A DNA stretch of 64,000 nucleotides from the NCBI GenBank assembly GCA_029907705.1, contig JARYLJ010000005.1, forward strand, positions 1 through 64,000. Reading direction: 5' to 3'. The notes beneath the pieces are model-generated. The model saw only the letters and a program-made list of their open reading frames with translations, was not told the origin of the DNA and ran no database searches. Shown piece after piece: positions 1-64,000 of this stretch. The translations under genes and the position numbers were made by a program. Position 1 is the stretch's first letter. Each line of letters starts with the position of its first letter. This stretch comes from Methanomicrobiales archaeon. Lineage in GTDB: Archaea; Halobacteriota; Methanomicrobia; Methanomicrobiales; JACTUA01.

Positions 1-80
1 GAGATCCTGTCAGGATACGGGAACTCAATTTACAGCTTAAGGTGTACACTGCCTACTCTTCCCTTTCAGGAGTAAAAGTA

Positions 81-354
81 CCGCGAGGGATTCGATGGTT
101 TTTCACAATACCGAATATCGATCTTCCATGTCGGAATAAGCCGCATATCAATGGCTTTTATCACATCGAACGCTCCAGGAACTTCGCATGGCTCCGCTCC
201 TTCTGTCTCTGGACGTCTTCTGGCGATCGGGAGCTGCATGCATACGGCTGCATCGGTCGATCTGATCACTTTAACGCAAGCAATCGTGAATCCAGAATTC
301 TCGTATGGACTTCTCTACCAGATCGTGATAGAAACGTCCGCTCGAGAAGAGATG
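81..354 (-). repeat. Intergenic dispersed repeat, copy 1 (similar to 26279..26498)
   Basis: Reverse complement contains CTCTTCTCGAGCGGACGTTT, CATACGAGAATTCTGGATTCACGA, GACCGATGCAGCCGTATGCATGCAG, GTCCAGAGACAGAAGG and GAAAAACCATCGAATCC; each has a near match in the same order at 26279..26498 (+). Confidence 0.6.
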
Positions 355-443
355 AGACAGGGGGAGTGGATGATGGCGGGGGTCGGGTCGATGGAGGATG
401 ACGACATGGCATATATCGATCCATCACCTGAAAATCGGGCCCT

Positions 444-2078
444 TCAGCGGTGTGCAAAATATGCCTCGATCCCCTTTTCAGTGATCCGGTCGATCCTGGC
501 AAAGCCGATCCTCTCGAACTGCACCATCCTGCCCAGCTCGCTCTCCACCATGGTTTCGCAGCTTCCACGCCTCTCTCCCTCCGGCGTATGCAGGAGGCAG
601 GGCCTCTCTTCGCCTGCTGGCAGCCACTGGATCACGGGCGCCTTCGCTTTGCGCGCATCTGCCAGGGAATCGCCTGCATATCTCACAACCAATGTCCCGT
701 TCTCTCTCGAGATGTTCACATTAAAGAGATCCTTCAGCCTGAAGAACCCCCCTGCTCCGATCTCTTCTTCGGGGAGGAGCACCCCTCCATCGAAGTGGAG
801 AATGCGTGTCCCTCTCTCGGGGTTCGCCGGATGCAGGAGCGGTGTGGCGATTCTCCTGCCTGCCCCCTCGATCCTCGATCTCACCGGGTTCGGAACGAAG
901 AAATACCGGTTCGCCTTCGGATCCACGATCTCGCGGTTCTTCGCATAGAGGTTCTCCCATGAAAAGCTGATATCCGTCTCGCCGATACCGATATCCAGGA
1001 TCGCCTCTCTCACCGCGGATGCCTCGATCCCGCGTCTCGCGATCGCGCGTATGGTGCCAAGGCTGATGTCGTCCCAACCCGAAAACAAACCATCCGCGAT
1101 GCCCCTTCTCATCTGCGAGGTGGACAGGACCACGCCTTCGATCGACATCCTGCCATAGTGCCTGTAGTGCGGGGGTCTCCAGCCGAAGTAGTCAAATATG
1201 TACCTCTGCCGTTCCGTATTGGCGATGTGATCCTTACCCCTGATCACATGTGTGATGCCGAGGAGGTGATCGTCGACCGCGACCGAGAAGTTCATCAGGG
1301 GAAAGACCTTCGCATCCACATGCGGATGCGGTGGGGATTCGACGATCCTGAAGGCAGGAAAATCCCTCATCGCGGGATCCGGGTTCTCGAGTTCTGTCTT
1401 CACCCTCACCGTCACCGAACCCTCGCTGAATTCACCGGCGAGCATCCCCTCCCACAATACGAGATTCTCCACAGGGCTCTTCCCCCGGCAGGGGCATGGC
1501 TTTCGCGACAGTTTCAGCATGCGGAAGTACTCGGGATCGCAGGTGCAGACGTATGCCCCTCCCATTTCGATGAGCTCATGGCATTTTTCATAATAGATAT
1601 CCAGCCGGTCGCTCTGGTACACGATCTCGTCGATGTGAATGCCCAGCCATTCGAGATCCTCCCGGACCATCTCGTATGCACCTGGATCGACTCTCTTCGG
1701 ATCGGTATCCTCTATCCGGAGTATGTAACGCCCGCCGTAGCGTCGCACGTACGCGTCGTTTAAAATCGCTGCTCTCGCGTGTCCCAGATGGAGCGGACCG
1801 CTCGGATTGGGTGCGAAGCGCATCACCACGCCCTTATCCACGTCCTCCAGAGCAGGAAGCTCCCTCACGTGCTCCCTCGTCTCGTGGAGCTCCTCCATCA
1901 GTTCGGGGTAACGCTCCATAAGGAGCTTCACTCTCTCCACTTCAGTGAGCGAAGCCACCTCTCCGATGACGAGGTCGATCATCCCTGCGATCTCCCTCGC
2001 CCGGGACTTCAGTTCTGGGTGGACCCCGATCGCCCGGGAGAGGACCGCCCCTCCTCTCGGGACAGCACCATGCCTCAC
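444..2078 (-). CDS. gltX: Glutamyl-tRNA synthetase (archaeal type)
   Basis: RFAPNPSGPLHLGHARAAILNDAYVRRYGG..LRIEDTDP class I aaRS motifs; archaeal C-terminal domain. Confidence 0.95.
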   Translation of the reverse strand: MRHGAVPRGGAVLSRAIGVHPELKSRAREIAGMIDLVIGEVASLTEVERVKLLMERYPELMEELHETREHVRELPALEDVDKGVVMRFAPNPSGPLHLGHARAAILNDAYVRRYGGRYILRIEDTDPKRVDPGAYEMVREDLEWLGIHIDEIVYQSDRLDIYYEKCHELIEMGGAYVCTCDPEYFRMLKLSRKPCPCRGKSPVENLVLWEGMLAGEFSEGSVTVRVKTELENPDPAMRDFPAFRIVESPPHPHVDAKVFPLMNFSVAVDDHLLGITHVIRGKDHIANTERQRYIFDYFGWRPPHYRHYGRMSIEGVVLSTSQMRRGIADGLFSGWDDISLGTIRAIARRGIEASAVREAILDIGIGETDISFSWENLYAKNREIVDPKANRYFFVPNPVRSRIEGAGRRIATPLLHPANPERGTRILHFDGGVLLPEEEIGAGGFFRLKDLFNVNISRENGTLVVRYAGDSLADARKAKAPVIQWLPAGEERPCLLHTPEGERRGSCETMVESELGRMVQFERIGFARIDRITEKGIEAYFAHR

Positions 2079-2130
2079 TGCATTCTGGAGCGCCAGCTTG
2101 AAGAGGATCTCACGAAGAGCAGGATCCGTT

Positions 2131-3093
2131 TCAACTCCTCCTGGTGACGAAGTATCTCCCCAACTCCTCGAGCAGCTCCCTCTCGGCGGAGGGGGATAGG
2201 ATCTTCAGAGACTGAATCCCGCGCTGGATCAGACGTTCGGACGCCTCCTCCACCTCTCTGATCACCCCCGCCTCCCTGAGCTGTGAGACCAGATGGTCCA
2301 GTTCCTTCGGGGACTCCGATTCGCTGAACCGGGAGAGATCGAGCCCTTTCTCGCCGGTAATGAGTGCGATCAGCGTCTTCTTTCCCTTCTTCATATCCGA
2401 TGCACGGTCCTTCCCCATCTCCTCTGCCCTGGAGATGATATCGAGCAGATCGTCGTGCATCTGGAACGCCATTCCCGTGGCAAGACCGAATTCGTAGAGG
2501 GCGTCGACCTGCATCCGGCTACCCTCCGCAAGTATCCCGCCGATGGCGGCGGAAGCGGCGAATAAGGCCCCTGTCTTCTTCCTGATCATCTCCAGGTACT
2601 CCGCCTCCAGGACCTCGTCCCTCGCTTCGAAGGACATGTCGAGGTACTGCCCCTCGCATATCTCCGCACAGGTCTTCGCGAGGAGGGCGATCGCCTTCAC
2701 CCGGAGTTTTTCCGGTGCGGGAACGGTGCTCAGATACTCGAACGCCTTCGCATAGAGCACATCACCGGCGAGGATGGCCGTAGGTTCATCCCATTTCGTG
2801 TGCACGGTGGAGACACCGCGCCTCATGGAGTCGCGATCCATGATGTCATCGTGGATGAGTGTGAAGGTGTGGATCAGCTCCACCGCCAGTGCCGCCGGTA
2901 CGAGAGTGAACGAACGCCCCTTCTTCACCGCATCTGCCGCGAGAAGGAGCAACGCAGGACGCAGCCGCTTTCCGCCGGCGAGCAGCAGATGGGCACTCGC
3001 CTCCTCCAGACCGCCTCTGGGATCGCCGAACCTCCTTTTTATCAGCAGATCGACATCTCTGGCGGTGTTTTCAAGGTACGATCTCAGTTCCAT
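2131..3093 (-). CDS. idsA: Polyprenyl (geranylgeranyl/farnesyl) diphosphate synthase
   Basis: Two Asp-rich motifs (LIHDDIMDRD; FQMHDDLLDI), GGKRLRP. Confidence 0.93.
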   Translation of the reverse strand: MELRSYLENTARDVDLLIKRRFGDPRGGLEEASAHLLLAGGKRLRPALLLLAADAVKKGRSFTLVPAALAVELIHTFTLIHDDIMDRDSMRRGVSTVHTKWDEPTAILAGDVLYAKAFEYLSTVPAPEKLRVKAIALLAKTCAEICEGQYLDMSFEARDEVLEAEYLEMIRKKTGALFAASAAIGGILAEGSRMQVDALYEFGLATGMAFQMHDDLLDIISRAEEMGKDRASDMKKGKKTLIALITGEKGLDLSRFSESESPKELDHLVSQLREAGVIREVEEASERLIQRGIQSLKILSPSAERELLEELGRYFVTRRS

Positions 3094-3104
3094 CTCAACT
3101 CACC

Positions 3105-4445
3105 TCACTTCGAGACTGTAATCCTCTGTCCGTTTCTGAGTATGTGAAGATCGTTGTGCAGGGTATATCCAAGCTCCTCTGCAAACTGGGCATAGCCACC
3201 TGTCTGAGGGAGCCCGCCGTGGGAGGGTATCACGTGCTCCGGGTTCAGGAGGTGCAGCATCTCGTAGTGGTCCTCCCTGTATGCATGGCCGCTCACATGC
3301 AGGTCGTCGAATATGCGCGCCCCCCTCATCCGCAGTTTCGTCTCGATCAGATAGCGCTGGCCATAGTTCATCGGATTCGGAATCACCTTCGCAGAGAAGA
3401 GCACCTTGTCGCCCTTGTCAATGCGATAGGGTGTGTCCTCCTGAACGATTCTGGACAGTATGGAGCCCGGCTCTCCCTGATGACCGGTGACGATGGGAAG
3501 GAAGTGATCCTTGCCCGCCTTCATCATCCTCCTCATGACGCGATCGATGCTCTTTCTGTTGCCCACAATGGAGAGCGAGCTTGGAAATGCGACGAGCTTC
3601 ATCTGTTCCGCCACGGTGCTGTACCTCTCCATCGATCTTCCGACGAGCACCGGCTTTCTTCCTATCTCGTGTGCGCATTCGGCGATCGTCTTGATGCGTG
3701 CGATATGCGAGGAGAAGGTGCTCACGATGATGGCGCTCTTGTCGTCCTCGTAGCTGGTGATGGTGTCCCTCACGACGTCCCGTGCGATCCGCTCGCTGGG
3801 GGTTCGCCCCTTCATATCCACATTGGTGCTCTCCACGATAAGCGCGAGCACACCCTCCTTCCCTATCTGTCTGAAACGGGCGAAATCAGGCGGATCTCCC
3901 ACCACGGGGGTTCTGTCCAGCTTGAAGTCGTTCAGGTAGACAATGGCGCCACGAGGCGTGTGCAGCACCGCAGCCACCGACTCGATGATGCTGTGCTGGA
4001 CGCGGATGAACTCGAGCACCACGTTCTGCGAGATGCTGTAGCGCTGCCCTGTTCTCAGGGCAAAGAGCTTGTTATTCACCCCGAACTTCTGCTCTCCTGC
4101 GATCTGCTGCCTGATCAGCTCGATGGTGTACGGGGTTGCGATGATCGGTGCCGCATACCGGTGCGCAAGCTTGGGGATCGCCCCGATATGATCCAGATGC
4201 CCGTGGGTGCAGACGATCGCCATTACCGTTCCATCCACCGTATTCATCATTGTATCGTCAGGGATCGCCTTCATCTGGATGAGATCGAGCGAGTGCATGC
4301 TTTCGATCTCTGCATCCTCGTGAATCATCACCTGGTCGAGTCTCAATCCCATATCAAATATGACAATCTCCTTTCCGCAGCGGACGGCTGTCATATTTCT
4401 CCCGACCTCATCGAAACCGCCCACCGCGATTATCTCAATATCCAT
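3105..4445 (-). CDS. rnj: Ribonuclease J, metallo-beta-lactamase/beta-CASP family
   Basis: HGHLDHIGAIPKL, beta-CASP motifs, C-terminal HVSGHAYREDHYEML..PSHGG. Confidence 0.93.
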   Translation of the reverse strand: MDIEIIAVGGFDEVGRNMTAVRCGKEIVIFDMGLRLDQVMIHEDAEIESMHSLDLIQMKAIPDDTMMNTVDGTVMAIVCTHGHLDHIGAIPKLAHRYAAPIIATPYTIELIRQQIAGEQKFGVNNKLFALRTGQRYSISQNVVLEFIRVQHSIIESVAAVLHTPRGAIVYLNDFKLDRTPVVGDPPDFARFRQIGKEGVLALIVESTNVDMKGRTPSERIARDVVRDTITSYEDDKSAIIVSTFSSHIARIKTIAECAHEIGRKPVLVGRSMERYSTVAEQMKLVAFPSSLSIVGNRKSIDRVMRRMMKAGKDHFLPIVTGHQGEPGSILSRIVQEDTPYRIDKGDKVLFSAKVIPNPMNYGQRYLIETKLRMRGARIFDDLHVSGHAYREDHYEMLHLLNPEHVIPSHGGLPQTGGYAQFAEELGYTLHNDLHILRNGQRITVSK

Positions 4446-5496
4446 CTCTCTCCTCCATGAACAGTTCTACCATCTCTCTTGTTCTTCCCGTCACGATGGT
4501 TCTTGCATGCTTCAACTCGTAGATCGAGCAGGATCCTGTCAAGAACATCGCGATCCGTAGTTCCCTGTGGATGCGCTCCACTGTGCTCATCAGTGCCTCT
4601 TCGCCTGCCATCGCGGCGCGAAGCAGCGGAAGCGCCATCCCTGCCATGCTGGCCCCCAGTGCGATGCATTTTGCTATATGGAGCCCGTTTCTCACACCGC
4701 CGGTGGCAATGACCGGGGCACCGGTTCGGGCGACCTCACAGAGGCTCAATACCGTGGGTATGCCCCATCCGTTGAAGATCTCCCCTTCCACACCTTTTTT
4801 TCCGGCCCTGATGGTCTCGACCGCCGCCCACGATGTACCGCCTGTGCCTCCGATATCGATCGCACCGGCTCCCGCGGATAGTATCGTTCTAGCGGTGCCC
4901 CCATCGATCCCCGCACCCGTCTCTTTCACGATGACCGGTCTCCTGAAGCTCCGGCAGAGCTCTCGCAGTGCATCCAGGCATCCGGTGGCCCGGTGATCGC
5001 CCTCCGGCTGGATCGCCTCCTGCAGAAAGTTAAGATGGATCACGAGCGCCTGTGCATCAATCATCTCCACCGCCCGCTCTGCCCATTCGATCCCGCGATC
5101 ACGGAGCTGGACGATACCGAGGTTCGCGCAGAGGAATGCGTGCGGGGCGACTTCCCTGACGATGCTGAATGTCCCTTCCAGTGATGGATCCTCGAGCGCC
5201 GCTCGCTGAGAGCCCACACCCATACCGATGCCGAACTTCTCCGCCGCGATTGCAAGCCTCCGGTTCACCTCTTTTGCCTCCCTGTGCCCGCCTGTCATCC
5301 CCGCGATGAAGAGCGGGGACTCGAAGCATCCATTCAAAAATCTGGTCCGCAGGGTGATACCGTCCATATCGCACTCAGGCAGGGCACGATGGATCAACAG
5401 CACATCATCGAAGCCTGGATCGCCGCATTCCACATCCTCCTCGCAGCATATACGGAGATGGTCCAGCTTTCGCCTCGATGTGAGCCTAGCGGTCAT
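4435..5496 (-). CDS. fni: Isopentenyl-diphosphate delta-isomerase, type 2 (FMN)
   Basis: TRFLNGCFESPLFIAGMTGG..; GIGMGVGSQRAAL; DIGGTGGTSWA; ATGGVRNG. Confidence 0.94.
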   Translation of the reverse strand: MTARLTSRRKLDHLRICCEEDVECGDPGFDDVLLIHRALPECDMDGITLRTRFLNGCFESPLFIAGMTGGHREAKEVNRRLAIAAEKFGIGMGVGSQRAALEDPSLEGTFSIVREVAPHAFLCANLGIVQLRDRGIEWAERAVEMIDAQALVIHLNFLQEAIQPEGDHRATGCLDALRELCRSFRRPVIVKETGAGIDGGTARTILSAGAGAIDIGGTGGTSWAAVETIRAGKKGVEGEIFNGWGIPTVLSLCEVARTGAPVIATGGVRNGLHIAKCIALGASMAGMALPLLRAAMAGEEALMSTVERIHRELRIAMFLTGSCSIYELKHARTIVTGRTREMVELFMEERDGY

Positions 5497-6247
5497 CCAT
5501 CATCCCGCCGCTCTGCACGATGGTACCGCCGTGCTCTCTCCCATCCATGAAATCGCCCAGCCTCCTGACATGGAAGATATGCGCGTCCACTCCCGCGCTC
5601 GCCAGCGCGAGGAGCTCCTGCACCTTTCCCTTCATGCCACCGGTGACATCTTCGAAGCCCGATCCCCCGAGGCGGAGTCTCCCCACCATCCCCGGGGTGA
5701 TATATTTCACTACCACTCCGCCATCCATCACTCCCTCCACGTCTGTCGCGAGCCCCACCCTCTTGATACCGAGCATGGTCGCGAGGAAGGCGAGGAGCCG
5801 GTCACCCGAGACGATCGCGGCACCCCTCACGGTGTCCATCACCACGTCACCGTGAAGGACCGGCACGATGCCATGCTGGAGCATCGTCGCGATCGGCCGG
5901 CATTCCATCGACGCGATCGCACCGTTCTCCGCCAGGGCCGCAGCCAGCGGGGGTATACCGACCGCCTCGATCCCCTCGCCCCTCATCTCCTCCACCACCC
6001 GTTCGTTGAGGGAGCAGACTGCCCGGTGGGTCAGGTAGAGTCCGGACACATTCCCGCGATCCAGACCGTGCTGCAGATGAAACCGCTTCGCCTGTGGATG
6101 CCCGCAGGATCCGGCACCATGGACGACCACGAGTGGTCCCCGCCTGTGGCCGGCGATGCAGCGCGCAATGGCGGACAGGGCCTCTCCGTCGATCTCGCAC
6201 TCTCCTGATTTGTCGGTGATCACGCTCCCGCCGAGTTTCAGGATCAT
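5486..6247 (-). CDS. ipk: Isopentenyl phosphate kinase
   Basis: MILKLGGSVITDK, VVVHGAGSCGHPQA, LATDVEGVM, DVTGGMKGK. Start set at the internal Met of ORF 5486..6313. Confidence 0.92.
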   Translation of the reverse strand: MILKLGGSVITDKSGECEIDGEALSAIARCIAGHRRGPLVVVHGAGSCGHPQAKRFHLQHGLDRGNVSGLYLTHRAVCSLNERVVEEMRGEGIEAVGIPPLAAALAENGAIASMECRPIATMLQHGIVPVLHGDVVMDTVRGAAIVSGDRLLAFLATMLGIKRVGLATDVEGVMDGGVVVKYITPGMVGRLRLGGSGFEDVTGGMKGKVQELLALASAGVDAHIFHVRRLGDFMDGREHGGTIVQSGGMMDDR

Positions 6248-6251
6248 TGCG

Positions 6252-7121
6252 CTATCCATTCCTCTCCTTCCTGGCTCCATCGGTATCCACTGTGGTGATG
6301 GTCGCCGCCGCATCGCAGGCCGATATCACACCCGCCACCCGGTTCTTCAGCCTCGGCGGGCAGATGGCGATCATGCATCCTCCGCCTCCCGCCCCCGTCA
6401 GCTTCGCCCCGAATGCGCCGGCGGCACGTGCGGCAACGACCAGCCTGGTCAGCGAGGGATGCCCCACGCCGAGCGCGTCCAGGATCGCATGGTTCACATC
6501 CATCAGCCAGCCCACCTTCCTCAGGTCCTCGAGGGAATGGAGCGCCTCCATGGTGATCGCCTCAATTGCATCGATCAGGGGCCTCGCAATCCCCGGATGA
6601 TCCCTCATCATGTCCCTCACACGACTGACCATCTGCCCTGTATTGTGGGGCACCCCCGTGTTCCCGATCAGGATGGGCAGGTTCATCGGCGGTAGCCTCC
6701 GCCTGGAGTCCTGGGAGACGAGCACCAGTCCCCCGAACGTGGATACATATGTGTCTGTGGGACTCGCTAGCCCCATCTGGACCTTCTTCTCGATCTCGAA
6801 GCCAGCCCGGGCGATCTCCTCCTTGCTCTTCGAGAGGCCGAACTCGTCGTTTATCGCGGAGAGGGTCGCGATGGTGACCGCCGCGGAGGAGCCGAGGCCG
6901 GAGGCGCTGGTCAGCTGGGAACGGATATACACACTCCCCTTCACATCCATCTGGCGGAAGCACTCTCTGAGGTAGGCAGATTTCATCTCCGAGGTCCTCC
7001 TTCCCTTTCTCACGGTGACGTATACCCTCGGCTTGATCGCCATCGCGATACCCGGTTTCCCGTATACCACGGCATGCTCGCCGAAGAGGAAGACCTTGCC
7101 CGGCGCGCTCCATGTGGCCAC
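6252..7121 (-). CDS. mvk: Mevalonate kinase (GHMP family)
   Basis: APGKVFLFGEHAVVYGKPGIA; ASGLGSSAAVTIA; GAKLTGAGGGGCMIA. Confidence 0.95.
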   Translation of the reverse strand: MATWSAPGKVFLFGEHAVVYGKPGIAMAIKPRVYVTVRKGRRTSEMKSAYLRECFRQMDVKGSVYIRSQLTSASGLGSSAAVTIATLSAINDEFGLSKSKEEIARAGFEIEKKVQMGLASPTDTYVSTFGGLVLVSQDSRRRLPPMNLPILIGNTGVPHNTGQMVSRVRDMMRDHPGIARPLIDAIEAITMEALHSLEDLRKVGWLMDVNHAILDALGVGHPSLTRLVVAARAAGAFGAKLTGAGGGGCMIAICPPRLKNRVAGVISACDAAATITTVDTDGARKERNG

Positions 7122-7910
7122 CTAGATCACCGCTATCGCTGCATAACCGACCACCTGGGAGAAATCCCCGGTCACCTCCCCGCTCGTCGTATAGGAGAGC
7201 AACTTCGCCTCCTTTGCCCCGAGCGCCTGGCAGGCAAGGCACATCGCGGCGATCGTGCCGTAACCGCAGGCGCTTACACCTTCCTCCGCCAGTCTCCTGT
7301 AGAACTCCGGCAGATCGAGCGTTTTCAGGGCCTCGATGGCATACAGATCCTGTCTCCTCGCCTCTTCGTGCGGGATGTAATGCGAGAAGTCGCTGGAGGC
7401 GACCACCCGGATCTCCCGATGTACCGTCCTCGCCGCCTTCGCAATGCTCTCCGCGAGCATTTTTGCCGCGGAGAGCTCCTGTTCACCCATCATGATCGGT
7501 ACGATCCTCGCCCGCGGGTACCTGAATTTGATGAATGGCAGCTGGACCTCGATCGAGTGCTCGTTCCTGTGCGAGTACTCGTCCACTCTGATATCCAGCG
7601 CATTCACGAACTCCCGGTCGATCTCCACGATGCCGAGCGGTGTCTCCCAGGGTGTTTGCGAGGTGCAGGTGAGGTAACCTCGGTGGCTCGGTCCTATCAC
7701 GACGAACGTGCCAAAAAACTCTTCGCGTATGGCTCCGTAGGCCATCGCCGCGGTCCTGCCGGAGTACGTGTAGCCCGCATGGGGCGAGACGATGCCGAAC
7801 GCATCCAGCGGTGCATTCGCACCATCGAACAGCCGCCCCAGCAGCTGCTCCAGATGGTGGGGGTCCTTCGGATAGAACATCCCTGCAAAGCTGCATTGCC
7901 TGAACTTCAT
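7122..7910 (-). CDS. MEMO1 family / AmmeMemoRadiSam system protein B
   Basis: RQCSFAGMFYPKDP; SPHAGYTYSGRTAAMAY; VGYAAIAV. Confidence 0.93.
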   Translation of the reverse strand: MKFRQCSFAGMFYPKDPHHLEQLLGRLFDGANAPLDAFGIVSPHAGYTYSGRTAAMAYGAIREEFFGTFVVIGPSHRGYLTCTSQTPWETPLGIVEIDREFVNALDIRVDEYSHRNEHSIEVQLPFIKFRYPRARIVPIMMGEQELSAAKMLAESIAKAARTVHREIRVVASSDFSHYIPHEEARRQDLYAIEALKTLDLPEFYRRLAEEGVSACGYGTIAAMCLACQALGAKEAKLLSYTTSGEVTGDFSQVVGYAAIAVI

Positions 7911-7935
7911 GGCAGCAACCCCGACCGCACTTCAG

Positions 7936-8544
7936 TCAGATCTCAGTCTCGAAGTCTTCCAGGGTGAGGGACGTCGCGATACCTCGTATTTTGAGTATCT
8001 CCTTCGTCAGGAGGTAGTAGATCATGCTGAGCGCCTTCCGACCCTTGTTGTTCGTCGGGATCACCAGATCGATATTGGAGGTCATATTGTTGGTATCGCA
8101 TAGGGCAATCACCGGAATTCCGGACTGGACCGCCTCTGTGACCGCCTGCGCATCCCCTATCGGATCCGTGACGACCAGTATCTCGGGTTCCACATATCCC
8201 TGAAGAGCCGGGTTCGTCATCTTCCCGGGTATATACCTCCCTACGATCGCCATCGCGCCTATCGCATCCGCAAACTGCTTCGCCGGGTGCTGTCCGTACT
8301 GCCTGGAAGTGACGACGAGCACGCCCGTGGGGTCGTACCGCGAGATGAATCTGGCCGCGGTCTTGATCCTCGCGTCCGTCGCCCTAATATCCAGTATGTA
8401 AAGTCCATCTCCCCTCACCCGGTAGATGAACTCCTTCATATCGCTGCTCTTCTGCTGTGTCCCGATATGCACCCCGGCGGCAAGGTAGTCCTCCACCGGG
8501 ATGAGTGGCTCTATCAGCTCTATCTCCATCTCATTCGCGATCAT
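7936..8544 (-). CDS. rps2: 30S ribosomal protein S2
   Basis: [48 protein letters not shown]. Confidence 0.96.
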
Positions 8545-9731
8545 GATATCGTCTCCTCGATTCTGATCAGTTCATTCAGCTTCACTATTCTCTCCCCCCC
8601 GACCACACCTGTCTTCAGGAATGTGCACCCGAAGGCGGTGGCAAGATGGGAGATTGTATCGTCCGTCGTCTCTCCCGACCTGTGGCTCATCACTGTATCG
8701 TAACCGTGCGTATGGGCGAGCCTGACCGCCTCGAAGGTGTCTGTCAGCGTTCCGACCTGGTTCGGTTTGATGAGGACGCAGTTGCCGCTCCCAAGTTCGA
8801 TTCCCCTGATGATCCGCTCCACCTGCGTGACGAAGATATCGTCGCCGCATACGAGGCAGCGGTCTCCCACCTGTGCGGTGAGTTCCGCCAGACCGTCGAA
8901 GTCCTCCTCGTGCAGCGGATCCTCGACAAATACGAGGCTGTAGCGGTCGATCAGCTCCACGATGGAGGCGATCTGTTCCTCTGTCGTCTTCGCACCGGCC
9001 CTGTAGGCGTAGCACTCGCCATTCCACAGCTGGCTTGCGGCGACATCCACACCCATATTGATGTTCACCATCAGGGCATCGGATACGCTCTCCACCGCCT
9101 CCCTCACGATCTCGAAGGCCTCTGCATCGGATATCGCAGGTGCCCAGGCCCCTTCGTCCCCCTTTCCGCACGCGATGCCCTTTGCAGTGAGAAGCTCTTT
9201 CACCTTCCTGTGGATAGCGGCGTTTGCAAAGACCGCCTCCGCTGCGTCCGCTGCACCGGTCGGGACGACCAGAAACTCCTGGATCTCGGTCGCCGCCGGC
9301 GCATGAGCGCCTCCACCGATCACATTACCCAGCGGGAGCGGTGTCGTGGTGGCAAAGACCCCCCCGAGGTAACGGTATAACGGGATATCGAGTGAAGAGG
9401 CCGCTGCCTTCGCGTTCGCCAGCGACAGCGCGACGGCGATGTTCGCACCGATCCTGCTGAAGTCTGTGGTTCCGTCCGTCTCCCTGAGGAGCGTATCGAA
9501 TCCCACCTGATCCAGCGTATCCTCTCCGATGAGCGAACTGATCAGGTTCTTCTCCGCATCAGCGACCGCATCCCTGGGCTCCCTCGTGCGGGCCTCGTGG
9601 GTACCGGTGCTCGCCCCGCTCGGGGCGGCCGCACATCCCCTCCCCAGTTCTGTCCATATTTCCGCCTCGACGGTGGGATTTCCCCTGCTGTCCAGGATCA
9701 CTCTCAGTCTCACATCCTCGATCGGGATCAT
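8541..9731 (-). CDS. eno: Enolase
   Basis: [55 protein letters not shown]. Confidence 0.97.
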
Positions 9732-9907
9732 TTCGTGCCTACCTTTCGTTTGACCGTAATCGGAATTCTGTTCTGTTCGAATTCCTCGATCGCAATCTCC
9801 AGAGGATCCGTCTTCGTCGTACGGATCAATACCGGTGCTCCCATCGATATCTGGAGTGCCCGTGCCCCAATGATACGGGCGCGTTCATATCGAGTATACA
9901 CTTCCAT
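9728..9907 (-). CDS. rpoK: DNA-directed RNA polymerase subunit K (59 aa, missing from supplied ORF track)
   Basis: Manual translation of minus strand: [59 protein letters not shown]; stop overlaps the eno start. Confidence 0.95.
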
Positions 9908-9937
9908 CGTTCACCCTTAAAATACGCCCTTCTTGAA

Positions 9938-10012
9938 TGGGGTCGCTGAGATTTGAACTCAGGTCACAGCATCCCGAACGCCATAGGATGGCCCAGGCTA
10001 CCCCACGACCCC
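9938..10012 (-). tRNA. tRNA-Pro (CGG)
   Basis: Acceptor GGGGTCG/CGACCCC, T arm with GTTCAAATC, anticodon loop TTCGGGA; no CCA encoded. Confidence 0.88.
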
Positions 10013-10201
10013 TCACTGATACGGATTCAGGTCCTTCACCAGCTCCTTATGCGTGAGGAGCATCCTCCTGCAGCAGTATCTGTGCAGCCCGAGATCGGTG
10101 AGGACGGTGCCGGCGTCCTCCCCGCCTTCCACCCTCTCCCTGTACTCCTCCCATGCCAGGGATATGATCTTCCCACAGGTGAAACACCGCACAGGTATCA
10201 T
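10013..10201 (-). CDS. rpoN: DNA-directed RNA polymerase subunit N
   Basis: [26 protein letters not shown]. Confidence 0.97.
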
Positions 10202-10237
10202 GCCACGATCCCCGATCCTTTATAATATCTCAGGGTC

Positions 10238-10639
10238 TTATCGATAAGACTTTTGGAACTTGTCACGCGCTCCCCTTCCTTCAGGTTTCTTCATCTCCTT
10301 CTGTCTCGTATCGTTGACGAGCAGCGTCCTGTCATATGCGAGGAACATATCCTTGATCCTCGGATCATTGTGCCACTTCACGATACCCCTCGCGAGTGCC
10401 GTCCTCACCGCGTCGGTCTGGCCCATCATGCCCCCTCCCCTCACATGGATGCTCACATCCACCTGATTGAGTGCATTGGGCATCAGCATGAGTGGTTCGG
10501 AGATCTTCAGGCGCATCAGCTCGCTGCCATACACCTCGAGAGGCACCGAATTGATACGAATCACTCCCCCGCCCTCCCTGAATGTCGCCCTCGCGATGGA
10601 GGTCTTTCTTTTTCCGCTTGTTGTAACGATCTTCACCAT
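10238..10639 (-). CDS. rps9: 30S ribosomal protein S9
   Basis: TSGKRKTSIARATFREGGGVIRINS; C-terminal KFQKSYR. Confidence 0.97.
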   Translation of the reverse strand: MVKIVTTSGKRKTSIARATFREGGGVIRINSVPLEVYGSELMRLKISEPLMLMPNALNQVDVSIHVRGGGMMGQTDAVRTALARGIVKWHNDPRIKDMFLAYDRTLLVNDTRQKEMKKPEGRGARDKFQKSYR

Positions 10640-10649
10640 CGTATCACCA

Positions 10650-11072
10650 TCAGAATTTCGACCCCAGATGCTCGCTGACCGCCCCCAGTGTCACGAAACG
10701 GGGGGACCTGAGCCGGTTCATGTGCGCTTCCGGCAGAGTCTCCATCTCTGCCCCAGCGAATTCTTCCGGAACTCCCACATAGGTCTTCACGCGTGCAAGC
10801 GCCTCCCTCCCGATCTTTCTCTTGTACGGGAGCATCCCGCGGATCGTGCGCTTCGCAATTCTCTCCGGCCGCCTCGGGAAATAAGGCCCCTTCTCGGTCG
10901 AGCCCATGCGGTGTTTGCGGTTGTAGAGGGCGAAGATCCTCTCCCTTGATCCGGAGATGACTGCCTTCTCCACGTTCACGATTGCCAGCTCCTCCCCATC
11001 CAGTGCACGATGTGCCACGATGCTGGCCAGCCTACCGAGCAGCAGGTTCTCTGCGTTGATCACGGTCGGCAT
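10650..11072 (-). CDS. rpl13: 50S ribosomal protein L13
   Basis: NAENLLLGRLASIVAHRAL; FPRRPERIAKRTIRGMLPYK. Confidence 0.97.
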   Translation of the reverse strand: MPTVINAENLLLGRLASIVAHRALDGEELAIVNVEKAVISGSRERIFALYNRKHRMGSTEKGPYFPRRPERIAKRTIRGMLPYKRKIGREALARVKTYVGVPEEFAGAEMETLPEAHMNRLRSPRFVTLGAVSEHLGSKF

Positions 11073-11075
11073 AAC

Positions 11076-11441
11076 TCACCTCAGTATGCGGATTCGACTC
11101 CCTTCGGGATTGGCCCGAAGGAGCTCCTCGATACTCATACACGTCCCCTTCGCCTCTCTGATCTTCATCGTCGCACTCCTGCTGAAGTTGAAGGCCGCCA
11201 CCCGCACGGGTTGATCGATGAGACCGCTCCCGAGCACCTTTCCTGGCACCAGTATCGTCTCTCCGTCGATCGCATACCTGCTGATCTTGGAGAGGTTCAC
11301 TTCCGCACGATTCCGCGATGGGGCTTCGAGCTTCGATGCAATGTCCGACCAGATATTCGCCTGATTCTCCCTCGCTGCCTTCTTCAGGCTGTCGATCAGA
11401 TTCGTCAGGCGTGGATTTGTCTTTTTACTCACTCTCTTCAT
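11076..11441 (-). CDS. rpl18e: 50S ribosomal protein L18e
   Basis: MKRVSKKTNPRLTNLIDSLKKAAR; VPGKVLGSG. Confidence 0.95.
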   Translation of the reverse strand: MKRVSKKTNPRLTNLIDSLKKAARENQANIWSDIASKLEAPSRNRAEVNLSKISRYAIDGETILVPGKVLGSGLIDQPVRVAAFNFSRSATMKIREAKGTCMSIEELLRANPEGSRIRILR

Positions 11442-12267
11442 CGCTGGTTCCTCCTGCAATCTCATCGAGCGATTCCAGCAGACTTCGGGTGCTCTCCTTC
11501 AGGTGTAAGAGCGCCTCTTTGATGATCTCTCTGACCGGCAGGGATCCGTCACCCTCGACATTGAAGATGTAGCGGCTCCTCTCCTCATCCACCCTGATGG
11601 CAGGCTCCGAACCTATTCCTCCCCTCTTGCAGGCCTTTTCACAGAGCCGGCACAGCAGGCAGAGCTCCAGCCGCTCGGGTATGACCCGAGCCTTCCCCTT
11701 TCCGTTGGCGAGTCTGCCCCTCGGACACTCGTCCACGCACATCCCACATCCATCGCACCGATCGTCGATCGTGATCACGGGGTAATGCTTGTAACCGCAG
11801 GCGATGGTCGGCTGCCATTTCGAGTGCTCCTTCCCCTTCCCCAGCACAGCCCTGGCCTCCAGGACGAGTTTCTGGTTCTCGAAGAGTCTGAGGATCGGGA
11901 TCCTGTCATGAACCGGAGATGCGGCCGGGTCCCTCGGGACGAGGTCTCCGGAATAGACCATGCAGGGCCCCTCCACGCTCAGCGTATAGACCGTATAGCA
12001 GCGGGGGCAGCCCGCCCCTCCGCATTCGCAGCGTGAGGGGAGTCTGTAGGTGGAGAGATCGGTCCTGATCGGGATCAGACCGAGGCGGCTGGCGAGGATC
12101 TCGTCGAAGAGCACGCTGGTGTTGTCATAGATGCGCACGTCCTCGATCGCCAGGGTGGGCACCTCGCTCATCATCGCTCTCCTGAAGGAGTTCGCGAACC
12201 CGTCGCTCACCCCTTCGAGTACGAAGCGCGCCTCGTTATCCCCGAGCCTGCTGAACACAATATCCAT
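11425..12267 (-). CDS. rpoD: DNA-directed RNA polymerase subunit D with two [4Fe-4S] ferredoxin-like motifs
   Basis: GFANSFRRAMMSEVPTLAIEDV; CDGCGMCVDECP and CLLCRLCEKACK. Confidence 0.96.
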   Translation of the reverse strand: MDIVFSRLGDNEARFVLEGVSDGFANSFRRAMMSEVPTLAIEDVRIYDNTSVLFDEILASRLGLIPIRTDLSTYRLPSRCECGGAGCPRCYTVYTLSVEGPCMVYSGDLVPRDPAASPVHDRIPILRLFENQKLVLEARAVLGKGKEHSKWQPTIACGYKHYPVITIDDRCDGCGMCVDECPRGRLANGKGKARVIPERLELCLLCRLCEKACKRGGIGSEPAIRVDEERSRYIFNVEGDGSLPVREIIKEALLHLKESTRSLLESLDEIAGGTSDEESE

Positions 12268-12662
12268 CAGACCCTCCTTCCGCGCCTTCCGCCCTTCTGG
12301 CGTATCGAATCGTGCGGGACGGGTGTGACATCCTCGATCCTGCCGATCCTCATGCCCGCACGGGCGAGGGCCCTGATCGCCGCCTGTGCACCGGGGCCGG
12401 GACTCCTCTGTTTACCTCTCCCGGGGGCCCGCACGAGGACATGCACCCCTTTTATGCCCTTCTCCATCGCCGCCTGCGCGACGTTCGCCGCCATCTGCAT
12501 GGCCGCATACGGCGAACTCTCGTTCCTGTCCTGCTTCACCACCATCCCGCCGCTCGTCTTCGCGATCGTCTCTGCACCCGAAAGATCGGTGATGGTAATT
12601 AAGGTGTTATTGAAGGATGCGTAGATATGTGCGATTCCCCACTTCTCCCTCTCTTCTGCCAT
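12267..12662 (-). CDS. rps11: 30S ribosomal protein S11
   Basis: [33 protein letters not shown]-terminal GGRRGRRV. Confidence 0.97.
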
Positions 12663-13208
12663 CTACCTCCCTCCCTTCGTAATCCTGACCTTCTCGGGGT
12701 GCACATCCTGCGTCATGGGGGAGAGCGGGTAATACCTGACCATTCCCTCCTCCTCGCGGTTGACCTGGTAGCTGGGGATGGTGACGCGTCTCTCACCGAT
12801 GGCGATGTGCCCGTGGGTGACGAACTGCCGTGCCTGTTTCGGGGAGCGTGCGAGCCCTCTTCTGTACACAACCGTCTGGAGGCGCCTCTCGAGTTCCTTC
12901 TCAACGCGAAGCGCGAGCACGTCATCGATGTCGGCATCCTCCCCGACGAACCCCATCCGGTAGAGGTGGTTGAGCAGGTCGTTCCTCCTCCGTTCCACCA
13001 GCTCCGGTGCTGCACGTGAAGACATGAGCGCGAGGAGATCGCGTGCTGCCCTCCTGTATCTGCGCAGCCTGCTCTCCGCCTTCCAGAGTTCCCGTTTGTT
13101 CCTGAGGCCGTATTCGATGATGAGCCTGACCTCGTCCTCCATTCTGGCCTTTTCGAACCTGTGTGTCGGTTTCTCGTACTGCTTCTTGTTCTTACCGGGA
13201 TATCCCAT
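12663..13208 (-). CDS. rps4: 30S ribosomal protein S4
   Basis: S4 domain [34 protein letters not shown]. Confidence 0.97.
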
Positions 13209-13222
13209 GGAATCCTCTCCCG

Positions 13223-13687
13223 TTACTCCTTCTTCCTGATCACACCGACGGTGGCACCCGTCCGTCCCGTGGAGCGTGTCCGCTGGCCACGCACCTTCTG
13301 GCCCAGTTCGTGCCTTATACCCCTATAGCACCTGATCTTCCTCATCCTGTTCACATCGTCCTCGCGTGCCGTGACCACATCTGTGCCAAAGAGGTGCTTT
13401 GATTCACCGGTATACACGTCAGCCGGCCGGTTCATCATCCATGCAGGGGCGATGTTCGTGTAACTGCCCACGACCTTCCTGATGCGGTCCACCTCCTCCT
13501 CCGAGAGCCTGCCCATCTGTGCCCGCGGGTTCACCTTCGCACAGGTGGTGATCACCCGTGCCGTCCTCCTCCCGATCCCATCGATCCTGGTCAGTGCGAT
13601 CTGGACCGCCTTGGTGCCATCGAGATCGACATTGTTCACCCTGACGAAGTACTTCAGCTCTTCCTCTTTCTTCTCATTCTTTTCCAT
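13223..13687 (-). CDS. rps13: 30S ribosomal protein S13
   Basis: [34 protein letters not shown]. Start at the internal Met of ORF 13223..13774; the upstream part of the ORF runs into a tRNA. Confidence 0.96.
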
Positions 13688-13720
13688 CAGATCCCCTCTT
13701 TCACAGGAGCATATCCCGAG

Positions 13721-13806
13721 CGCTGAGGGAGGGATTTGAACCCTCGAGTCCCGTAAGGGACACAGGTTTAGCAAACCTGCGCCATACCTGGCTTGGCTAC
13801 CTCAAC
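13721..13806 (-). tRNA. tRNA-Ser (GCT)
   Basis: Acceptor GTTGAGG/CCTCAGC, anticodon stem AGGTT-TGCTAAA-CCT containing GCT, long variable arm (TGTCCCTTACGGGACT), discriminator G. Confidence 0.9.
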
Positions 13807-13903
13807 TGACAATATCGCATCCTTCGACACTCGCAGCTAGATATGCTGCTCCATGAATGGTGTGCACATCTATTTGGGAGGTGTAATATTAATGATTGCG
13901 GTC

Positions 13904-14890
13904 TCAGGAGAACTCCTCTCTCCGTCGCTCCTCTCCTCTTTCGATGAGTGCGGCGGTGACGAGCGGAAGTGCGATCGTGGCATCGCAGAAGCACTGGACC
14001 CTCGAGCAATCGGGAGCCTCCTTCCCCCAGCTGATCGCCTCCTCGAAGGTGCATCCCGAGAGCCCTCCCCAGTGAGGCGCGTCAGTGGTATACTGGATCG
14101 CATATGCATGCCCCCCCGGATGCTTCTCATGGATGGAGGCGATGATCTGTGTCTGCTGTATGAAGTTCTTTGGCACCCCGCCGCCTATATACACGACCCC
14201 CGTCTTCTTCGCCTCCTCGACCATCGCCGTGATCTCGTCCGTATCTGCGATCTGGTCTACCTCCACCTCGATCCCCCTCCTCCTCGCGATGACGAGGCCG
14301 ATGCCAATGGATGAGTCGCACAGGGCAGGGACGAAGATCGGGATACCCTCCTCTGCCGCGGCGGAGGTGAAGGAGGTGCTACCCGGTCTCTCCACCCTGA
14401 GCATCCTGCCCAGCTTCTCCACGAAACAGCGGGAGGATCCCCTGAAGGGTGCGATTCCCTCGGCAAACCTCGCGATGAACCGATCCACATCACGGAACTC
14501 CTCCTCGTAGGCGAACACATCGTATATTCGATCGATCCCCTCCTCGAAGAGCTTATGATCGTCCACGTGGTGATAACCCAGGTAGTGCCTCACCCCCATG
14601 TGCTCGCAGATGTCGTGGAAGACATTCGCCCCTGTGGAGACGACCGCATCCACATAGTGCCGCCTGACCAGTTCGATCAGGCACTGCTGCATGCCGGCAG
14701 GAATCATCGCACCGGAGAGGCCGAGGAAGATCGTGCAATCCGGATCCCTGATCATCTGCGACCAGATCTCCACGGACTCTCCCAGTTTTCTGCCCTGAAA
14801 ACCGCTTTTGCTCATGGATTTGAGCAGCTGTGCAATATTGCCGAAGGGTACGACCGCCTCTCTGGGCTTCATATAAAACCCCATGATCAA
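13904..14890 (-). CDS. dys: Deoxyhypusine synthase
   Basis: VSTGANVFHDICEHMGVRHYLG; GGGVPKNFIQQTQ; TDAPHWGGLSGCTFEEAISWGK. Confidence 0.94.
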   Translation of the reverse strand: MIMGFYMKPREAVVPFGNIAQLLKSMSKSGFQGRKLGESVEIWSQMIRDPDCTIFLGLSGAMIPAGMQQCLIELVRRHYVDAVVSTGANVFHDICEHMGVRHYLGYHHVDDHKLFEEGIDRIYDVFAYEEEFRDVDRFIARFAEGIAPFRGSSRCFVEKLGRMLRVERPGSTSFTSAAAEEGIPIFVPALCDSSIGIGLVIARRRGIEVEVDQIADTDEITAMVEEAKKTGVVYIGGGVPKNFIQQTQIIASIHEKHPGGHAYAIQYTTDAPHWGGLSGCTFEEAISWGKEAPDCSRVQCFCDATIALPLVTAALIERGEERRREEFS

Positions 14891-15198
14891 TCCGACTCAT
14901 GTGGGATAATTATTTGGGAGAAAGAAGTCCCTTAAAAAAATCCTGCAGGGGGACCACCGGCCCTTCGTATCCCATGGCAGCTGTCGGGACCGCTCCCTCC
15001 CCGCAGTACTGTTGAATCATTCGGATGCCACCGCAGGAGGGAAGAGAGAGGGCTTCTGCCTGTGAGAGAGGAGTAACCAGCCCCCATGGCATATGCCCTT
15101 CATTCTACCGACATTATGTTCCCGATACATATGTCCTGCAATACTCCATATCAGATGGATTCGGCTTACCAAACCAGGTAAAAAAGGGGAGAATGAAC

Positions 15199-16446
15199 CT
15201 ACTCCCTCCTTCCGGGAGCCATTCCAGGTGGCCTCATCATGAAAAACGCGATGATCAGTCCGAGCAGCGACAATCCGGCGACATAGGGGAAGACCCCGAG
15301 ATACGTGCCTGTCGAGGTTCTGATGAAACCGGCGAGCATCGGACCTGCAATGGCACCTGCGCCATATGCGAGGAAGACCATACCATAGCACCTCGGATAG
15401 TCGCCTGTCCCGAAGAAGGAAGCCGTCGCTGTCGGGGCGATCGCAAGCCAGCCACCCAGGCATCCCCACAGGATGGCGAATGCAGCGATGTATACGGACG
15501 TGGTCTGAATGCTGAATATCGCCAGGGAGGCAACTCCGATGAGAAGGAACGAGAGTAGCGCCGTATTTCTCGGACTCAACCGGTCGGCAAGATATCCGAA
15601 GAGGGGTCTTCCACCCCCGTTGAATATGGCAAAGAAGCCCACCAGCACCGTGGCCAGACCGCTCTCCAGCTGAACGAGCTCGGTTCCCACAGGTTTCGCG
15701 ATGGATATCGCCATCAGGCCCGAGAGGCAGCCGATGAAGTAGCAGAGCCAGAGTCCATAGAAAGATGGTGTCCGGAGCATCTGCTCCCTCCTGAGCTCGC
15801 AGGAGACCGGTGCATCAGATCCCTTTGCGGATGGCGTGCGGGAGGGCGTCCATCCAGCGGGTGGGAACGCGAGGGGCAGGGAGAGAAGGACGATGAGGGC
15901 GATGAACCCCAGTCCGAATATCCTGAAGGTCTGCATCACCCCGAATAAATTGATGAAGATATCCGCCACGTTCGCGGTCAGGAACGGGGAGACCCCGAAA
16001 CCGAGCAGTGTCAGGCCGACCGCAAGCCCGCGCCTCTCGGGGAACCATCTGGCGGCGACGGCGACCGGCACCCCGTAGGTGATCCCGACACCGATGCCTC
16101 CGATGACTCCATAGACGATATAGAGTATCTGCACGGAGCCCGCGCTGCCGGCGAGCAGCCATCCCGCTCCCGTCAGAACCCCGCCGAGGATGGCGACCCT
16201 TCTGGGTCCCCACCTGTCGATGTACTTGCCCGCAAAGGGCATCGCAATCGCAAAGAACGCGAGAAAGACAGAGAACGGGAGGAGAACCTCGCTCGCGGTC
16301 ACCTGCTGACCGAGTGTATCCGTGAAGTACTTCGTCAGAGGCCCGACAAAGACGCTCCACGAGTAGATGCTCCCCAGGCAAACGTTGATGAGAAGCCCGA
16401 TGACCACGAGGCTCCATCGTTTGAAGTCATATGCACCTCTCTCATC
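15199..16446 (-). CDS. MFS transporter, OFA (oxalate/formate antiporter-like) family
   Basis: 12-TM pattern; FAGKYIDRWGPRRVAILGG; FNGGGRPLFGYLADRLSPRN. ORF opens at 16482; start likely at the internal MDERGAYDF. Confidence 0.85.
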   Translation of the reverse strand, partial: DERGAYDFKRWSLVVIGLLINVCLGSIYSWSVFVGPLTKYFTDTLGQQVTASEVLLPFSVFLAFFAIAMPFAGKYIDRWGPRRVAILGGVLTGAGWLLAGSAGSVQILYIVYGVIGGIGVGITYGVPVAVAARWFPERRGLAVGLTLLGFGVSPFLTANVADIFINLFGVMQTFRIFGLGFIALIVLLSLPLAFPPAGWTPSRTPSAKGSDAPVSCELRREQMLRTPSFYGLWLCYFIGCLSGLMAISIAKPVGTELVQLESGLATVLVGFFAIFNGGGRPLFGYLADRLSPRNTALLSFLLIGVASLAIFSIQTTSVYIAAFAILWGCLGGWLAIAPTATASFFGTGDYPRCYGMVFLAYGAGAIAGPMLAGFIRTSTGTYLGVFPYVAGLSLLGLIIAFFMMRPPGMAPGRRE

Positions 16447-16619
16447 CATAGATATGCCTCCGCGAAGACGACAATTCTTCATGATTAATAATGTGAATTA
16501 ACTTATCAATCTTCCTCTTCTGCGCACGGAACATTCGGCCGTTGACAGGTTCAGATCGCACGAAATGGATTCTGATCTATGTAAACTATGTAAAAAAGAG
16601 AGATTGCCGATGTCAGGCG

Positions 16620-17396
16620 TCAGAGCGCCTTCACGAGCGAGTCCTTCGTCACGAACCCGATGATCTCGCCGGCTTCTGACACAGGGATGCCGCTGATATT
16701 CTTTTTCAGCATCAGCTCGATCACGTCCCTCACCGGCGTCCCCTTCTCCACCGTCAGCACGGGGGAGGACATGATATCCCTCACGAGGAGGTTTCTGATT
16801 CGGTGGTCCTGGTGCTTGTCCTCGACCAGTTCCCTGAACGAGCGCATCGCCTTCGCCACGTCTGTTTCCGTGACGATTCCGACCATCCGGTCGTTCTCCA
16901 TCACGATAAAACGGTTTATCCTCTCGTCAATCATCCTCCTCCTCAGATGCACCACCCGCTCTTCGGACTGGATCGTGTATGCGGGTTCCAGCATCTCTTC
17001 CAGTTCCGCCTCCGGTTCGATCGCCTTCAGCAGATCTCCCGCGGTCACCTGCCCCAGGAGCCGGTGCTCCTCGTCGAGCACCACGACGAGTTTATACCTC
17101 TGGAGAAGGGGTATCAGGATATCGATCTCCTGGTTCCCGTATGCGACGGTGAAATCGCTCTCCATGCTGGAGGAGACGTGAAGCGAGTTGGGCGATATAC
17201 TGGAGTTCCTCCTCGACCCGAGGATATCGGCGATCGCCTTCCTCGAGACCGTTCCCACCACTGCACCGTTGTGGGTCACGATCAGGGGATCTGCCCCCTG
17301 CTCGAGCATCCTGTCCAGCGCCTCGGTGATGCTCGCCGATTTGGCGATCGTCGCAGGTCTGGACATGATCTCCCTTATCTGGGCTGCCTGCATCAT
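16620..17396 (-). CDS. CBS domain protein (4 CBS motifs)
   Basis: Repeated IMSRPATIAKSASITEAL..GTVSRKAI and RDIMSSPVLTVEKGTPVRDVIELM..GFVTKDSLV. Confidence 0.93.
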   Translation of the reverse strand: MMQAAQIREIMSRPATIAKSASITEALDRMLEQGADPLIVTHNGAVVGTVSRKAIADILGSRRNSSISPNSLHVSSSMESDFTVAYGNQEIDILIPLLQRYKLVVVLDEEHRLLGQVTAGDLLKAIEPEAELEEMLEPAYTIQSEERVVHLRRRMIDERINRFIVMENDRMVGIVTETDVAKAMRSFRELVEDKHQDHRIRNLLVRDIMSSPVLTVEKGTPVRDVIELMLKKNISGIPVSEAGEIIGFVTKDSLVKAL

Positions 17397-18232
17397 TTCG
17401 CCACCTCTCTGATGATGCTGTCCCTCTTGACGATACCCTTCAGCTCCTGGCCCTCTACCACCACCACAGTCGAGATGCGGTGCTTATTCATCAGGTCCAC
17501 CACCTCCTTCAGGGGAGCATCCGGGCCCGTGGTGACCACCGGGCGGGTCATCACATCCTCTGCGATGGCAGAGACATTCATCACGTACCTGTAGCGTTTT
17601 CTCCCCGCCGTCTCATCCTTCCGCAAAAGCTTCACGTCCCTCACCGGCACCCCGGTCTCCGCTGCCTCATAGTCGAAGAACACGATATTGCTCTCGCTGA
17701 TGATCCCTGCGATCGTGCCGTCGTTGTTCATCACCACCAGCTTGTTGTTCCTTTCACGCATCTGGTCGATGATGTGCGAGAGCGAATGGTACCTGCTCAC
17801 GGTGATCGCCTCCTCCATCAGATCGTGTGCCCTCAGAGGCAGATTCTGCACCAGCGTGGACCTGAGCAGATCGGATTTGGTCACGATACCCGCCACCCTG
17901 CCGCCCTCCACCACAGGAAGCCCGCTGATCCGGTTATTCACCATCATCGAAGCGATCTCTTCGGTGAATGTCGTCGGGCTCACCACGATCGGGCTCCTGG
18001 TCATCATCACTTCGACAGGTATCCTGTCGATCGGTCGCCGCCTCCAGAGTGGTTCGCTCTGCCTCAACCCGTAGGCGATGTCCTTCCTCGTGATGATCCC
18101 GACCAGTTCCTCGCCGTTCGTGACGAGGAGCCTCGAGATTCGGTGCCGCAGCATCAGGTTCCTCGCGTGGGAGATATTCTCCTGCGGGGATACGACGTAG
18201 ACGGGGGTCGACATGATGTCAGACGCCTTCAT
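17393..18232 (-). CDS. CBS domain protein (4 CBS motifs)
   Basis: DIMSTPVYVVSPQENISHARNLM..; MMTRSPIVVSPTTFTEEIASMM..; overlaps the preceding gene by 4 nt. Confidence 0.93.
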   Translation of the reverse strand: MKASDIMSTPVYVVSPQENISHARNLMLRHRISRLLVTNGEELVGIITRKDIAYGLRQSEPLWRRRPIDRIPVEVMMTRSPIVVSPTTFTEEIASMMVNNRISGLPVVEGGRVAGIVTKSDLLRSTLVQNLPLRAHDLMEEAITVSRYHSLSHIIDQMRERNNKLVVMNNDGTIAGIISESNIVFFDYEAAETGVPVRDVKLLRKDETAGRKRYRYVMNVSAIAEDVMTRPVVTTGPDAPLKEVVDLMNKHRISTVVVVEGQELKGIVKRDSIIREVAK

Positions 18233-18238
18233 GCCCGA

Positions 18239-19186
18239 TCACCCTGCCGAGAAAGCCCTGACCAGATCGAATTCCGTCACGAGGCCCACGAGCCGGCTGT
18301 CCTGGATGACCGGGAGGGCGCCGATACCCTTCTGGAGCATCTCGCCTGCTGCCTCGCTGATGCTGCATTCAGGTGTGATCGTGATCAGCTCGCTGGAGAG
18401 TATCGTCCTCACGGGCAGCTCCATCACCTCCGCGATGGAACCGGTGACAAGCTTCTGGAAGACCTGCCCGGTGCCCAGGTATCTCATCACATCGCTGTTC
18501 GTGACGATTCCGAAGAGGATATCTCCGCTCACCACCGGTAGTCTCCTGAATTTATGCTGGATCATCTCTCTCGTCGCTGCCGAGATGGGGGTATCGGGAC
18601 CTGTCACCTTCAGTCCCCGGCTCATCACCTCGCTCACCTGCCTCGTGTCCCTCTCGGTGACCAGCGCCTTCATGACATCCCGCTCCGTGACGATCCCCTG
18701 GATCACCCCTTCCCTGTTCACCACCGGGAATCCGCCGATCTTCCTTGTCACGATCAGATCCGCCACCTCTGCGATCTTCGCGTCTCTGTTCACGGTCACC
18801 ACCTGTGTGGACATGATCTCCCGCACACTATCGTTTATCGCTGCGATGAGATTTCCGCCGTGCTTCCCCTTTACGAGATTGTATTTGCTGCCCCCGCCCA
18901 TCAGATCGATGATGTCGCCTGCCGTGACGATACCCCTCACCTTGTGGGTCCCTGGATCGGTGATGGGAATTCTTCTGAAACCGAACTTCGTCATCGCCTC
19001 CACGGCTCCCATGATGGTCGATGTGGGGGCGAGGGTAACGACCTCATGACTTGCGATGGCCATTATCTCGCCTTCATGCTTCGATATACGCGACTCGAAT
19101 TCGACAGGGCCCCTATCGAGTTTTCCTGGCATCTTCAGCAGCCTGTCATTGGAACGGTTCGGATTGGATTTACGGTGCATATACAA
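18239..19186 (-). CDS. CBS domain protein (4 CBS motifs)
   Basis: EIMSTQVVTVNRDAKIAEVADLI..GIVTERDVMKAL and three further repeats. Confidence 0.92.
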   Translation of the reverse strand: MYMHRKSNPNRSNDRLLKMPGKLDRGPVEFESRISKHEGEIMAIASHEVVTLAPTSTIMGAVEAMTKFGFRRIPITDPGTHKVRGIVTAGDIIDLMGGGSKYNLVKGKHGGNLIAAINDSVREIMSTQVVTVNRDAKIAEVADLIVTRKIGGFPVVNREGVIQGIVTERDVMKALVTERDTRQVSEVMSRGLKVTGPDTPISAATREMIQHKFRRLPVVSGDILFGIVTNSDVMRYLGTGQVFQKLVTGSIAEVMELPVRTILSSELITITPECSISEAAGEMLQKGIGALPVIQDSRLVGLVTEFDLVRAFSAG

Positions 19187-19210
19187 ACCCCTTCAATATT
19201 CAGATATTCC

Positions 19211-19969
19211 TCAACCCTGCACTCTCAGCGCCTTTAGCAGATCGTGCCGGTCCACGATCCCCACAATCTTCTTCTCCTGCACAACGGGCATCCGGCTGAT
19301 ATCGTGCTTTACCAGCATCGCCGCCGCATTCTTCAGATCCTCGTCGGGGGAGACGCATATGGCAGGCGTGGACATGATCGATTCCACAGGTGTCTTTGTG
19401 AGATTCTTCAGCGACTTGTATACCCTTCGCCTTCTCAGAATATCCCTCCTCGATACGATTCCGATGATGTTTCCGCCCTTGAGAACCGGAAACGCGGTAT
19501 ATCCACTCTCCACTATGAGGTTATAAACCTGGGGGACAGGCTCCTCCGCGCCGATGGAGACGACCTCTCTGGTCATGAAGGACGACACCCTCCCCTCGAT
19601 CTCCCTGCTGGAGATGAGCAGGGGGAATATATCCGAGAGGAGGACCACACCCAGCAGCATGCTGTGATCATCGGCAATCGCCACGCTGTCTGTCCCCGCA
19701 CGCCTGATCGCCAACGCGGCGCCCTCGATCGTCTCATTCGGTGTGACATGGGGCGCCTCTCTGAGAAATCCCTCCACGGTTACATTCGATCTGGTATCGG
19801 TGATCCTGAGCGCATCGGTGATGTCGATGTAACCCATCAATTTTCTGCTCCCGTTGTGGACATACAGCTCTCTGTAGATGTCGTCACGCAGTATCTTCCT
19901 TGCCTTGGTCAGATGATCGGTGCAGACGAGGAGAGGGGCCTCTCTCATCACCTCTTCCACCGTCCTCAT
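19211..19969 (-). CDS. CBS domain protein (4 CBS motifs)
   Basis: SIMSTPAICVSPDEDLKNAAAMLVKHDISRMPVV..GIVDRHDLLKAL. Confidence 0.92.
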   Translation of the reverse strand: MRTVEEVMREAPLLVCTDHLTKARKILRDDIYRELYVHNGSRKLMGYIDITDALRITDTRSNVTVEGFLREAPHVTPNETIEGAALAIRRAGTDSVAIADDHSMLLGVVLLSDIFPLLISSREIEGRVSSFMTREVVSIGAEEPVPQVYNLIVESGYTAFPVLKGGNIIGIVSRRDILRRRRVYKSLKNLTKTPVESIMSTPAICVSPDEDLKNAAAMLVKHDISRMPVVQEKKIVGIVDRHDLLKALRVQG

Positions 19970-20529
19970 GCAAGACGGTCCTCCTCACGGCATGACGGGC
20001 AGAGCATCAGGTTGTCCACCCTCCGCAGGTCATCGGACATCGTATGACATCGGTCGCATATGCCCATCTCCACCATCTCCTCGCGGTTGATGACGAGGAG
20101 ATCGGCCATGATCTCGTTGATCTCGCTCGCGACACTGAGTATATCCCTCACGGTGACGATTCCAACCACCTTCTGGCCGTCCACCACAGGAAGCCTTCTC
20201 ACATGATGCTTCACCATCATCTGGGCTGCATCGCCCACCGTCCTGTCCATCGGAATGGTGATCAGCGGGGTGCTCATCACCTGGTGGACGGTGATACTGC
20301 TCGGCTTGATATCCTTCGAGACGACCTTGCAATTGATGTCCTGCTCCGTGACGATCCCGATCGGGAGATTGTTCTGGAGTACGATGCAGCTCCCCACCTC
20401 TTCGCGGCACATGGTGGCAGCTGCCTTCGCGACGGAAGCCTCATGGTCGATCGTGGTGGGGTGATGCCGCATCACCTCTCGCAGAGGCACTCTCGTCTCG
20501 AATTGCATTGAATCGCGTCTGTTCTGCAC
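19966..20529 (-). CDS. CBS domain pair with C-terminal zinc ribbon
   Basis: Two CBS motifs then CDRCHTMSDDLRRVDNLMLCPSC. Confidence 0.9.
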   Translation of the reverse strand: MQNRRDSMQFETRVPLREVMRHHPTTIDHEASVAKAAATMCREEVGSCIVLQNNLPIGIVTEQDINCKVVSKDIKPSSITVHQVMSTPLITIPMDRTVGDAAQMMVKHHVRRLPVVDGQKVVGIVTVRDILSVASEINEIMADLLVINREEMVEMGICDRCHTMSDDLRRVDNLMLCPSCREEDRLA

Positions 20530-20722
20530 AGGATCACCTTTGCTCCATCTGATCTGCCTGTCGGGCAGATTTTCACTTATCTATATGCTGATGATATTAA
20601 AGAATACTTCCAGCTCCGCAGCCGCCCGTGCCTCCGCTTCCCTGAAATTGAACTGCACTATGATTATATGCCCGAAAAAATAAAAATAAAACTGATTACA
20701 TGAAAGATCAGGGTGCTGACCA

Positions 20723-21364
20723 ATGAGTCTTCTTCTTCGGGCAAAAAAGAGATTCAAACGCCTCTTCAGGGTGCTTTTAAGGAGGAAGAATGCCCGCATC
20801 GGGATATACGGTCCGCCCAATGCAGGGAAGACGACGCTCGCGAATCGTATCGTGCGCGACTGGACCGGCGATGCGGTCGGACCTGTGAGCGAGATCCCTC
20901 ATGAAACGAGGAGGGCGAGGCGGAAGGAAAATATCACCATCACAGGGACGAATGGCAGTTCGGTCGATATCGATATCGTCGATACCCCGGGAGTGACGAC
21001 GAAGATCGATTACCACGAGTTCCTCGAATATGGCCTGGAGAAGGAGGAGGCGATCACGAGGGCGAGGGAGGCGACAGAGGGGGTGGCCGAGGCGATGCAC
21101 TGGCTGAGGGAGGACATCGACGGTGTCATCTATGTGCTGGACTCCACGCTCGATCCGTTCCTGCAGGTGAACATCATGATGGTCGGGATCATCGAGAGCA
21201 GGAAGCTGCCTGTGATCATCGTGGCAAACAAGATCGATCTCCCTGACTCTTCCCCGGCAAGAATTAAGAGCGCCTTCCCGCAGCATCCGGTCGTCGCCAT
21301 CTCTGGCCTCGAGGGGCAGAACATGGAGCAGCTGTACGAGGAGATGACAGAGAGGTTCGGGTGA
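20723..21364 (+). CDS. Era-like GTP-binding protein
   Basis: GPPNAGKTTL (G1), DTPG (G3), NKID (G4). Confidence 0.93.
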   Translation: MSLLLRAKKRFKRLFRVLLRRKNARIGIYGPPNAGKTTLANRIVRDWTGDAVGPVSEIPHETRRARRKENITITGTNGSSVDIDIVDTPGVTTKIDYHEFLEYGLEKEEAITRAREATEGVAEAMHWLREDIDGVIYVLDSTLDPFLQVNIMMVGIIESRKLPVIIVANKIDLPDSSPARIKSAFPQHPVVAISGLEGQNMEQLYEEMTERFG

Positions 21365-21741
21365 GCGTGATGGTGCAGGGCGTCCAGATAGACCTCATCT
21401 CGGAAGACCGACTCTCGAGGCTCACCTCGATGGAGAAGATCAGGCTCATACTCGATGGGGTGAAGGAAGGGAATATCGTGGTCCTGGAGAAGGGCCTCGC
21501 CCCAGAGGAGGCGACGAAGCTGATCGAGCTGACCATGCTCGAGATCAGGCCGGACGGTTTTTCAGGCATCGAGATGGAGACCTATCCCGCACGGGAGGAC
21601 GAGGGAGGGTTGTCTTCGGTCATCTCTCGCATACTGGGGCGGAAGAACCGGTCCCGTATGACGGTGATCGGTCCTGCCAACCAGCTGAAGACGATCAGAA
21701 AGGAGAAGGATCTGATTAGCGCCTGGATCTCCTCGCGGTGA
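21361..21741 (+). CDS. DUF2073 family protein (OapB/ArvB-like)
   Basis: Position between Era-like GTPase and Zn-ribbon protein with overlapping ends; family name from memory. Confidence 0.75.
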   Translation: MSVMVQGVQIDLISEDRLSRLTSMEKIRLILDGVKEGNIVVLEKGLAPEEATKLIELTMLEIRPDGFSGIEMETYPAREDEGGLSSVISRILGRKNRSRMTVIGPANQLKTIRKEKDLISAWISSR

Positions 21742-22154
21742 AGGTGCACATGCCCCACAAATGTGTGAAATGCGGCCGGGAGTTCGAGGACGGGTCGATG
21801 GAGATTCTGAAGGGTTGCCCCAGCTGCAGCGGTAAAAAATTCCTGTATGTCCGCGAGGAGGAGAGGCATGCGGACGTGATGGATGAGAAGCCCGCGAGGA
21901 CGCTCGCAGAGGAGAGGGTCCACGCGGTGCTCGAGCTGCAGCGACCCGCGCAGAAAGAGGTGGAGCTCTTCGAGCGCGTCGAGACGATCAGGATCCTGGG
22001 GCCCGGTAGGTACGAGGTGAATATCGAGAAGCTCGCCCGGAGCGACGATATCGTTCTGGGTATCGGGAAGGAAGGGCGGTACATCGTGGATATCCACTCG
22101 ATGGCGAGAGCGGAGAAGGGAGAGAAGAAGGAGAGGAAGAAGGAGAAGAAGTGA
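21738..22154 (+). CDS. Zn-ribbon protein (OapC/ArvC-like)
   Basis: CVKCGREFEDGSMEILKGCPSCSGKKF; third member of the conserved archaeal trio. Confidence 0.8.
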   Translation: MKVHMPHKCVKCGREFEDGSMEILKGCPSCSGKKFLYVREEERHADVMDEKPARTLAEERVHAVLELQRPAQKEVELFERVETIRILGPGRYEVNIEKLARSDDIVLGIGKEGRYIVDIHSMARAEKGEKKERKKEKK

Positions 22155-22482
22155 CGGTGATGCCACGTTGGAGGTCACGCAGTCTTCTTTTGCTCCACTG
22201 CACAGCGGGAGTCAACAGGAGATCCCTCTGCAGTCTTCCGCCACCCGCGTCGGCGCCCGAATGTGATTCCCCGATCTCTTTCGGATCGAACCGTGCGCAT
22301 TCCCCTGCATGCACTGATAGGATGACAGAGGTTCAGTGCGTTCATTATCCGAAAAATATTCGCATGTGGCCAGAGAATTCAATCTGACCGCAATATCACG
22401 AGCGATGTCGCGACTCCTCCATTTTCGCGTATACTATTGTCTGGCGGCGTGATAAATAGCCGATCTCGATAAGATACATGAC

Positions 22483-22908
22483 ATGAGAGAGGATTCATCG
22501 AACGATTACGCGGATCGATATGGCAACCTTGACGCAGGATATGCTGGCGTTGATGGCGAAACAGGCGTTAGTTGGCCCGGAGTGATGCATCACGATCCCT
22601 CTCCGGAACAGCAGGAATCGAAAATACGGATTCAAAAAATAAGAGAAAAATTGCTCGATAATTCCGCTCCTGCCATTCTCCCGCCTTCGAACGATCGAAT
22701 GCATTCAATTGTTCCGCCCTCTGAATGGACAATAAAAGGCGGTCATATGCAATTCACACAGGGATCGAGAGTCCGGCAATCTGATGACCATGTGAAGCGG
22801 TGGTATTTTACCAGCCATCGGAAAGGCGATGCTCCTGTCTTCGGGGTGGTAATCCTTTTAATCGGAGATTCTATATCGATCGAACCAGATTTAATAATGG
22901 ATTCGTAA
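22483..22908 (+). CDS. Doubtful hypothetical ORF
   Basis: Open frame only; no recognised motif and lower third-position GC than neighbouring genes. Confidence 0.2.
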   Translation: MREDSSNDYADRYGNLDAGYAGVDGETGVSWPGVMHHDPSPEQQESKIRIQKIREKLLDNSAPAILPPSNDRMHSIVPPSEWTIKGGHMQFTQGSRVRQSDDHVKRWYFTSHRKGDAPVFGVVILLIGDSISIEPDLIMDS

Positions 22909-22939
22909 TGGCGGGTTTCTCCTTGGCAGGGGTGGATGC

Positions 22940-24457
22940 GTGAACGGGAAGGTGCACTGGGCCGACGTATATGCGTCGGAGGTCCCGCAGGACAGGAAAC
23001 ACCGGATCGCGACCGGAATCACCCCCTCGGGCCCCATCCACATCGGGAACATGCGGGAGGTGCTGACCGGAGATCTCGTCTTCAAGGCGATCCGCGACCG
23101 CGGGCTCGAGGCGGAACTCCTCTACATCGCGGACGACTTCGACCCCCTGAGAAAGGTGTATCCGTTCCTTCCCGAATCGTTCGCGGCGTATGTGGGGCGC
23201 CCTGTATCGGACATCCCCTGCCCCTGCGGGGGCTGCAGGAACTATGCAGAGCACTTTCTCGGACCCTTCCTCGAGGCGATCGAGGAGCTGGACATCAGGC
23301 CGCATGTGATCCGATCCAGCGAGGAGTACCGCAGGGGCTCCTACACAGATGAGATCAGGACTGCCATCACACATGCAGGGGAGATCAGATCGATACTCGA
23401 GCGCATCTCGGGAAGAACGCTCCCCCCGGAGTGGTCCCCCTTCTACCCCATCTGCAGTATCTGCGGCAGGATCAGCAACGCCCGCATCCTGGAACACGAG
23501 CCGGAGAAGCATCTCGTCCGATACCGCTGCTCCTGCGGGAACGAGGGGATCGCAGACTACTCGAAGGGGAAGGGCAAGCTCGTCTGGCGGGTCGACTGGC
23601 CCATGAGGTGGGCACACTTCGGGGTGACCGTGGAGCCCTTTGGAAAGGATCATGCCTCGGCAGGGGGTTCTTGGGATACGGGGAGGGAGATTGCAAAGAA
23701 GGTCTTCGGTGTGATGCCCCCGTTTCCCATCGTCTACGAATGGATCAGCCTGAAGGGGAAGGGGGAGATGCACTCCTCCAAGGGGATCGCCATCACCATC
23801 GGCGAGATGCTGGAGATCGTGCCTCCCGAGGTGCTCAGATATCTCATCGTACGGACGAAGCCGGAGAGGACCATCGACTTCGATCCGGGCATGGGCCTCA
23901 TCTCCCTCATCGACGAGTACGACCGGCTCGCGGCAGAGGGTCAGAGCCGGGAGTTCGCTCTCTCGAAGATCTCCTCCATCCCGACCAGGATACCGTTCAG
24001 GCACATGGTCACGGTGGTGCAGATTGCCCGGGACGACCGCGGCCTCTTCCAGTGCCTCTCCCGCTCCGGTTACGACATCAGGGACTACGAGAACATTCTG
24101 GGCCAGGCGAAACGGGTAAGGATCTGGCTGAAGAAGTATGCGCCGGAGTTCGTGAAGTTCTCTGTGAAGGAGCGCCTTCCCCCGCAGGTATCGGAGCTGG
24201 GCGACGACGAGAGGGCAGCGCTGGAGGAATACCTGGAGCATCTCCGCAGCCTGAAGTCGTGGCACGCGGAGGAGTTGCATAACGGCGTGTATATGGTGGC
24301 GGAGAGGAGGGGAATGAATGCGGCGAAGATATTCTCCGCCATCTATCTCGTCTTCCTCGGTCAGAGGCAGGGGCCGAGGATGGGGTGGTTTCTGGAGGCG
24401 ATGGGGAGGGATCCCGTGCTCAGGAGGCTGAAGGAGGCGGTGAAGGGTGCTCACTGA
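22940..24457 (+). CDS. lysS: Lysyl-tRNA synthetase, class I
   Basis: ATGITPSGPIHIGNMREVLTGD (HIGN) and KMSSS-like ..MHSSKG; archaeal class I LysRS architecture. Confidence 0.93.
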   Translation: MNGKVHWADVYASEVPQDRKHRIATGITPSGPIHIGNMREVLTGDLVFKAIRDRGLEAELLYIADDFDPLRKVYPFLPESFAAYVGRPVSDIPCPCGGCRNYAEHFLGPFLEAIEELDIRPHVIRSSEEYRRGSYTDEIRTAITHAGEIRSILERISGRTLPPEWSPFYPICSICGRISNARILEHEPEKHLVRYRCSCGNEGIADYSKGKGKLVWRVDWPMRWAHFGVTVEPFGKDHASAGGSWDTGREIAKKVFGVMPPFPIVYEWISLKGKGEMHSSKGIAITIGEMLEIVPPEVLRYLIVRTKPERTIDFDPGMGLISLIDEYDRLAAEGQSREFALSKISSIPTRIPFRHMVTVVQIARDDRGLFQCLSRSGYDIRDYENILGQAKRVRIWLKKYAPEFVKFSVKERLPPQVSELGDDERAALEEYLEHLRSLKSWHAEELHNGVYMVAERRGMNAAKIFSAIYLVFLGQRQGPRMGWFLEAMGRDPVLRRLKEAVKGAH

Positions 24458-25421
24458 GGGCTGCCGGCTCTGCTACGAGGGTGCGAAGATGGTGCTCTTC
24501 ATCACAGGGAGGTGCCGGAGAAGCTGCTGGTACTGCCCTATCCCGGGTGAGAGGAAGGGAAGGGAGGTGGTCTTCGCGAACGAGAGGGAGGTGCATGGCC
24601 CTGACGAGGTGATTCACGAGGCGAGGCTGATGAGCGCCCTCGGCTCGAGTCTCACCGGAGGGGAGCCCCTCCTCGCGCTGGAGAGGGTGATCGAGTACGC
24701 AGGCGCATTGAAGTCCGCATTCGGCGAGGGGCACCATATCCACCTCTACACAGGCGAAGCGCCAGACGAAGGGGTCCTCATGCGTATGCGCGGCCTCGTG
24801 GACGAGATACGCATCCACCCTCCGGTGGAGTCATGGGGACGAATCATGGAGAGCGATCACCTCTATTCCGCGGTCAGGGCGAAGGAACTGGGTTATTCGG
24901 CCGGTTTCGAGGTGCCGTGCCTGCCCGAGGTGGAGGCGCTGGCCCCTGCGCTTGAGGTGCTCGATTTCATGAACATCAACGAACTCGAGTGGGGAGAGCT
25001 ATCCGCAGAGGAGATGAGGAGGAAGGGGTACGAGCCATCCGATGATCTCCACAATGCGGTGAAACACTCTGCCAAATGGGCGAGAAGAATCAGGCACCAT
25101 CCGAAAGTACACTTCTGTCCGTCGGGGTTCAAGGATTCGATCCAGCTGCGGGAGAGGCTGAAGAGGATCGCCAGGAACACCGCCCGCCCATTCGACGAGA
25201 TCACGGTGGATGGCACGATCAGGTATGGCCTTCTAGAACCTTCCTGCGAGCTGGACCTCTCGATCATCCCGCTGAAGGTGGGTAAGTTCCAGCAGATCGA
25301 CGGAAGGTACGAGATGGACTGGAGATTTCTGAAGAGGCTGGCGAAGAGGCTGCCAGGGAGGAAGTGCATCATCGAGCGTTATCCCAATCAGGGCGTGGTG
25401 GTCGAGGTGATCCCGCTGTGA
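24447..25421 (+). CDS. Uncharacterised radical SAM protein
   Basis: ITGRCRRSCWYCPIP (CX3CX2C) and SSLTGGEPLLA. Confidence 0.85.
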   Translation: MLTEGCRLCYEGAKMVLFITGRCRRSCWYCPIPGERKGREVVFANEREVHGPDEVIHEARLMSALGSSLTGGEPLLALERVIEYAGALKSAFGEGHHIHLYTGEAPDEGVLMRMRGLVDEIRIHPPVESWGRIMESDHLYSAVRAKELGYSAGFEVPCLPEVEALAPALEVLDFMNINELEWGELSAEEMRRKGYEPSDDLHNAVKHSAKWARRIRHHPKVHFCPSGFKDSIQLRERLKRIARNTARPFDEITVDGTIRYGLLEPSCELDLSIIPLKVGKFQQIDGRYEMDWRFLKRLAKRLPGRKCIIERYPNQGVVVEVIPL

Positions 25422-26188
25422 AGACGAGAACACTCCTGGAACGCATATATGAATGGTATCTGAAGTCGGCGGACCTGCATATACCCCGACATATCGCTGT
25501 CATACAGGATGGGAACCGCAGATATGCAAGGGAGCAGGGGATCGCACTCGAGAAGGGGCATCATGCCGGTGCAGAGACGACGGAAAGGCTCCTCGAATGG
25601 GCGAGCGAGCTGGGCCTGAAGTACATCACCCTCTTCTGCTTCTCCACGGAGAATTTCTCGAGAAAGGAGGAGGAGATGAGGTACCTGTTCTCTCTGTTCA
25701 AGGAGAAGCTGGCGGCAGTGGTCAGGGATCCGCGGGTCCACAGGAATGGAATCAGGGTGCAGATGCTCGGGGACCGGTCGCTTCTGCCGGAAGATCTTCT
25801 CGCCCATGTGGAGGTGGCCGAGGAGGCGACGAAGGGTTATTCGAATTATTTTGTGAACCTCGCACTTGGCTACGGTGGAAGGAACGAGATCGTCCATGCC
25901 GCGAGGGAGATCCTCCAGGGTGTGAGGAATGGGAGGATAGGATGCGAGGAGATCGATGCCGCCCTCGTGGGGCGCCACCTGAAGGAGGGTGCGCTGCTGC
26001 CACCGGTCGATCTGGTCATCCGAACCGGAAACGAGAAGAGGACCTCGAATTTCCTGCCCTGGCTTGCAAACGGGAATGAAAGCGCGGTCTATTTCTGCGC
26101 GCCGAACTGGCCGCAATTCAGGAAGATCGACCTGTTGCGGGCCATCAGACTGTACGATCAGCGCATGAAGCTGCTGAAAGAGATGTAG
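25418..26188 (+). CDS. uppS: cis-prenyltransferase, catalytic-type (UppS family)
   Basis: HIAVIQDGNRRYAREQG..KGHHAGAET; FCFSTENFSR; RTGNEKRTSNFLPW; GTG start overlaps upstream gene. C-terminus lacks RxG. Confidence 0.93.
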   Translation: MKTRTLLERIYEWYLKSADLHIPRHIAVIQDGNRRYAREQGIALEKGHHAGAETTERLLEWASELGLKYITLFCFSTENFSRKEEEMRYLFSLFKEKLAAVVRDPRVHRNGIRVQMLGDRSLLPEDLLAHVEVAEEATKGYSNYFVNLALGYGGRNEIVHAAREILQGVRNGRIGCEEIDAALVGRHLKEGALLPPVDLVIRTGNEKRTSNFLPWLANGNESAVYFCAPNWPQFRKIDLLRAIRLYDQRMKLLKEM

Positions 26189-26278
26189 CATTCTGGGAGT
26201 CGTCCGCCCTGTTGAAATAACCATCCCAGCCCCTCCAGAATCGGCGATCCATCGTGTTCCGCTTGTCGTCCGCTCACC

Positions 26279-26498
26279 TCCTCTCTTCTCGAGGAGACGT
26301 TTTCATCGCGACTCCGAACAGGAGTACATACGGGGATTCTTGATTCACGAAATCGCTCTTCTCAGGCGATGAAACCGACCGATGCGGCCGCATACACGCA
26401 ATTCCAGATCCCCCGAAGCCTGTCCGGAGACGGAAGGTGGAACCGGACGCCAGGGCGCCGGAGCGTCGGGGGCGTCGCATGGAAAAACCACTGGATCC
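26279..26498 (+). repeat. Intergenic dispersed repeat, copy 2 (similar to 81..354, opposite strand)
   Basis: CTCTTCTCGAGGAGACGTTT, CATACGGGGATTCTTGATTCACGA, GACCGATGCGGCCGCATACACGCA, GTCCGGAGACGGAAGG, GAAAAACCACTGGATCC. Confidence 0.6.
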
Positions 26499-26717
26499 AT
26501 GGTGCACCTCATTCGAAAAAGGGAGATGGCATCCCTTTGGATCGATCCGGTTCATCAGAGAAGTTCATCTGAAGTTGATTCACGGGGTAATAACTATCAC
26601 TGCGACAACCGGACGCTCTCTGGAGACCTTCGACTGCTACAACAGCAGCCTCCGCCCTAAACTCCGATCGCTGTCTCCGACGAACGATAATGAAAATGAG
26701 AAAGAGGTGAATATTCT

Positions 26718-27260
26718 TCAGGTGACGAATACGGCCGCTGCGATGACGGTCGTCCATTTGCCGTTCTTCTCGCCCATCGCGGACTGGCAGATATGGGTGG
26801 TCTTGAAGATCTTCCCGCTGGCCTTGTATATCTGTTCGCGCTCCTGCCAGGCCTGATCAGGATCGAACTCGATCCCAAGCGTGGTGGCGAGCATGGTCGC
26901 GGCGAGATCTTCTGCGTACTCCCCGGACTTCTCTGCTGTTTCACCGAAGGCGTGGTGTTCGGACAGATACCCGTACTCCTTGTTGGATCTCGGTCTCGCA
27001 AGCCCGATCGCACTCGATATGAGTCTGTTGGGTTCGTTCGTCTCGTTGCGGGCCATCACCACATAGACGATCTGACCGGGCTGGAGGAGCTGCAGGCCCT
27101 CCTCCACACCCACCTGCTTGCAGTTCGGCGGGAATATGCTGGATACGTAGACCAGATTGAACTTCTCTATGCCGGCTTTTCGGAGCGACAGTTCGAAGGA
27201 GGCTAGCCTGTCCTTATGAACACCCACACCCTTGGTGAAGAAACATTTCGTCGGGACCAT
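26718..27260 (-). CDS. pdaD: Pyruvoyl-dependent arginine decarboxylase
   Basis: [48 protein letters not shown]-terminal VTVIAAAVF. Confidence 0.93.
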
Positions 27261-27612
27261 TTCATTATACAATCGATGGATCCTTTTTTAAATTTATTCA
27301 TTGTTACGATATAATCGGTCAAAAAGGAATTTCCTCGGGATATATCAATTTAAATTAAAATAAAATACTGTATAAATTCTCTTTTTTTCCAGAATTCGAT
27401 TAAATTCTTCTGTACAATGAATTTTTACCCATACCTACCGTGAGCGGCACCCTCGGCCGGGGATATGAATGGGGTGCTTCTGTGTCCATGCCCCTGTATC
27501 TCCACTTCGGGAGATGACCGACTGGAGCAGGCCGGGACCAGGGCTCCCCCTCTTCTCGTGCCGCCGGCCGTCCTCGAATTTCGCATCGTTTCCCGGGAGC
27601 TCTTTTTATCCC

Positions 27613-28092
27613 ATGCAGGCGAGAGAGATGATGTATAGAATGCTCGAAGGCACACTGGGCTTCAAGGAGAGGCGATATATCGAGGAACTGAGGATTCTCA
27701 CCGGCTCCACGGCGGTCGATTGCGTATCAGACGATAGATTCGACCGCGTGATCTACGTCATCAAACCGGGAGATATGGGTCTTGCGATCGGCAGGGGAGG
27801 CGAGAACATCAGGAAGCTGCAGAAGGTGCTCGGGAGAAAGATTGAACTGGTGGAGTATGCAGAGGATCTCGAGTCATTTATCAGGAATATCTTCAAACCC
27901 ATTCCCCTCGCCGGTATTGAACTGGAGAGAGAGTGGAATTCGATCGATGTGCTGGTGGAGAAGAAGGGAGATTTGGGGATCGCGATTGGAAAAGGGGGGG
28001 CAAACGTGGAGAAGGCGAGGATACTGGTGAAGCGCCACTTCGGCCTCGAAATCAGGGGGATCAGGATTGCAGAGGGAAGGCGCGAGGGCTGA
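27613..28092 (+). CDS. nusA: NusA-like KH-domain transcription factor
   Basis: Two KH motifs: GLAIGRGGENIRKLQKVLG and GIAIGKGGANVEKARIL. Confidence 0.85.
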   Translation: MQAREMMYRMLEGTLGFKERRYIEELRILTGSTAVDCVSDDRFDRVIYVIKPGDMGLAIGRGGENIRKLQKVLGRKIELVEYAEDLESFIRNIFKPIPLAGIELEREWNSIDVLVEKKGDLGIAIGKGGANVEKARILVKRHFGLEIRGIRIAEGRREG

Positions 28093-28378
28093 AGAGATCC
28101 TGTCGGAGCTCTGGCAGGTGATTGAAGACAGGGTGAAACACCCGAGGGAAGGCTCTTACGTGAGTAATCTCCTCCGGGATCAGAAGGGCATCGACAGGGT
28201 GCTGGAGAAGGTATCCGAAGAGGCGACAGAGTTCATCCTGGCGGTGAAGAACGGTATACCCGAGAGGACAGTGGCGGAAGCGGCAGACCTCTTCTTCCAC
28301 CTCCTCGTCGCCCTGAAGGCGAGCGGCACGGATCTCGAGGCGGTGATGCAGGAACTGGTGAAACGCAGGAGGGGGTGA
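28067..28378 (+). CDS. hisE: Phosphoribosyl-ATP pyrophosphatase
   Basis: SYVSNLLRDQKGIDRVLEKVSEEATEFILAVKNG..VAEAADLFFHLLVAL. Confidence 0.93.
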   Translation: MQREGARAEEILSELWQVIEDRVKHPREGSYVSNLLRDQKGIDRVLEKVSEEATEFILAVKNGIPERTVAEAADLFFHLLVALKASGTDLEAVMQELVKRRRG

Positions 28379-28411
28379 ACATGCAGCAGGAGCAGGGATC
28401 GAAATTCCGAC

Positions 28412-30847
28412 CTAGACCGCTTTTTTCAGCCTGAAACGGATCGCGAGACCCTGTTCGCTCGAACCAGAGATCCGATCCTCTGCCCATATCTTCCCGCCGT
28501 ACCTGTCCACGAGCATGCTGCAGATGTACAGGCCAAGACCGCTCCCCTTCACCCTGTCGCTCACCCCTCTCTCGAATCGCCTGAAGACGATCTTCTTCAG
28601 ATCGTCGGGGATTCCCGGACCGTTGTCCTCCACGGAGACCTCCACATCGCCGTCGAGCTCCCTGATCGAGATGGCGATCTCGGTATCAGGACCTCCGAAT
28701 TTGAGGCTGTTGCTGATCAGGTTCGCGAAGATCTCACCGAGGAGGTCATCCGCAATCACCTGGGCATCGGTGCCTGCATAGGCGATCTTCGCATCCGGAA
28801 ACGCATCGATCACGCCCCTGATCACCGGATCGAGCCTCTGGCGCCCCAGGCGCCGCTCCCCCTCGCGGATCCTTCTGATCGTCGAAACGTTCTCGATGAT
28901 CCCGATGCTGCGCCGTATGCCCGCCTGCAGCTTCTTCGCCAGCTCTCTCCTCTCGCCCTCGAGCTCCTCCATCAGGAGCTCTGCATACATGAGCGAGATC
29001 GTGTTCGCGTTGTTGATATCGTGCACCATGATATCCAGGTAGAGGTTCGCCTGACTGTTCAGATCCTCCAGTTCGCGCTGGAGCATGTTTCTGTGAATCA
29101 GGCTTCCGATCTCGCTCGAGATCGACTCCAGTATTTTACGCTCATGCTCGGTGAATCGCTCCCTCGTGCCTGAAATGACGTAGAATGCACCGATGCTCTC
29201 AGTTTTTGAGAGGAACGGGATGAGCGCCGCCGCAAAGAGCCCGGTGACATCCTTCTTCAGATAAAGGGGCCTTTTTTCGATGAACGGAATCCTGTAGGGA
29301 ATCTCCGAGGTGCTGATCCTCCTCATGCTCCCCGAAAGCCAATCGGGCATGCCCCTCTGCGTCATCATCGTGGCTGCAGTCCCGTGCCTCTCCGAGAGAT
29401 ACACAGCCCCGGCGTCCAGTCCGAGTAGAACCAGGGTCTTCTCGAGGAGGAGATTCAGGCTTTCCTCGAGTGTATCCGCTGTGCTTATTGCACTGATCAG
29501 CTGGTTCATGATGAAGAGGTGCCGGCTGTATTCCTCTCTCGTCCTCTCTGCGCTCTTCCGTTCAGTGATATCCAGAAGCGAGACGACCAGGTCCCCGGTA
29601 TCCGGGATACGGGCGGCGCTGAGGATCACGTCCCGCTGGTCCCCTTTTGCATCGAGGAATCTGAACTCCCCGTAACGGGGCCCTTCTTTTTTATCTGTAC
29701 CGACTGTATTCAGGAGCTGCACGAGCCTCTCTCTCTCCTCGAGGGGGAAGAGCTCCTGTATCCTTCTGCCACCCCCTATATCCCTCTCGTAACCATACAC
29801 CCGGCCAAACTCCGCATTCGCCCTGAAGATCGTCCCGTCTCTCTTCAGGATCACGGTCGCCGCGAGGGTGTTCTCGAAGATCGTCCGGTAGAGTGCTTCG
29901 GACCTCCTCAGCGCTTCCTCCACTGTCAGACGCTCCCGGATGTCAATTCCGACCGCAAGGTGGAAATCCAGGGTACCATCAGGTTTTACGATGGAACGGT
30001 GGTGCCATTCACAGGGTATCCGGCGGCCATCCGATGAGAGAACCGCATACTCCATGACAAAAGGTGTCCCGCTCTCGAGAGATCCTTCCAGGCTCGTCCT
30101 TACCCTCTCCTGCTCCTCTGCAGGGACGAAGGTGGATATGAAATCCATTCCTGTCACAGGCTCCTTGTAACCGAGCGACTGGAGCATCGGGGTGTTCATC
30201 ATCAGGATCCTGCCTCTCCCGTCGAGAGCGACGAAGAATGCCGGTGAACTGTTGATCAGGCTTGCCCTGAAATCCCTCTCTCGCAGCAGTTCCTGCTCCG
30301 CCCTGATCCTCTCCACCATCTCGTTCCGGAGCCTCTCGCTCACCTTAGTCAGCTCTGCATTGCGGCCTTCGATCACCTCGCCGAGATGGCCCAGATGCCG
30401 CTCCAGCTCCCTCTGCAGCAGTATCTTCAGGGTGATATCCTGGTAGACATCGATTCGCATCCCTTTGAACGGGCCCTGTTCGATCACCTGCCCCGAGTAC
30501 TCAATCCAGATCACTCCGCCTGAAGTCGGGATCAGCTGGCATTCCATCGTGGAGAGGGAGGTTCCGGAGGCAATCGAACCCAGTACCTTCTCTCCGAAGG
30601 TGCCACTGTCGACGATCCTGGGAATGATGAACTGCCTGACGAATGTGAACGCATCCAGCCCCTGTGCATCCGATTTCCTTACATCGAAGAGGCGTTCCAT
30701 CGGGTGATTGAGCCAGAGAATCTTCAGATCCCGGTCTATGAGCACGACTCCGAAATCGAGCCCCTCGAGGAGGGAGGGTAGCTTCGGTGGATTCTCTTTC
30801 GGGTCATCATTCATAGAAGGGATCTCACCCCCATACTTTATTATCAT
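28412..30847 (-). CDS. Multi-PAS/GAF sensor histidine kinase
   Basis: PAS repeats, GAF-like region, H-box MVHDINNANT, HATPase NLISNSLKFGG..VEDNGPGIPDD..GSGLGLYICSML. Confidence 0.9.
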   Translation of the reverse strand: MIIKYGGEIPSMNDDPKENPPKLPSLLEGLDFGVVLIDRDLKILWLNHPMERLFDVRKSDAQGLDAFTFVRQFIIPRIVDSGTFGEKVLGSIASGTSLSTMECQLIPTSGGVIWIEYSGQVIEQGPFKGMRIDVYQDITLKILLQRELERHLGHLGEVIEGRNAELTKVSERLRNEMVERIRAEQELLRERDFRASLINSSPAFFVALDGRGRILMMNTPMLQSLGYKEPVTGMDFISTFVPAEEQERVRTSLEGSLESGTPFVMEYAVLSSDGRRIPCEWHHRSIVKPDGTLDFHLAVGIDIRERLTVEEALRRSEALYRTIFENTLAATVILKRDGTIFRANAEFGRVYGYERDIGGGRRIQELFPLEERERLVQLLNTVGTDKKEGPRYGEFRFLDAKGDQRDVILSAARIPDTGDLVVSLLDITERKSAERTREEYSRHLFIMNQLISAISTADTLEESLNLLLEKTLVLLGLDAGAVYLSERHGTAATMMTQRGMPDWLSGSMRRISTSEIPYRIPFIEKRPLYLKKDVTGLFAAALIPFLSKTESIGAFYVISGTRERFTEHERKILESISSEIGSLIHRNMLQRELEDLNSQANLYLDIMVHDINNANTISLMYAELLMEELEGERRELAKKLQAGIRRSIGIIENVSTIRRIREGERRLGRQRLDPVIRGVIDAFPDAKIAYAGTDAQVIADDLLGEIFANLISNSLKFGGPDTEIAISIRELDGDVEVSVEDNGPGIPDDLKKIVFRRFERGVSDRVKGSGLGLYICSMLVDRYGGKIWAEDRISGSSEQGLAIRFRLKKAV

Positions 30848-31009
30848 AAACTGATTATAATTAATATTATATATAATTTACTATTTTTTATTATTTAATT
30901 TTTCAATATTTTAATAATTTAAACTTAATAAATCCATTAAATGCTAAATAAAAAAAAATTACAGTCCATAGATAGTCCTTAAAATCCAGAATCGCCCTGA
31001 AACGAAATA

Positions 31010-31504
31010 TCACAGGAAGTTCTGGATATCGACCAGCTCCTGCAGTTCATCTTTCGACACGGCCGCATGAGCAATCACCTCCGCATCCACGAGGATGGGT
31101 GCCTGGGCTCGAAGCGCGATGGCGATGCCATCGCTCGGCCGGCAGTCCACTGCTTCGCACTGCCCGTTGTGCCTGATCATCAGCTTGCCGTAGAATACGC
31201 CGTCCTCCAGTGCGTCAATATACAGGGAGTCCACCGCAAGCGTGAATCTCACGAGCACATCCATCATCAGGTCATGCGTCAGAGGGCGGGGCATCACCTC
31301 GTTGTTCATCGCATTTCTGATGGAGATCGCCTCCCACAATCCGATGTAGATGGGGATGAAGGAACCTTCTCTGACCTTCAGCAGGACCGTGGGTGCATTC
31401 CCTCTGGGAGTGACGGTGATATATACCCCCTGCACACCGCATGCGATGGGCTCCATGTGTGACGAGGGATCATCATCGTCCACATTCTTAAGGTTTGGGA
31501 TCAC
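31010..31504 (-). CDS. Bifunctional nuclease-domain protein (DUF151)
   Basis: PIYIGLWEAISIRNAMNN..RPLTHDLMMDVL..DCRPSDGIAIALRAQAPI. Confidence 0.9.
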   Translation of the reverse strand: MIPNLKNVDDDDPSSHMEPIACGVQGVYITVTPRGNAPTVLLKVREGSFIPIYIGLWEAISIRNAMNNEVMPRPLTHDLMMDVLVRFTLAVDSLYIDALEDGVFYGKLMIRHNGQCEAVDCRPSDGIAIALRAQAPILVDAEVIAHAAVSKDELQELVDIQNFL

Positions 31505-32571
31505 CGGGCTGCTTCGATGGTCGCCTCTTTTCTGAGTATGGCGAGACCCGCGATGAAACCGGCGAGAATATTGAAGTAGAAGAATATCAGGCGCCAGATC
31601 ACCACGAATATGCCGACGATGGAGGGGCTGATGAACAGCCTGTACACCGATGTGGCCGTCACCTCTGCGATGCCAGAACTCCCGGGCGTGAGGGGGATCA
31701 TCATGATGATGGCGATGACGATCTGCGCGGTGAATGACTCGAGCAGGAACGGCGGCTGAGCGAGACCCACCAGGATCACCGAAGCGGTGAAGAATTCTGT
31801 CGCCCAGAAGAGGGTCGTGATTGTGATGGCGAGGAAGAAACCGGCCTTTCCCCTCTTGAGAAAGTGTCTCATACTCTCGTTGAAGTTATCCACCTCTCTG
31901 TCCACGCGGGTGGAGAACCTTTCCAGCCTCTCCGGTCTCCATCTGGCAAGGATGAAACCGGAGATGCGTTTCACCACCCTTTTCAGGAAATCAGGGTTCC
32001 TCACCGAGTAGACGATGATCAGCATGAGGATCAGCATTCCCGTGATGGAGGCGATGATCGCCATCAGGGTGACCGTCTCCGAGCCGGCGATGCTGCTCCC
32101 CAGTCCGGAGATGATCAGGATCCCGAGGAGCGAAAGCACGATCGCATCGAATATCCTCTCCATTATCACGACAGCAGTCGCATCCCCCACGGGGACACCT
32201 GCCCGGTAGAGCTGGTGGATCCTGACAGGTTCTCCGCCCGCCTGCGACGGTGTGATCGCGGCGACGAAGAGGTTTGCCAGCACGAGGTTAAGGCAATGCC
32301 TGAGCCCCACCCGGTAACCCAGCCATTCTGTCATCTTCTGAATTCTCAGACTCCAGAAGCACTGCGCAGCCAGATGCAGAAGCAAAGCGGCGAGAAGGAG
32401 GAATGGATTGAGCCTGGAGATGTACTCGAAGGTGCGCTCGTCCACGGTGAAAATAAGTACCAGAATCAGCACCAGCGTGCTGAACGTGAGCGATAGGGCG
32501 AGCCACTTGAGCTGAGATCTCTTCATCGTCTGCTCCCTGCCTGCTGAACCGCATACGACGGACTCATTCAT
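31501..32571 (-). CDS. Flippase-like / LPG synthase TM-domain protein (UPF0104)
   Basis: Multi-TM with QAGGEPVRIHQLYRAGVPVGDATAVVIMERIFD and PLTPGSSGIAEV. Confidence 0.85.
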   Translation of the reverse strand: MNESVVCGSAGREQTMKRSQLKWLALSLTFSTLVLILVLIFTVDERTFEYISRLNPFLLLAALLLHLAAQCFWSLRIQKMTEWLGYRVGLRHCLNLVLANLFVAAITPSQAGGEPVRIHQLYRAGVPVGDATAVVIMERIFDAIVLSLLGILIISGLGSSIAGSETVTLMAIIASITGMLILMLIIVYSVRNPDFLKRVVKRISGFILARWRPERLERFSTRVDREVDNFNESMRHFLKRGKAGFFLAITITTLFWATEFFTASVILVGLAQPPFLLESFTAQIVIAIIMMIPLTPGSSGIAEVTATSVYRLFISPSIVGIFVVIWRLIFFYFNILAGFIAGLAILRKEATIEAAR

Positions 32572-32617
32572 ACGGGTTCATGGATCGGTTCCCGTCCATC
32601 TATATTGCGCTGATCCC

Positions 32618-33187
32618 TTAAATCGTGAACAGTTCCCGTCTTCCGTGGATCCTGAGAAATCCGGTCCTTATTCCCGCATCCAGCCAGCCGTGGCCGTAAC
32701 TGAACTGGACCAGTGCATTCAGCAGATCCCCTGTGCGCTGGCGTTCGAGGCCCCTCTCGTGGGCCCCGGCCGCTTTTCCGACGAGAGCCGCCGCACCTTC
32801 ATGCACCTCGCTCTCCTCCTCTGCGGCCACAACGACCGCCCCGATCGCCTCGGCGAGCAGGATCTCGTATCTGCACGTCTTACGTGCGAGGAACTCCTCT
32901 GCCGCCCCTTCGTACCGGTCTTCCAGCAGGGGTACGGATCCATCCCCCTCCGCGAGCACGATCCCCAGGTATGCACCGGTATCTAGCCACCCCAGGGCAT
33001 ATGCGATGCAGGCGGCCCCGTTTGCCAGATCTCCCCGCCCCATAAAGGAGGCACCATCGCGGCAGTATGCATCCGCCATCGTGAGGACCGTGCCAGCGGC
33101 CCTGCAGAGGACAGTTCCATGAGGCGGGAGCGGTTCCGAACTCTTCAGCCTCTTTCGGAGTGAGTGGTGCAGAGCGCCGACCATCAT
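32618..33187 (-). CDS. DUF357-type protein
   Basis: [38 protein letters not shown] and [15 protein letters not shown]; overlaps dphB. Family call partly from synteny. Confidence 0.75.
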
Positions 33188-33936
33188 AGACCCGCGAAGA
33201 CCTCCAGATATTCCCTCTCTATCGGATGGAGGGAGGCGGGGACGACGAGCGCATGGAGGGGCGGGCCGAAATCGAACGCGACGAGATCCTGGAGTGATCC
33301 CGCCCGCACCACCGGCCTGTCCGAGCCTGCACGGGCGACGCCGACGAAGAGTTCGGGAACCGGCGCCTCCATCGCTTCGGACATCCGCCCGATCTGCTCC
33401 AGACCCTCCCGCACGGTCATGCACCTCTTACCCTGGATATCCATGTACACGAGGGTGTGGAGATCCCGTGAAAGGTTCTGCAGAATCGTCTCCATCGGTG
33501 TGTTCGGTGACCATCTGGGTGCCGGGAAGGGGATCGAGCAGGACTTCCCGAACCGATAGTTCTGGAGACCTGTGAGACCGCAGACTGCGCTGGAGATGGA
33601 GGCGCCATGGATGATGCGCGTCTCGATCCCCCTCGAGGCAGCGCGCAGTCGCAGATCGGCATGGGTGGTGGATACCATCGGATCTCCCGCGGAGAGGAGC
33701 ACGACCGTCTCCCTGACCGCCCTCGAGAGAAACCACTCGGGGTGCTCCTCGATCTCCTCCCTCGAGAGGAGCAGGATCTCTCTCCCGAACCGCTCTCCGA
33801 TCTGAAGAGGAGAAGAGCCCATCAGGCGGGAGGTGTAGATCTCCATCAGCACGAGGTCGGCCTTCCGCACCTCCTCCAGCCCCTTCACCGAGATGTCATT
33901 CCAGTCGTACAGCCCCAGACCTATGAACGTGAGCAT
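33184..33936 (-). CDS. dphB: Diphthine synthase
   Basis: [75 protein letters not shown]. Confidence 0.95.
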
Positions 33937-34801
33937 CCGGCATCACAACCGAATAGCTCCTCCACGGTAAAAACTGCATCTGAATGACTGCGGCAGTTTG
34001 CAGGACCGCATCAACGTGTCGCTCCTCCAGAGATGGTCGACGGATTCGAGGCATGCACACCCGAATCGGGATCATCGGTCTTCGAACGAAGCATGAAAGA
34101 TCGTTGCGCAATGATGAATTACAGCGGCCGCCGCCATCGCTGACAGCGACTCGCCAAAGATGCATCGCAACAAGGGTCCCTGCGGGGCGCACGTCCCCCC
34201 CCCAAAAAAAAAAACTTATCGTTGAAAGGGGTGGTTCGATTCCATTGCACCGTGCATTGCCGGGATCGACGCCTGATCACCGTGCGTCGTTCACCGGCCC
34301 TGCAGCCATGCAAACGAATTTGATCCCGACCGACGGAACATCATAACTGTCTGGCATCCGCATCTCGCTCTTCGGTGTTCATTCCCTGCATCGTATGGGA
34401 ATGTTTGATGGCAAAGAACCACGGTTCGCCGATTCGCTTTTATTGGCCACTTCATGGAGAACCTATCAACCACTGCACTGGTTCTGCGGGCGTCCACCTG
34501 GAATGCCGGGGAAATACGAATTCCCCTGACCTGACATCTCATCACCCTCTTCTGAATTTGTCAACCTGAATTGCTCCGGTCACCATTTGGGCGAACGAAG
34601 GCTCTGGTTGCACCGAGATCTCCGAGGAGGCGCAATTTTTTTAACCGCGCCTGCAGGCGTCGAATACCACACAGAGCAAGTGATGGGTCTTCGATATATC
34701 GGAATAAAAATTTGCAAGGCAATGGTGCATGGCAATGATTGTCTCTGGCGGTTATTGCCCCTCTCCACCATTTATCATCTCCCAGGAGCGATTCATTCAG
34801 C

Positions 34802-36490
34802 ATGGAAGAGGTCAACAGCCGTGCTGCAGCGCTTCTGGCACTGATGGGTGAACTGCTGGAGATCTCTGGAGAGGACACATTCAAGGTGCGGGCGTATTAC
34901 CGTGCGAGCGAGGAGATCAGGAGGCTCACCCGATCGATCGAGGGAATGACCGAGGAGGAACTCCTGCAGGTGACCGGGATCGGCCGGGCGATCGCGAAGA
35001 AGGTGCAGGAGATCGTCCGCACGGGCACATTTCACGAGCTGGAGGAGGCGAAGGCCAGAATACCGTCCACCCTGCTGGATATTCTGCAGCTCGAGGGAGT
35101 GGGGCCGAAGACCGTCAGGAGACTCTGGCAGAAGCTGGAGGTGGAGACGCTGGACGATCTGGAGAAGGCGGCGCGGGCGCACAGGATCAGGGGGCTGAAG
35201 GGCTTCGGAGAGCGGAGGGAGCGGGAGATCCTCGAAGCGGTGCAGCGCCGGAGGACGTCAGGGAGGCGGATGACCAGGGACGAGGCGGAGACGATCGTCC
35301 GTACGATTGCCGGTGCCTTCGAGGGGAGCGGATTCGAAGTGGCCGGAAGTTACAGAAGAGGGAAGAGCACCCTCGGCGATCTGGATATCGTCACCACTGC
35401 CTCGCCATCGGCGGTGAACCAGAGGCTTCGCCGCACCGGATGCGAGACGATAGAGGAGGGGGAGAGCCGGACATCCGTCAGGTGCGGAGAAAAGAGAGTG
35501 GACATCAGGTTCACCCGCCGGGAAGAGTACGGAACCATGCTCATTTACCTGACCGGTTCGAAGAACTTCAATATCAGGCTCCGGGAGATCGCCCTGCAGC
35601 GAGGCATGAAGCTGAACGAATACGGGATCGAGGAGAAAGGGAAGGGAGAGACGAGGAGATTCGCCACCGAGGAGGAGGTCTTCACCGCCCTCGGGATGGA
35701 TTACATCCCTCCGGAGCTCAGGGAGGATGGAGGGGAGATCGAGGCAGTGATGGCGCACCGTCTCCCCCATCTCCTGGTGGAGAGCGAGATACGCGGCGAT
35801 CTGCACGTCCACTCCTCGTGGAGCGATGGCCACCTCTCCCTCGACCAGCTGGCGGAGGCAGGTGCGGAGCGGCACTATCAGTACCTGCTCTGCTCCGACC
35901 ACAGTTCCACACTCGGAATCGCCCACGGTCTGGACGGCGAGGCAGTGAGGAGGCAGATCTCGGAGATCGAGCGAGTGAACAGGGACTCCGAATGCACCCT
36001 TCTCTCCGGCATCGAGGTGGACATCCTCGCGGATGGCACCACCGGTCTTTCGGCGAGCGTGCTGAAGGACCTCGATCTCGTCATCGGGTCCGTCCATTCT
36101 GCCTTCAAGCAGGACAGGGACGTGATGACCCGGCGAATCATCCGCGCCATCGAGAACGAGCATATCGACATCATCGGGCACCCGACCGGGAGGATACTGG
36201 GGCAGAGGGAACCATACGATGTGGATATGGAACGGGTGATCGAGGCGGCAAAGGATGGTGGCAAGGCGCTGGAGATCAATGCCTCCCCACACAGGCTCGA
36301 CCTCGACGATCTCTTTATAAAAGAGGCCCGGGAGCGAGGGGTGCACCTCTCCATCGGAACAGATGCCCACAGTGCACAGGAACTGGCATATATGCGGTAC
36401 GGCGTGATGGTGGCGCGGCGGGGCTGGTGCCGTCCTTCCGACCTGCTCAACACACGTGATATAAAGGAGCTCCTGGAGTTCTCCCGATGA
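34802..36490 (+). CDS. polX: DNA polymerase X family protein with C-terminal PHP domain
   Basis: HhH motifs, GSYRRGKSTLGDLDIV, DIRFTRREEYGTMLIYLTGSKNFNIRLRE, PHP motif GDLHVHSSWSDG..IGTDAHS. Confidence 0.93.
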   Translation: MEEVNSRAAALLALMGELLEISGEDTFKVRAYYRASEEIRRLTRSIEGMTEEELLQVTGIGRAIAKKVQEIVRTGTFHELEEAKARIPSTLLDILQLEGVGPKTVRRLWQKLEVETLDDLEKAARAHRIRGLKGFGERREREILEAVQRRRTSGRRMTRDEAETIVRTIAGAFEGSGFEVAGSYRRGKSTLGDLDIVTTASPSAVNQRLRRTGCETIEEGESRTSVRCGEKRVDIRFTRREEYGTMLIYLTGSKNFNIRLREIALQRGMKLNEYGIEEKGKGETRRFATEEEVFTALGMDYIPPELREDGGEIEAVMAHRLPHLLVESEIRGDLHVHSSWSDGHLSLDQLAEAGAERHYQYLLCSDHSSTLGIAHGLDGEAVRRQISEIERVNRDSECTLLSGIEVDILADGTTGLSASVLKDLDLVIGSVHSAFKQDRDVMTRRIIRAIENEHIDIIGHPTGRILGQREPYDVDMERVIEAAKDGGKALEINASPHRLDLDDLFIKEARERGVHLSIGTDAHSAQELAYMRYGVMVARRGWCRPSDLLNTRDIKELLEFSR

Positions 36491-37077
36491 TATACTGGCT
36501 GTACGAATGGTGGCTGCGCCGCGGACTCCGTATACTCCCCTCGCATCTCTGTTTCCTCATCAGTGAGCGGGACATGATCGAGGCGCCGGAGAAGATACTC
36601 GAAGTCACCGAATGGTGCCTGCAGCTGGGGATGCAGGGGATGATCTTTCACATCGCCACGAGGAATCCTTCCCGGATGGACGAGTTCCTCCCTCTCATCA
36701 GAGGGATCGGCGGGATGGCAGAACTCCATCTTCACCGGGGCGAAAAGGACGAGGTGTCCGGGTCAGGTGCAAGGGTGGACGTGGCGATCGGGAAGAGCGG
36801 AAGGGAGGAGATCGCCGCATCCATCAGGAAGATGGCATACGCCGGGATCGCACCGGAAGAGGTGGACGAGGAGAAGATCGAATCGTTCCTCACATTCCGC
36901 ATGACCCCGGATCTCCTGATCAAGACCGGTGAGAGCCATCTGACCGATTTCCTGATCTGGCAGTCCGTGTACTCGGAGCTCTTCTTCTTCGACGTGAACT
37001 GGAAGTACTTCCGCAGGGTCGATCTCCTGAGGGCGTTGAGGGATTTTCAGTCCAGGGAGAGGCGATTCGGCGGTTAG
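36487..37077 (+). CDS. Degenerate cis-prenyltransferase family protein (NgBR/Nus1-like)
   Basis: C-terminal LLIKTGESHLTDFLIWQSVYSELFFFDVNWKYFRRVDLLRALRDFQSRERRFGG is UppS-like, but the N-terminal DGNRR motif is replaced by LISERDM. Confidence 0.85.
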   Translation: MIYWLYEWWLRRGLRILPSHLCFLISERDMIEAPEKILEVTEWCLQLGMQGMIFHIATRNPSRMDEFLPLIRGIGGMAELHLHRGEKDEVSGSGARVDVAIGKSGREEIAASIRKMAYAGIAPEEVDEEKIESFLTFRMTPDLLIKTGESHLTDFLIWQSVYSELFFFDVNWKYFRRVDLLRALRDFQSRERRFGG

Positions 37078-37268
37078 ACAGACGCGTTTCGGGTTTCTCT
37101 GTCCACCCGTTCAGGAGAGCATCCCCTGCATCGCTCAGGGCATCTGCCACATGAATGCAACCCGATTTAAAAAGGACCTCTCGGGGAGAGGGGCGATAAA
37201 AACGCCTTTTGAGTCCGAACCCGGCCCTCTCGGGTGAATGGGACTCCACCTCCCGTGTACGAAACCGA

Positions 37269-37982
37269 TCAGGCGCAGAGGTACGTCACTGACACCTGGG
37301 CGGAGACCTTCATCTCCCCTGCCTCGATCGGTGTCGAATAGGCCGCCTCCGCATATCGCGCTGTTGCATACAGCACAGGCGGCGACGCACCGGTCGTGCT
37401 GATCTCCCTGATGCCGGTGATCCTGAGTCCGGCTGCTTCCGCGACTGCCTCTGCATCCAGTCTGGACTTCGCGACCGCATCCTTCAGCGCCGTCGTGCGG
37501 AGCTGCTGCAGCCTCGCATCGCTGATCTGGAACGAGATGTAGTTGATCCTGTTCGCTCCGCTCGCCACTGCCATGTCGAGGATCTCTCCAGCCCTCTCCA
37601 CGCTTCTGAGCCTGATCTGAAGGGTGTTGCTCACCCTGTAGAGCTTCACCTTCATCCGCAGGGGTGTCTGCTCATCGTAGATGGGATAGATCGAATAGCC
37701 GGATGTCTGCAGATCGCTCTTCTGGATGCCCGCATTGACCATCGCCTCGATGATCCGGGACATCGCCTGGGCATTCTGCTCCTGTGCCACCTTCGCATTC
37801 TGGTGCTCCGTATCGACAGAGACAGACAGCATCGCCTCGTCGGGTGTGGTGACCACCTCCCCCGTGGCGGAGGTGTAGATGAGCCGGTCCGTCTTCTCCG
37901 TATCCGCTGCCATCACCCCGCCACCCACTGCGAGCATGATCGCAATGGCGGCGAGGACCGCATACAGGTAATTTCTGACCAT
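37269..37982 (-). CDS. SIMPL-domain (DUF541) exported protein
   Basis: Signal peptide; TSATGEVVTTPDEAMLSVSVDTEHQNAKVAQEQNAQAMSRIIEAM. Confidence 0.88.
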   Translation of the reverse strand: MVRNYLYAVLAAIAIMLAVGGGVMAADTEKTDRLIYTSATGEVVTTPDEAMLSVSVDTEHQNAKVAQEQNAQAMSRIIEAMVNAGIQKSDLQTSGYSIYPIYDEQTPLRMKVKLYRVSNTLQIRLRSVERAGEILDMAVASGANRINYISFQISDARLQQLRTTALKDAVAKSRLDAEAVAEAAGLRITGIREISTTGASPPVLYATARYAEAAYSTPIEAGEMKVSAQVSVTYLCA

Positions 37983-38504
37983 ATCACAGGTTTTGGTCCC
38001 GTGGAGTCATATATATTCCTTTGATTTCGAAATTTTTCGCACATAATCACGATTCTGGTAAATGCGGGTGCATACTTTCCGCCACCGATGCGAGAGGTCG
38101 ATGGAATTCAGCCAACTGCGAAGGGATTTCATCACAAGCACTCTCAAATGCCACCTCTGCCTGCGATTCACCCTGCCCTGCGCCTCAGGAAGGCCTTATC
38201 CTCTTCCGGGCTGATGATCGTCTTCGGGAGCCATCGTTTGGCGGGTCATATGTCACCTATCCGATACGATCCGCAATGTATCATGCGCCCACGGGTGCGC
38301 CGAAAGATGTGACGTCTCACCGCGGGCACTCTGAACAGATGATCTAGCACCCCCGTGGATATGGACATGGAATGGATGGGTGCGGGGATGCATCGGGGCA
38401 GAACATCCGCTCTCGCTCCGTGGGGGGTGGGCGGTACGTATTTGGGTAGTTTTATCGTGAACGGACGACAACCCTGCATTATAACGCCATAGGACGAATC
38501 GATC

Positions 38505-38732
38505 ATGACGAAATGCAGAATTGACAGGACCAATTGCACCAGTTGCGGAACATGCTGGGATTCTTGCCCTGAATACTTCGTTCAGGATCAGAACGACTCC
38601 CTCAGCTCCATCGCTGAAGGGTATCGTATCGGCTCCGACCCTGCGGTGGGGGAGGTTCCCGACGACCTCCTGGAGTGCGTGAACGAGGCGGTGGATCTCT
38701 GTCCCGTCCAGGTGGTCTCGCTCGAGGACTGA
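38505..38732 (+). CDS. Small ferredoxin
   Basis: NCTSCGTCWDSCPEYF..LCPVQV. Confidence 0.85.
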   Translation: MTKCRIDRTNCTSCGTCWDSCPEYFVQDQNDSLSSIAEGYRIGSDPAVGEVPDDLLECVNEAVDLCPVQVVSLED

Positions 38733-38890
38733 ATCGGATATCACGGATCTCTCAATTCATCCCGTTCCTGTTTTTTGTCCCTTACCGCACGATCCAGGGG
38801 CAATATCACATCGGTGCATCGGGGGTTTTTTCCCTGTGCCTTCCAGGCCAGCAATCCTCTTTTTTTTGTTCGTTTTACAGGCAAGGCGAC

Positions 38891-39451
38891 TCAAACGCCT
38901 ATGTAACTGTCTGGGAACTGCTGCACCCTTTCCAGGGAGGTGATCCTCGTCTTCAGGACGAGGGTGTGGCCGATGCACTTTCCCAGGAGTAGACCGCAGT
39001 CCGCCTCGATCGCCACCCTCTCGCTCCTCGAGGATCCCGCCTCCATGTCACCCAGTCACCGTTCGATCGAAGGCCTGGAATTGACGAAGATACGCGCCCC
39101 TCTCTCGTTAAACACTTCCAGTGTGACGCAGACCGAGTGAGCGGTAATGTCCCCCGTGTTCGTGACGGTGGTCTCCGTCTCCCGGCATGTGAGGCCGCAA
39201 CTGACCGGTGTTCCTGTGCGGAGTGCGAAACTGACTGGTTCAGGCGGCACTGCGGACGGCAGAGCGGGGGTCGGCGCGGGGGTCATGGTCGGCGCGGAGA
39301 TGCCCTCATCCGGCCAGTTCCGGTGGGCAGAGGCCCCTGGTTCAGGAGGTGCATGGGCAGGTAACCCCTCCTGCCCCACGAGGAATATACCGGCGGCGAC
39401 GATCACTAAAACTGCGACGATTCCCGCGGCCGCGACGGGGAGAGATGGCAT
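38891..39451 (-). pseudogene. Secreted/membrane-anchored protein interrupted by in-frame TGA (39056..39058)
   Basis: Frame after the stop continues 54 codons: LGDMEAGSSRSERVAIEADCGLLLGKCIGHTLVLKTRITSLERVQQFPDSYIGV*. Confidence 0.65.
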
Positions 39452-39623
39452 TCATGCCCGCTTGGGGCATGCAGGCTGATGAAACTTCCCATTCCGCCAC
39501 GTCTCCGCGCAAGCGGTTCGGGCGAATAGGGAAAGAGAGTGACAGGATCTCCAGAACGCTGAACCTCCGGATGCCTCTTTAGCCAGACGCATTCGAACCC
39601 GCAATATGCTCTGTAGGAAGATA

Positions 39624-39641
39624 TTCACGATCTATCGTGAA
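39624..39641. promoter_or_regulatory. Inverted repeat TTCACGATCTATCGTGAA upstream of ABC transporter
   Basis: 8-bp perfect arms, 2-nt spacer; flanked by CTCTGT...ACAGAG. Confidence 0.4.
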
Positions 39642-39926
39642 CAGAGAGCCACCGGCGGCAGATCGATCGGCCCATGGAGATCTTCTTCGACCGTCTTCTC
39701 CGACGGAATCAGGGAAACCATCAATCCTTCGCCGGGATACCACCGCGGAGGTGGCGTTCGATGACGTCCATACGGGCGTGCGGATGATCTATACCGGGTG
39801 ATGAAAAAGCGGTGACCCATATCCTTCGAGGGCCGAAGATCTTTATCGGAGGAGAGGGCGAAGATCCTTTCGTAAATATTCATCCAGGAAGTGGGGCGCA
39901 TCGGGTGTACCGGTGCAGGTGCGAAA

Positions 39927-40652
39927 ATGACAGCGGTGCTAGAAACAGATAACCTCTGCAAGAGATATGGGGACGTGACCGCACTGGATCACGTCTCGCT
40001 CGCGGTGGAAGAGGGGGCGCTCTTTGGCCTCCTCGGCCCGAACGGTTCGGGCAAGACCACCATGATCAGGCTTCTGACAGGACAGATCCGACCTTCGGGA
40101 GGCTCTGCACGTGTGCTCGGACTCGATGCGGCGCGGGAAGGGATCAGGGTGCGGGAGCGCGTGGGGATCATACCGGAGCAGGAGTCACCGCCCAGCTTCC
40201 TCACCGCGATGGAATACCTGGAGTTCGTCGGGACGATCAGGAAGGTGCACGATATCGAGGAGCGGGCAGAGAAGTGGTTCGATCTCCTGGAGTTCGGGGA
40301 CAAGAAGCATGTGCTCTGCAAGGACCTCTCGAGGGGCACCCGGCAGAAACTGATGTTTGCGCAGGCGTTCATCCACGAACCGTCCGTCGCCCTGATCGAC
40401 GAACCCCTGATCAACCTGGATCCGATCATGCAGGACGTGGTGAAGGAATTCCTGAAAGGATACGTGAAATCCGAAAGGACAGTCTTCCTCTCCACGCACA
40501 GCCTGGAGGTGGCGGAGGAGATCTGCTCCTCCTTCGCGATCCTGCACAGAGGGAGGCTGCTCCATTCAGGCTCCGTGTCAGGGTTGATGGAGGCGGGTGA
40601 ACACCTCCCGGAGTTCTTCCTCTCGCTCGTACGAAGGGGTCGCGATGCCTGA
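39927..40652 (+). CDS. ABC transporter ATP-binding protein
   Basis: [39 protein letters not shown]. Confidence 0.92.
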   Translation: MTAVLETDNLCKRYGDVTALDHVSLAVEEGALFGLLGPNGSGKTTMIRLLTGQIRPSGGSARVLGLDAAREGIRVRERVGIIPEQESPPSFLTAMEYLEFVGTIRKVHDIEERAEKWFDLLEFGDKKHVLCKDLSRGTRQKLMFAQAFIHEPSVALIDEPLINLDPIMQDVVKEFLKGYVKSERTVFLSTHSLEVAEEICSSFAILHRGRLLHSGSVSGLMEAGEHLPEFFLSLVRRGRDA

Positions 40653-42051
40653 ACTCTTCTGGAGGATGATGAAGGAGGAGTGGCGTATCCACTCCACCAT
40701 GTTCGGCCAGATCTCCTTCGCCCTCTTTCCGGTGATGATCTTCGGGATCGTATGGATGAGTGCATTCCTCCTGCCCATGCTCCATGCATCTCTTCCACAG
40801 GTCGATCTCGCCTTCCTCGCCTATGCGATCTTCCTTTCACTGGGGTTCATGGTCGGAGGGTTCGGCCTCCTGGGGAATGAGATGATGAACCGGCGGTTCG
40901 GACAGGCGAGCCTCCTCGTCTATTCCGCCAGGAGCCTCCCGCTCTCCGAGCGGTTCATCTTCGCGAACTTCGTCATCAAGGATACGGTATATTACCTCCT
41001 CCTCTGGGTCTTTCCTTTCTGCTTCGGGTACATCGCCGCATCGCCGTTCACGGGCGCTTCCCTTCAGAAGGCACTCCTTCTCCTGCCCACCCTCGCGCTC
41101 TCGTTCATATCGGGGCTCTGCACCATCTTCCTCCTCTCCACTCTCTATGTCCGTTCGAAGGCTGCATGCTGGGCCGCAATACTCGCCGTCTCCCTGTCGC
41201 TGGGATATATGGTCGTTCTGAACGGATCGAACCCTGCCCTCAATTTCCCTCCTTACATGCTGTATATGAACTTCTCGTGGGGGGCGTTCATCGTCGCCTG
41301 CCTCATGCTCGCCGCGCTCTTCAGCCTCTCCCTCCTCCTGTTCAGCCCGGAGCAGGGAGTCACCACGAAGCAGTACAGAGGCCTTCTGAGACCGCTGATC
41401 CACCGGTTCAGACGTCTGCCGAATCCGCCCCTCACGGCGAAGGACTTCGTCGACCTCCATCGGAGCGGGATCGGCATCGGTCAGGCGATCTTCTCCTTCC
41501 TGCTTCCGCTCATCGCCATCTTCCTGTTCCTCTCCCTCATCGACCCCTATCTCCCCGCCCACGGTTTCTTCATCCTCTTCAGCCTGATCACCGGGGTGGT
41601 CGCCTCGACCATGTACACATGGGTGACGGAGTTCGACTCCTTCGGTGCATACGCCTGCCTCCCGGTCGCCACGAGCACGCTGATACAGAGCAAGGTGACC
41701 ACCTTCGCCATCCTGCAGGCGATACCGGCGGTCTTCATCGCGGCTGCTGCATTCCTCACGGGCGAAGGGGCATTCGCTCTTCCTGCCATCGTCTTCTGCC
41801 TCTCCTCCTCCTTCTTCGGCGCCGGGGTGATGGCATACCTCTGCGGCCTCTCACCGGGCGTCCTCATCTATAACGTGAATGTCCTCTTCACGTATCTCGT
41901 CGTGAACGGCGCGGTCTTCGCCATCCTCTCGGCACTCTCCTTTGCGAACCCGCTGTTCGCATCGATCTCCGTCGTCCTCCTCGTTCCTGCCCTTTTATTC
42001 GTGGAGAGGGCGATGTCACGGTGGGATTCGGTCGATCCGATCGGGTTCTGA
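40645..42051 (+). CDS. ABC transporter permease
   Basis: Multi-TM protein, start overlaps end of ATPase gene. Confidence 0.85.
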   Translation: MPELFWRMMKEEWRIHSTMFGQISFALFPVMIFGIVWMSAFLLPMLHASLPQVDLAFLAYAIFLSLGFMVGGFGLLGNEMMNRRFGQASLLVYSARSLPLSERFIFANFVIKDTVYYLLLWVFPFCFGYIAASPFTGASLQKALLLLPTLALSFISGLCTIFLLSTLYVRSKAACWAAILAVSLSLGYMVVLNGSNPALNFPPYMLYMNFSWGAFIVACLMLAALFSLSLLLFSPEQGVTTKQYRGLLRPLIHRFRRLPNPPLTAKDFVDLHRSGIGIGQAIFSFLLPLIAIFLFLSLIDPYLPAHGFFILFSLITGVVASTMYTWVTEFDSFGAYACLPVATSTLIQSKVTTFAILQAIPAVFIAAAAFLTGEGAFALPAIVFCLSSSFFGAGVMAYLCGLSPGVLIYNVNVLFTYLVVNGAVFAILSALSFANPLFASISVVLLVPALLFVERAMSRWDSVDPIGF

Positions 42052-42441
42052 ACCGGATTGACCCCCCCTGCCTCATGCGTGTACAGGTCTCACGAGGTTC
42101 TTTTGGATTGGAAAACAGGTTGCATGTACCCCGAACTCTCCGGTAAAAAGTGCCCTTTCGCCTGATAACGGGAGAAGTGGCCGGGAGCGATGCATCCGTG
42201 CGGCGGCGATGCGGTCCTGCGTACTCCCCGATGAAGGCCCGGCAGAGTGCCAGGCACATACCCGTACGAAGGATCGCGGTTGATGCGCTTTCCCAGTGGT
42301 TCGGTGCCGCGATCGGTCTCCGGCGGTTCAGGTCCGCACCGGGCGAACCCGTGCCATAAGACGGCGCATCCGATAGTTAGAAAACAATCGGGGAGATACA
42401 TTCCAGCGGATGAACCGGTCTCGAGAGAAGGGAGGTGGAAG

Positions 42442-42780
42442 ATGACAGAGGAGGCGGCGCCCCATGTTCCCTGCGACCCGAACCTGGGGCCTCAGGAGAT
42501 GGAGGAGGCGATCAGGCGATGGGTCGGAGAGTACGCCGCTCGGCATGGATGGAGACTGAACCCTGACCAGAAGGTGCTGGACGTGGTGATCCGCGGACTC
42601 ACACGCAACTGCAGGAAGTTCGGAAAGCCGTACTGCCCCTGCCGCCTGCGGAGCGGGGATCCGGAGAAAGACCGCGAGATCGAGTGCCCCTGCATCTTCC
42701 ACCGGAACGAGATTGGGAGCGACGGGCATTGCCACTGCAACCTCTTCTTCAGTGCTCCGCAGGCGGGGGAGCAGGGATAG
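42442..42780 (+). CDS. Ferredoxin:thioredoxin reductase catalytic-chain family protein
   Basis: KPYCPCRL..IECPCIFHRNEIGSDGHCHCNLFF. Confidence 0.92.
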   Translation: MTEEAAPHVPCDPNLGPQEMEEAIRRWVGEYAARHGWRLNPDQKVLDVVIRGLTRNCRKFGKPYCPCRLRSGDPEKDREIECPCIFHRNEIGSDGHCHCNLFFSAPQAGEQG

Positions 42781-42994
42781 CATCCCACGCATGTGAATCC
42801 GATAGCCGTGGAGGCGGAATCGGGGTGACCCGTGCCTCATCCGTTCGTCCGATCTGTGTGAATCCGCATATGGCGACAATCTCTGCGTCCTTTCGCGTGG
42901 ATGCTCCGATCACGTCTCTGCAGGGATAGAAAGGGAGCGATCTGCCCCGATCTCTGTTCCAAACGATATCTTAATCATCACCATTTTCACTAAT

Positions 42995-43014
42995 ATTTCA
43001 AATATATTTGAAAT
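42995..43014. promoter_or_regulatory. Perfect 20-bp palindrome ATTTCAAATATATTTGAAAT, candidate ArsR-type operator
   Basis: Directly read palindrome with TATA-like centre, 127 bp before permease start 43141. Confidence 0.6.
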
Positions 43015-43140
43015 GCCGATGAAGGTGTGGGCTACGTTTTCATTCTGGAACGCGGGAATCGATCGGGCATCGGAGCGTAGATGCGGAGTGCAGTGCGCCG
43101 GTGGCAGCCCACTGGCGGATGGCTACGTGAGGCGGATGGC

Positions 43141-44211
43141 ATGATCGAGCAGCTCGTCACCTCGCTCCTGCTCGGCTGGAGCACGCTGCTCGAATACCTG
43201 GCGGAGCACGTGGTCACCTGTCTCGTGCCCGCGTTCTTCATCGCGGGGGCGATCGCCGTCTTCATCAAGAAGGAGGCGATCCTGAAGTACTTCAGCCCCG
43301 AGTCGCCGAAGCCGATCGCCTATGGCCTCGCATCGATCTCGGGGACGGTGCTGGCAGTCTGCTCCTGCACGATTCTGCCCATGTTCGCCGGGCTCTTCAA
43401 ACGCGGGAGCGGTATCGGTCCGGCGACGACATTCCTCTATGCCGGACCTGCGATCAACATCCTGGCCATCGTGTATACGGCGAAGGTGCTCGGATTCGAC
43501 CTGGGCGTCGCACGGGCGATCTTTGCCATCGGCATGTCGATCCTGATCGGTCTCACGATGGCGGCGCTCTTCCGCTCCTTCGACACCGAGACGAAGGAGA
43601 GGATGAAACTCGCGCCCTCCGCGAAGGCGGAGGAGGCGGAGCGTCCCCGCTGGGTGGTGCCCCTCTTCTTCGTCCTTCTCGTGGGCATACTCGTCACCGG
43701 CACCGCGAAGGCGGACTGGATGATCAAGTTCCCGATCATCTATGCGATGACCCTTGTGGTTGCATACCTCCTCGTCTACTTCTTCGAGCGGGACGAGGTG
43801 ACGGAGTGGGGATACGAGACATGGGACCTGACGAAGAAGATCTTTCCCATCCTGCTGGCGGGCACCTTCTTCCTGGGGATGCTCGCGTATTTCCTGCCTC
43901 CGGAGACCTTCAGGCCATACGTGGGTGCAAATTCGCTGCCAGCCTCGTTCCTCGCCGCCATCGTGGGGACGATCCTCTATATGCCCACGCTCCTCGAGGT
44001 GCCTGTCATCGGCACGACATTCGGTTACACGAGCGGGGTGATGGCGGGCGGACCCGCGCTCGCCCTCCTCCTCTCCGGACCGAGCGTGAGTCTGCCCTCC
44101 CTGCTCGTCCTGTACCGGATCATGGGTGAGAAGAAGACCGCCGCCTACGCCCTCCTGGTCATCGGGTTCTCGACGATGGCGGGAGTGATATACGGCATCT
44201 TCCTGGGGTGA
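43141..44211 (+). CDS. Permease, DUF318/ArsP-like
   Basis: GTVLAVCSCTILPMFAGLFKRGSGIGPATTFLYAGPAINILAI and a second PTLLEVPVIG..GMMAGGPALALLLSGPSVSLP-type half. Confidence 0.88.
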   Translation: MIEQLVTSLLLGWSTLLEYLAEHVVTCLVPAFFIAGAIAVFIKKEAILKYFSPESPKPIAYGLASISGTVLAVCSCTILPMFAGLFKRGSGIGPATTFLYAGPAINILAIVYTAKVLGFDLGVARAIFAIGMSILIGLTMAALFRSFDTETKERMKLAPSAKAEEAERPRWVVPLFFVLLVGILVTGTAKADWMIKFPIIYAMTLVVAYLLVYFFERDEVTEWGYETWDLTKKIFPILLAGTFFLGMLAYFLPPETFRPYVGANSLPASFLAAIVGTILYMPTLLEVPVIGTTFGYTSGVMAGGPALALLLSGPSVSLPSLLVLYRIMGEKKTAAYALLVIGFSTMAGVIYGIFLG

Positions 44212-44477
44212 GAAGGGGCATGGGAGCGAACGAGAAGCCCTGCTGCGCTGCGGATGCACTGCGGCGCATCAGGCAGATCGAGATCGGAGGGATTGTGGTG
44301 GGAATCGCAATGCTCGACAGCATCATCGAGGAGGTGAACGGACTGAATCTCGCGAAGGGCGACGAGATCGCAGACGAATTGCTGAAACGGGTGAAGGTCT
44401 CCAACTATGTCCCGAAGGCAGCAGAGACGAAGTACCGCGACGCGCTGCTAAGGGAATACCTGAGAGAGGTGAAGTGA
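44208..44477 (+). CDS. Small conserved-looking protein in permease/thioredoxin cluster
   Basis: Overlaps permease stop, precedes thioredoxin-like gene. Confidence 0.75.
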   Translation: MRRGMGANEKPCCAADALRRIRQIEIGGIVVGIAMLDSIIEEVNGLNLAKGDEIADELLKRVKVSNYVPKAAETKYRDALLREYLREVK

Positions 44478-44480
44478 GTC

Positions 44481-44714
44481 ATGAAGATCGAGATTCTGGG
44501 TACTGGCTGCATGAAGTGCAAACGTCTGGCAAAGAACGTGGAGATCGCCGTGAAGGAGCTGGGCATCTCCGCCGAGATACAGAAGGTGGAGGAGATCACC
44601 GCCATCATGGACCGCGGAGTGATGCTCACACCCGCGCTGATCGTCGACGGCGAACTGAAGGTCTCCGGCAGGGTGGCAGATGTGAAGGAACTGAAGGAGA
44701 TGTTGAAGAGGTGA
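44481..44714 (+). CDS. Thioredoxin-like small redox protein (CMKC)
   Basis: MKIEILGTGCMKCKRLAKNVEIAVKELGI..TPALIVDGELKVSGRVADVKELKEML. Confidence 0.9.
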   Translation: MKIEILGTGCMKCKRLAKNVEIAVKELGISAEIQKVEEITAIMDRGVMLTPALIVDGELKVSGRVADVKELKEMLKR

Positions 44715-45124
44715 TGGGGATGGCAAAAGAAGAGGAGAAGTGTGTCTGCGGCGGCCCCGGCGTGGGCGAGGGAGGAAAGAAGAGGGTCATATTCCCCTGC
44801 GCCGGCGCCTCCAAAACGGGACAGATGACGAATCATGCGAGGGTGCGCCTCGCCATGGAGGGGTACGGGATCATGGCCTGCACCGCGGGCATACCCATAC
44901 GTGCACCTGCCACGATGGAGAAGGTGGAGAAGGGGGAGGAACTGGTCGCGATCGACAGGTGTCCCGTTGCATGCGCGAGGAAGGTGCTCGAGCAGCAGAA
45001 CCTGAAGGTCGGTCAGCACGTGATCGTGACCTCTCTCGGAATCAAGAAAACGGGCGAACTCATCCCGAAGGAGGAGGAGATCGAGCAGGTGGTGGAGGCG
45101 GTCTGGAGGGGTGTGGGCGCATGA
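44714..45124 (+). CDS. Putative zinc-binding DGC-domain protein
   Basis: FPCAGASKTGQMTNHARVRL..AIDRCPVACARKVLE. Confidence 0.82.
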   Translation: MGMAKEEEKCVCGGPGVGEGGKKRVIFPCAGASKTGQMTNHARVRLAMEGYGIMACTAGIPIRAPATMEKVEKGEELVAIDRCPVACARKVLEQQNLKVGQHVIVTSLGIKKTGELIPKEEEIEQVVEAVWRGVGA

Positions 45125-45144
45125 GATCATTGGGCTGAAGGGAT

Positions 45145-46219
<1,075 letters not shown>

Positions 46220-46223
<4 letters not shown>

Positions 46224-47083
46224 AACTGGAATCGATGCTCGTTCCGCTGGAGATCCACGGCGCGGCTGCCGCGATGGCTCCGGTGGTGCAGGAGATCGCC
46301 CGCCTCGGTGTCGGGAAGGCACTCCTGCTCTACGTGATGAACATCCGCGAGACGGCGGGCGACCCGACCATGCTCGCGCACGACAGGGAAGCGATGAAGA
46401 AGTGGAAGGCATGCCTGGAGGCATGCGGCGTTTCCGAGGTGGAGGCGGAGGTGGTGCCGGGCATACCCTGGATCGAGATCCTGGAAAGGGCGGAGGCGAT
46501 GCACCACTCGCTCATCGTGATGGGCTTGCACGGGAGGTCGCTCCTCTCCCGAATGTTCCTGGGGAGCACGACGGAGAACGTGCTCCACCATGCGAAAGCA
46601 CCCCTCCTCGTCCTCCGCGTGCACATACTGAAGGAAGGGGATCCAAAGACCTGCACGCTGAAGACGGGCATATTCAGGAGGGTGCTGTACCTCACGGACT
46701 TCTCTGGCGAGGCGGAACGCGGCATCCCGTATATCGAGTGGATCTCTGGCGCGAGGCCCGAGAGCCTCGTTGTCATGCATGTGCAGGACACGAGGCGCCT
46801 CTCGTTCGTCTCGCAGGAGCAGATCGCGGAGTTCAACCGGAGGGATGCCCTGCGCCTGAACGCGCTGAAGGAGCGTTTCGAGGCGCTCGGCATACCGCAG
46901 GTGGTGACAGTGCTCACCACAGGGAACGCGATCGAGGAGATCCTCTCGGTCGAGGAGACCCTGGAACCCACGCTGATCGTGATGGGGGCGAAGGGGCGGA
47001 CGAGTCCGGCGCGGGTCCTGCTGGGCGGCGTGACCGAGGCGATCGTGCACCATGCGAAGGCGCATGTGCTGGTGGTGAGGTAG
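46220..47083 (+). CDS. Universal stress protein, tandem Usp domains
   Basis: [37 protein letters not shown] and [37 protein letters not shown]. Confidence 0.93.
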
Positions 47084-47238
47084 CAGAGACAGGCGGATTG
47101 GAATACCGGCGAAGGGATACCGGGGCGGGATGCACAGGGGGCCCCTGCCTGCGATGTCGGACAAAATACCCTGTGAACGATGGAGAGCGGGATCTCTCTG
47201 GAATATAAGAATATCAGGAGAGAAGGGGTGCGATACAG

Positions 47239-48012
47239 ATGGATGCGAGAGAGGTGCAGAAACACGGTAAAGCGCTGACGCGGATCCTCGGGCTGAAGGG
47301 ATCCGCGATCGGCGTCCGTCTCGTGAGGAAGGGTGAGGAGAGAGGAGAAGAGGCAGCCGGAATGCCGGAGGTGCACATGCGCTACTGCCAGGCGCTGATG
47401 ATGGCGCGCCACGGCGAACACGTGGTGGTGACGGAGAAGAACATCGCCTGCCCTGCTGCCGCACGGGCGTTCGGCTTCAAGCCGCTCCCCGAGGCGCTGA
47501 GCAGCGGGAGGGGGCTGATCGGTTATGGCATCACCTAGGAGGAGGAGGTGGGGAGGAGGATGTTTGAGCGGATGCCCGTGCTCGAACCCGGGAAAGTCGT
47601 CGCCATCGAGGTCTTCCCGCTCGATGACGCGAGGGAGATACCCGATCTGGTCGTGGTGGAGGCCGAGGTGGAGCGGCTGATGTGGATCGTCCTCGCGTAT
47701 ATGCATGCGACGGGCGGCGAGCGGGTGAAGGGCTCCACCGCGGTGCTGCAGGCGACCTGCGTCGACTCCACCATCGTGCCCCTGCTCGAACACCGCCTGA
47801 ACTTCGGGCTGGGATGCTACGGCTGCCGCGAAGCGACAGATATCGGTCAGAACGAGACGATCATCGGTTTTCCCGCAGAATTCCTGCCGGCGATCGTCGA
47901 GCACCTGGAGTATCTGAACCGGAAGGCGATCCCCCGTTCCAGGGAGAAGCAGGCGCTCGCGCTCCTGAAGAGGCAGCTGGAGAGGGCGAAGGGGGAGTGC
48001 ACCACTGTCTGA
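47239..48012 (+). pseudogene. DUF169-family protein interrupted by in-frame TAG (47536..47538)
   Basis: MRYCQALMMARHGEHVVVTEKNIACPAAARAFGF..LIGYGIT*EEEVGRRMFERMPVLEPGKVVAIEVFPL..; both halves in one frame. Confidence 0.75.
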
Positions 48013-48124
48013 GCCGTTTCGGAGCCTGGAACCGGTGCAACCGCTGATCTGTCCGGATGCGTACAGCCCTCGTCTCATCCGGAAGTATTGGTGTATGAGC
48101 TCAATGGACGATACCTGAAAAAAA

Positions 48125-48147
48125 GGCCGGGCAACAAATTCCCGGCC
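48125..48147. terminator. Hairpin GGCCGGG-N9-CCCGGCC
   Basis: 7-bp GC arms around CAACAAATT, about 110 bp after DUF169 gene. Confidence 0.45.
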
Positions 48148-48270
48148 AGGTCCGAAGACCGGTGAGCGATGGAATTCTCTCATTAAACGGTATTTTATCG
48201 GATCTTTGACGTTGCCCTTATCACGCCAGAAGATGCAAGAACCATTGAATATCGGAACAAATGACGGGGG

Positions 48271-48579
48271 ATGATTGATGTGGGGAGCCCAAAAATAAGA
48301 GCAACGCATCATCAAAAGAAGAAGAATGAATGCATTTATTCTGATGACAATTCATACGCAGTTATGGGTCATCCAACAAATCCAAATGCGACAGATTGCC
48401 AATTCTTAGAGGGGGGTGTATATTGTCCGTATTTCAATCAAATAAGGCGGAATAGACGCAAAGCCCGATGGTCTCGGAGACGATCTGGAAAGAGCACTGG
48501 GTTATTGTGGATTCTAATGATTGTGGTACTGATAATAATTGCTCTAGGTGATTGTGGTTGTAAGGTGGATCAGCAATGA
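48271..48579 (+). CDS. Hypothetical small Cys-containing membrane protein
   Basis: C-terminal TM LLWILMIVVLIIIAL; overlaps the following phosphoesterase start. Confidence 0.55.
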   Translation: MIDVGSPKIRATHHQKKKNECIYSDDNSYAVMGHPTNPNATDCQFLEGGVYCPYFNQIRRNRRKARWSRRRSGKSTGLLWILMIVVLIIIALGDCGCKVDQQ

Positions 48580-49234
48580 CAATTTATCTGATTAGTGATA
48601 ATCACTTCGGCGCAGATCAGGTTATCGAGTACTTTCATCGGATCAATCCAGAGACCAATGAGCTATTTTCAGACGTTCATGAAATGGACGCCTTCATGAT
48701 AAGAAAGTGGAATGGGGTCGTCGGAAAGGATGATACCGCAATATATTTGGGTGATTTTACATAGGCGGGAAGCTGGGGAGACAATGATCGTGATACCATC
48801 GAGTATTAGATGAAAGCATTAAAATCTATCAGGGGTATCTCAATAAATTAAATGGGCACAAAATCCTCGTTCACGGAAACCATGATCCCTTTGACATAGG
48901 GAGCAATATCCTCGATTATTAGGGCCGAATGTTCTATCTTACCCATGACCCAGGAAAAAGCGGCGAAACTATACCCGAGAACTGGAAAGGGTGGGTCATT
49001 CATGGCCATCATCATCATGAACAAGATTGGGAAGATCTGTCAAAATTCTATTATGCCTACCCTTTCATCGATGGAGAGAATAAAAGCATCAATGTCGCTT
49101 ACGAGGTTGTGAATTATTCTCCAGTGAAAATGGACTGGATACTTTCATTGGATACTGACAGAATTTGGAGAATGGAAACAACAATGTCAAAGCCGGAAAT
49201 GCCATCATCTTCCCGGATTGGTGGGAATATTTAA
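48576..49234 (+). pseudogene. Calcineurin-like phosphoesterase remnant
   Basis: MTIYLISDNHFGADQ..AIYLGDFT*..; shifted frame KILVHGNHDPFD..LDY*GRMFYLTHDPG..WVIHGHHHH; two TAG stops and at least one frameshift. Confidence 0.8.
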
Positions 49235-49236
49235 AA

Positions 49237-50121
49237 ATGTCTTACTATCGCACGAAACGCACCTTACCCAATGGCTCCTGGCAAACCCTCAGAGGTGGTA
49301 GCCACTCCCGGGAGAGAGCAATACGGCATGCTCATAAAGTCGCCCATGCCACCCATTGGGAAGGAACCCTCATCATCTTCGACGAGAACGGGCGGGAAAC
49401 CTACCGGCTCTATACCCATGCCCGGCGACCTTGGAGACCTAAAAAGAGCTCGAAATTAGGGTTTGCGATACTAATTATGGTTTTCATCATTGCCGGTATC
49501 GCCGTGATATTCTACCTTCCATCGGTAAATATTGACACATCTTCGATCATACCTCAGCCAACATCTGCTCCAGTAACGACCACAAATCCAGCCGTGTTAC
49601 CAACGGCTACAGATCCGGCCACAGCGTCGTTCCTGGGGTTCTCTTGGGATACCTACACCTCCGAAGAAAAGGCGAAGGAAGTCCTCACTTACGTCAACCA
49701 GTTGAGAGCTCAAAATGGGTTATCCTCCATCAGGTATGACTCACGAGTATACCATCTCGCCATAGCTCGCGTCAATGACATGGACCAATATGGCTATATG
49801 GATCACGTCAACCCAGTTACCGGAACCTGCCCGGATAGCATAAAAACCAAGTATGGTTTTTCATCAGGCGAATACCTTGCCGAAAATGCCTATGGGTTTC
49901 CCTCAGGGGGCTCTTACTCTTCAGGGATGGAAAAGGAGGCTGTGGACTCCTGGATGACAAGTAAGGGGCACCGCGCCAACCTATTATGGCCTCAACATAC
50001 GGCGGGCGTTGTGGCATGTTCAAAAGGCGGGCATTGTGTTTTCGAGGGGCTGAACACCGATCTGTTTGGCTCGGGATGTCATACGGCTGCTGAGGGTATT
50101 GCGTATTGGAATACGCATTAG
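49237..50121 (+). CDS. Membrane-anchored CAP/SCP-domain protein
   Basis: TM LGFAILIMVFIIAGIAVIFYL, Thr/Pro linker, CAP motifs VNQLRAQNGLSSIRYDSRVYHLAIARVNDM..HVNP..GYTVENAY-like..SKGHRANLL. Confidence 0.82.
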   Translation: MSYYRTKRTLPNGSWQTLRGGSHSRERAIRHAHKVAHATHWEGTLIIFDENGRETYRLYTHARRPWRPKKSSKLGFAILIMVFIIAGIAVIFYLPSVNIDTSSIIPQPTSAPVTTTNPAVLPTATDPATASFLGFSWDTYTSEEKAKEVLTYVNQLRAQNGLSSIRYDSRVYHLAIARVNDMDQYGYMDHVNPVTGTCPDSIKTKYGFSSGEYLAENAYGFPSGGSYSSGMEKEAVDSWMTSKGHRANLLWPQHTAGVVACSKGGHCVFEGLNTDLFGSGCHTAAEGIAYWNTH

Positions 50122-50247
50122 AGTCAAAGCCAGAAATGAGACTTTAAGTGCAAGCCAATTATTTAAGGTGCAAAACGTGGTCTGGGTGCAAAGCCTCGCC
50201 AGCCGTAACTCTTATGAAAGCGCGGGGGGTCATCGCAGAAGGAAATT

Positions 50248-51507
50248 TCAATCAGAGTTCTTCCGAGAGATAAAAATCGTCTTCAGAAGATCGAGGGTGG
50301 AAGGTACCTCCCTCGTCACCACGGCGCCCTTCGCCTTCAGCCGCTCCAGGATCTCTGACGCCTCGCCGCCCGTGAAGTCCCACTCCCCCTCCCCCGAAGG
50401 GCAGTCTACGATGACGATACATCCTGCACCGCTCGTCTCCAGTGCATGCAGGTTACCGAGGTTCCCCCTCCCCCAGAGCCCCCGCGTGAGCACCACCGCA
50501 TGCGCATTCTCCAGCGCCGCCTTCAGCTCCTCCATCGCACGTTCGCTCACCGCAGAGAAGGGGGGTTCGGAGATGCAGGGGATGCCGAGCGCGGTCGCCA
50601 CCGCATAGTCCGTATCGTTCACGGAGAGGACACCGGCACTCACCGCATAACCCTCGTTCTGCAGTGCGCTGAGGAGGTCTGCACCTTCGCCGGCACCCGA
50701 GATCACATGGACCCTCCTTCCTCCCGCGCCGTTCTCCGTCCTCCTCCAGAGCGGCGAGATCGCGGGTCTCCCGGTCAGGGGGTTCCTCCGCACCGTCACG
50801 TCGATCCCGAACGCCGCTCTGATCCGCTCGGGCGTGAAGACGCTCTCCGGATCCCCCATCGCCAGAATGCGGTGATCGTGCAGGAGGATCAGGCGGTCGC
50901 AGTAGTGCGCTGCGTAATTCAGGTCGTGGAAGACGGCGATGACCGCGATCTTCCGCGAGAGCGTCTTCAGCATCTCGAGTATGCTCACCTGCTGCCCGAG
51001 ATCGAGGTGCGATGTCGGTTCGTCGAGGAGGAGGACCTTCGGCTCCTGCGCGAGGGCACGGGCGATGATCACCCGCTGCAGCTCGCCCCCGCTGATCTCG
51101 AGGACGGATCTCGACGCGATATGCAGGATACCGGTCGCCTCCATCGCAAGTGACGCGATCCTCCTGTCCTCCTCGTCCTCGGTCGCGAACCTCTCCTTGT
51201 GCGGGTAGCGTCCCATCCTCACCACCTCCTCCACGCTGAAGTCGAACTTCGGCTCCGAGCTCTGCGGAACAACGGCGATCTCGCGGGAGAGCTCCTTCTG
51301 CCCGAACTCCTGGAGGGAGCGGGAATTCACGAGAATGACCCCGTTCGAGGGCCTCACGATGCGCGAGATCGCCTTCAGCAGCGTGGTCTTGCCGGAGCCA
51401 TTGGGGCCCAGGATCCCCAGGAGCTCGCCCGCCCCGCTCCTGAAGGTGATCCCTTCCAGCACCTTCTCTGCCCCGTACTCGAGGTCGACCTCCTGCAGCT
51501 CGATCAT
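50248..51507 (-). CDS. BtuD/FecE-like ABC ATPase with C-terminal extension
   Basis: [48 protein letters not shown]; about 160-aa extra C-terminal region. Confidence 0.92.
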
Positions 51508-52445
51508 GGTGCGTACCTCCTCTTCAGCAGGAAGATGAAGAAGGGGGCGCCGAAGAAGGCGGTGATCACCCCGACGGGCACCTCGCCACCGATGGTCCTC
51601 GCAAGCGTGTCCGAGAGCACCAGGAGCACGCCACCCGCCATCATCGCTCCCGGCAGGAGGAACCGGTGATCGGGGCCGAGGAGCAGACGCATCAGGTGCG
51701 GCGTGATCAGGCCGATGAAGCCGATGCTCCCCGCGATCGCGACAGAGATGCCGGTGACGAAGGCGCTCGCCAGGAGCAGCCCCTTCTTCATGCGCTCCGT
51801 ATCCACGCCCAGGTGAAGCGCGTCCTCCTCGCCCATGGAGAAGATGTTCAGTTCGCGTGAAAAGAGCAGGAGCGAAAGGGAGGCGGGCAGTACGAGGAGC
51901 CCGATGGTCACATCGCTCCAGGAGACGCTCCAGAAGCCGCCCATGAGCCAGAGAAAGATCTGGTGGAGGCTCTTATCCGAGGTGTACATGAGGAAGGAGA
52001 GGAGGGCGGATAGAAAGACGGAGACCGCGATGCCCGTGAGCAGGAGCTGCTCGACGGGCACACGCCCCCCACGCACCGAGATCGCGTACACGATCGCCAT
52101 GGCCACGATGCAGCCGATGAAGGCGAAGACCCAGTGGAGGGTGCCGTTCAGAAAGACGATGGCGAAGGCGGCGCCGAGCGCTCCCCCCGAGGAGGTCCCG
52201 AGCAGGTAGGGGTCCGCCATGGAGTTACGGAAGAGCCCCTGCATCACCACCCCCGAGGCGGCAAGACCGATGCCTACGAGGGCAGCGGCGATCGCCCTGG
52301 GCAGCCGGACGGAGAAGACGATGGTGGAGGTGACCTCTTGATCCAGATCGAGAAAGGGGGTGCCGGCAGGACCGATCACGATGGAGAGGAGTATGGTGCA
52401 GAGGAGGACGAGGAACAGCAGGGAGAGAAGGAGGGGGCGCCTCAT
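51504..52445 (-). CDS. BtuC/FecCD-like permease
   Basis: RLPRAIAAALVGIGLAASGVVMQGLFRNSMADPYLLGTSSGGALGA; FIGLITPHLMRLLLGPDHR. Confidence 0.93.
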   Translation of the reverse strand: MRRPLLLSLLFLVLLCTILLSIVIGPAGTPFLDLDQEVTSTIVFSVRLPRAIAAALVGIGLAASGVVMQGLFRNSMADPYLLGTSSGGALGAAFAIVFLNGTLHWVFAFIGCIVAMAIVYAISVRGGRVPVEQLLLTGIAVSVFLSALLSFLMYTSDKSLHQIFLWLMGGFWSVSWSDVTIGLLVLPASLSLLLFSRELNIFSMGEEDALHLGVDTERMKKGLLLASAFVTGISVAIAGSIGFIGLITPHLMRLLLGPDHRFLLPGAMMAGGVLLVLSDTLARTIGGEVPVGVITAFFGAPFFIFLLKRRYAP

Positions 52446-52942
52446 GATGGATAAAGTCAGTTTGTTTTATGTAAGAATAACTGTATTCATCCGAAGATGA
52501 TGGGAGTGATGCGGATCGGGATGTCCTGCACCGGCGGACAGGGCCTTTATTCCCCGAACATCAGGATCTGTGAGGTCGATCGGCTCCCCTGATGTTCGGT
52601 GGCAGGGTACTCAACTTTTCAGGGCGCCGGCTGAAAAAGAGATGATCCTCCCATATTCTCCACCTCCCTATGAAGGATCATCATTTGCGATATGAAATAA
52701 ACCGGGGATCGGGGTCGATCCACGGAGACTTCAGCCATACATACGATACCTCTGGTGTATGGAAGGGATCTGGTTCGAAGGGCGCGGGACTGATCCCTGC
52801 GGACATTCACGCCACCGCTACAAAAAAGAAAAAAATGATAATCTCCGATCAGGTGAATAAATAGAAGGATACGGTAAGAGAGGTACCAAACGTCGATAGA
52901 AAGAATAGTTCTGAAAAGGAGGGGGGCATCTCCTCCTCAGGT

Positions 52943-53896
52943 ATGTGGATGTATGTGTCGCTGTTATTGCTCATCGCTTTGATTGCCTTCATCGCGATCT
53001 TTTTCATCTCTCCGCCCTCGGGCGGAGAAGCGGGTGGTGAGAAGATACCTGCGGGAACGTGCGGGAATTCGATGATCTCTTATATTAATAAATATATCGC
53101 CACCGGCACGGACAAGGCGAAGGTCGTCTCCGTGAAGGAGAAGAACGGGATATTCGAGATCATCACCAGTTACAAAGGACAGAATTTACCGGTGTATGCG
53201 AGCACCGATTGTGTGCTCCTCTTTCTGGATCAACCGATCGACACGACTGAACCGGTCCCGACACCCACCCCGACACCCTCTCCAACACCCACGCCTGCGA
53301 TGGTGAATACAGAAAGGCCCACCATAGACCTGTATGTGATGGCCTTCTGCCCCTATGGCGTGCAGGCAGAGAACGCGATGAAGTCGGTCGTGGACCTGCT
53401 CGGAGATAGTGTGGATATGAAGGTGCGGTTCATCGCGAGGGTGGGGGGAGAGACACCGGATACAGTGAACTCCCTGCACGGCGCTAACGAGGCAAAGGAG
53501 GATCTAAGACAGGTCTGCATCCAGAAGCAGCATCCTGATCTGTATTGAAAGTACCTGATGCAGGTCAACAGCGAATGTTACCCGATATACAGCGATGCGG
53601 CGAAACTGGACGAATGCTGGAAGAATGCCTCTCAATCGCTGGGCATCGATCCGGCAGGGATCGAGGAGTGCGCCTACGGGAGCGAGGGGATCTCCATGCT
53701 GAAGGATGACGAGCAGCTTACCTCCAAAAACCGGGTGACAGGCTCCCCCACCCTGATCATCAACGATGTGAGGTATTCGGGCGCACGCTCGCCAGAGGCC
53801 TTCAAACAGGCGATCTGCGATGCATTCATCTCGCCTCCTGCGTCATGTGCAGTCAACCTGAGCTCGACCCAGCCCAGTGCCAGCGGTCAGTGCTGA
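52943..53896 (+). pseudogene. Exported DsbA/thioredoxin-like protein interrupted by in-frame TGA (53546..53548)
   Basis: Signal/TM, PTPTPTPSPTPTP linker, VMAFCPYGVQAENA; HPDLY*KYLMQVNSECYPIYSDAAKLDECWK continues in frame. Confidence 0.72.
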
Positions 53897-54192
53897 TCAT
53901 CAAACCTTTTTTCCATACGAATAATCCGTCTGCCTGAAGATCCGATACCCCGGTACGGGCCACTCCGTCCGAAAGATCGATTGCGCCCCCGGGTCGAATG
54001 GTGTGATGAAACGCTTGGTATGCAGAGCCCCTTAAGACCAATGAGCGCCCAGTTCCCATGCCCTGCACGAATGATCCTCTTCATCATCGTGCCTTTGTCA
54101 TGCGAACCGGTAAATGACAAAATATATGGAATTAAGACAATTCAAGTCATGGATAAGGTTTATTCCCGATAAGGTAGGAGATCGGCACGGTG

Positions 54193-54393
54193 ATGGCCAT
54201 GGAATGCCCGAAGATCGCGAAGCTCTCCGAAGACCAGCTCGGGGAGATCAGGAAGATGGAGAAGAAGATGGGGATCATCCTCATCGCCTACGAAAAAATC
54301 CCGAGTTACAAGAAACTCGCCCCCGATGCGCTGAAGAAGATCCAGTCACTGGAGAAGGATACGGGAAGCATTCTCGTCGCATACGAGGCGTGA
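54193..54393 (+). CDS. 66-aa protein with two tandem copies of one motif
   Basis: KLSEDQLGEIRKMEKKMGIILIAYE / KLAPDALKKIQSLEKDTGSILVAYE. Confidence 0.7.
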   Translation: MAMECPKIAKLSEDQLGEIRKMEKKMGIILIAYEKIPSYKKLAPDALKKIQSLEKDTGSILVAYEA

Positions 54394-54949
54394 AGGAGAT
54401 AGTTCGATCAGAAAGGACCAAAAAAACCGCTCCTTTGGAAGAAGGGCGGAGCTCCCGGTTATCTCTCTTTTATACCTCCTGTGGGCAATGTCCCATCCCG
54501 TCGACCACGGGTAGAAACAAGGACCATCTCGGGAGCATCGGGCGCATTCGGGTATTTTCAGGTCTCCGATACAGATCCATGCCCCGGCTGCCTCCTCTGG
54601 GGGGGATCCCCGTCCATCCGACCCTGCATGCGGGGAAGGATAAAACATCCCATCCCACCGCGATCTCCCGATAGAAGAGAGAATTGCGTTAATTCGTTAC
54701 ATTGGAGGATCCACCTCCCGATATATGCCCCCGGGCGCTCTGCATCGGGTTGCGTTCAGCGCGGGTCAGCACCCCTCTGACGTCGGATCCATTGCGCTCC
54801 CTCTTCGATCGTGTCCTGGTGGAAAGATCTGCAGGGGTTTCGTGGTCCGTGATGTCGTTTTGCCTCAAAAACATCTGGAGGTGTTGATGGAATCGATCAT
54901 TGGGAGGGTTCGCCGGTGTTTATGAACCCGAATTGAAGATCAGATAGGG

Positions 54950-55885
54950 ATGCAGGAACACAGGGATGCGTGCGCTGAAAGGGGGAATCCGTCCGATCGG
55001 ACTCCGAAGAGATCCCTCCAGATCGCCATTGCACTCACCTCGGTGATCTTCCTCGCCGAGGTGATCGGAGGCCTCATCTCGGGATCCCTCTCCCTGCTCG
55101 GAGATGCGGCGCACATGCTCCAGGACATGGTCGCCCTGCTTCTGTCGCTCGGCGCCATCATCGTGGCAGAGAGGCTCCCCACCCCGACGAGGACGTTCGG
55201 CTATCACCGGGTGGAGATCGGTGCGGCGGTGCTGAACGGGATCCTCCTCGTGGCGATCAGCCTCTTCATCGTCCGGCAGGCGGTCATGCGGCTCCTCGTT
55301 CCTTCGCCTGTCGCGAGTCAAATCATGCTCCCCGTCGCAGTCGTCGGGCTCTTCGCGAATATCGCTGCGATGCAGGTGCTGCACGGGAGCCACGATCTGA
55401 ACGTGAGGAGTGCGTTCCTTCACGTGATGGGCGATACCCTCTCCTCGATCGCGGTGATCCTAGCCGCCGTCTGGATCGCGCTCACCGGACAGACGATCGT
55501 CGATCCCCTCCTCGGCCTCGCCATTGCATCGGTCATACTCGCCTCCTCGTACCCACTGCTGCGTGATGCGATCGGCATCCTCCTGCAGTTCGCCCCACGC
55601 GACATCGATGCGGAGGAGGTGGCACGGGAGATGGAGTCGGTCGAGGGTGTCGGCGGCGTGCACAACCTCCACCTCTGGAGCCTCTGCGCGCACATCCATG
55701 TGCTGGATGCACACGTGTACAGCTGCGAGACCGACGTGCTGCGTCTGGAGGAGATCAAGGCGGAGATGAAGGAGCGCCTGAAGAGGTTTGGCATCGTCTA
55801 TTCCACGCTCGAGTTCGAATGGGTCGAGTGCGAGGACCGGCGTCTGGTAAGGGCAATGAAAAATCCGGATCACCGGGTGAAGTGA
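54950..55885 (+). CDS. Cation diffusion facilitator (CDF) metal exporter
   Basis: LAEVIGGLISGSLSLLGDAAHMLQDMVALLLSL; HDLNVRSAFLHVMGDTLSSIAVI; VHNLHLWSLCAHIHVLDAHV. Confidence 0.93.
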   Translation: MQEHRDACAERGNPSDRTPKRSLQIAIALTSVIFLAEVIGGLISGSLSLLGDAAHMLQDMVALLLSLGAIIVAERLPTPTRTFGYHRVEIGAAVLNGILLVAISLFIVRQAVMRLLVPSPVASQIMLPVAVVGLFANIAAMQVLHGSHDLNVRSAFLHVMGDTLSSIAVILAAVWIALTGQTIVDPLLGLAIASVILASSYPLLRDAIGILLQFAPRDIDAEEVAREMESVEGVGGVHNLHLWSLCAHIHVLDAHVYSCETDVLRLEEIKAEMKERLKRFGIVYSTLEFEWVECEDRRLVRAMKNPDHRVK

Positions 55886-56674
55886 TGATATCGTCTTGTC
55901 AGGAGAGGAGCACCCAGCGATTCCGAATTTGATCGGTGATTCTTTGTTTGCCATATAAACGGGTTCGGCTCCAGATGAACCGAATCGATGCAGATCGATC
56001 TCCCTCGTTCAATCATTGCAAAATAACGATTCTCCGTTCCGATGAATTTTCGGTCAACAGATGAAGGCCGGCAGCAGAGTAAAACATTGCTACACCGCGA
56101 AACCCCCGGTGGGCCCGCAGGGACGTCGATCTGCATGGCACGCATGGTGCGGATGGAAAAAATTGATTCTGGGAATCGGTCACTTGGATCGCCAGACCTT
56201 CGTGGCTCTGTGGACTGCACCTTCCAGCCCCTCTCTTTACCGAACTCTCATTCGGCGCACGCAGCCGTCCACCGGTGAACATGACGCCTTTAACTGCAGG
56301 TGGGATTCTGCTGCCCTCTCATCGAGGCGGGGTACTTCTCCTGCTATCCGGCCGAAGGAGCACATCACCTCGTACTCGGGCCGCCGGCCCATAAGATTCG
56401 GGTGTGATGCCCTGACGCAGGCGATCGCGATCCCCCGAACGTCGCCATCATTGCCCCTTCAATCGTATCCGGGAGCACCCCTGCGGTGCACCCCATCATC
56501 GCCATGGTCCAGAAGGGCTCCACCCCTGTTCTGGCCCGCCTTCCCGTATATGGCCGGAGAATCTCGGTATTAATACTCTGTCCCCTACTCGTCTCCCTTC
56601 GTTGATCCGATGTGTGTAAACGCCTTCTTCACAGAAGTCCACCCCACGCTTCTTGGGGTGCGTCCTTCACCTCA

Positions 56675-57703
56675 TCATCTTCTTCTCGTGCCGATGCATA
56701 ACAGAAGGATCGCGAACATGCATGCCGGAGCGGTGATGCCGGCGGTGAACCCCGGGGTGGACGCTGCACCACCGGTGGTGAGAGCGCCGGTGCGATCGGT
56801 TCTCTCCACGGGGTGAATCGCATCCGCGAACTGCTCCAGCGCATCCACGATCCTCGGCCCTGCGCGATCGACGATGTCCGTATCAACGAGGTGCACCCGG
56901 CCCTCGCGGATCGCCGTCACGTTCGAAAACCTCGGCTCTGTGAAAAAATACCTCGCGATCTCGTCCTCTCCTCCCCCCATCCCCGTGCCTCTGTTCACGA
57001 TCAGCACCTGGGGGTCCGCTGCAAGGAAGTCCTCGATACCGACCGCCTTCCACCCTTCCACGCGGGGGAAGGCATTCATCCCGCCGGCACGGGCGATCAG
57101 CTCATCCTGGAATGTGCCGTTGCCGCTGACATAGATGGGATCGTTCCAGATCACGTGGGCGACCCGCGGGCGCTCTCTCGCCTTCGACGCCCTCTCCTCC
57201 ACCCTGCGGATGCGTTCCTCCATCTCCCCGATCAGCGAGGTGGCATTCTGCTCTGCGCCGGTCGCCATGCCGGCGAGCCGGATGTCCTCGAGAATGCCAT
57301 CCAGCGTCTCAGGATGGAGGACAATCACCCTGAAGCCCAGGTTGCGCAGGTTCGAGATCAGCGCCTCTCCGTTCCCGTAGGCGGCGAGGATCAGATCGGG
57401 CTTCAGCGCGATCACCTTCTCGATGCTCACCGTGCTGTATCCGCCGACCTTCGGCTTCTCCTGTGCCTCGGGCGGGTAGTTGCAGTACTCGGTTACACCC
57501 ACCACGCGATCGTTCAAACCCAGAGCAAAGAGGATCTCCGTGTTCGCGGGGGCGAGCGAGACGATCCGCTGTGGCGGGGATTCGATTGTCGTGCTGTAGC
57601 CCACATCGTCGGTGATGGTGAGGGCACCCTGCACCGGATAGAGCGCGAGAATCAGGACCGACATTACAGCGAGAAAACCCATTATTCGTTTATTCAAAGA
57701 CAT
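56675..57703 (-). CDS. BtuF-like corrinoid/metal-chelate binding protein with PGF-like C-terminal anchor
   Basis: PPQRIVSLAPANTEILFALGLNDRVVGVTEYCNYP..; C-terminus TPGFTAGITAPACMFAILLLCIGTRRR. Start at the internal MSLNKR. Confidence 0.88.
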   Translation of the reverse strand: MSLNKRIMGFLAVMSVLILALYPVQGALTITDDVGYSTTIESPPQRIVSLAPANTEILFALGLNDRVVGVTEYCNYPPEAQEKPKVGGYSTVSIEKVIALKPDLILAAYGNGEALISNLRNLGFRVIVLHPETLDGILEDIRLAGMATGAEQNATSLIGEMEERIRRVEERASKARERPRVAHVIWNDPIYVSGNGTFQDELIARAGGMNAFPRVEGWKAVGIEDFLAADPQVLIVNRGTGMGGGEDEIARYFFTEPRFSNVTAIREGRVHLVDTDIVDRAGPRIVDALEQFADAIHPVERTDRTGALTTGGAASTPGFTAGITAPACMFAILLLCIGTRRR

Positions 57704-57764
57704 GGCATCTCTTCCATGATGTAAGGCGATACGTAAAATAAAAAAGGAGGGGTCCGTTCCCGAA

Positions 57765-58388
57765 TCACATGAGCACAAACTCGCCCTTCTGGATGACCTT
57801 CTGGCTCGCCTTGTCGATGATCGCATACTCGCACTTCGTGTTCAGGAATACGGCGAAACCATACTCTGCGCCAGCTGGTTTCCAGGAAATGGCTCTCCCC
57901 TGCGGAGGCCCATACATCCCATCGCTGCTGTCGTAGCAGTTATCCGCATAGAGCATGAACCTGTCTCCCGGTGCGATGAAGCCGTCATTCGAGCCGATCT
58001 CCCCGAAATATTTCGTTATTTCGCCCGGCAGACAGGTCGAGCTTGAATTGATCGTATCTGCCATCGTGATGGTGTACTTCGCATCCTGGCTCTGCAGCTG
58101 GATCGCGATATCGTTCAGGGCGAAACCATCTCCGCCTTTGTGCTCGAAGAGCAGGCCGTTCTTCGCGGTGAAGCCGGTTGGATATTCATAGGTATAATCT
58201 GTCTTGTCGGTGTCCTGGATCCCCTCGATCACCGGTGTGACGCTCAGCGAGGCCTGGGGGGCCTTCCTGCTCTCGCCCGCGAGCCCACCCGCGAACGCGC
58301 TCACGACCGCGGCGATGATGATCGTCACGACGAGCATGAGCATCACGCCCACGACGGGCGAGACCGCCGACTCCATGTCGTTCTTCAT
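57765..58388 (-). CDS. Type IV pilin N-terminal domain protein
   Basis: MKNDMESAVSPVVGVMLMLVVTIIIAAVVSAFAGGLAG. Confidence 0.88.
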   Translation of the reverse strand: MKNDMESAVSPVVGVMLMLVVTIIIAAVVSAFAGGLAGESRKAPQASLSVTPVIEGIQDTDKTDYTYEYPTGFTAKNGLLFEHKGGDGFALNDIAIQLQSQDAKYTITMADTINSSSTCLPGEITKYFGEIGSNDGFIAPGDRFMLYADNCYDSSDGMYGPPQGRAISWKPAGAEYGFAVFLNTKCEYAIIDKASQKVIQKGEFVLM

Positions 58389-59041
58389 AGCACCGCCACC
58401 TCCCTGTCGAAGATAAACTTCCCGCTCGGTACATGGAGAATCTTCACTTCCACAATGCTGCCGGGTCCAAAGTCAGGATCGTCGAAGGTGTCCGGATCCG
58501 GCCAGGTACCACGGGTGAAACCGATTCCGAGCAGAGTCGCAGTCCCGGGGACGTTCCCGGTACTCAGGACATCTCCTGTCTTCCAGGTATAGTTGCCAAA
58601 GTCCACCGCCGGATTGTCTCCGGCGTAACCGTATCTCGCGTCGTTCAGGTACGGCATTCTGGCATTGGCAGTACCCAGGCCGTACAGGTCCACCATGTCG
58701 CTGGACGCGCTCTGCGTGTGCTTGTAGGTGTACCCGCTCGCGTTCGTGTAGTACGTCACGATCTCCAGATCCCTGGTCGGGATCGGGTCGCCGCTCAGGA
58801 GCGTGAACGTCATCTTCGTCGTCGTCCCGCCCATCCCGTCATCCGCAGCGGTATCGATCTTCACCGCAATCGCTGCCTGGGGCACCGCCTTCGTCCCCCC
58901 GGCGAGCCCGCCGGCAAACCCGCTCACCACGGCGGCGATGATTATGGTGACCACCAGCATGAGCATGACACCGACGACCGGTGAAACCGCTCCATCATCT
59001 CTCTTCATCCATACCTCCAGCCGCAGCCACTGCTGCAGCAT
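58385..59041 (-). CDS. Type IV pilin N-terminal domain protein
   Basis: DDGAVSPVVGVMLMLVVTIIIAAVVSGFAGGLAGG. Confidence 0.88.
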   Translation of the reverse strand: MLQQWLRLEVWMKRDDGAVSPVVGVMLMLVVTIIIAAVVSGFAGGLAGGTKAVPQAAIAVKIDTAADDGMGGTTTKMTFTLLSGDPIPTRDLEIVTYYTNASGYTYKHTQSASSDMVDLYGLGTANARMPYLNDARYGYAGDNPAVDFGNYTWKTGDVLSTGNVPGTATLLGIGFTRGTWPDPDTFDDPDFGPGSIVEVKILHVPSGKFIFDREVAVL

Positions 59042-59194
59042 TCAACTTTACAATATTTTTGTATTTAAAACAAGCTAATTTGTTCTAACATTCCTCATAC
59101 AGAATATGAAGATCGGATGACTGCCGTCTCCTCATAGGTCATCGATGCGGCGGCAGAGACATCTGCATTCAGGTCTTTGATATTTATTACATGT

Positions 59195-59548
59195 TCAGAT
59201 AAGTCCCGGGGCAAAGGAGAGCGAGTATAGGTTGAAGATCACCACATAGAGGAACCAGCCGGAGAGCGCCGAGAGGATCGTCATGCCGGCATCGGGGATC
59301 AGGTCCTCGCACCATGCAGCCCACGCGAGAGCACCGACGAAGAACCCCGATTTCAACATCCCGTGCACCAGCGGAGAACCGACCACCGGCACCATCACCG
59401 CGTTCAGCTCCGCTCCGCCCATACTCAGGATCTGGTTCGTCGTGCATATGTCCAGTGCGAGGCAGACGCCGAAGAGGACCATCAGCACGAACCCGAGTGA
59501 GGATTGGAAGGGGTGCTGCCTCTTCGCTGCGAATGCTCGGAACACCAT
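59195..59548 (-). CDS. Small membrane protein (DUF5658-like)
   Basis: DICTTNQILSMGGAELNAVMVPVVGSPLVHGMLKSGFFVGALAWA; family name tentative. Confidence 0.65.
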   Translation of the reverse strand: MVFRAFAAKRQHPFQSSLGFVLMVLFGVCLALDICTTNQILSMGGAELNAVMVPVVGSPLVHGMLKSGFFVGALAWAAWCEDLIPDAGMTILSALSGWFLYVVIFNLYSLSFAPGLI

Positions 59549-60134
59549 GTGTAATTATATTTTATAATTAATATATAAGGTTTATTATTTTTCAATTCAC
59601 TTTTTAAAATATTAAATTTCAAAAATAATCATTATTTTCATTTTGTATTAATTTCGGAGAATATTAATGGTTTCATCAGACATCACGTATCATCCGATCG
59701 TCGGTACGGAAGTCGGAGAGTTCGACCGTATCTGCCGCTCCCGCATATCGCCTTTTTTCGGTCTCTCCACTTCCCCTTCTTCCGCCCGGCACCCCCTCGC
59801 TCCATCCTGTAGCGTACCGGTCCACGGGTATCTGCCGGCCCCGAACCGATCACCATCTGAACGTTCGAGGTATCACGACAGGATAAAAAGGAGCATGCGA
59901 CCATCGGGATATGATCCATGGGACACCGGAACAGGAAACGGACAGGAGACATGCGGAGGATGGAGCCACAAGATGGACATATATGCTTATCGATCGACGA
60001 AGATCGGGGTTCGTGGTACGATGGGGCCTCCTGCACGTCCAGTTACTGAGGATACGGAGAGGACCGGCTTGATGGTATCGGTTCAATGCATTTTCACGAT
60101 GAATCGAGCATATCGGGGCTGAAGATAAAAAAAG

Positions 60135-60938
60135 TTATTTTCTGGACCGCACAGCGAGCAGGATCAGAGAGGCGAGTGAAACGGGCACCAGCCAGAGGGA
60201 GAGCGGGGTGGACGGCATGGTGGTGACAGGAGTGGTCTCCTGCTGTGGAGGAGTCACCAGCGCCTTGTTGTACCTGATCACGTCGGGGAGGGATTCCACC
60301 CCCGGGATGGACTTCGGAAAGTTCGTGAATACGACCCTCTTCGCGTTTATCTTGTTGTCCCGGAGTGCCTCTTCCACGCCTTTCGCCATATCGCCCGACT
60401 GCATGTTCTCGATGACATACCTCACGTCGCGGTACTTCTCGGGGTTATTCCAGATGTCGTTCACCACCGCCCTTGGCATGAATTTGCCCTGCTGGTAGAA
60501 TTCGGGGGCGAAGACGGTCACCACATTGAGCCCGAGCCACTCCTCCGCCGCCTCTTTCTGCCAGATCATCACGACCACCTGCTGTCCCGAAATCCGTGCC
60601 CTCTCGTCGGGGGTGAGGTCTGCCTTTTCGATCTCCGTCAGGAAATCCTGAAGTCGGGTTTCGTAGTACGTCCTGTTCGCCGCGTCCGCCTCGATCAGCC
60701 ACCCGGCGACCTCGCGGGAGAGGTTCTTCGCACCGCCAGGCGTGTTCCATACCATGGAGGGGTTCTTCAGTGTCTTCCAGCTTACATTACCGTATCCATT
60801 TGCCTTCATGAAGTCGGTCACGTATGGCATCACATATGACTGGTCGACAGAACCGTTGTGCGCGACGAAGAGGTCTGCCGTTGCGATGAAATCGCGCTGC
60901 AGCTGGATACGGTTCGGGATGATGTCAGATTGCATGTG
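60135..60938 (-). CDS. ZnuA-like metal ABC substrate-binding protein, N-terminus apparently missing
   Basis: HMQSDIIPNRIQLQRDFIATADLFVAHNGSVDQSYV..NKINAKRVVFTNFPKSIPG; C-terminal TM anchor; no signal peptide in the upstream frame. Confidence 0.65.
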   Translation of the reverse strand, partial: HMQSDIIPNRIQLQRDFIATADLFVAHNGSVDQSYVMPYVTDFMKANGYGNVSWKTLKNPSMVWNTPGGAKNLSREVAGWLIEADAANRTYYETRLQDFLTEIEKADLTPDERARISGQQVVVMIWQKEAAEEWLGLNVVTVFAPEFYQQGKFMPRAVVNDIWNNPEKYRDVRYVIENMQSGDMAKGVEEALRDNKINAKRVVFTNFPKSIPGVESLPDVIRYNKALVTPPQQETTPVTTMPSTPLSLWLVPVSLASLILLAVRSRK

Positions 60939-61233
60939 CCTTTTATCTCCGGTTTCGCAGGAGTGGTGATCGGGTTCGCGGGAGAACGGAGAGGGGCGGG
61001 GGAATGAGGGTATGCAGGGCGACCGGCCCTGAACACTGTGTTTAAATAAAACCACCTCCCACCCGCTCCGTGCATGGAGAAAGCGTCGCAGTCTCCGCTC
61101 CGCATCTGCGCCCCAGGCAGGGGGCAGGTTTTTTACAAGCAGCTCCCCGGTGCTCCGAAGGGATTTTCGGTCGGGCATGGTATCTGCTCTCTCCACTGCG
61201 TTCGCCGCCGTCGCACCGGGTGTCCCGTTTCAT

Positions 61234-62001
61234 TCACGGGTATCTTCCGGTATGGCGCCTATCCCGCTCTGAATGAAGACGCGAGAGGTGGAGGAGACCG
61301 GAATCGCATGCCCGGAGGTCATGCACTTCCTCGATCCAGGGCACGCCCGCAGGGAGCGCCACTGCGATCCGGTTGAAGTCGATCCCACCTTCTCCCGGCG
61401 CGAGATGGTCGTCCTCCCTCCCATGGTTGTCGTGGACATGCACGTGATCGGGCTCTGCTAAGTGCAGGAACTCCTCCAGCGCGCCGTTGATGTGCGCATG
61501 CCCTATGTCGAGGCAGAAGCCGAGCCCCAGCTCCCTGATCGCCGGAAGGAGCGAGGTATCCCTGAAATGGCATACCTCCCAGCTCCCCATGTTCTCGACC
61601 GCGATCCTGATGCCCTGCTCCTCCTGCACCCCGGAGAGCCGCTTCAGCGAACGGTGCAGGCAGGCGAGCGATCTCTCGCGGAGCTCCATCCAGGGCATGA
61701 ACCCAGGGTGCACGACGACGCAGGAGGCATCTATCACGGCTGCCCGCTCGCAGACCTCCTCCAGTATATCGAGCGAGACCTCGCGCACCCGCTCCCTGCA
61801 CGAGGCGATGTTCAGGTCAGTCACCGGTGCGTGCACGGAGTAGCGGAGGTCGAAGGAGGAGCAGCAATCCACCCCTGCATGCAGGAGGTCGTGCGAGGCA
61901 TCGGAGAGGATCTCCACCTCCTTCACTCTGGAGGAGAGGCACTCCAGCGCCTCCCCGAGGGTGCGATCGAGGAGGCACCAGGTGGAGACGCCGATCCTCA
62001 T
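61234..62001 (-). CDS. Xylose isomerase-like TIM-barrel protein
   Basis: MRIGVSTWCLLDRTLGEALECL; RYSVHAPVTDLN; VVVHPGF; IAVENMG; LDIGHAHING; VHVHDNHGREDDHLAPGEGGIDF. Confidence 0.85.
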   Translation of the reverse strand: MRIGVSTWCLLDRTLGEALECLSSRVKEVEILSDASHDLLHAGVDCCSSFDLRYSVHAPVTDLNIASCRERVREVSLDILEEVCERAAVIDASCVVVHPGFMPWMELRERSLACLHRSLKRLSGVQEEQGIRIAVENMGSWEVCHFRDTSLLPAIRELGLGFCLDIGHAHINGALEEFLHLAEPDHVHVHDNHGREDDHLAPGEGGIDFNRIAVALPAGVPWIEEVHDLRACDSGLLHLSRLHSERDRRHTGRYP

Positions 62002-62419
62002 GCCCCGCACCTCTGTCCTCCCCTCTTTCCGGGCAGCGCACGCGTGTCATCCTCCCCTCTCTCTCCACGGGAGCAGGAAGGGGCAGGAAGACAGGCGTAT
62101 CGCACCCCGGACATCGCTGAGTGGGTATCCCGGCCAGTAGAAATAAGGATGACGGATCAGCCGAACGCAAGACCGTATAATGCCCATACGCGGCACGGGC
62201 AGATGGAATGGATCCGTTCGCACAATACGATCCTGAAGATCCCTCCATACCTTCTCCCGCTTTCAAAGGCGGAGCAATGCAGGGGAGCACATGAACAGCC
62301 GGCCTCCTCCCGTCATTATAAATAGTCAATTTATAAAATTATTTAATAAAATTTATTATTTATGTATAATTAGGTATTATCGGTGCCCCGGAAATGGGCA
62401 CCATTCCATATCAGCAGGA

Positions 62420-62701
62420 ATGCAAATGGCCAGATCGGAAAAGAAGAGCGAAGCCAAACCGGGGAGCGGATCCCCGAAGGCGGGTGCGGCGGCGGAGAAG
62501 ACCATTTCAAAGCCGGCCGGACCGGCTGAGAAGGCGGCAAAGGCTCCACCCAGGACCGTGAACACAACGGCAACGACCACAGCGAAGGCAGGGAGAGCGA
62601 AGGCAGCTGCCGCGGCCGCGGCTCCCGGAAAGAATAATCCCTCGTCAGGAGGCAGGAAAGGCAAAAAGGAAACTGGAGAGAAGAGTTCCGTATCGAAGTG
62701 A
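62420..62701 (+). CDS. Low-complexity Ala/Lys/Pro-rich basic protein
   Basis: MQMARSEKKSEAKPGSGSPKAGAAAEKTISKPAGPAEKAAKAPPRTVNTTATTTAKAGRAKAAAAAAAPGKNNPSSGGRKGKKETGEKSSVSK. Confidence 0.6.
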   Translation: MQMARSEKKSEAKPGSGSPKAGAAAEKTISKPAGPAEKAAKAPPRTVNTTATTTAKAGRAKAAAAAAAPGKNNPSSGGRKGKKETGEKSSVSK

Positions 62702-63426
62702 GGATAGATATGTGGGGGCACGGGGATGCGGGTGATACGGCGGTGTCCTCGTTCCCGGGGTCATCGTCGGAATGGATCGTAATCAGAAGAGAACATAACC
62801 GAAAGAGCGCATAAACGGGTTGGCATGCGGAGGTGGGGCGGGCCTCCGCCCCCGCCATACGGCGTCACGGGGGTACAGCTCCTCTTTTCTGGATCTTTGT
62901 CAGCATCCCGTGGCGGTGCCTTCAATGGCCCCTCCCGTGCATTCGTCGTTTTCATTCACGGTTGCCACCTGGTGCGACATCTGGACCATCCTTCATACCG
63001 GTGCTCCTGCTGCGGCAACGGACCAGCACCGCCTTCCATCGCCCATTTCGCCCTGTATCTGCGCATCCACGCGGTGCCCGATCTAGATCGCCCTGTTATG
63101 GCGATGGCATCGAAACCGGTCATCCTCAATCGTTCCTCCCTCTCGCGGAGAGCCAAACCACGGTGGCGGGGACCGGGTTTGGTCACACGGCGGCAGTTAA
63201 AAGGATAGCCACTCCGGCTACATGCTCTCCTTCCGTCAGGTGTACTTCAACAGCGAGCCTCTTTTTTCCCTGAACGACAGGCGCCGGCAGGGGACGGCGA
63301 GACACGCGCATGCCCCGATCCGGGTGAGGGCGCCCTCCAGTTCTCCTGCGTCACGATATGCGATGCGCGCGATGACGACTGACTGTCTGCGGATAGTTCG
63401 AAAAAAAGGTTGAGATTCGGACCGGC

Positions 63427-64000
63427 TCACGAGGACTTGACCGCGAAGTCCGGCACCCTGATCTGCCCGGAGGCGATCGACTTCTGGCTCGCCTTGTCGA
63501 TGATGTCGTAGGTCAGGTAGTCGCCGGCATCGACGCTGAACGCACCGGCGGCGATTTCAGGTCGCCAGGAGATCTTATTCCATATGTAATTATCGGGCAT
63601 GTCCCTGACATAATCGGCGTGCAGGACGAACTTCGATCCCGGCGCAATGAGGGATGCCTTGTCGGGATAGCCCTCCAGGTACACACTCCAGTTCCTCGAG
63701 AACAATGACTGGATGTCTGCCTTGGAGCCAGTCAGGGTTGTATTGGTCGATGGGTTCTTCGCATTGCTGATCGCTGTCTTCTCGTTGGGGTATTTCAGCG
63801 CACCGAGGTGTATCTCGATGTCGTTCAGGTTGATCCCGTCGCCTCCCATGTGCTCGAAGACGACGTAGACGTCAGAGCACTTGCCGGAGACCGGATCGGG
63901 ATTCGTGTTATTATTAATCGCGTCGTATGCCTCGTTCACCACGATCTCCTTCGCCACGATGGACGCCTGCGGCGCCTTCGTCGTGCCGCCCGCGAGCCCA
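63427..64000 (-). CDS. Type IV pilin-like protein, N-terminus beyond window end
   Basis: Reads ..GLAGGTTKAPQASIVAKEIVV at the edge; shares DIIDKASQKSIASGQ with AIIDKASQKVIQKGE of 57765..58388. Confidence 0.85.
   Translation of the reverse strand, partial: GLAGGTTKAPQASIVAKEIVVNEAYDAINNNTNPDPVSGKCSDVYVVFEHMGGDGINLNDIEIHLGALKYPNEKTAISNAKNPSTNTTLTGSKADIQSLFSRNWSVYLEGYPDKASLIAPGSKFVLHADYVRDMPDNYIWNKISWRPEIAAGAFSVDAGDYLTYDIIDKASQKSIASGQIRVPDFAVKSS

Follow-up and report, generated by a model that had tools for sequence, protein, structure and literature searches.

A gene cluster designated CM-5/4/1/2 has been described, and its families have been proposed as hibernation factors; within this cluster no role was assigned to CM-2 (PMC13324472, Nat Commun 2026). 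HibA, from the same work, joins a CBS module related to CM-5 (PMC13324472) to an HPF/RaiA domain, and its CBS module sits on vacant ribosomes. In Pyrobaculum calidifontis, the hibernation factor Dri (dual ribosomal subunit inhibitor; PDB entries 9E6Q and 9E7F) carries two CBS modules in one fused protein. Three cryo-EM entries for the 70S ribosome of Methanosarcina acetivorans were released on 2026-01-28: according to their titles, 9ZNF is the 70S with SriA and SriB, 9ZNI has SriC and SriD, and 9ZNG has SriD. All three share uS11 with 9O17, which is also an M. acetivorans 70S structure. They were used here by their titles and chain sequences; no mention of the Sri names or of the codes 9ZNF, 9ZNG and 9ZNI was found in the literature searched.

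The window, a stretch of 64,000 nucleotides from a Methanomicrobiales archaeon (contig JARYLJ010000005.1), contains five minus-strand open reading frames running from 20529 to 16620: g1 (20529-19966, 187 residues), g2 (19969-19211, 252 residues), g3 (19186 or 19180-18239, with the ATG at 19180 the more likely start), g4 (18232-17393, 279 residues) and g5 (17396-16620, 258 residues). Five co-directional genes with two 4-nt overlaps had been noted; the overlaps are exact and lie at g1/g2 (19966-19969) and g4/g5 (17393-17396). The product of g1, at the operon head, has two CBS domains and a C-terminal zinc ribbon, and the other four have four CBS domains each. This gives 2+4+4+4+4 = 18, in agreement with the earlier count of about 18, a total that includes two degenerate CBS domains of g2, both of which align with the solved orthologue 9znf_4; the N-terminal one goes unreported by Pfam, and the other, at 21.6 bits, falls short of the 24-bit cut-off. 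CBS (PF00571) is the only Pfam family above its curated cut-off in the five products, so that the proposed lack of an attached transporter, enzyme or kinase domain stands, as does the restriction of the CxxC...CxxC ribbon to the first gene. The CBS clustering exceeds chance, because 17 of the 46 CBS matches in the genome (1.79 Mb) fall within the 3.9 kb of the operon.

Conservation of the gene order across methanogens had been suggested as a check, and the order is kept in many archaeal families. Within the order the g1/g2 overlap is exactly 4 nt in 39 of 42 loci, and the g4/g5 overlap of 4 nt is present at all 37 loci. Single-ORF fusions of g3 with g4 and of g2 with g3 exist among the relatives (L094 and L113, both from genomes of several contigs). 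A widespread g3-g4 fusion, considered on account of ∼600-residue open frames around g4 in many genomes, was rejected, as direct ORF calls gave separate ORFs there.

Each of g2-g5 has a full-length, one-to-one match to its own chain in the M. acetivorans entries (9ZNF_4, 9ZNF_5, 9ZNI_6 and 9ZNI_7/9ZNG_7, respectively), and Methanosarcina has the five genes in identical order. For g2 the match to 9ZNF_4 covers the full length with E=4e-39 (profile E=1e-101), and for g3 the match to 9ZNF_5 has E=2e-76; from the gene order these two are the probable orthologues of SriA and SriB, respectively. g4 matches 9ZNI_6 (SriC) with E=9e-55, and the same chain ranks first in a fold search with g4, with 35% identity over the matched fold. 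g5 matches SriD (9ZNG_7/9ZNI_7) with E=1e-45 over residues 4-256. The entries represent an orthologous system with diverged sequences; g3, for example, is 46% identical to its Methanosarcina chain. A phylogenetic tree resolves g2, g3, g4 and g5 as four single clades with 98-100% bootstrap support, each containing the matching M. acetivorans chain.

The tree also connects the locus to the published families. The N-terminal half of Dri groups with g2 and its C-terminal half lies inside the g4 clade (residues 434-633 match g4), although both halves are on very long branches and the bootstrap overstates how securely they are placed. With these halves as anchors, the four supported clades give CM-5 = g2 and CM-1 = g4, while CM-4 = g3 and CM-2 = g5 were assigned from the published cluster order, which the window (g2-g3-g4-g5) and its relatives reproduce. 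By sequence comparison, the operon corresponds to the CM-5/4/1/2 cluster published with HibA in 2026 (PMC13324472), and its CM-2 member, g5, is the predicted counterpart of ribosome-bound SriD. HibA itself is missing from the order: a search with the HibA C-terminus as the query found its ribosome domain in 0 of 80 order genomes, while the identical query matched in 40 of 120 genomes across the phylum. The real C-terminus was used in this repeated search because archaeal HibA scores only 21-26 bits with the Pfam RaiA model, which makes that model a poor detector; an HPF/RaiA domain was found neither in the source genome (no PF02482) nor in the other order genomes searched. HibA and the whole cluster do coexist in some families (f14, loci L108-L110), so that their exclusion is not absolute.

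We consider that the operon most probably encodes a set of ribosome-hibernation proteins with one conserved companion (probability of about 0.87). The ribosome is suggested as the target because orthologues of g2-g5 have been solved, by others, on the 70S particle; a hibernation role in the source organism would follow from these orthologues. In the model that we propose, g2-g5 would act as free-standing four-CBS modules. Working as two pairs, g2 with g3 and g4 with g5, they would attach to 70S ribosomes that are idle, fill functional sites, and silence and protect the ribosomes at low energy. By analogy with Dri, g2 (CM-5) would cover the active site of the large subunit, and g4 (CM-1) would plug the mRNA path of the small subunit through its conserved basic loops. 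This assignment of sites may be wrong and is to be read as doubtful, because Dri joins CM-5 to CM-1, whereas the M. acetivorans proteins pair as A+B and C+D. The first of the g4 loops, an arginine loop between CBS1 and CBS2 (PLWRRRPIDRIP; 18017-18052, minus strand), is conserved, with Arg65, Arg66 and Asp69 near-invariant and low model confidence at residues 59-63. The second, a basic loop that links CBS3 to CBS4 (...LLRKDETAGRKRYRYV...; 17552-17635, minus strand), is likewise conserved, with pLDDT < 50 at residues 188-201 and 203-219; Dri and HibA have an insert at the equivalent position (PMC13324472).

That CBS pairs usually bind adenosyl ligands had been pointed out originally, and adenosyl-type sites are present in part of the domains. 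Conservation of the adenosyl motif, [ST]xxD, extends to both CBS domains of g1, all four of g3, CBS1-2 of g4, CBS3 of g2 and CBS3 of g5, but not in the rest of the 18, and this map indicates which domains merit testing with AMP or ATP. Adenylate binding, for which g3, g1 and half of g4 are the best candidates on paper, could couple ribosome binding to the energy state.

The companion is g1. Its start codon is GTG, preceded by AAGGTGATC, and its ribbon segment (19978-20070, minus strand) contains Cys158, Cys161, Cys177 and Cys180, which are invariant in 62 homologues and predict a metal (Fe or Zn) site. The best PDB fold match of its AlphaFold model is Ta0289 (1PVM/2QH1), titled 'a CBS-rubredoxin-like protein, in its Fe+2-bound state'. 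g1 is present wherever g2 is in the clusters sampled and almost invariably comes first in the gene set; outside the order it heads 39 of 39 clusters sampled. No description of g1 as part of the cluster was found in the literature searched. The conserved unit may well comprise five genes rather than four, and we put it at a little under an even chance that the hibernation system has in g1 a fifth member so far overlooked, shared from methanogens to Bathyarchaeota, with some lineages reduced to g1-g3. In that role g1 would sense adenylate together with metal or redox state, and would serve in loading or release or as a partner.

Only slightly less plausible is that g2-g5 are hibernation factors and g1 never visits the ribosome, instead regulating expression of the set in response to redox state or metal and to energy; this is a variant of the preferred explanation and does not exclude it. 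The Ta0289-like fold, solved with Fe+2, would suit such a sensor, the Sri ribosome entries contain no g1-like chain (nor does the PDB hold any ribosome-bound g1 counterpart), and g1 stands without an adjoining CBS module, beside unrelated genes, in 26 of 80 named loci. The neighbours of solitary g1 (an amidohydrolase twice, V4R, CitG and a TnpB-like gene) revealed no common theme. Against a regulator, Pfam recognises no DNA-binding domain in g1, and no conserved inverted repeat is found at the operon 5' end among the order loci inspected; the repeat ATCTGCCCGACAGGCAGAT in the leader of the window was rejected as an operator or hairpin as it is not conserved among relatives. The invariant first position of g1 outside the order and its 4-nt overlap with g2 also speak for a partner of the modules. 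Overlapping genes often encode coupled subunits. Within the hibernation model, g1 would be the conserved fifth component, acting either as a partner in ribosomal loading or release or as a regulator of the set.

The operon had originally been seen as a multi-subunit sensor with an unknown target. A CBS-only operon with adenosyl-type sites is indeed present, and some subunits are paired (the orthologues of g2 and g3 in 9ZNF and of g4 and g5 in 9ZNI), but the products appear to be mainly ribosome-binding modules aimed at the 70S particle rather than one free sensor complex. We regard as very unlikely a free AMPK-γ-like energy sensor whose target would be a kinase, a transporter or a transcription factor and not the ribosome. 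It draws on g3, which keeps all four adenosyl motifs and is orthologous to MJ1225 (E=6e-59), deposited as 'a putative archaeal homolog of g-AMPK', and on HhpR (CM-3), a stand-alone CBS module that is a transcription factor (PMC13324472). The HhpR model, however, scores far below its cut-off on the operon products. In the tree, which was built without a CM-3 sequence, g2-g5 fall in their own supported clades. All four of the four-CBS products have orthologues on the ribosome, and no kinase gene was seen near the operon (neighbours annotated in part); the conserved neighbours among those searched for are an Era-like GTPase gene and OapB.

The Era-like gene (20723-21364, plus strand) is divergent from the operon in 60 of 61 order loci and 14 of 39 phylum loci, and probably forms a separate unit together with OapB. 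Upstream of g1 is a TATA-like box read by eye (TTTAATAT; 20594-20601, minus strand), and almost every one of 20 order loci inspected in the same way has such a box, mostly as TTTTATA/TTTAATA. Directly 3' of g5 is a T6 run (16597-16592, minus strand), a probable archaeal terminator and the sole coding-strand run of at least five T within or directly after g1-g5. Both signals are compatible with a single transcript for g1-g5. Control by the cluster of the adjoining MFS transporter gene (15199-16482), which encodes a lactate/oxalate-type carrier and lies in the same orientation 137 nt beyond g5, has a negligible likelihood, as the T6 run stands between them and the gene is close to the cluster in just four of 61 order loci, and this coupling was rejected.

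A gene cluster that is spread through methanogens would in this way gain a concrete target, the ribosome, in place of a sensor with an unknown one, and the CM-2 member of the published cluster is tied to deposited 70S structures of its orthologues. Compared with the published cluster, the window has the same four families of four-CBS module genes, likewise in an environmental methanogen and, as is usual there, without HibA; it has five genes, whereas the text of PMC13324472 contains no occurrence of 'zinc' and no zinc-ribbon gene, and single-CBS-pair proteins mostly fell outside the CM families (PMC13324472). SriA-SriD of M. acetivorans are one-to-one orthologues of g2-g5 in a gene order shared with Methanosarcina relatives, but the genes are tightly packed here, with 4-nt overlaps, in contrast to Methanosarcina-like loci, where up to several hundred nucleotides separate one gene from the next, and g1 is outside the named Sri set. 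Unlike HibA, the operon products are CBS only by Pfam. The fused architecture of Dri is replaced by separate genes, and the fusions seen among relatives (g3-g4 and g2-g3) differ from the g2 + g4 grouping of Dri. Ta0289 shares with g1 a CBS pair and a C-terminal CxxC...CxxC metal ribbon (∼24% identity over the aligned part), and linkage to a CBS-module operon is a new context for such a protein. The zinc-ribbon protein at the operon head poses one testable question. The locus would be of a known kind, an archaeal CBS-module ribosome-hibernation operon, and what is new is its uncharacterised fifth component, g1.

The five CBS-domain genes, numbered g1 to g5 in transcription order, are all confirmed as open reading frames on the minus strand: g1 at 20529–19966, g2 at 19969–19211, g3 at 19186–18239 (from a TTG start at 19186, with the ATG at 19180 more plausible), g4 at 18232–17393 and g5 at 17396–16620. 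CBS is the sole Pfam domain above cut-off in all five, the g1/g2 and g4/g5 pairs overlap by exactly 4 nt each, and the domains number 2 + 4 + 4 + 4 + 4 = 18, two of those in g2 being degenerate; the original prediction of five co-directional CBS genes, two 4 nt overlaps and about 18 motifs holds. The 3.9 kb of g1–g5 contain 17 of the 46 CBS matches of the whole genome (1.79 Mb). A TATA-like box upstream of g1 (∼20601–20594, minus strand; seen by eye in nearly all of 20 Methanomicrobiales loci) and a T run directly 3′ of g5 (16597–16592, minus strand), the sole run of at least five Ts within or directly after the genes, would be compatible with a single transcript.

Divergent from the operon (20723–22154, plus strand) lie an Era-like GTPase, OapB (PF09846) and then a Zn-ribbon gene. 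The GTPase adjoins the operon in this way in 60/61 Methanomicrobiales and 14/39 phylum-level loci, reflecting either functional coupling or merely old synteny. An MFS carrier at 15199–16482 (minus strand; NCBIfam L-lactate transporter SfMCT, 375.6 against a cut-off of 320) is unexpected for a methanogen-order genome. The gene at 11425–12267 (minus strand), adjoining genes resembling S11, S4 and S13, resembles by eye the archaeal RNA polymerase subunit D, and its two cysteine clusters have the appearance of a ferredoxin-like 4Fe-4S insert.

In a PDB sequence search each of g2–g5 had its own full-length top match within a small set of chains: g2 with 9ZNF_4 (4e-39), g3 with 9ZNF_5 (2e-76), g4 with 9ZNI_6 (9e-55) and g5 with 9ZNI_7 and 9ZNG_7 (1e-45). 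AlphaFold models were used for two proteins, g1 and g4, and a fold search with the latter also ranked 9ZNI_6 first. PDB entry 9ZNI is titled 'Methanosarcina acetivorans 70S ribosome in complex with SriC and SriD'; 9ZNF is the same ribosome with SriA and SriB, and 9ZNG with SriD (all released 2026-01-28). These three entries, compared by title and chain sequence, share their uS11 sequence with 9O17 (M. acetivorans 70S ribosome). As chain 7 is alone in 9ZNG, g5 corresponds to SriD and g4 therefore to SriC; from gene order we infer that g2 is SriA and g3 is SriB. The target, given as unknown in the original prediction, is thus probably the ribosome, a link carried wholly by orthologues of diverged sequence. 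In a tree of 86 CBS modules (bootstrap not fully settled according to the tool), g2, g3, g4 and g5 form one clade each with 98–100% bootstrap, every clade holding its matching ribosome chain; MJ1225 groups with g3.

Gene order, proposed for checking across methanogens, is conserved: all five genes occur in 35 of 61 Methanomicrobiales loci (the order being judged from the best named relatives) and in 27 of the 39 loci fetched around g3 outside the order. The overlap is exactly 4 nt for g4/g5 in 37/37 and for g1/g2 in 39/42 Methanomicrobiales loci. The most often lost genes are g2 and g4, the latter being absent at the threshold used from 42/120 genomes of the order, some of these incomplete. 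Among named loci, the complete set is found for example in Methanosarcina, Methanothrix, Methanoperedens, Methanohalophilus and Hydrothermarchaeum; g1–g3 alone are found in Archaeoglobi and some Bathyarchaeota, and g1–g4–g5 in Methanomethylicota and Culexarchaeum. Natural fusions join g3 to g4 (a single 589-residue ORF, L094:4547–6445) and g2 to g3 (577 residues, L113:5585–7324), which together with the pairing within the PDB entries suggests that the g2–g5 modules act pairwise.

The new element is the near-constant Zn-ribbon head gene g1, which is uncharacterised. Its four cysteines are invariant across 62 homologues, and its model (mean pLDDT 86.8) has as top PDB fold match Ta0289, a CBS-rubredoxin-like protein with a C-terminal metal ribbon (1PVM/2QH1). 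It accompanies g2 wherever g2 occurs in the 61 loci and adjoins g3 in 39/39 loci outside the order, a linkage as tight as that of the CBS modules themselves; it stands without an adjoining CBS module in 26/80 named loci, and no g1-like chain is found among the Sri ribosome entries. We put a direct role of g1 on the ribosome side at slightly under one half (about 0.45); a regulatory role is a little less probable. The [ST]xxD adenosyl motif is conserved at both sites of g1, at all four of g3 (89–100%), in CBS1–2 of g4 and, for both g2 and g5, in CBS3, and is variable or lost at the remaining sites of g2, g4 and g5. This pattern marks g1, g3 and part of g4 as likely ligand readers, and a regulatory ligand would most likely be read there. 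In one relative a Methanosarcina-like cluster is headed by a tandem fused g1 duplication (L092:3206–4468; 413 residues, with CBS pair and Zn ribbon each present twice), and at another locus a Cas12f1-like/TnpB-type gene (L201:6276–6950) directly precedes a solitary g1 homologue.

The operon is a known kind of system, correctly spotted in the original prediction. Among archaeal ribosome-hibernation factors, the HibA module binds AMP/ATP without a clear effect on its ribosome position (PMC13324472). A HibA C-terminal query found no match in 80/80 Methanomicrobiales genomes, and the same query matched in 40/120 phylum-level genomes. One family of loci (L108, L109 and L110) has both the complete five-gene cluster and HibA, an exception to their reported mutual exclusion. 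Environmental methanogens carry a cluster of the stand-alone four-CBS families CM-5/4/1/2, in which the role of CM-2 is described as unresolved (PMC13324472); the tree accords with this cluster. By cluster order g5 would be CM-2 and, if so, the CM-2 orthologue SriD sits on the ribosome. Beyond the CBS cores, the best-conserved stretches of g4 are WRRRPIDRIP and an RK..AGRK.YRYV loop linking CBS3 to CBS4. These loops also have the lowest confidence in the single-chain model (residues 59–63, 188–201 and 203–219), as would be expected of basic loops folding on RNA, and by analogy with the hibernation factor Dri they may enter the mRNA path. Dri is a double module like the two fused ORFs, but with another pair joined. 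In the tree its N half (both halves being reassembled from printed alignments) groups with g2 and its C half falls inside the g4 clade; both branches are very long, so that the placement is support rather than proof, and it agrees with the published description of Dri as a CM-5/CM-1 fusion (PMC13324472).
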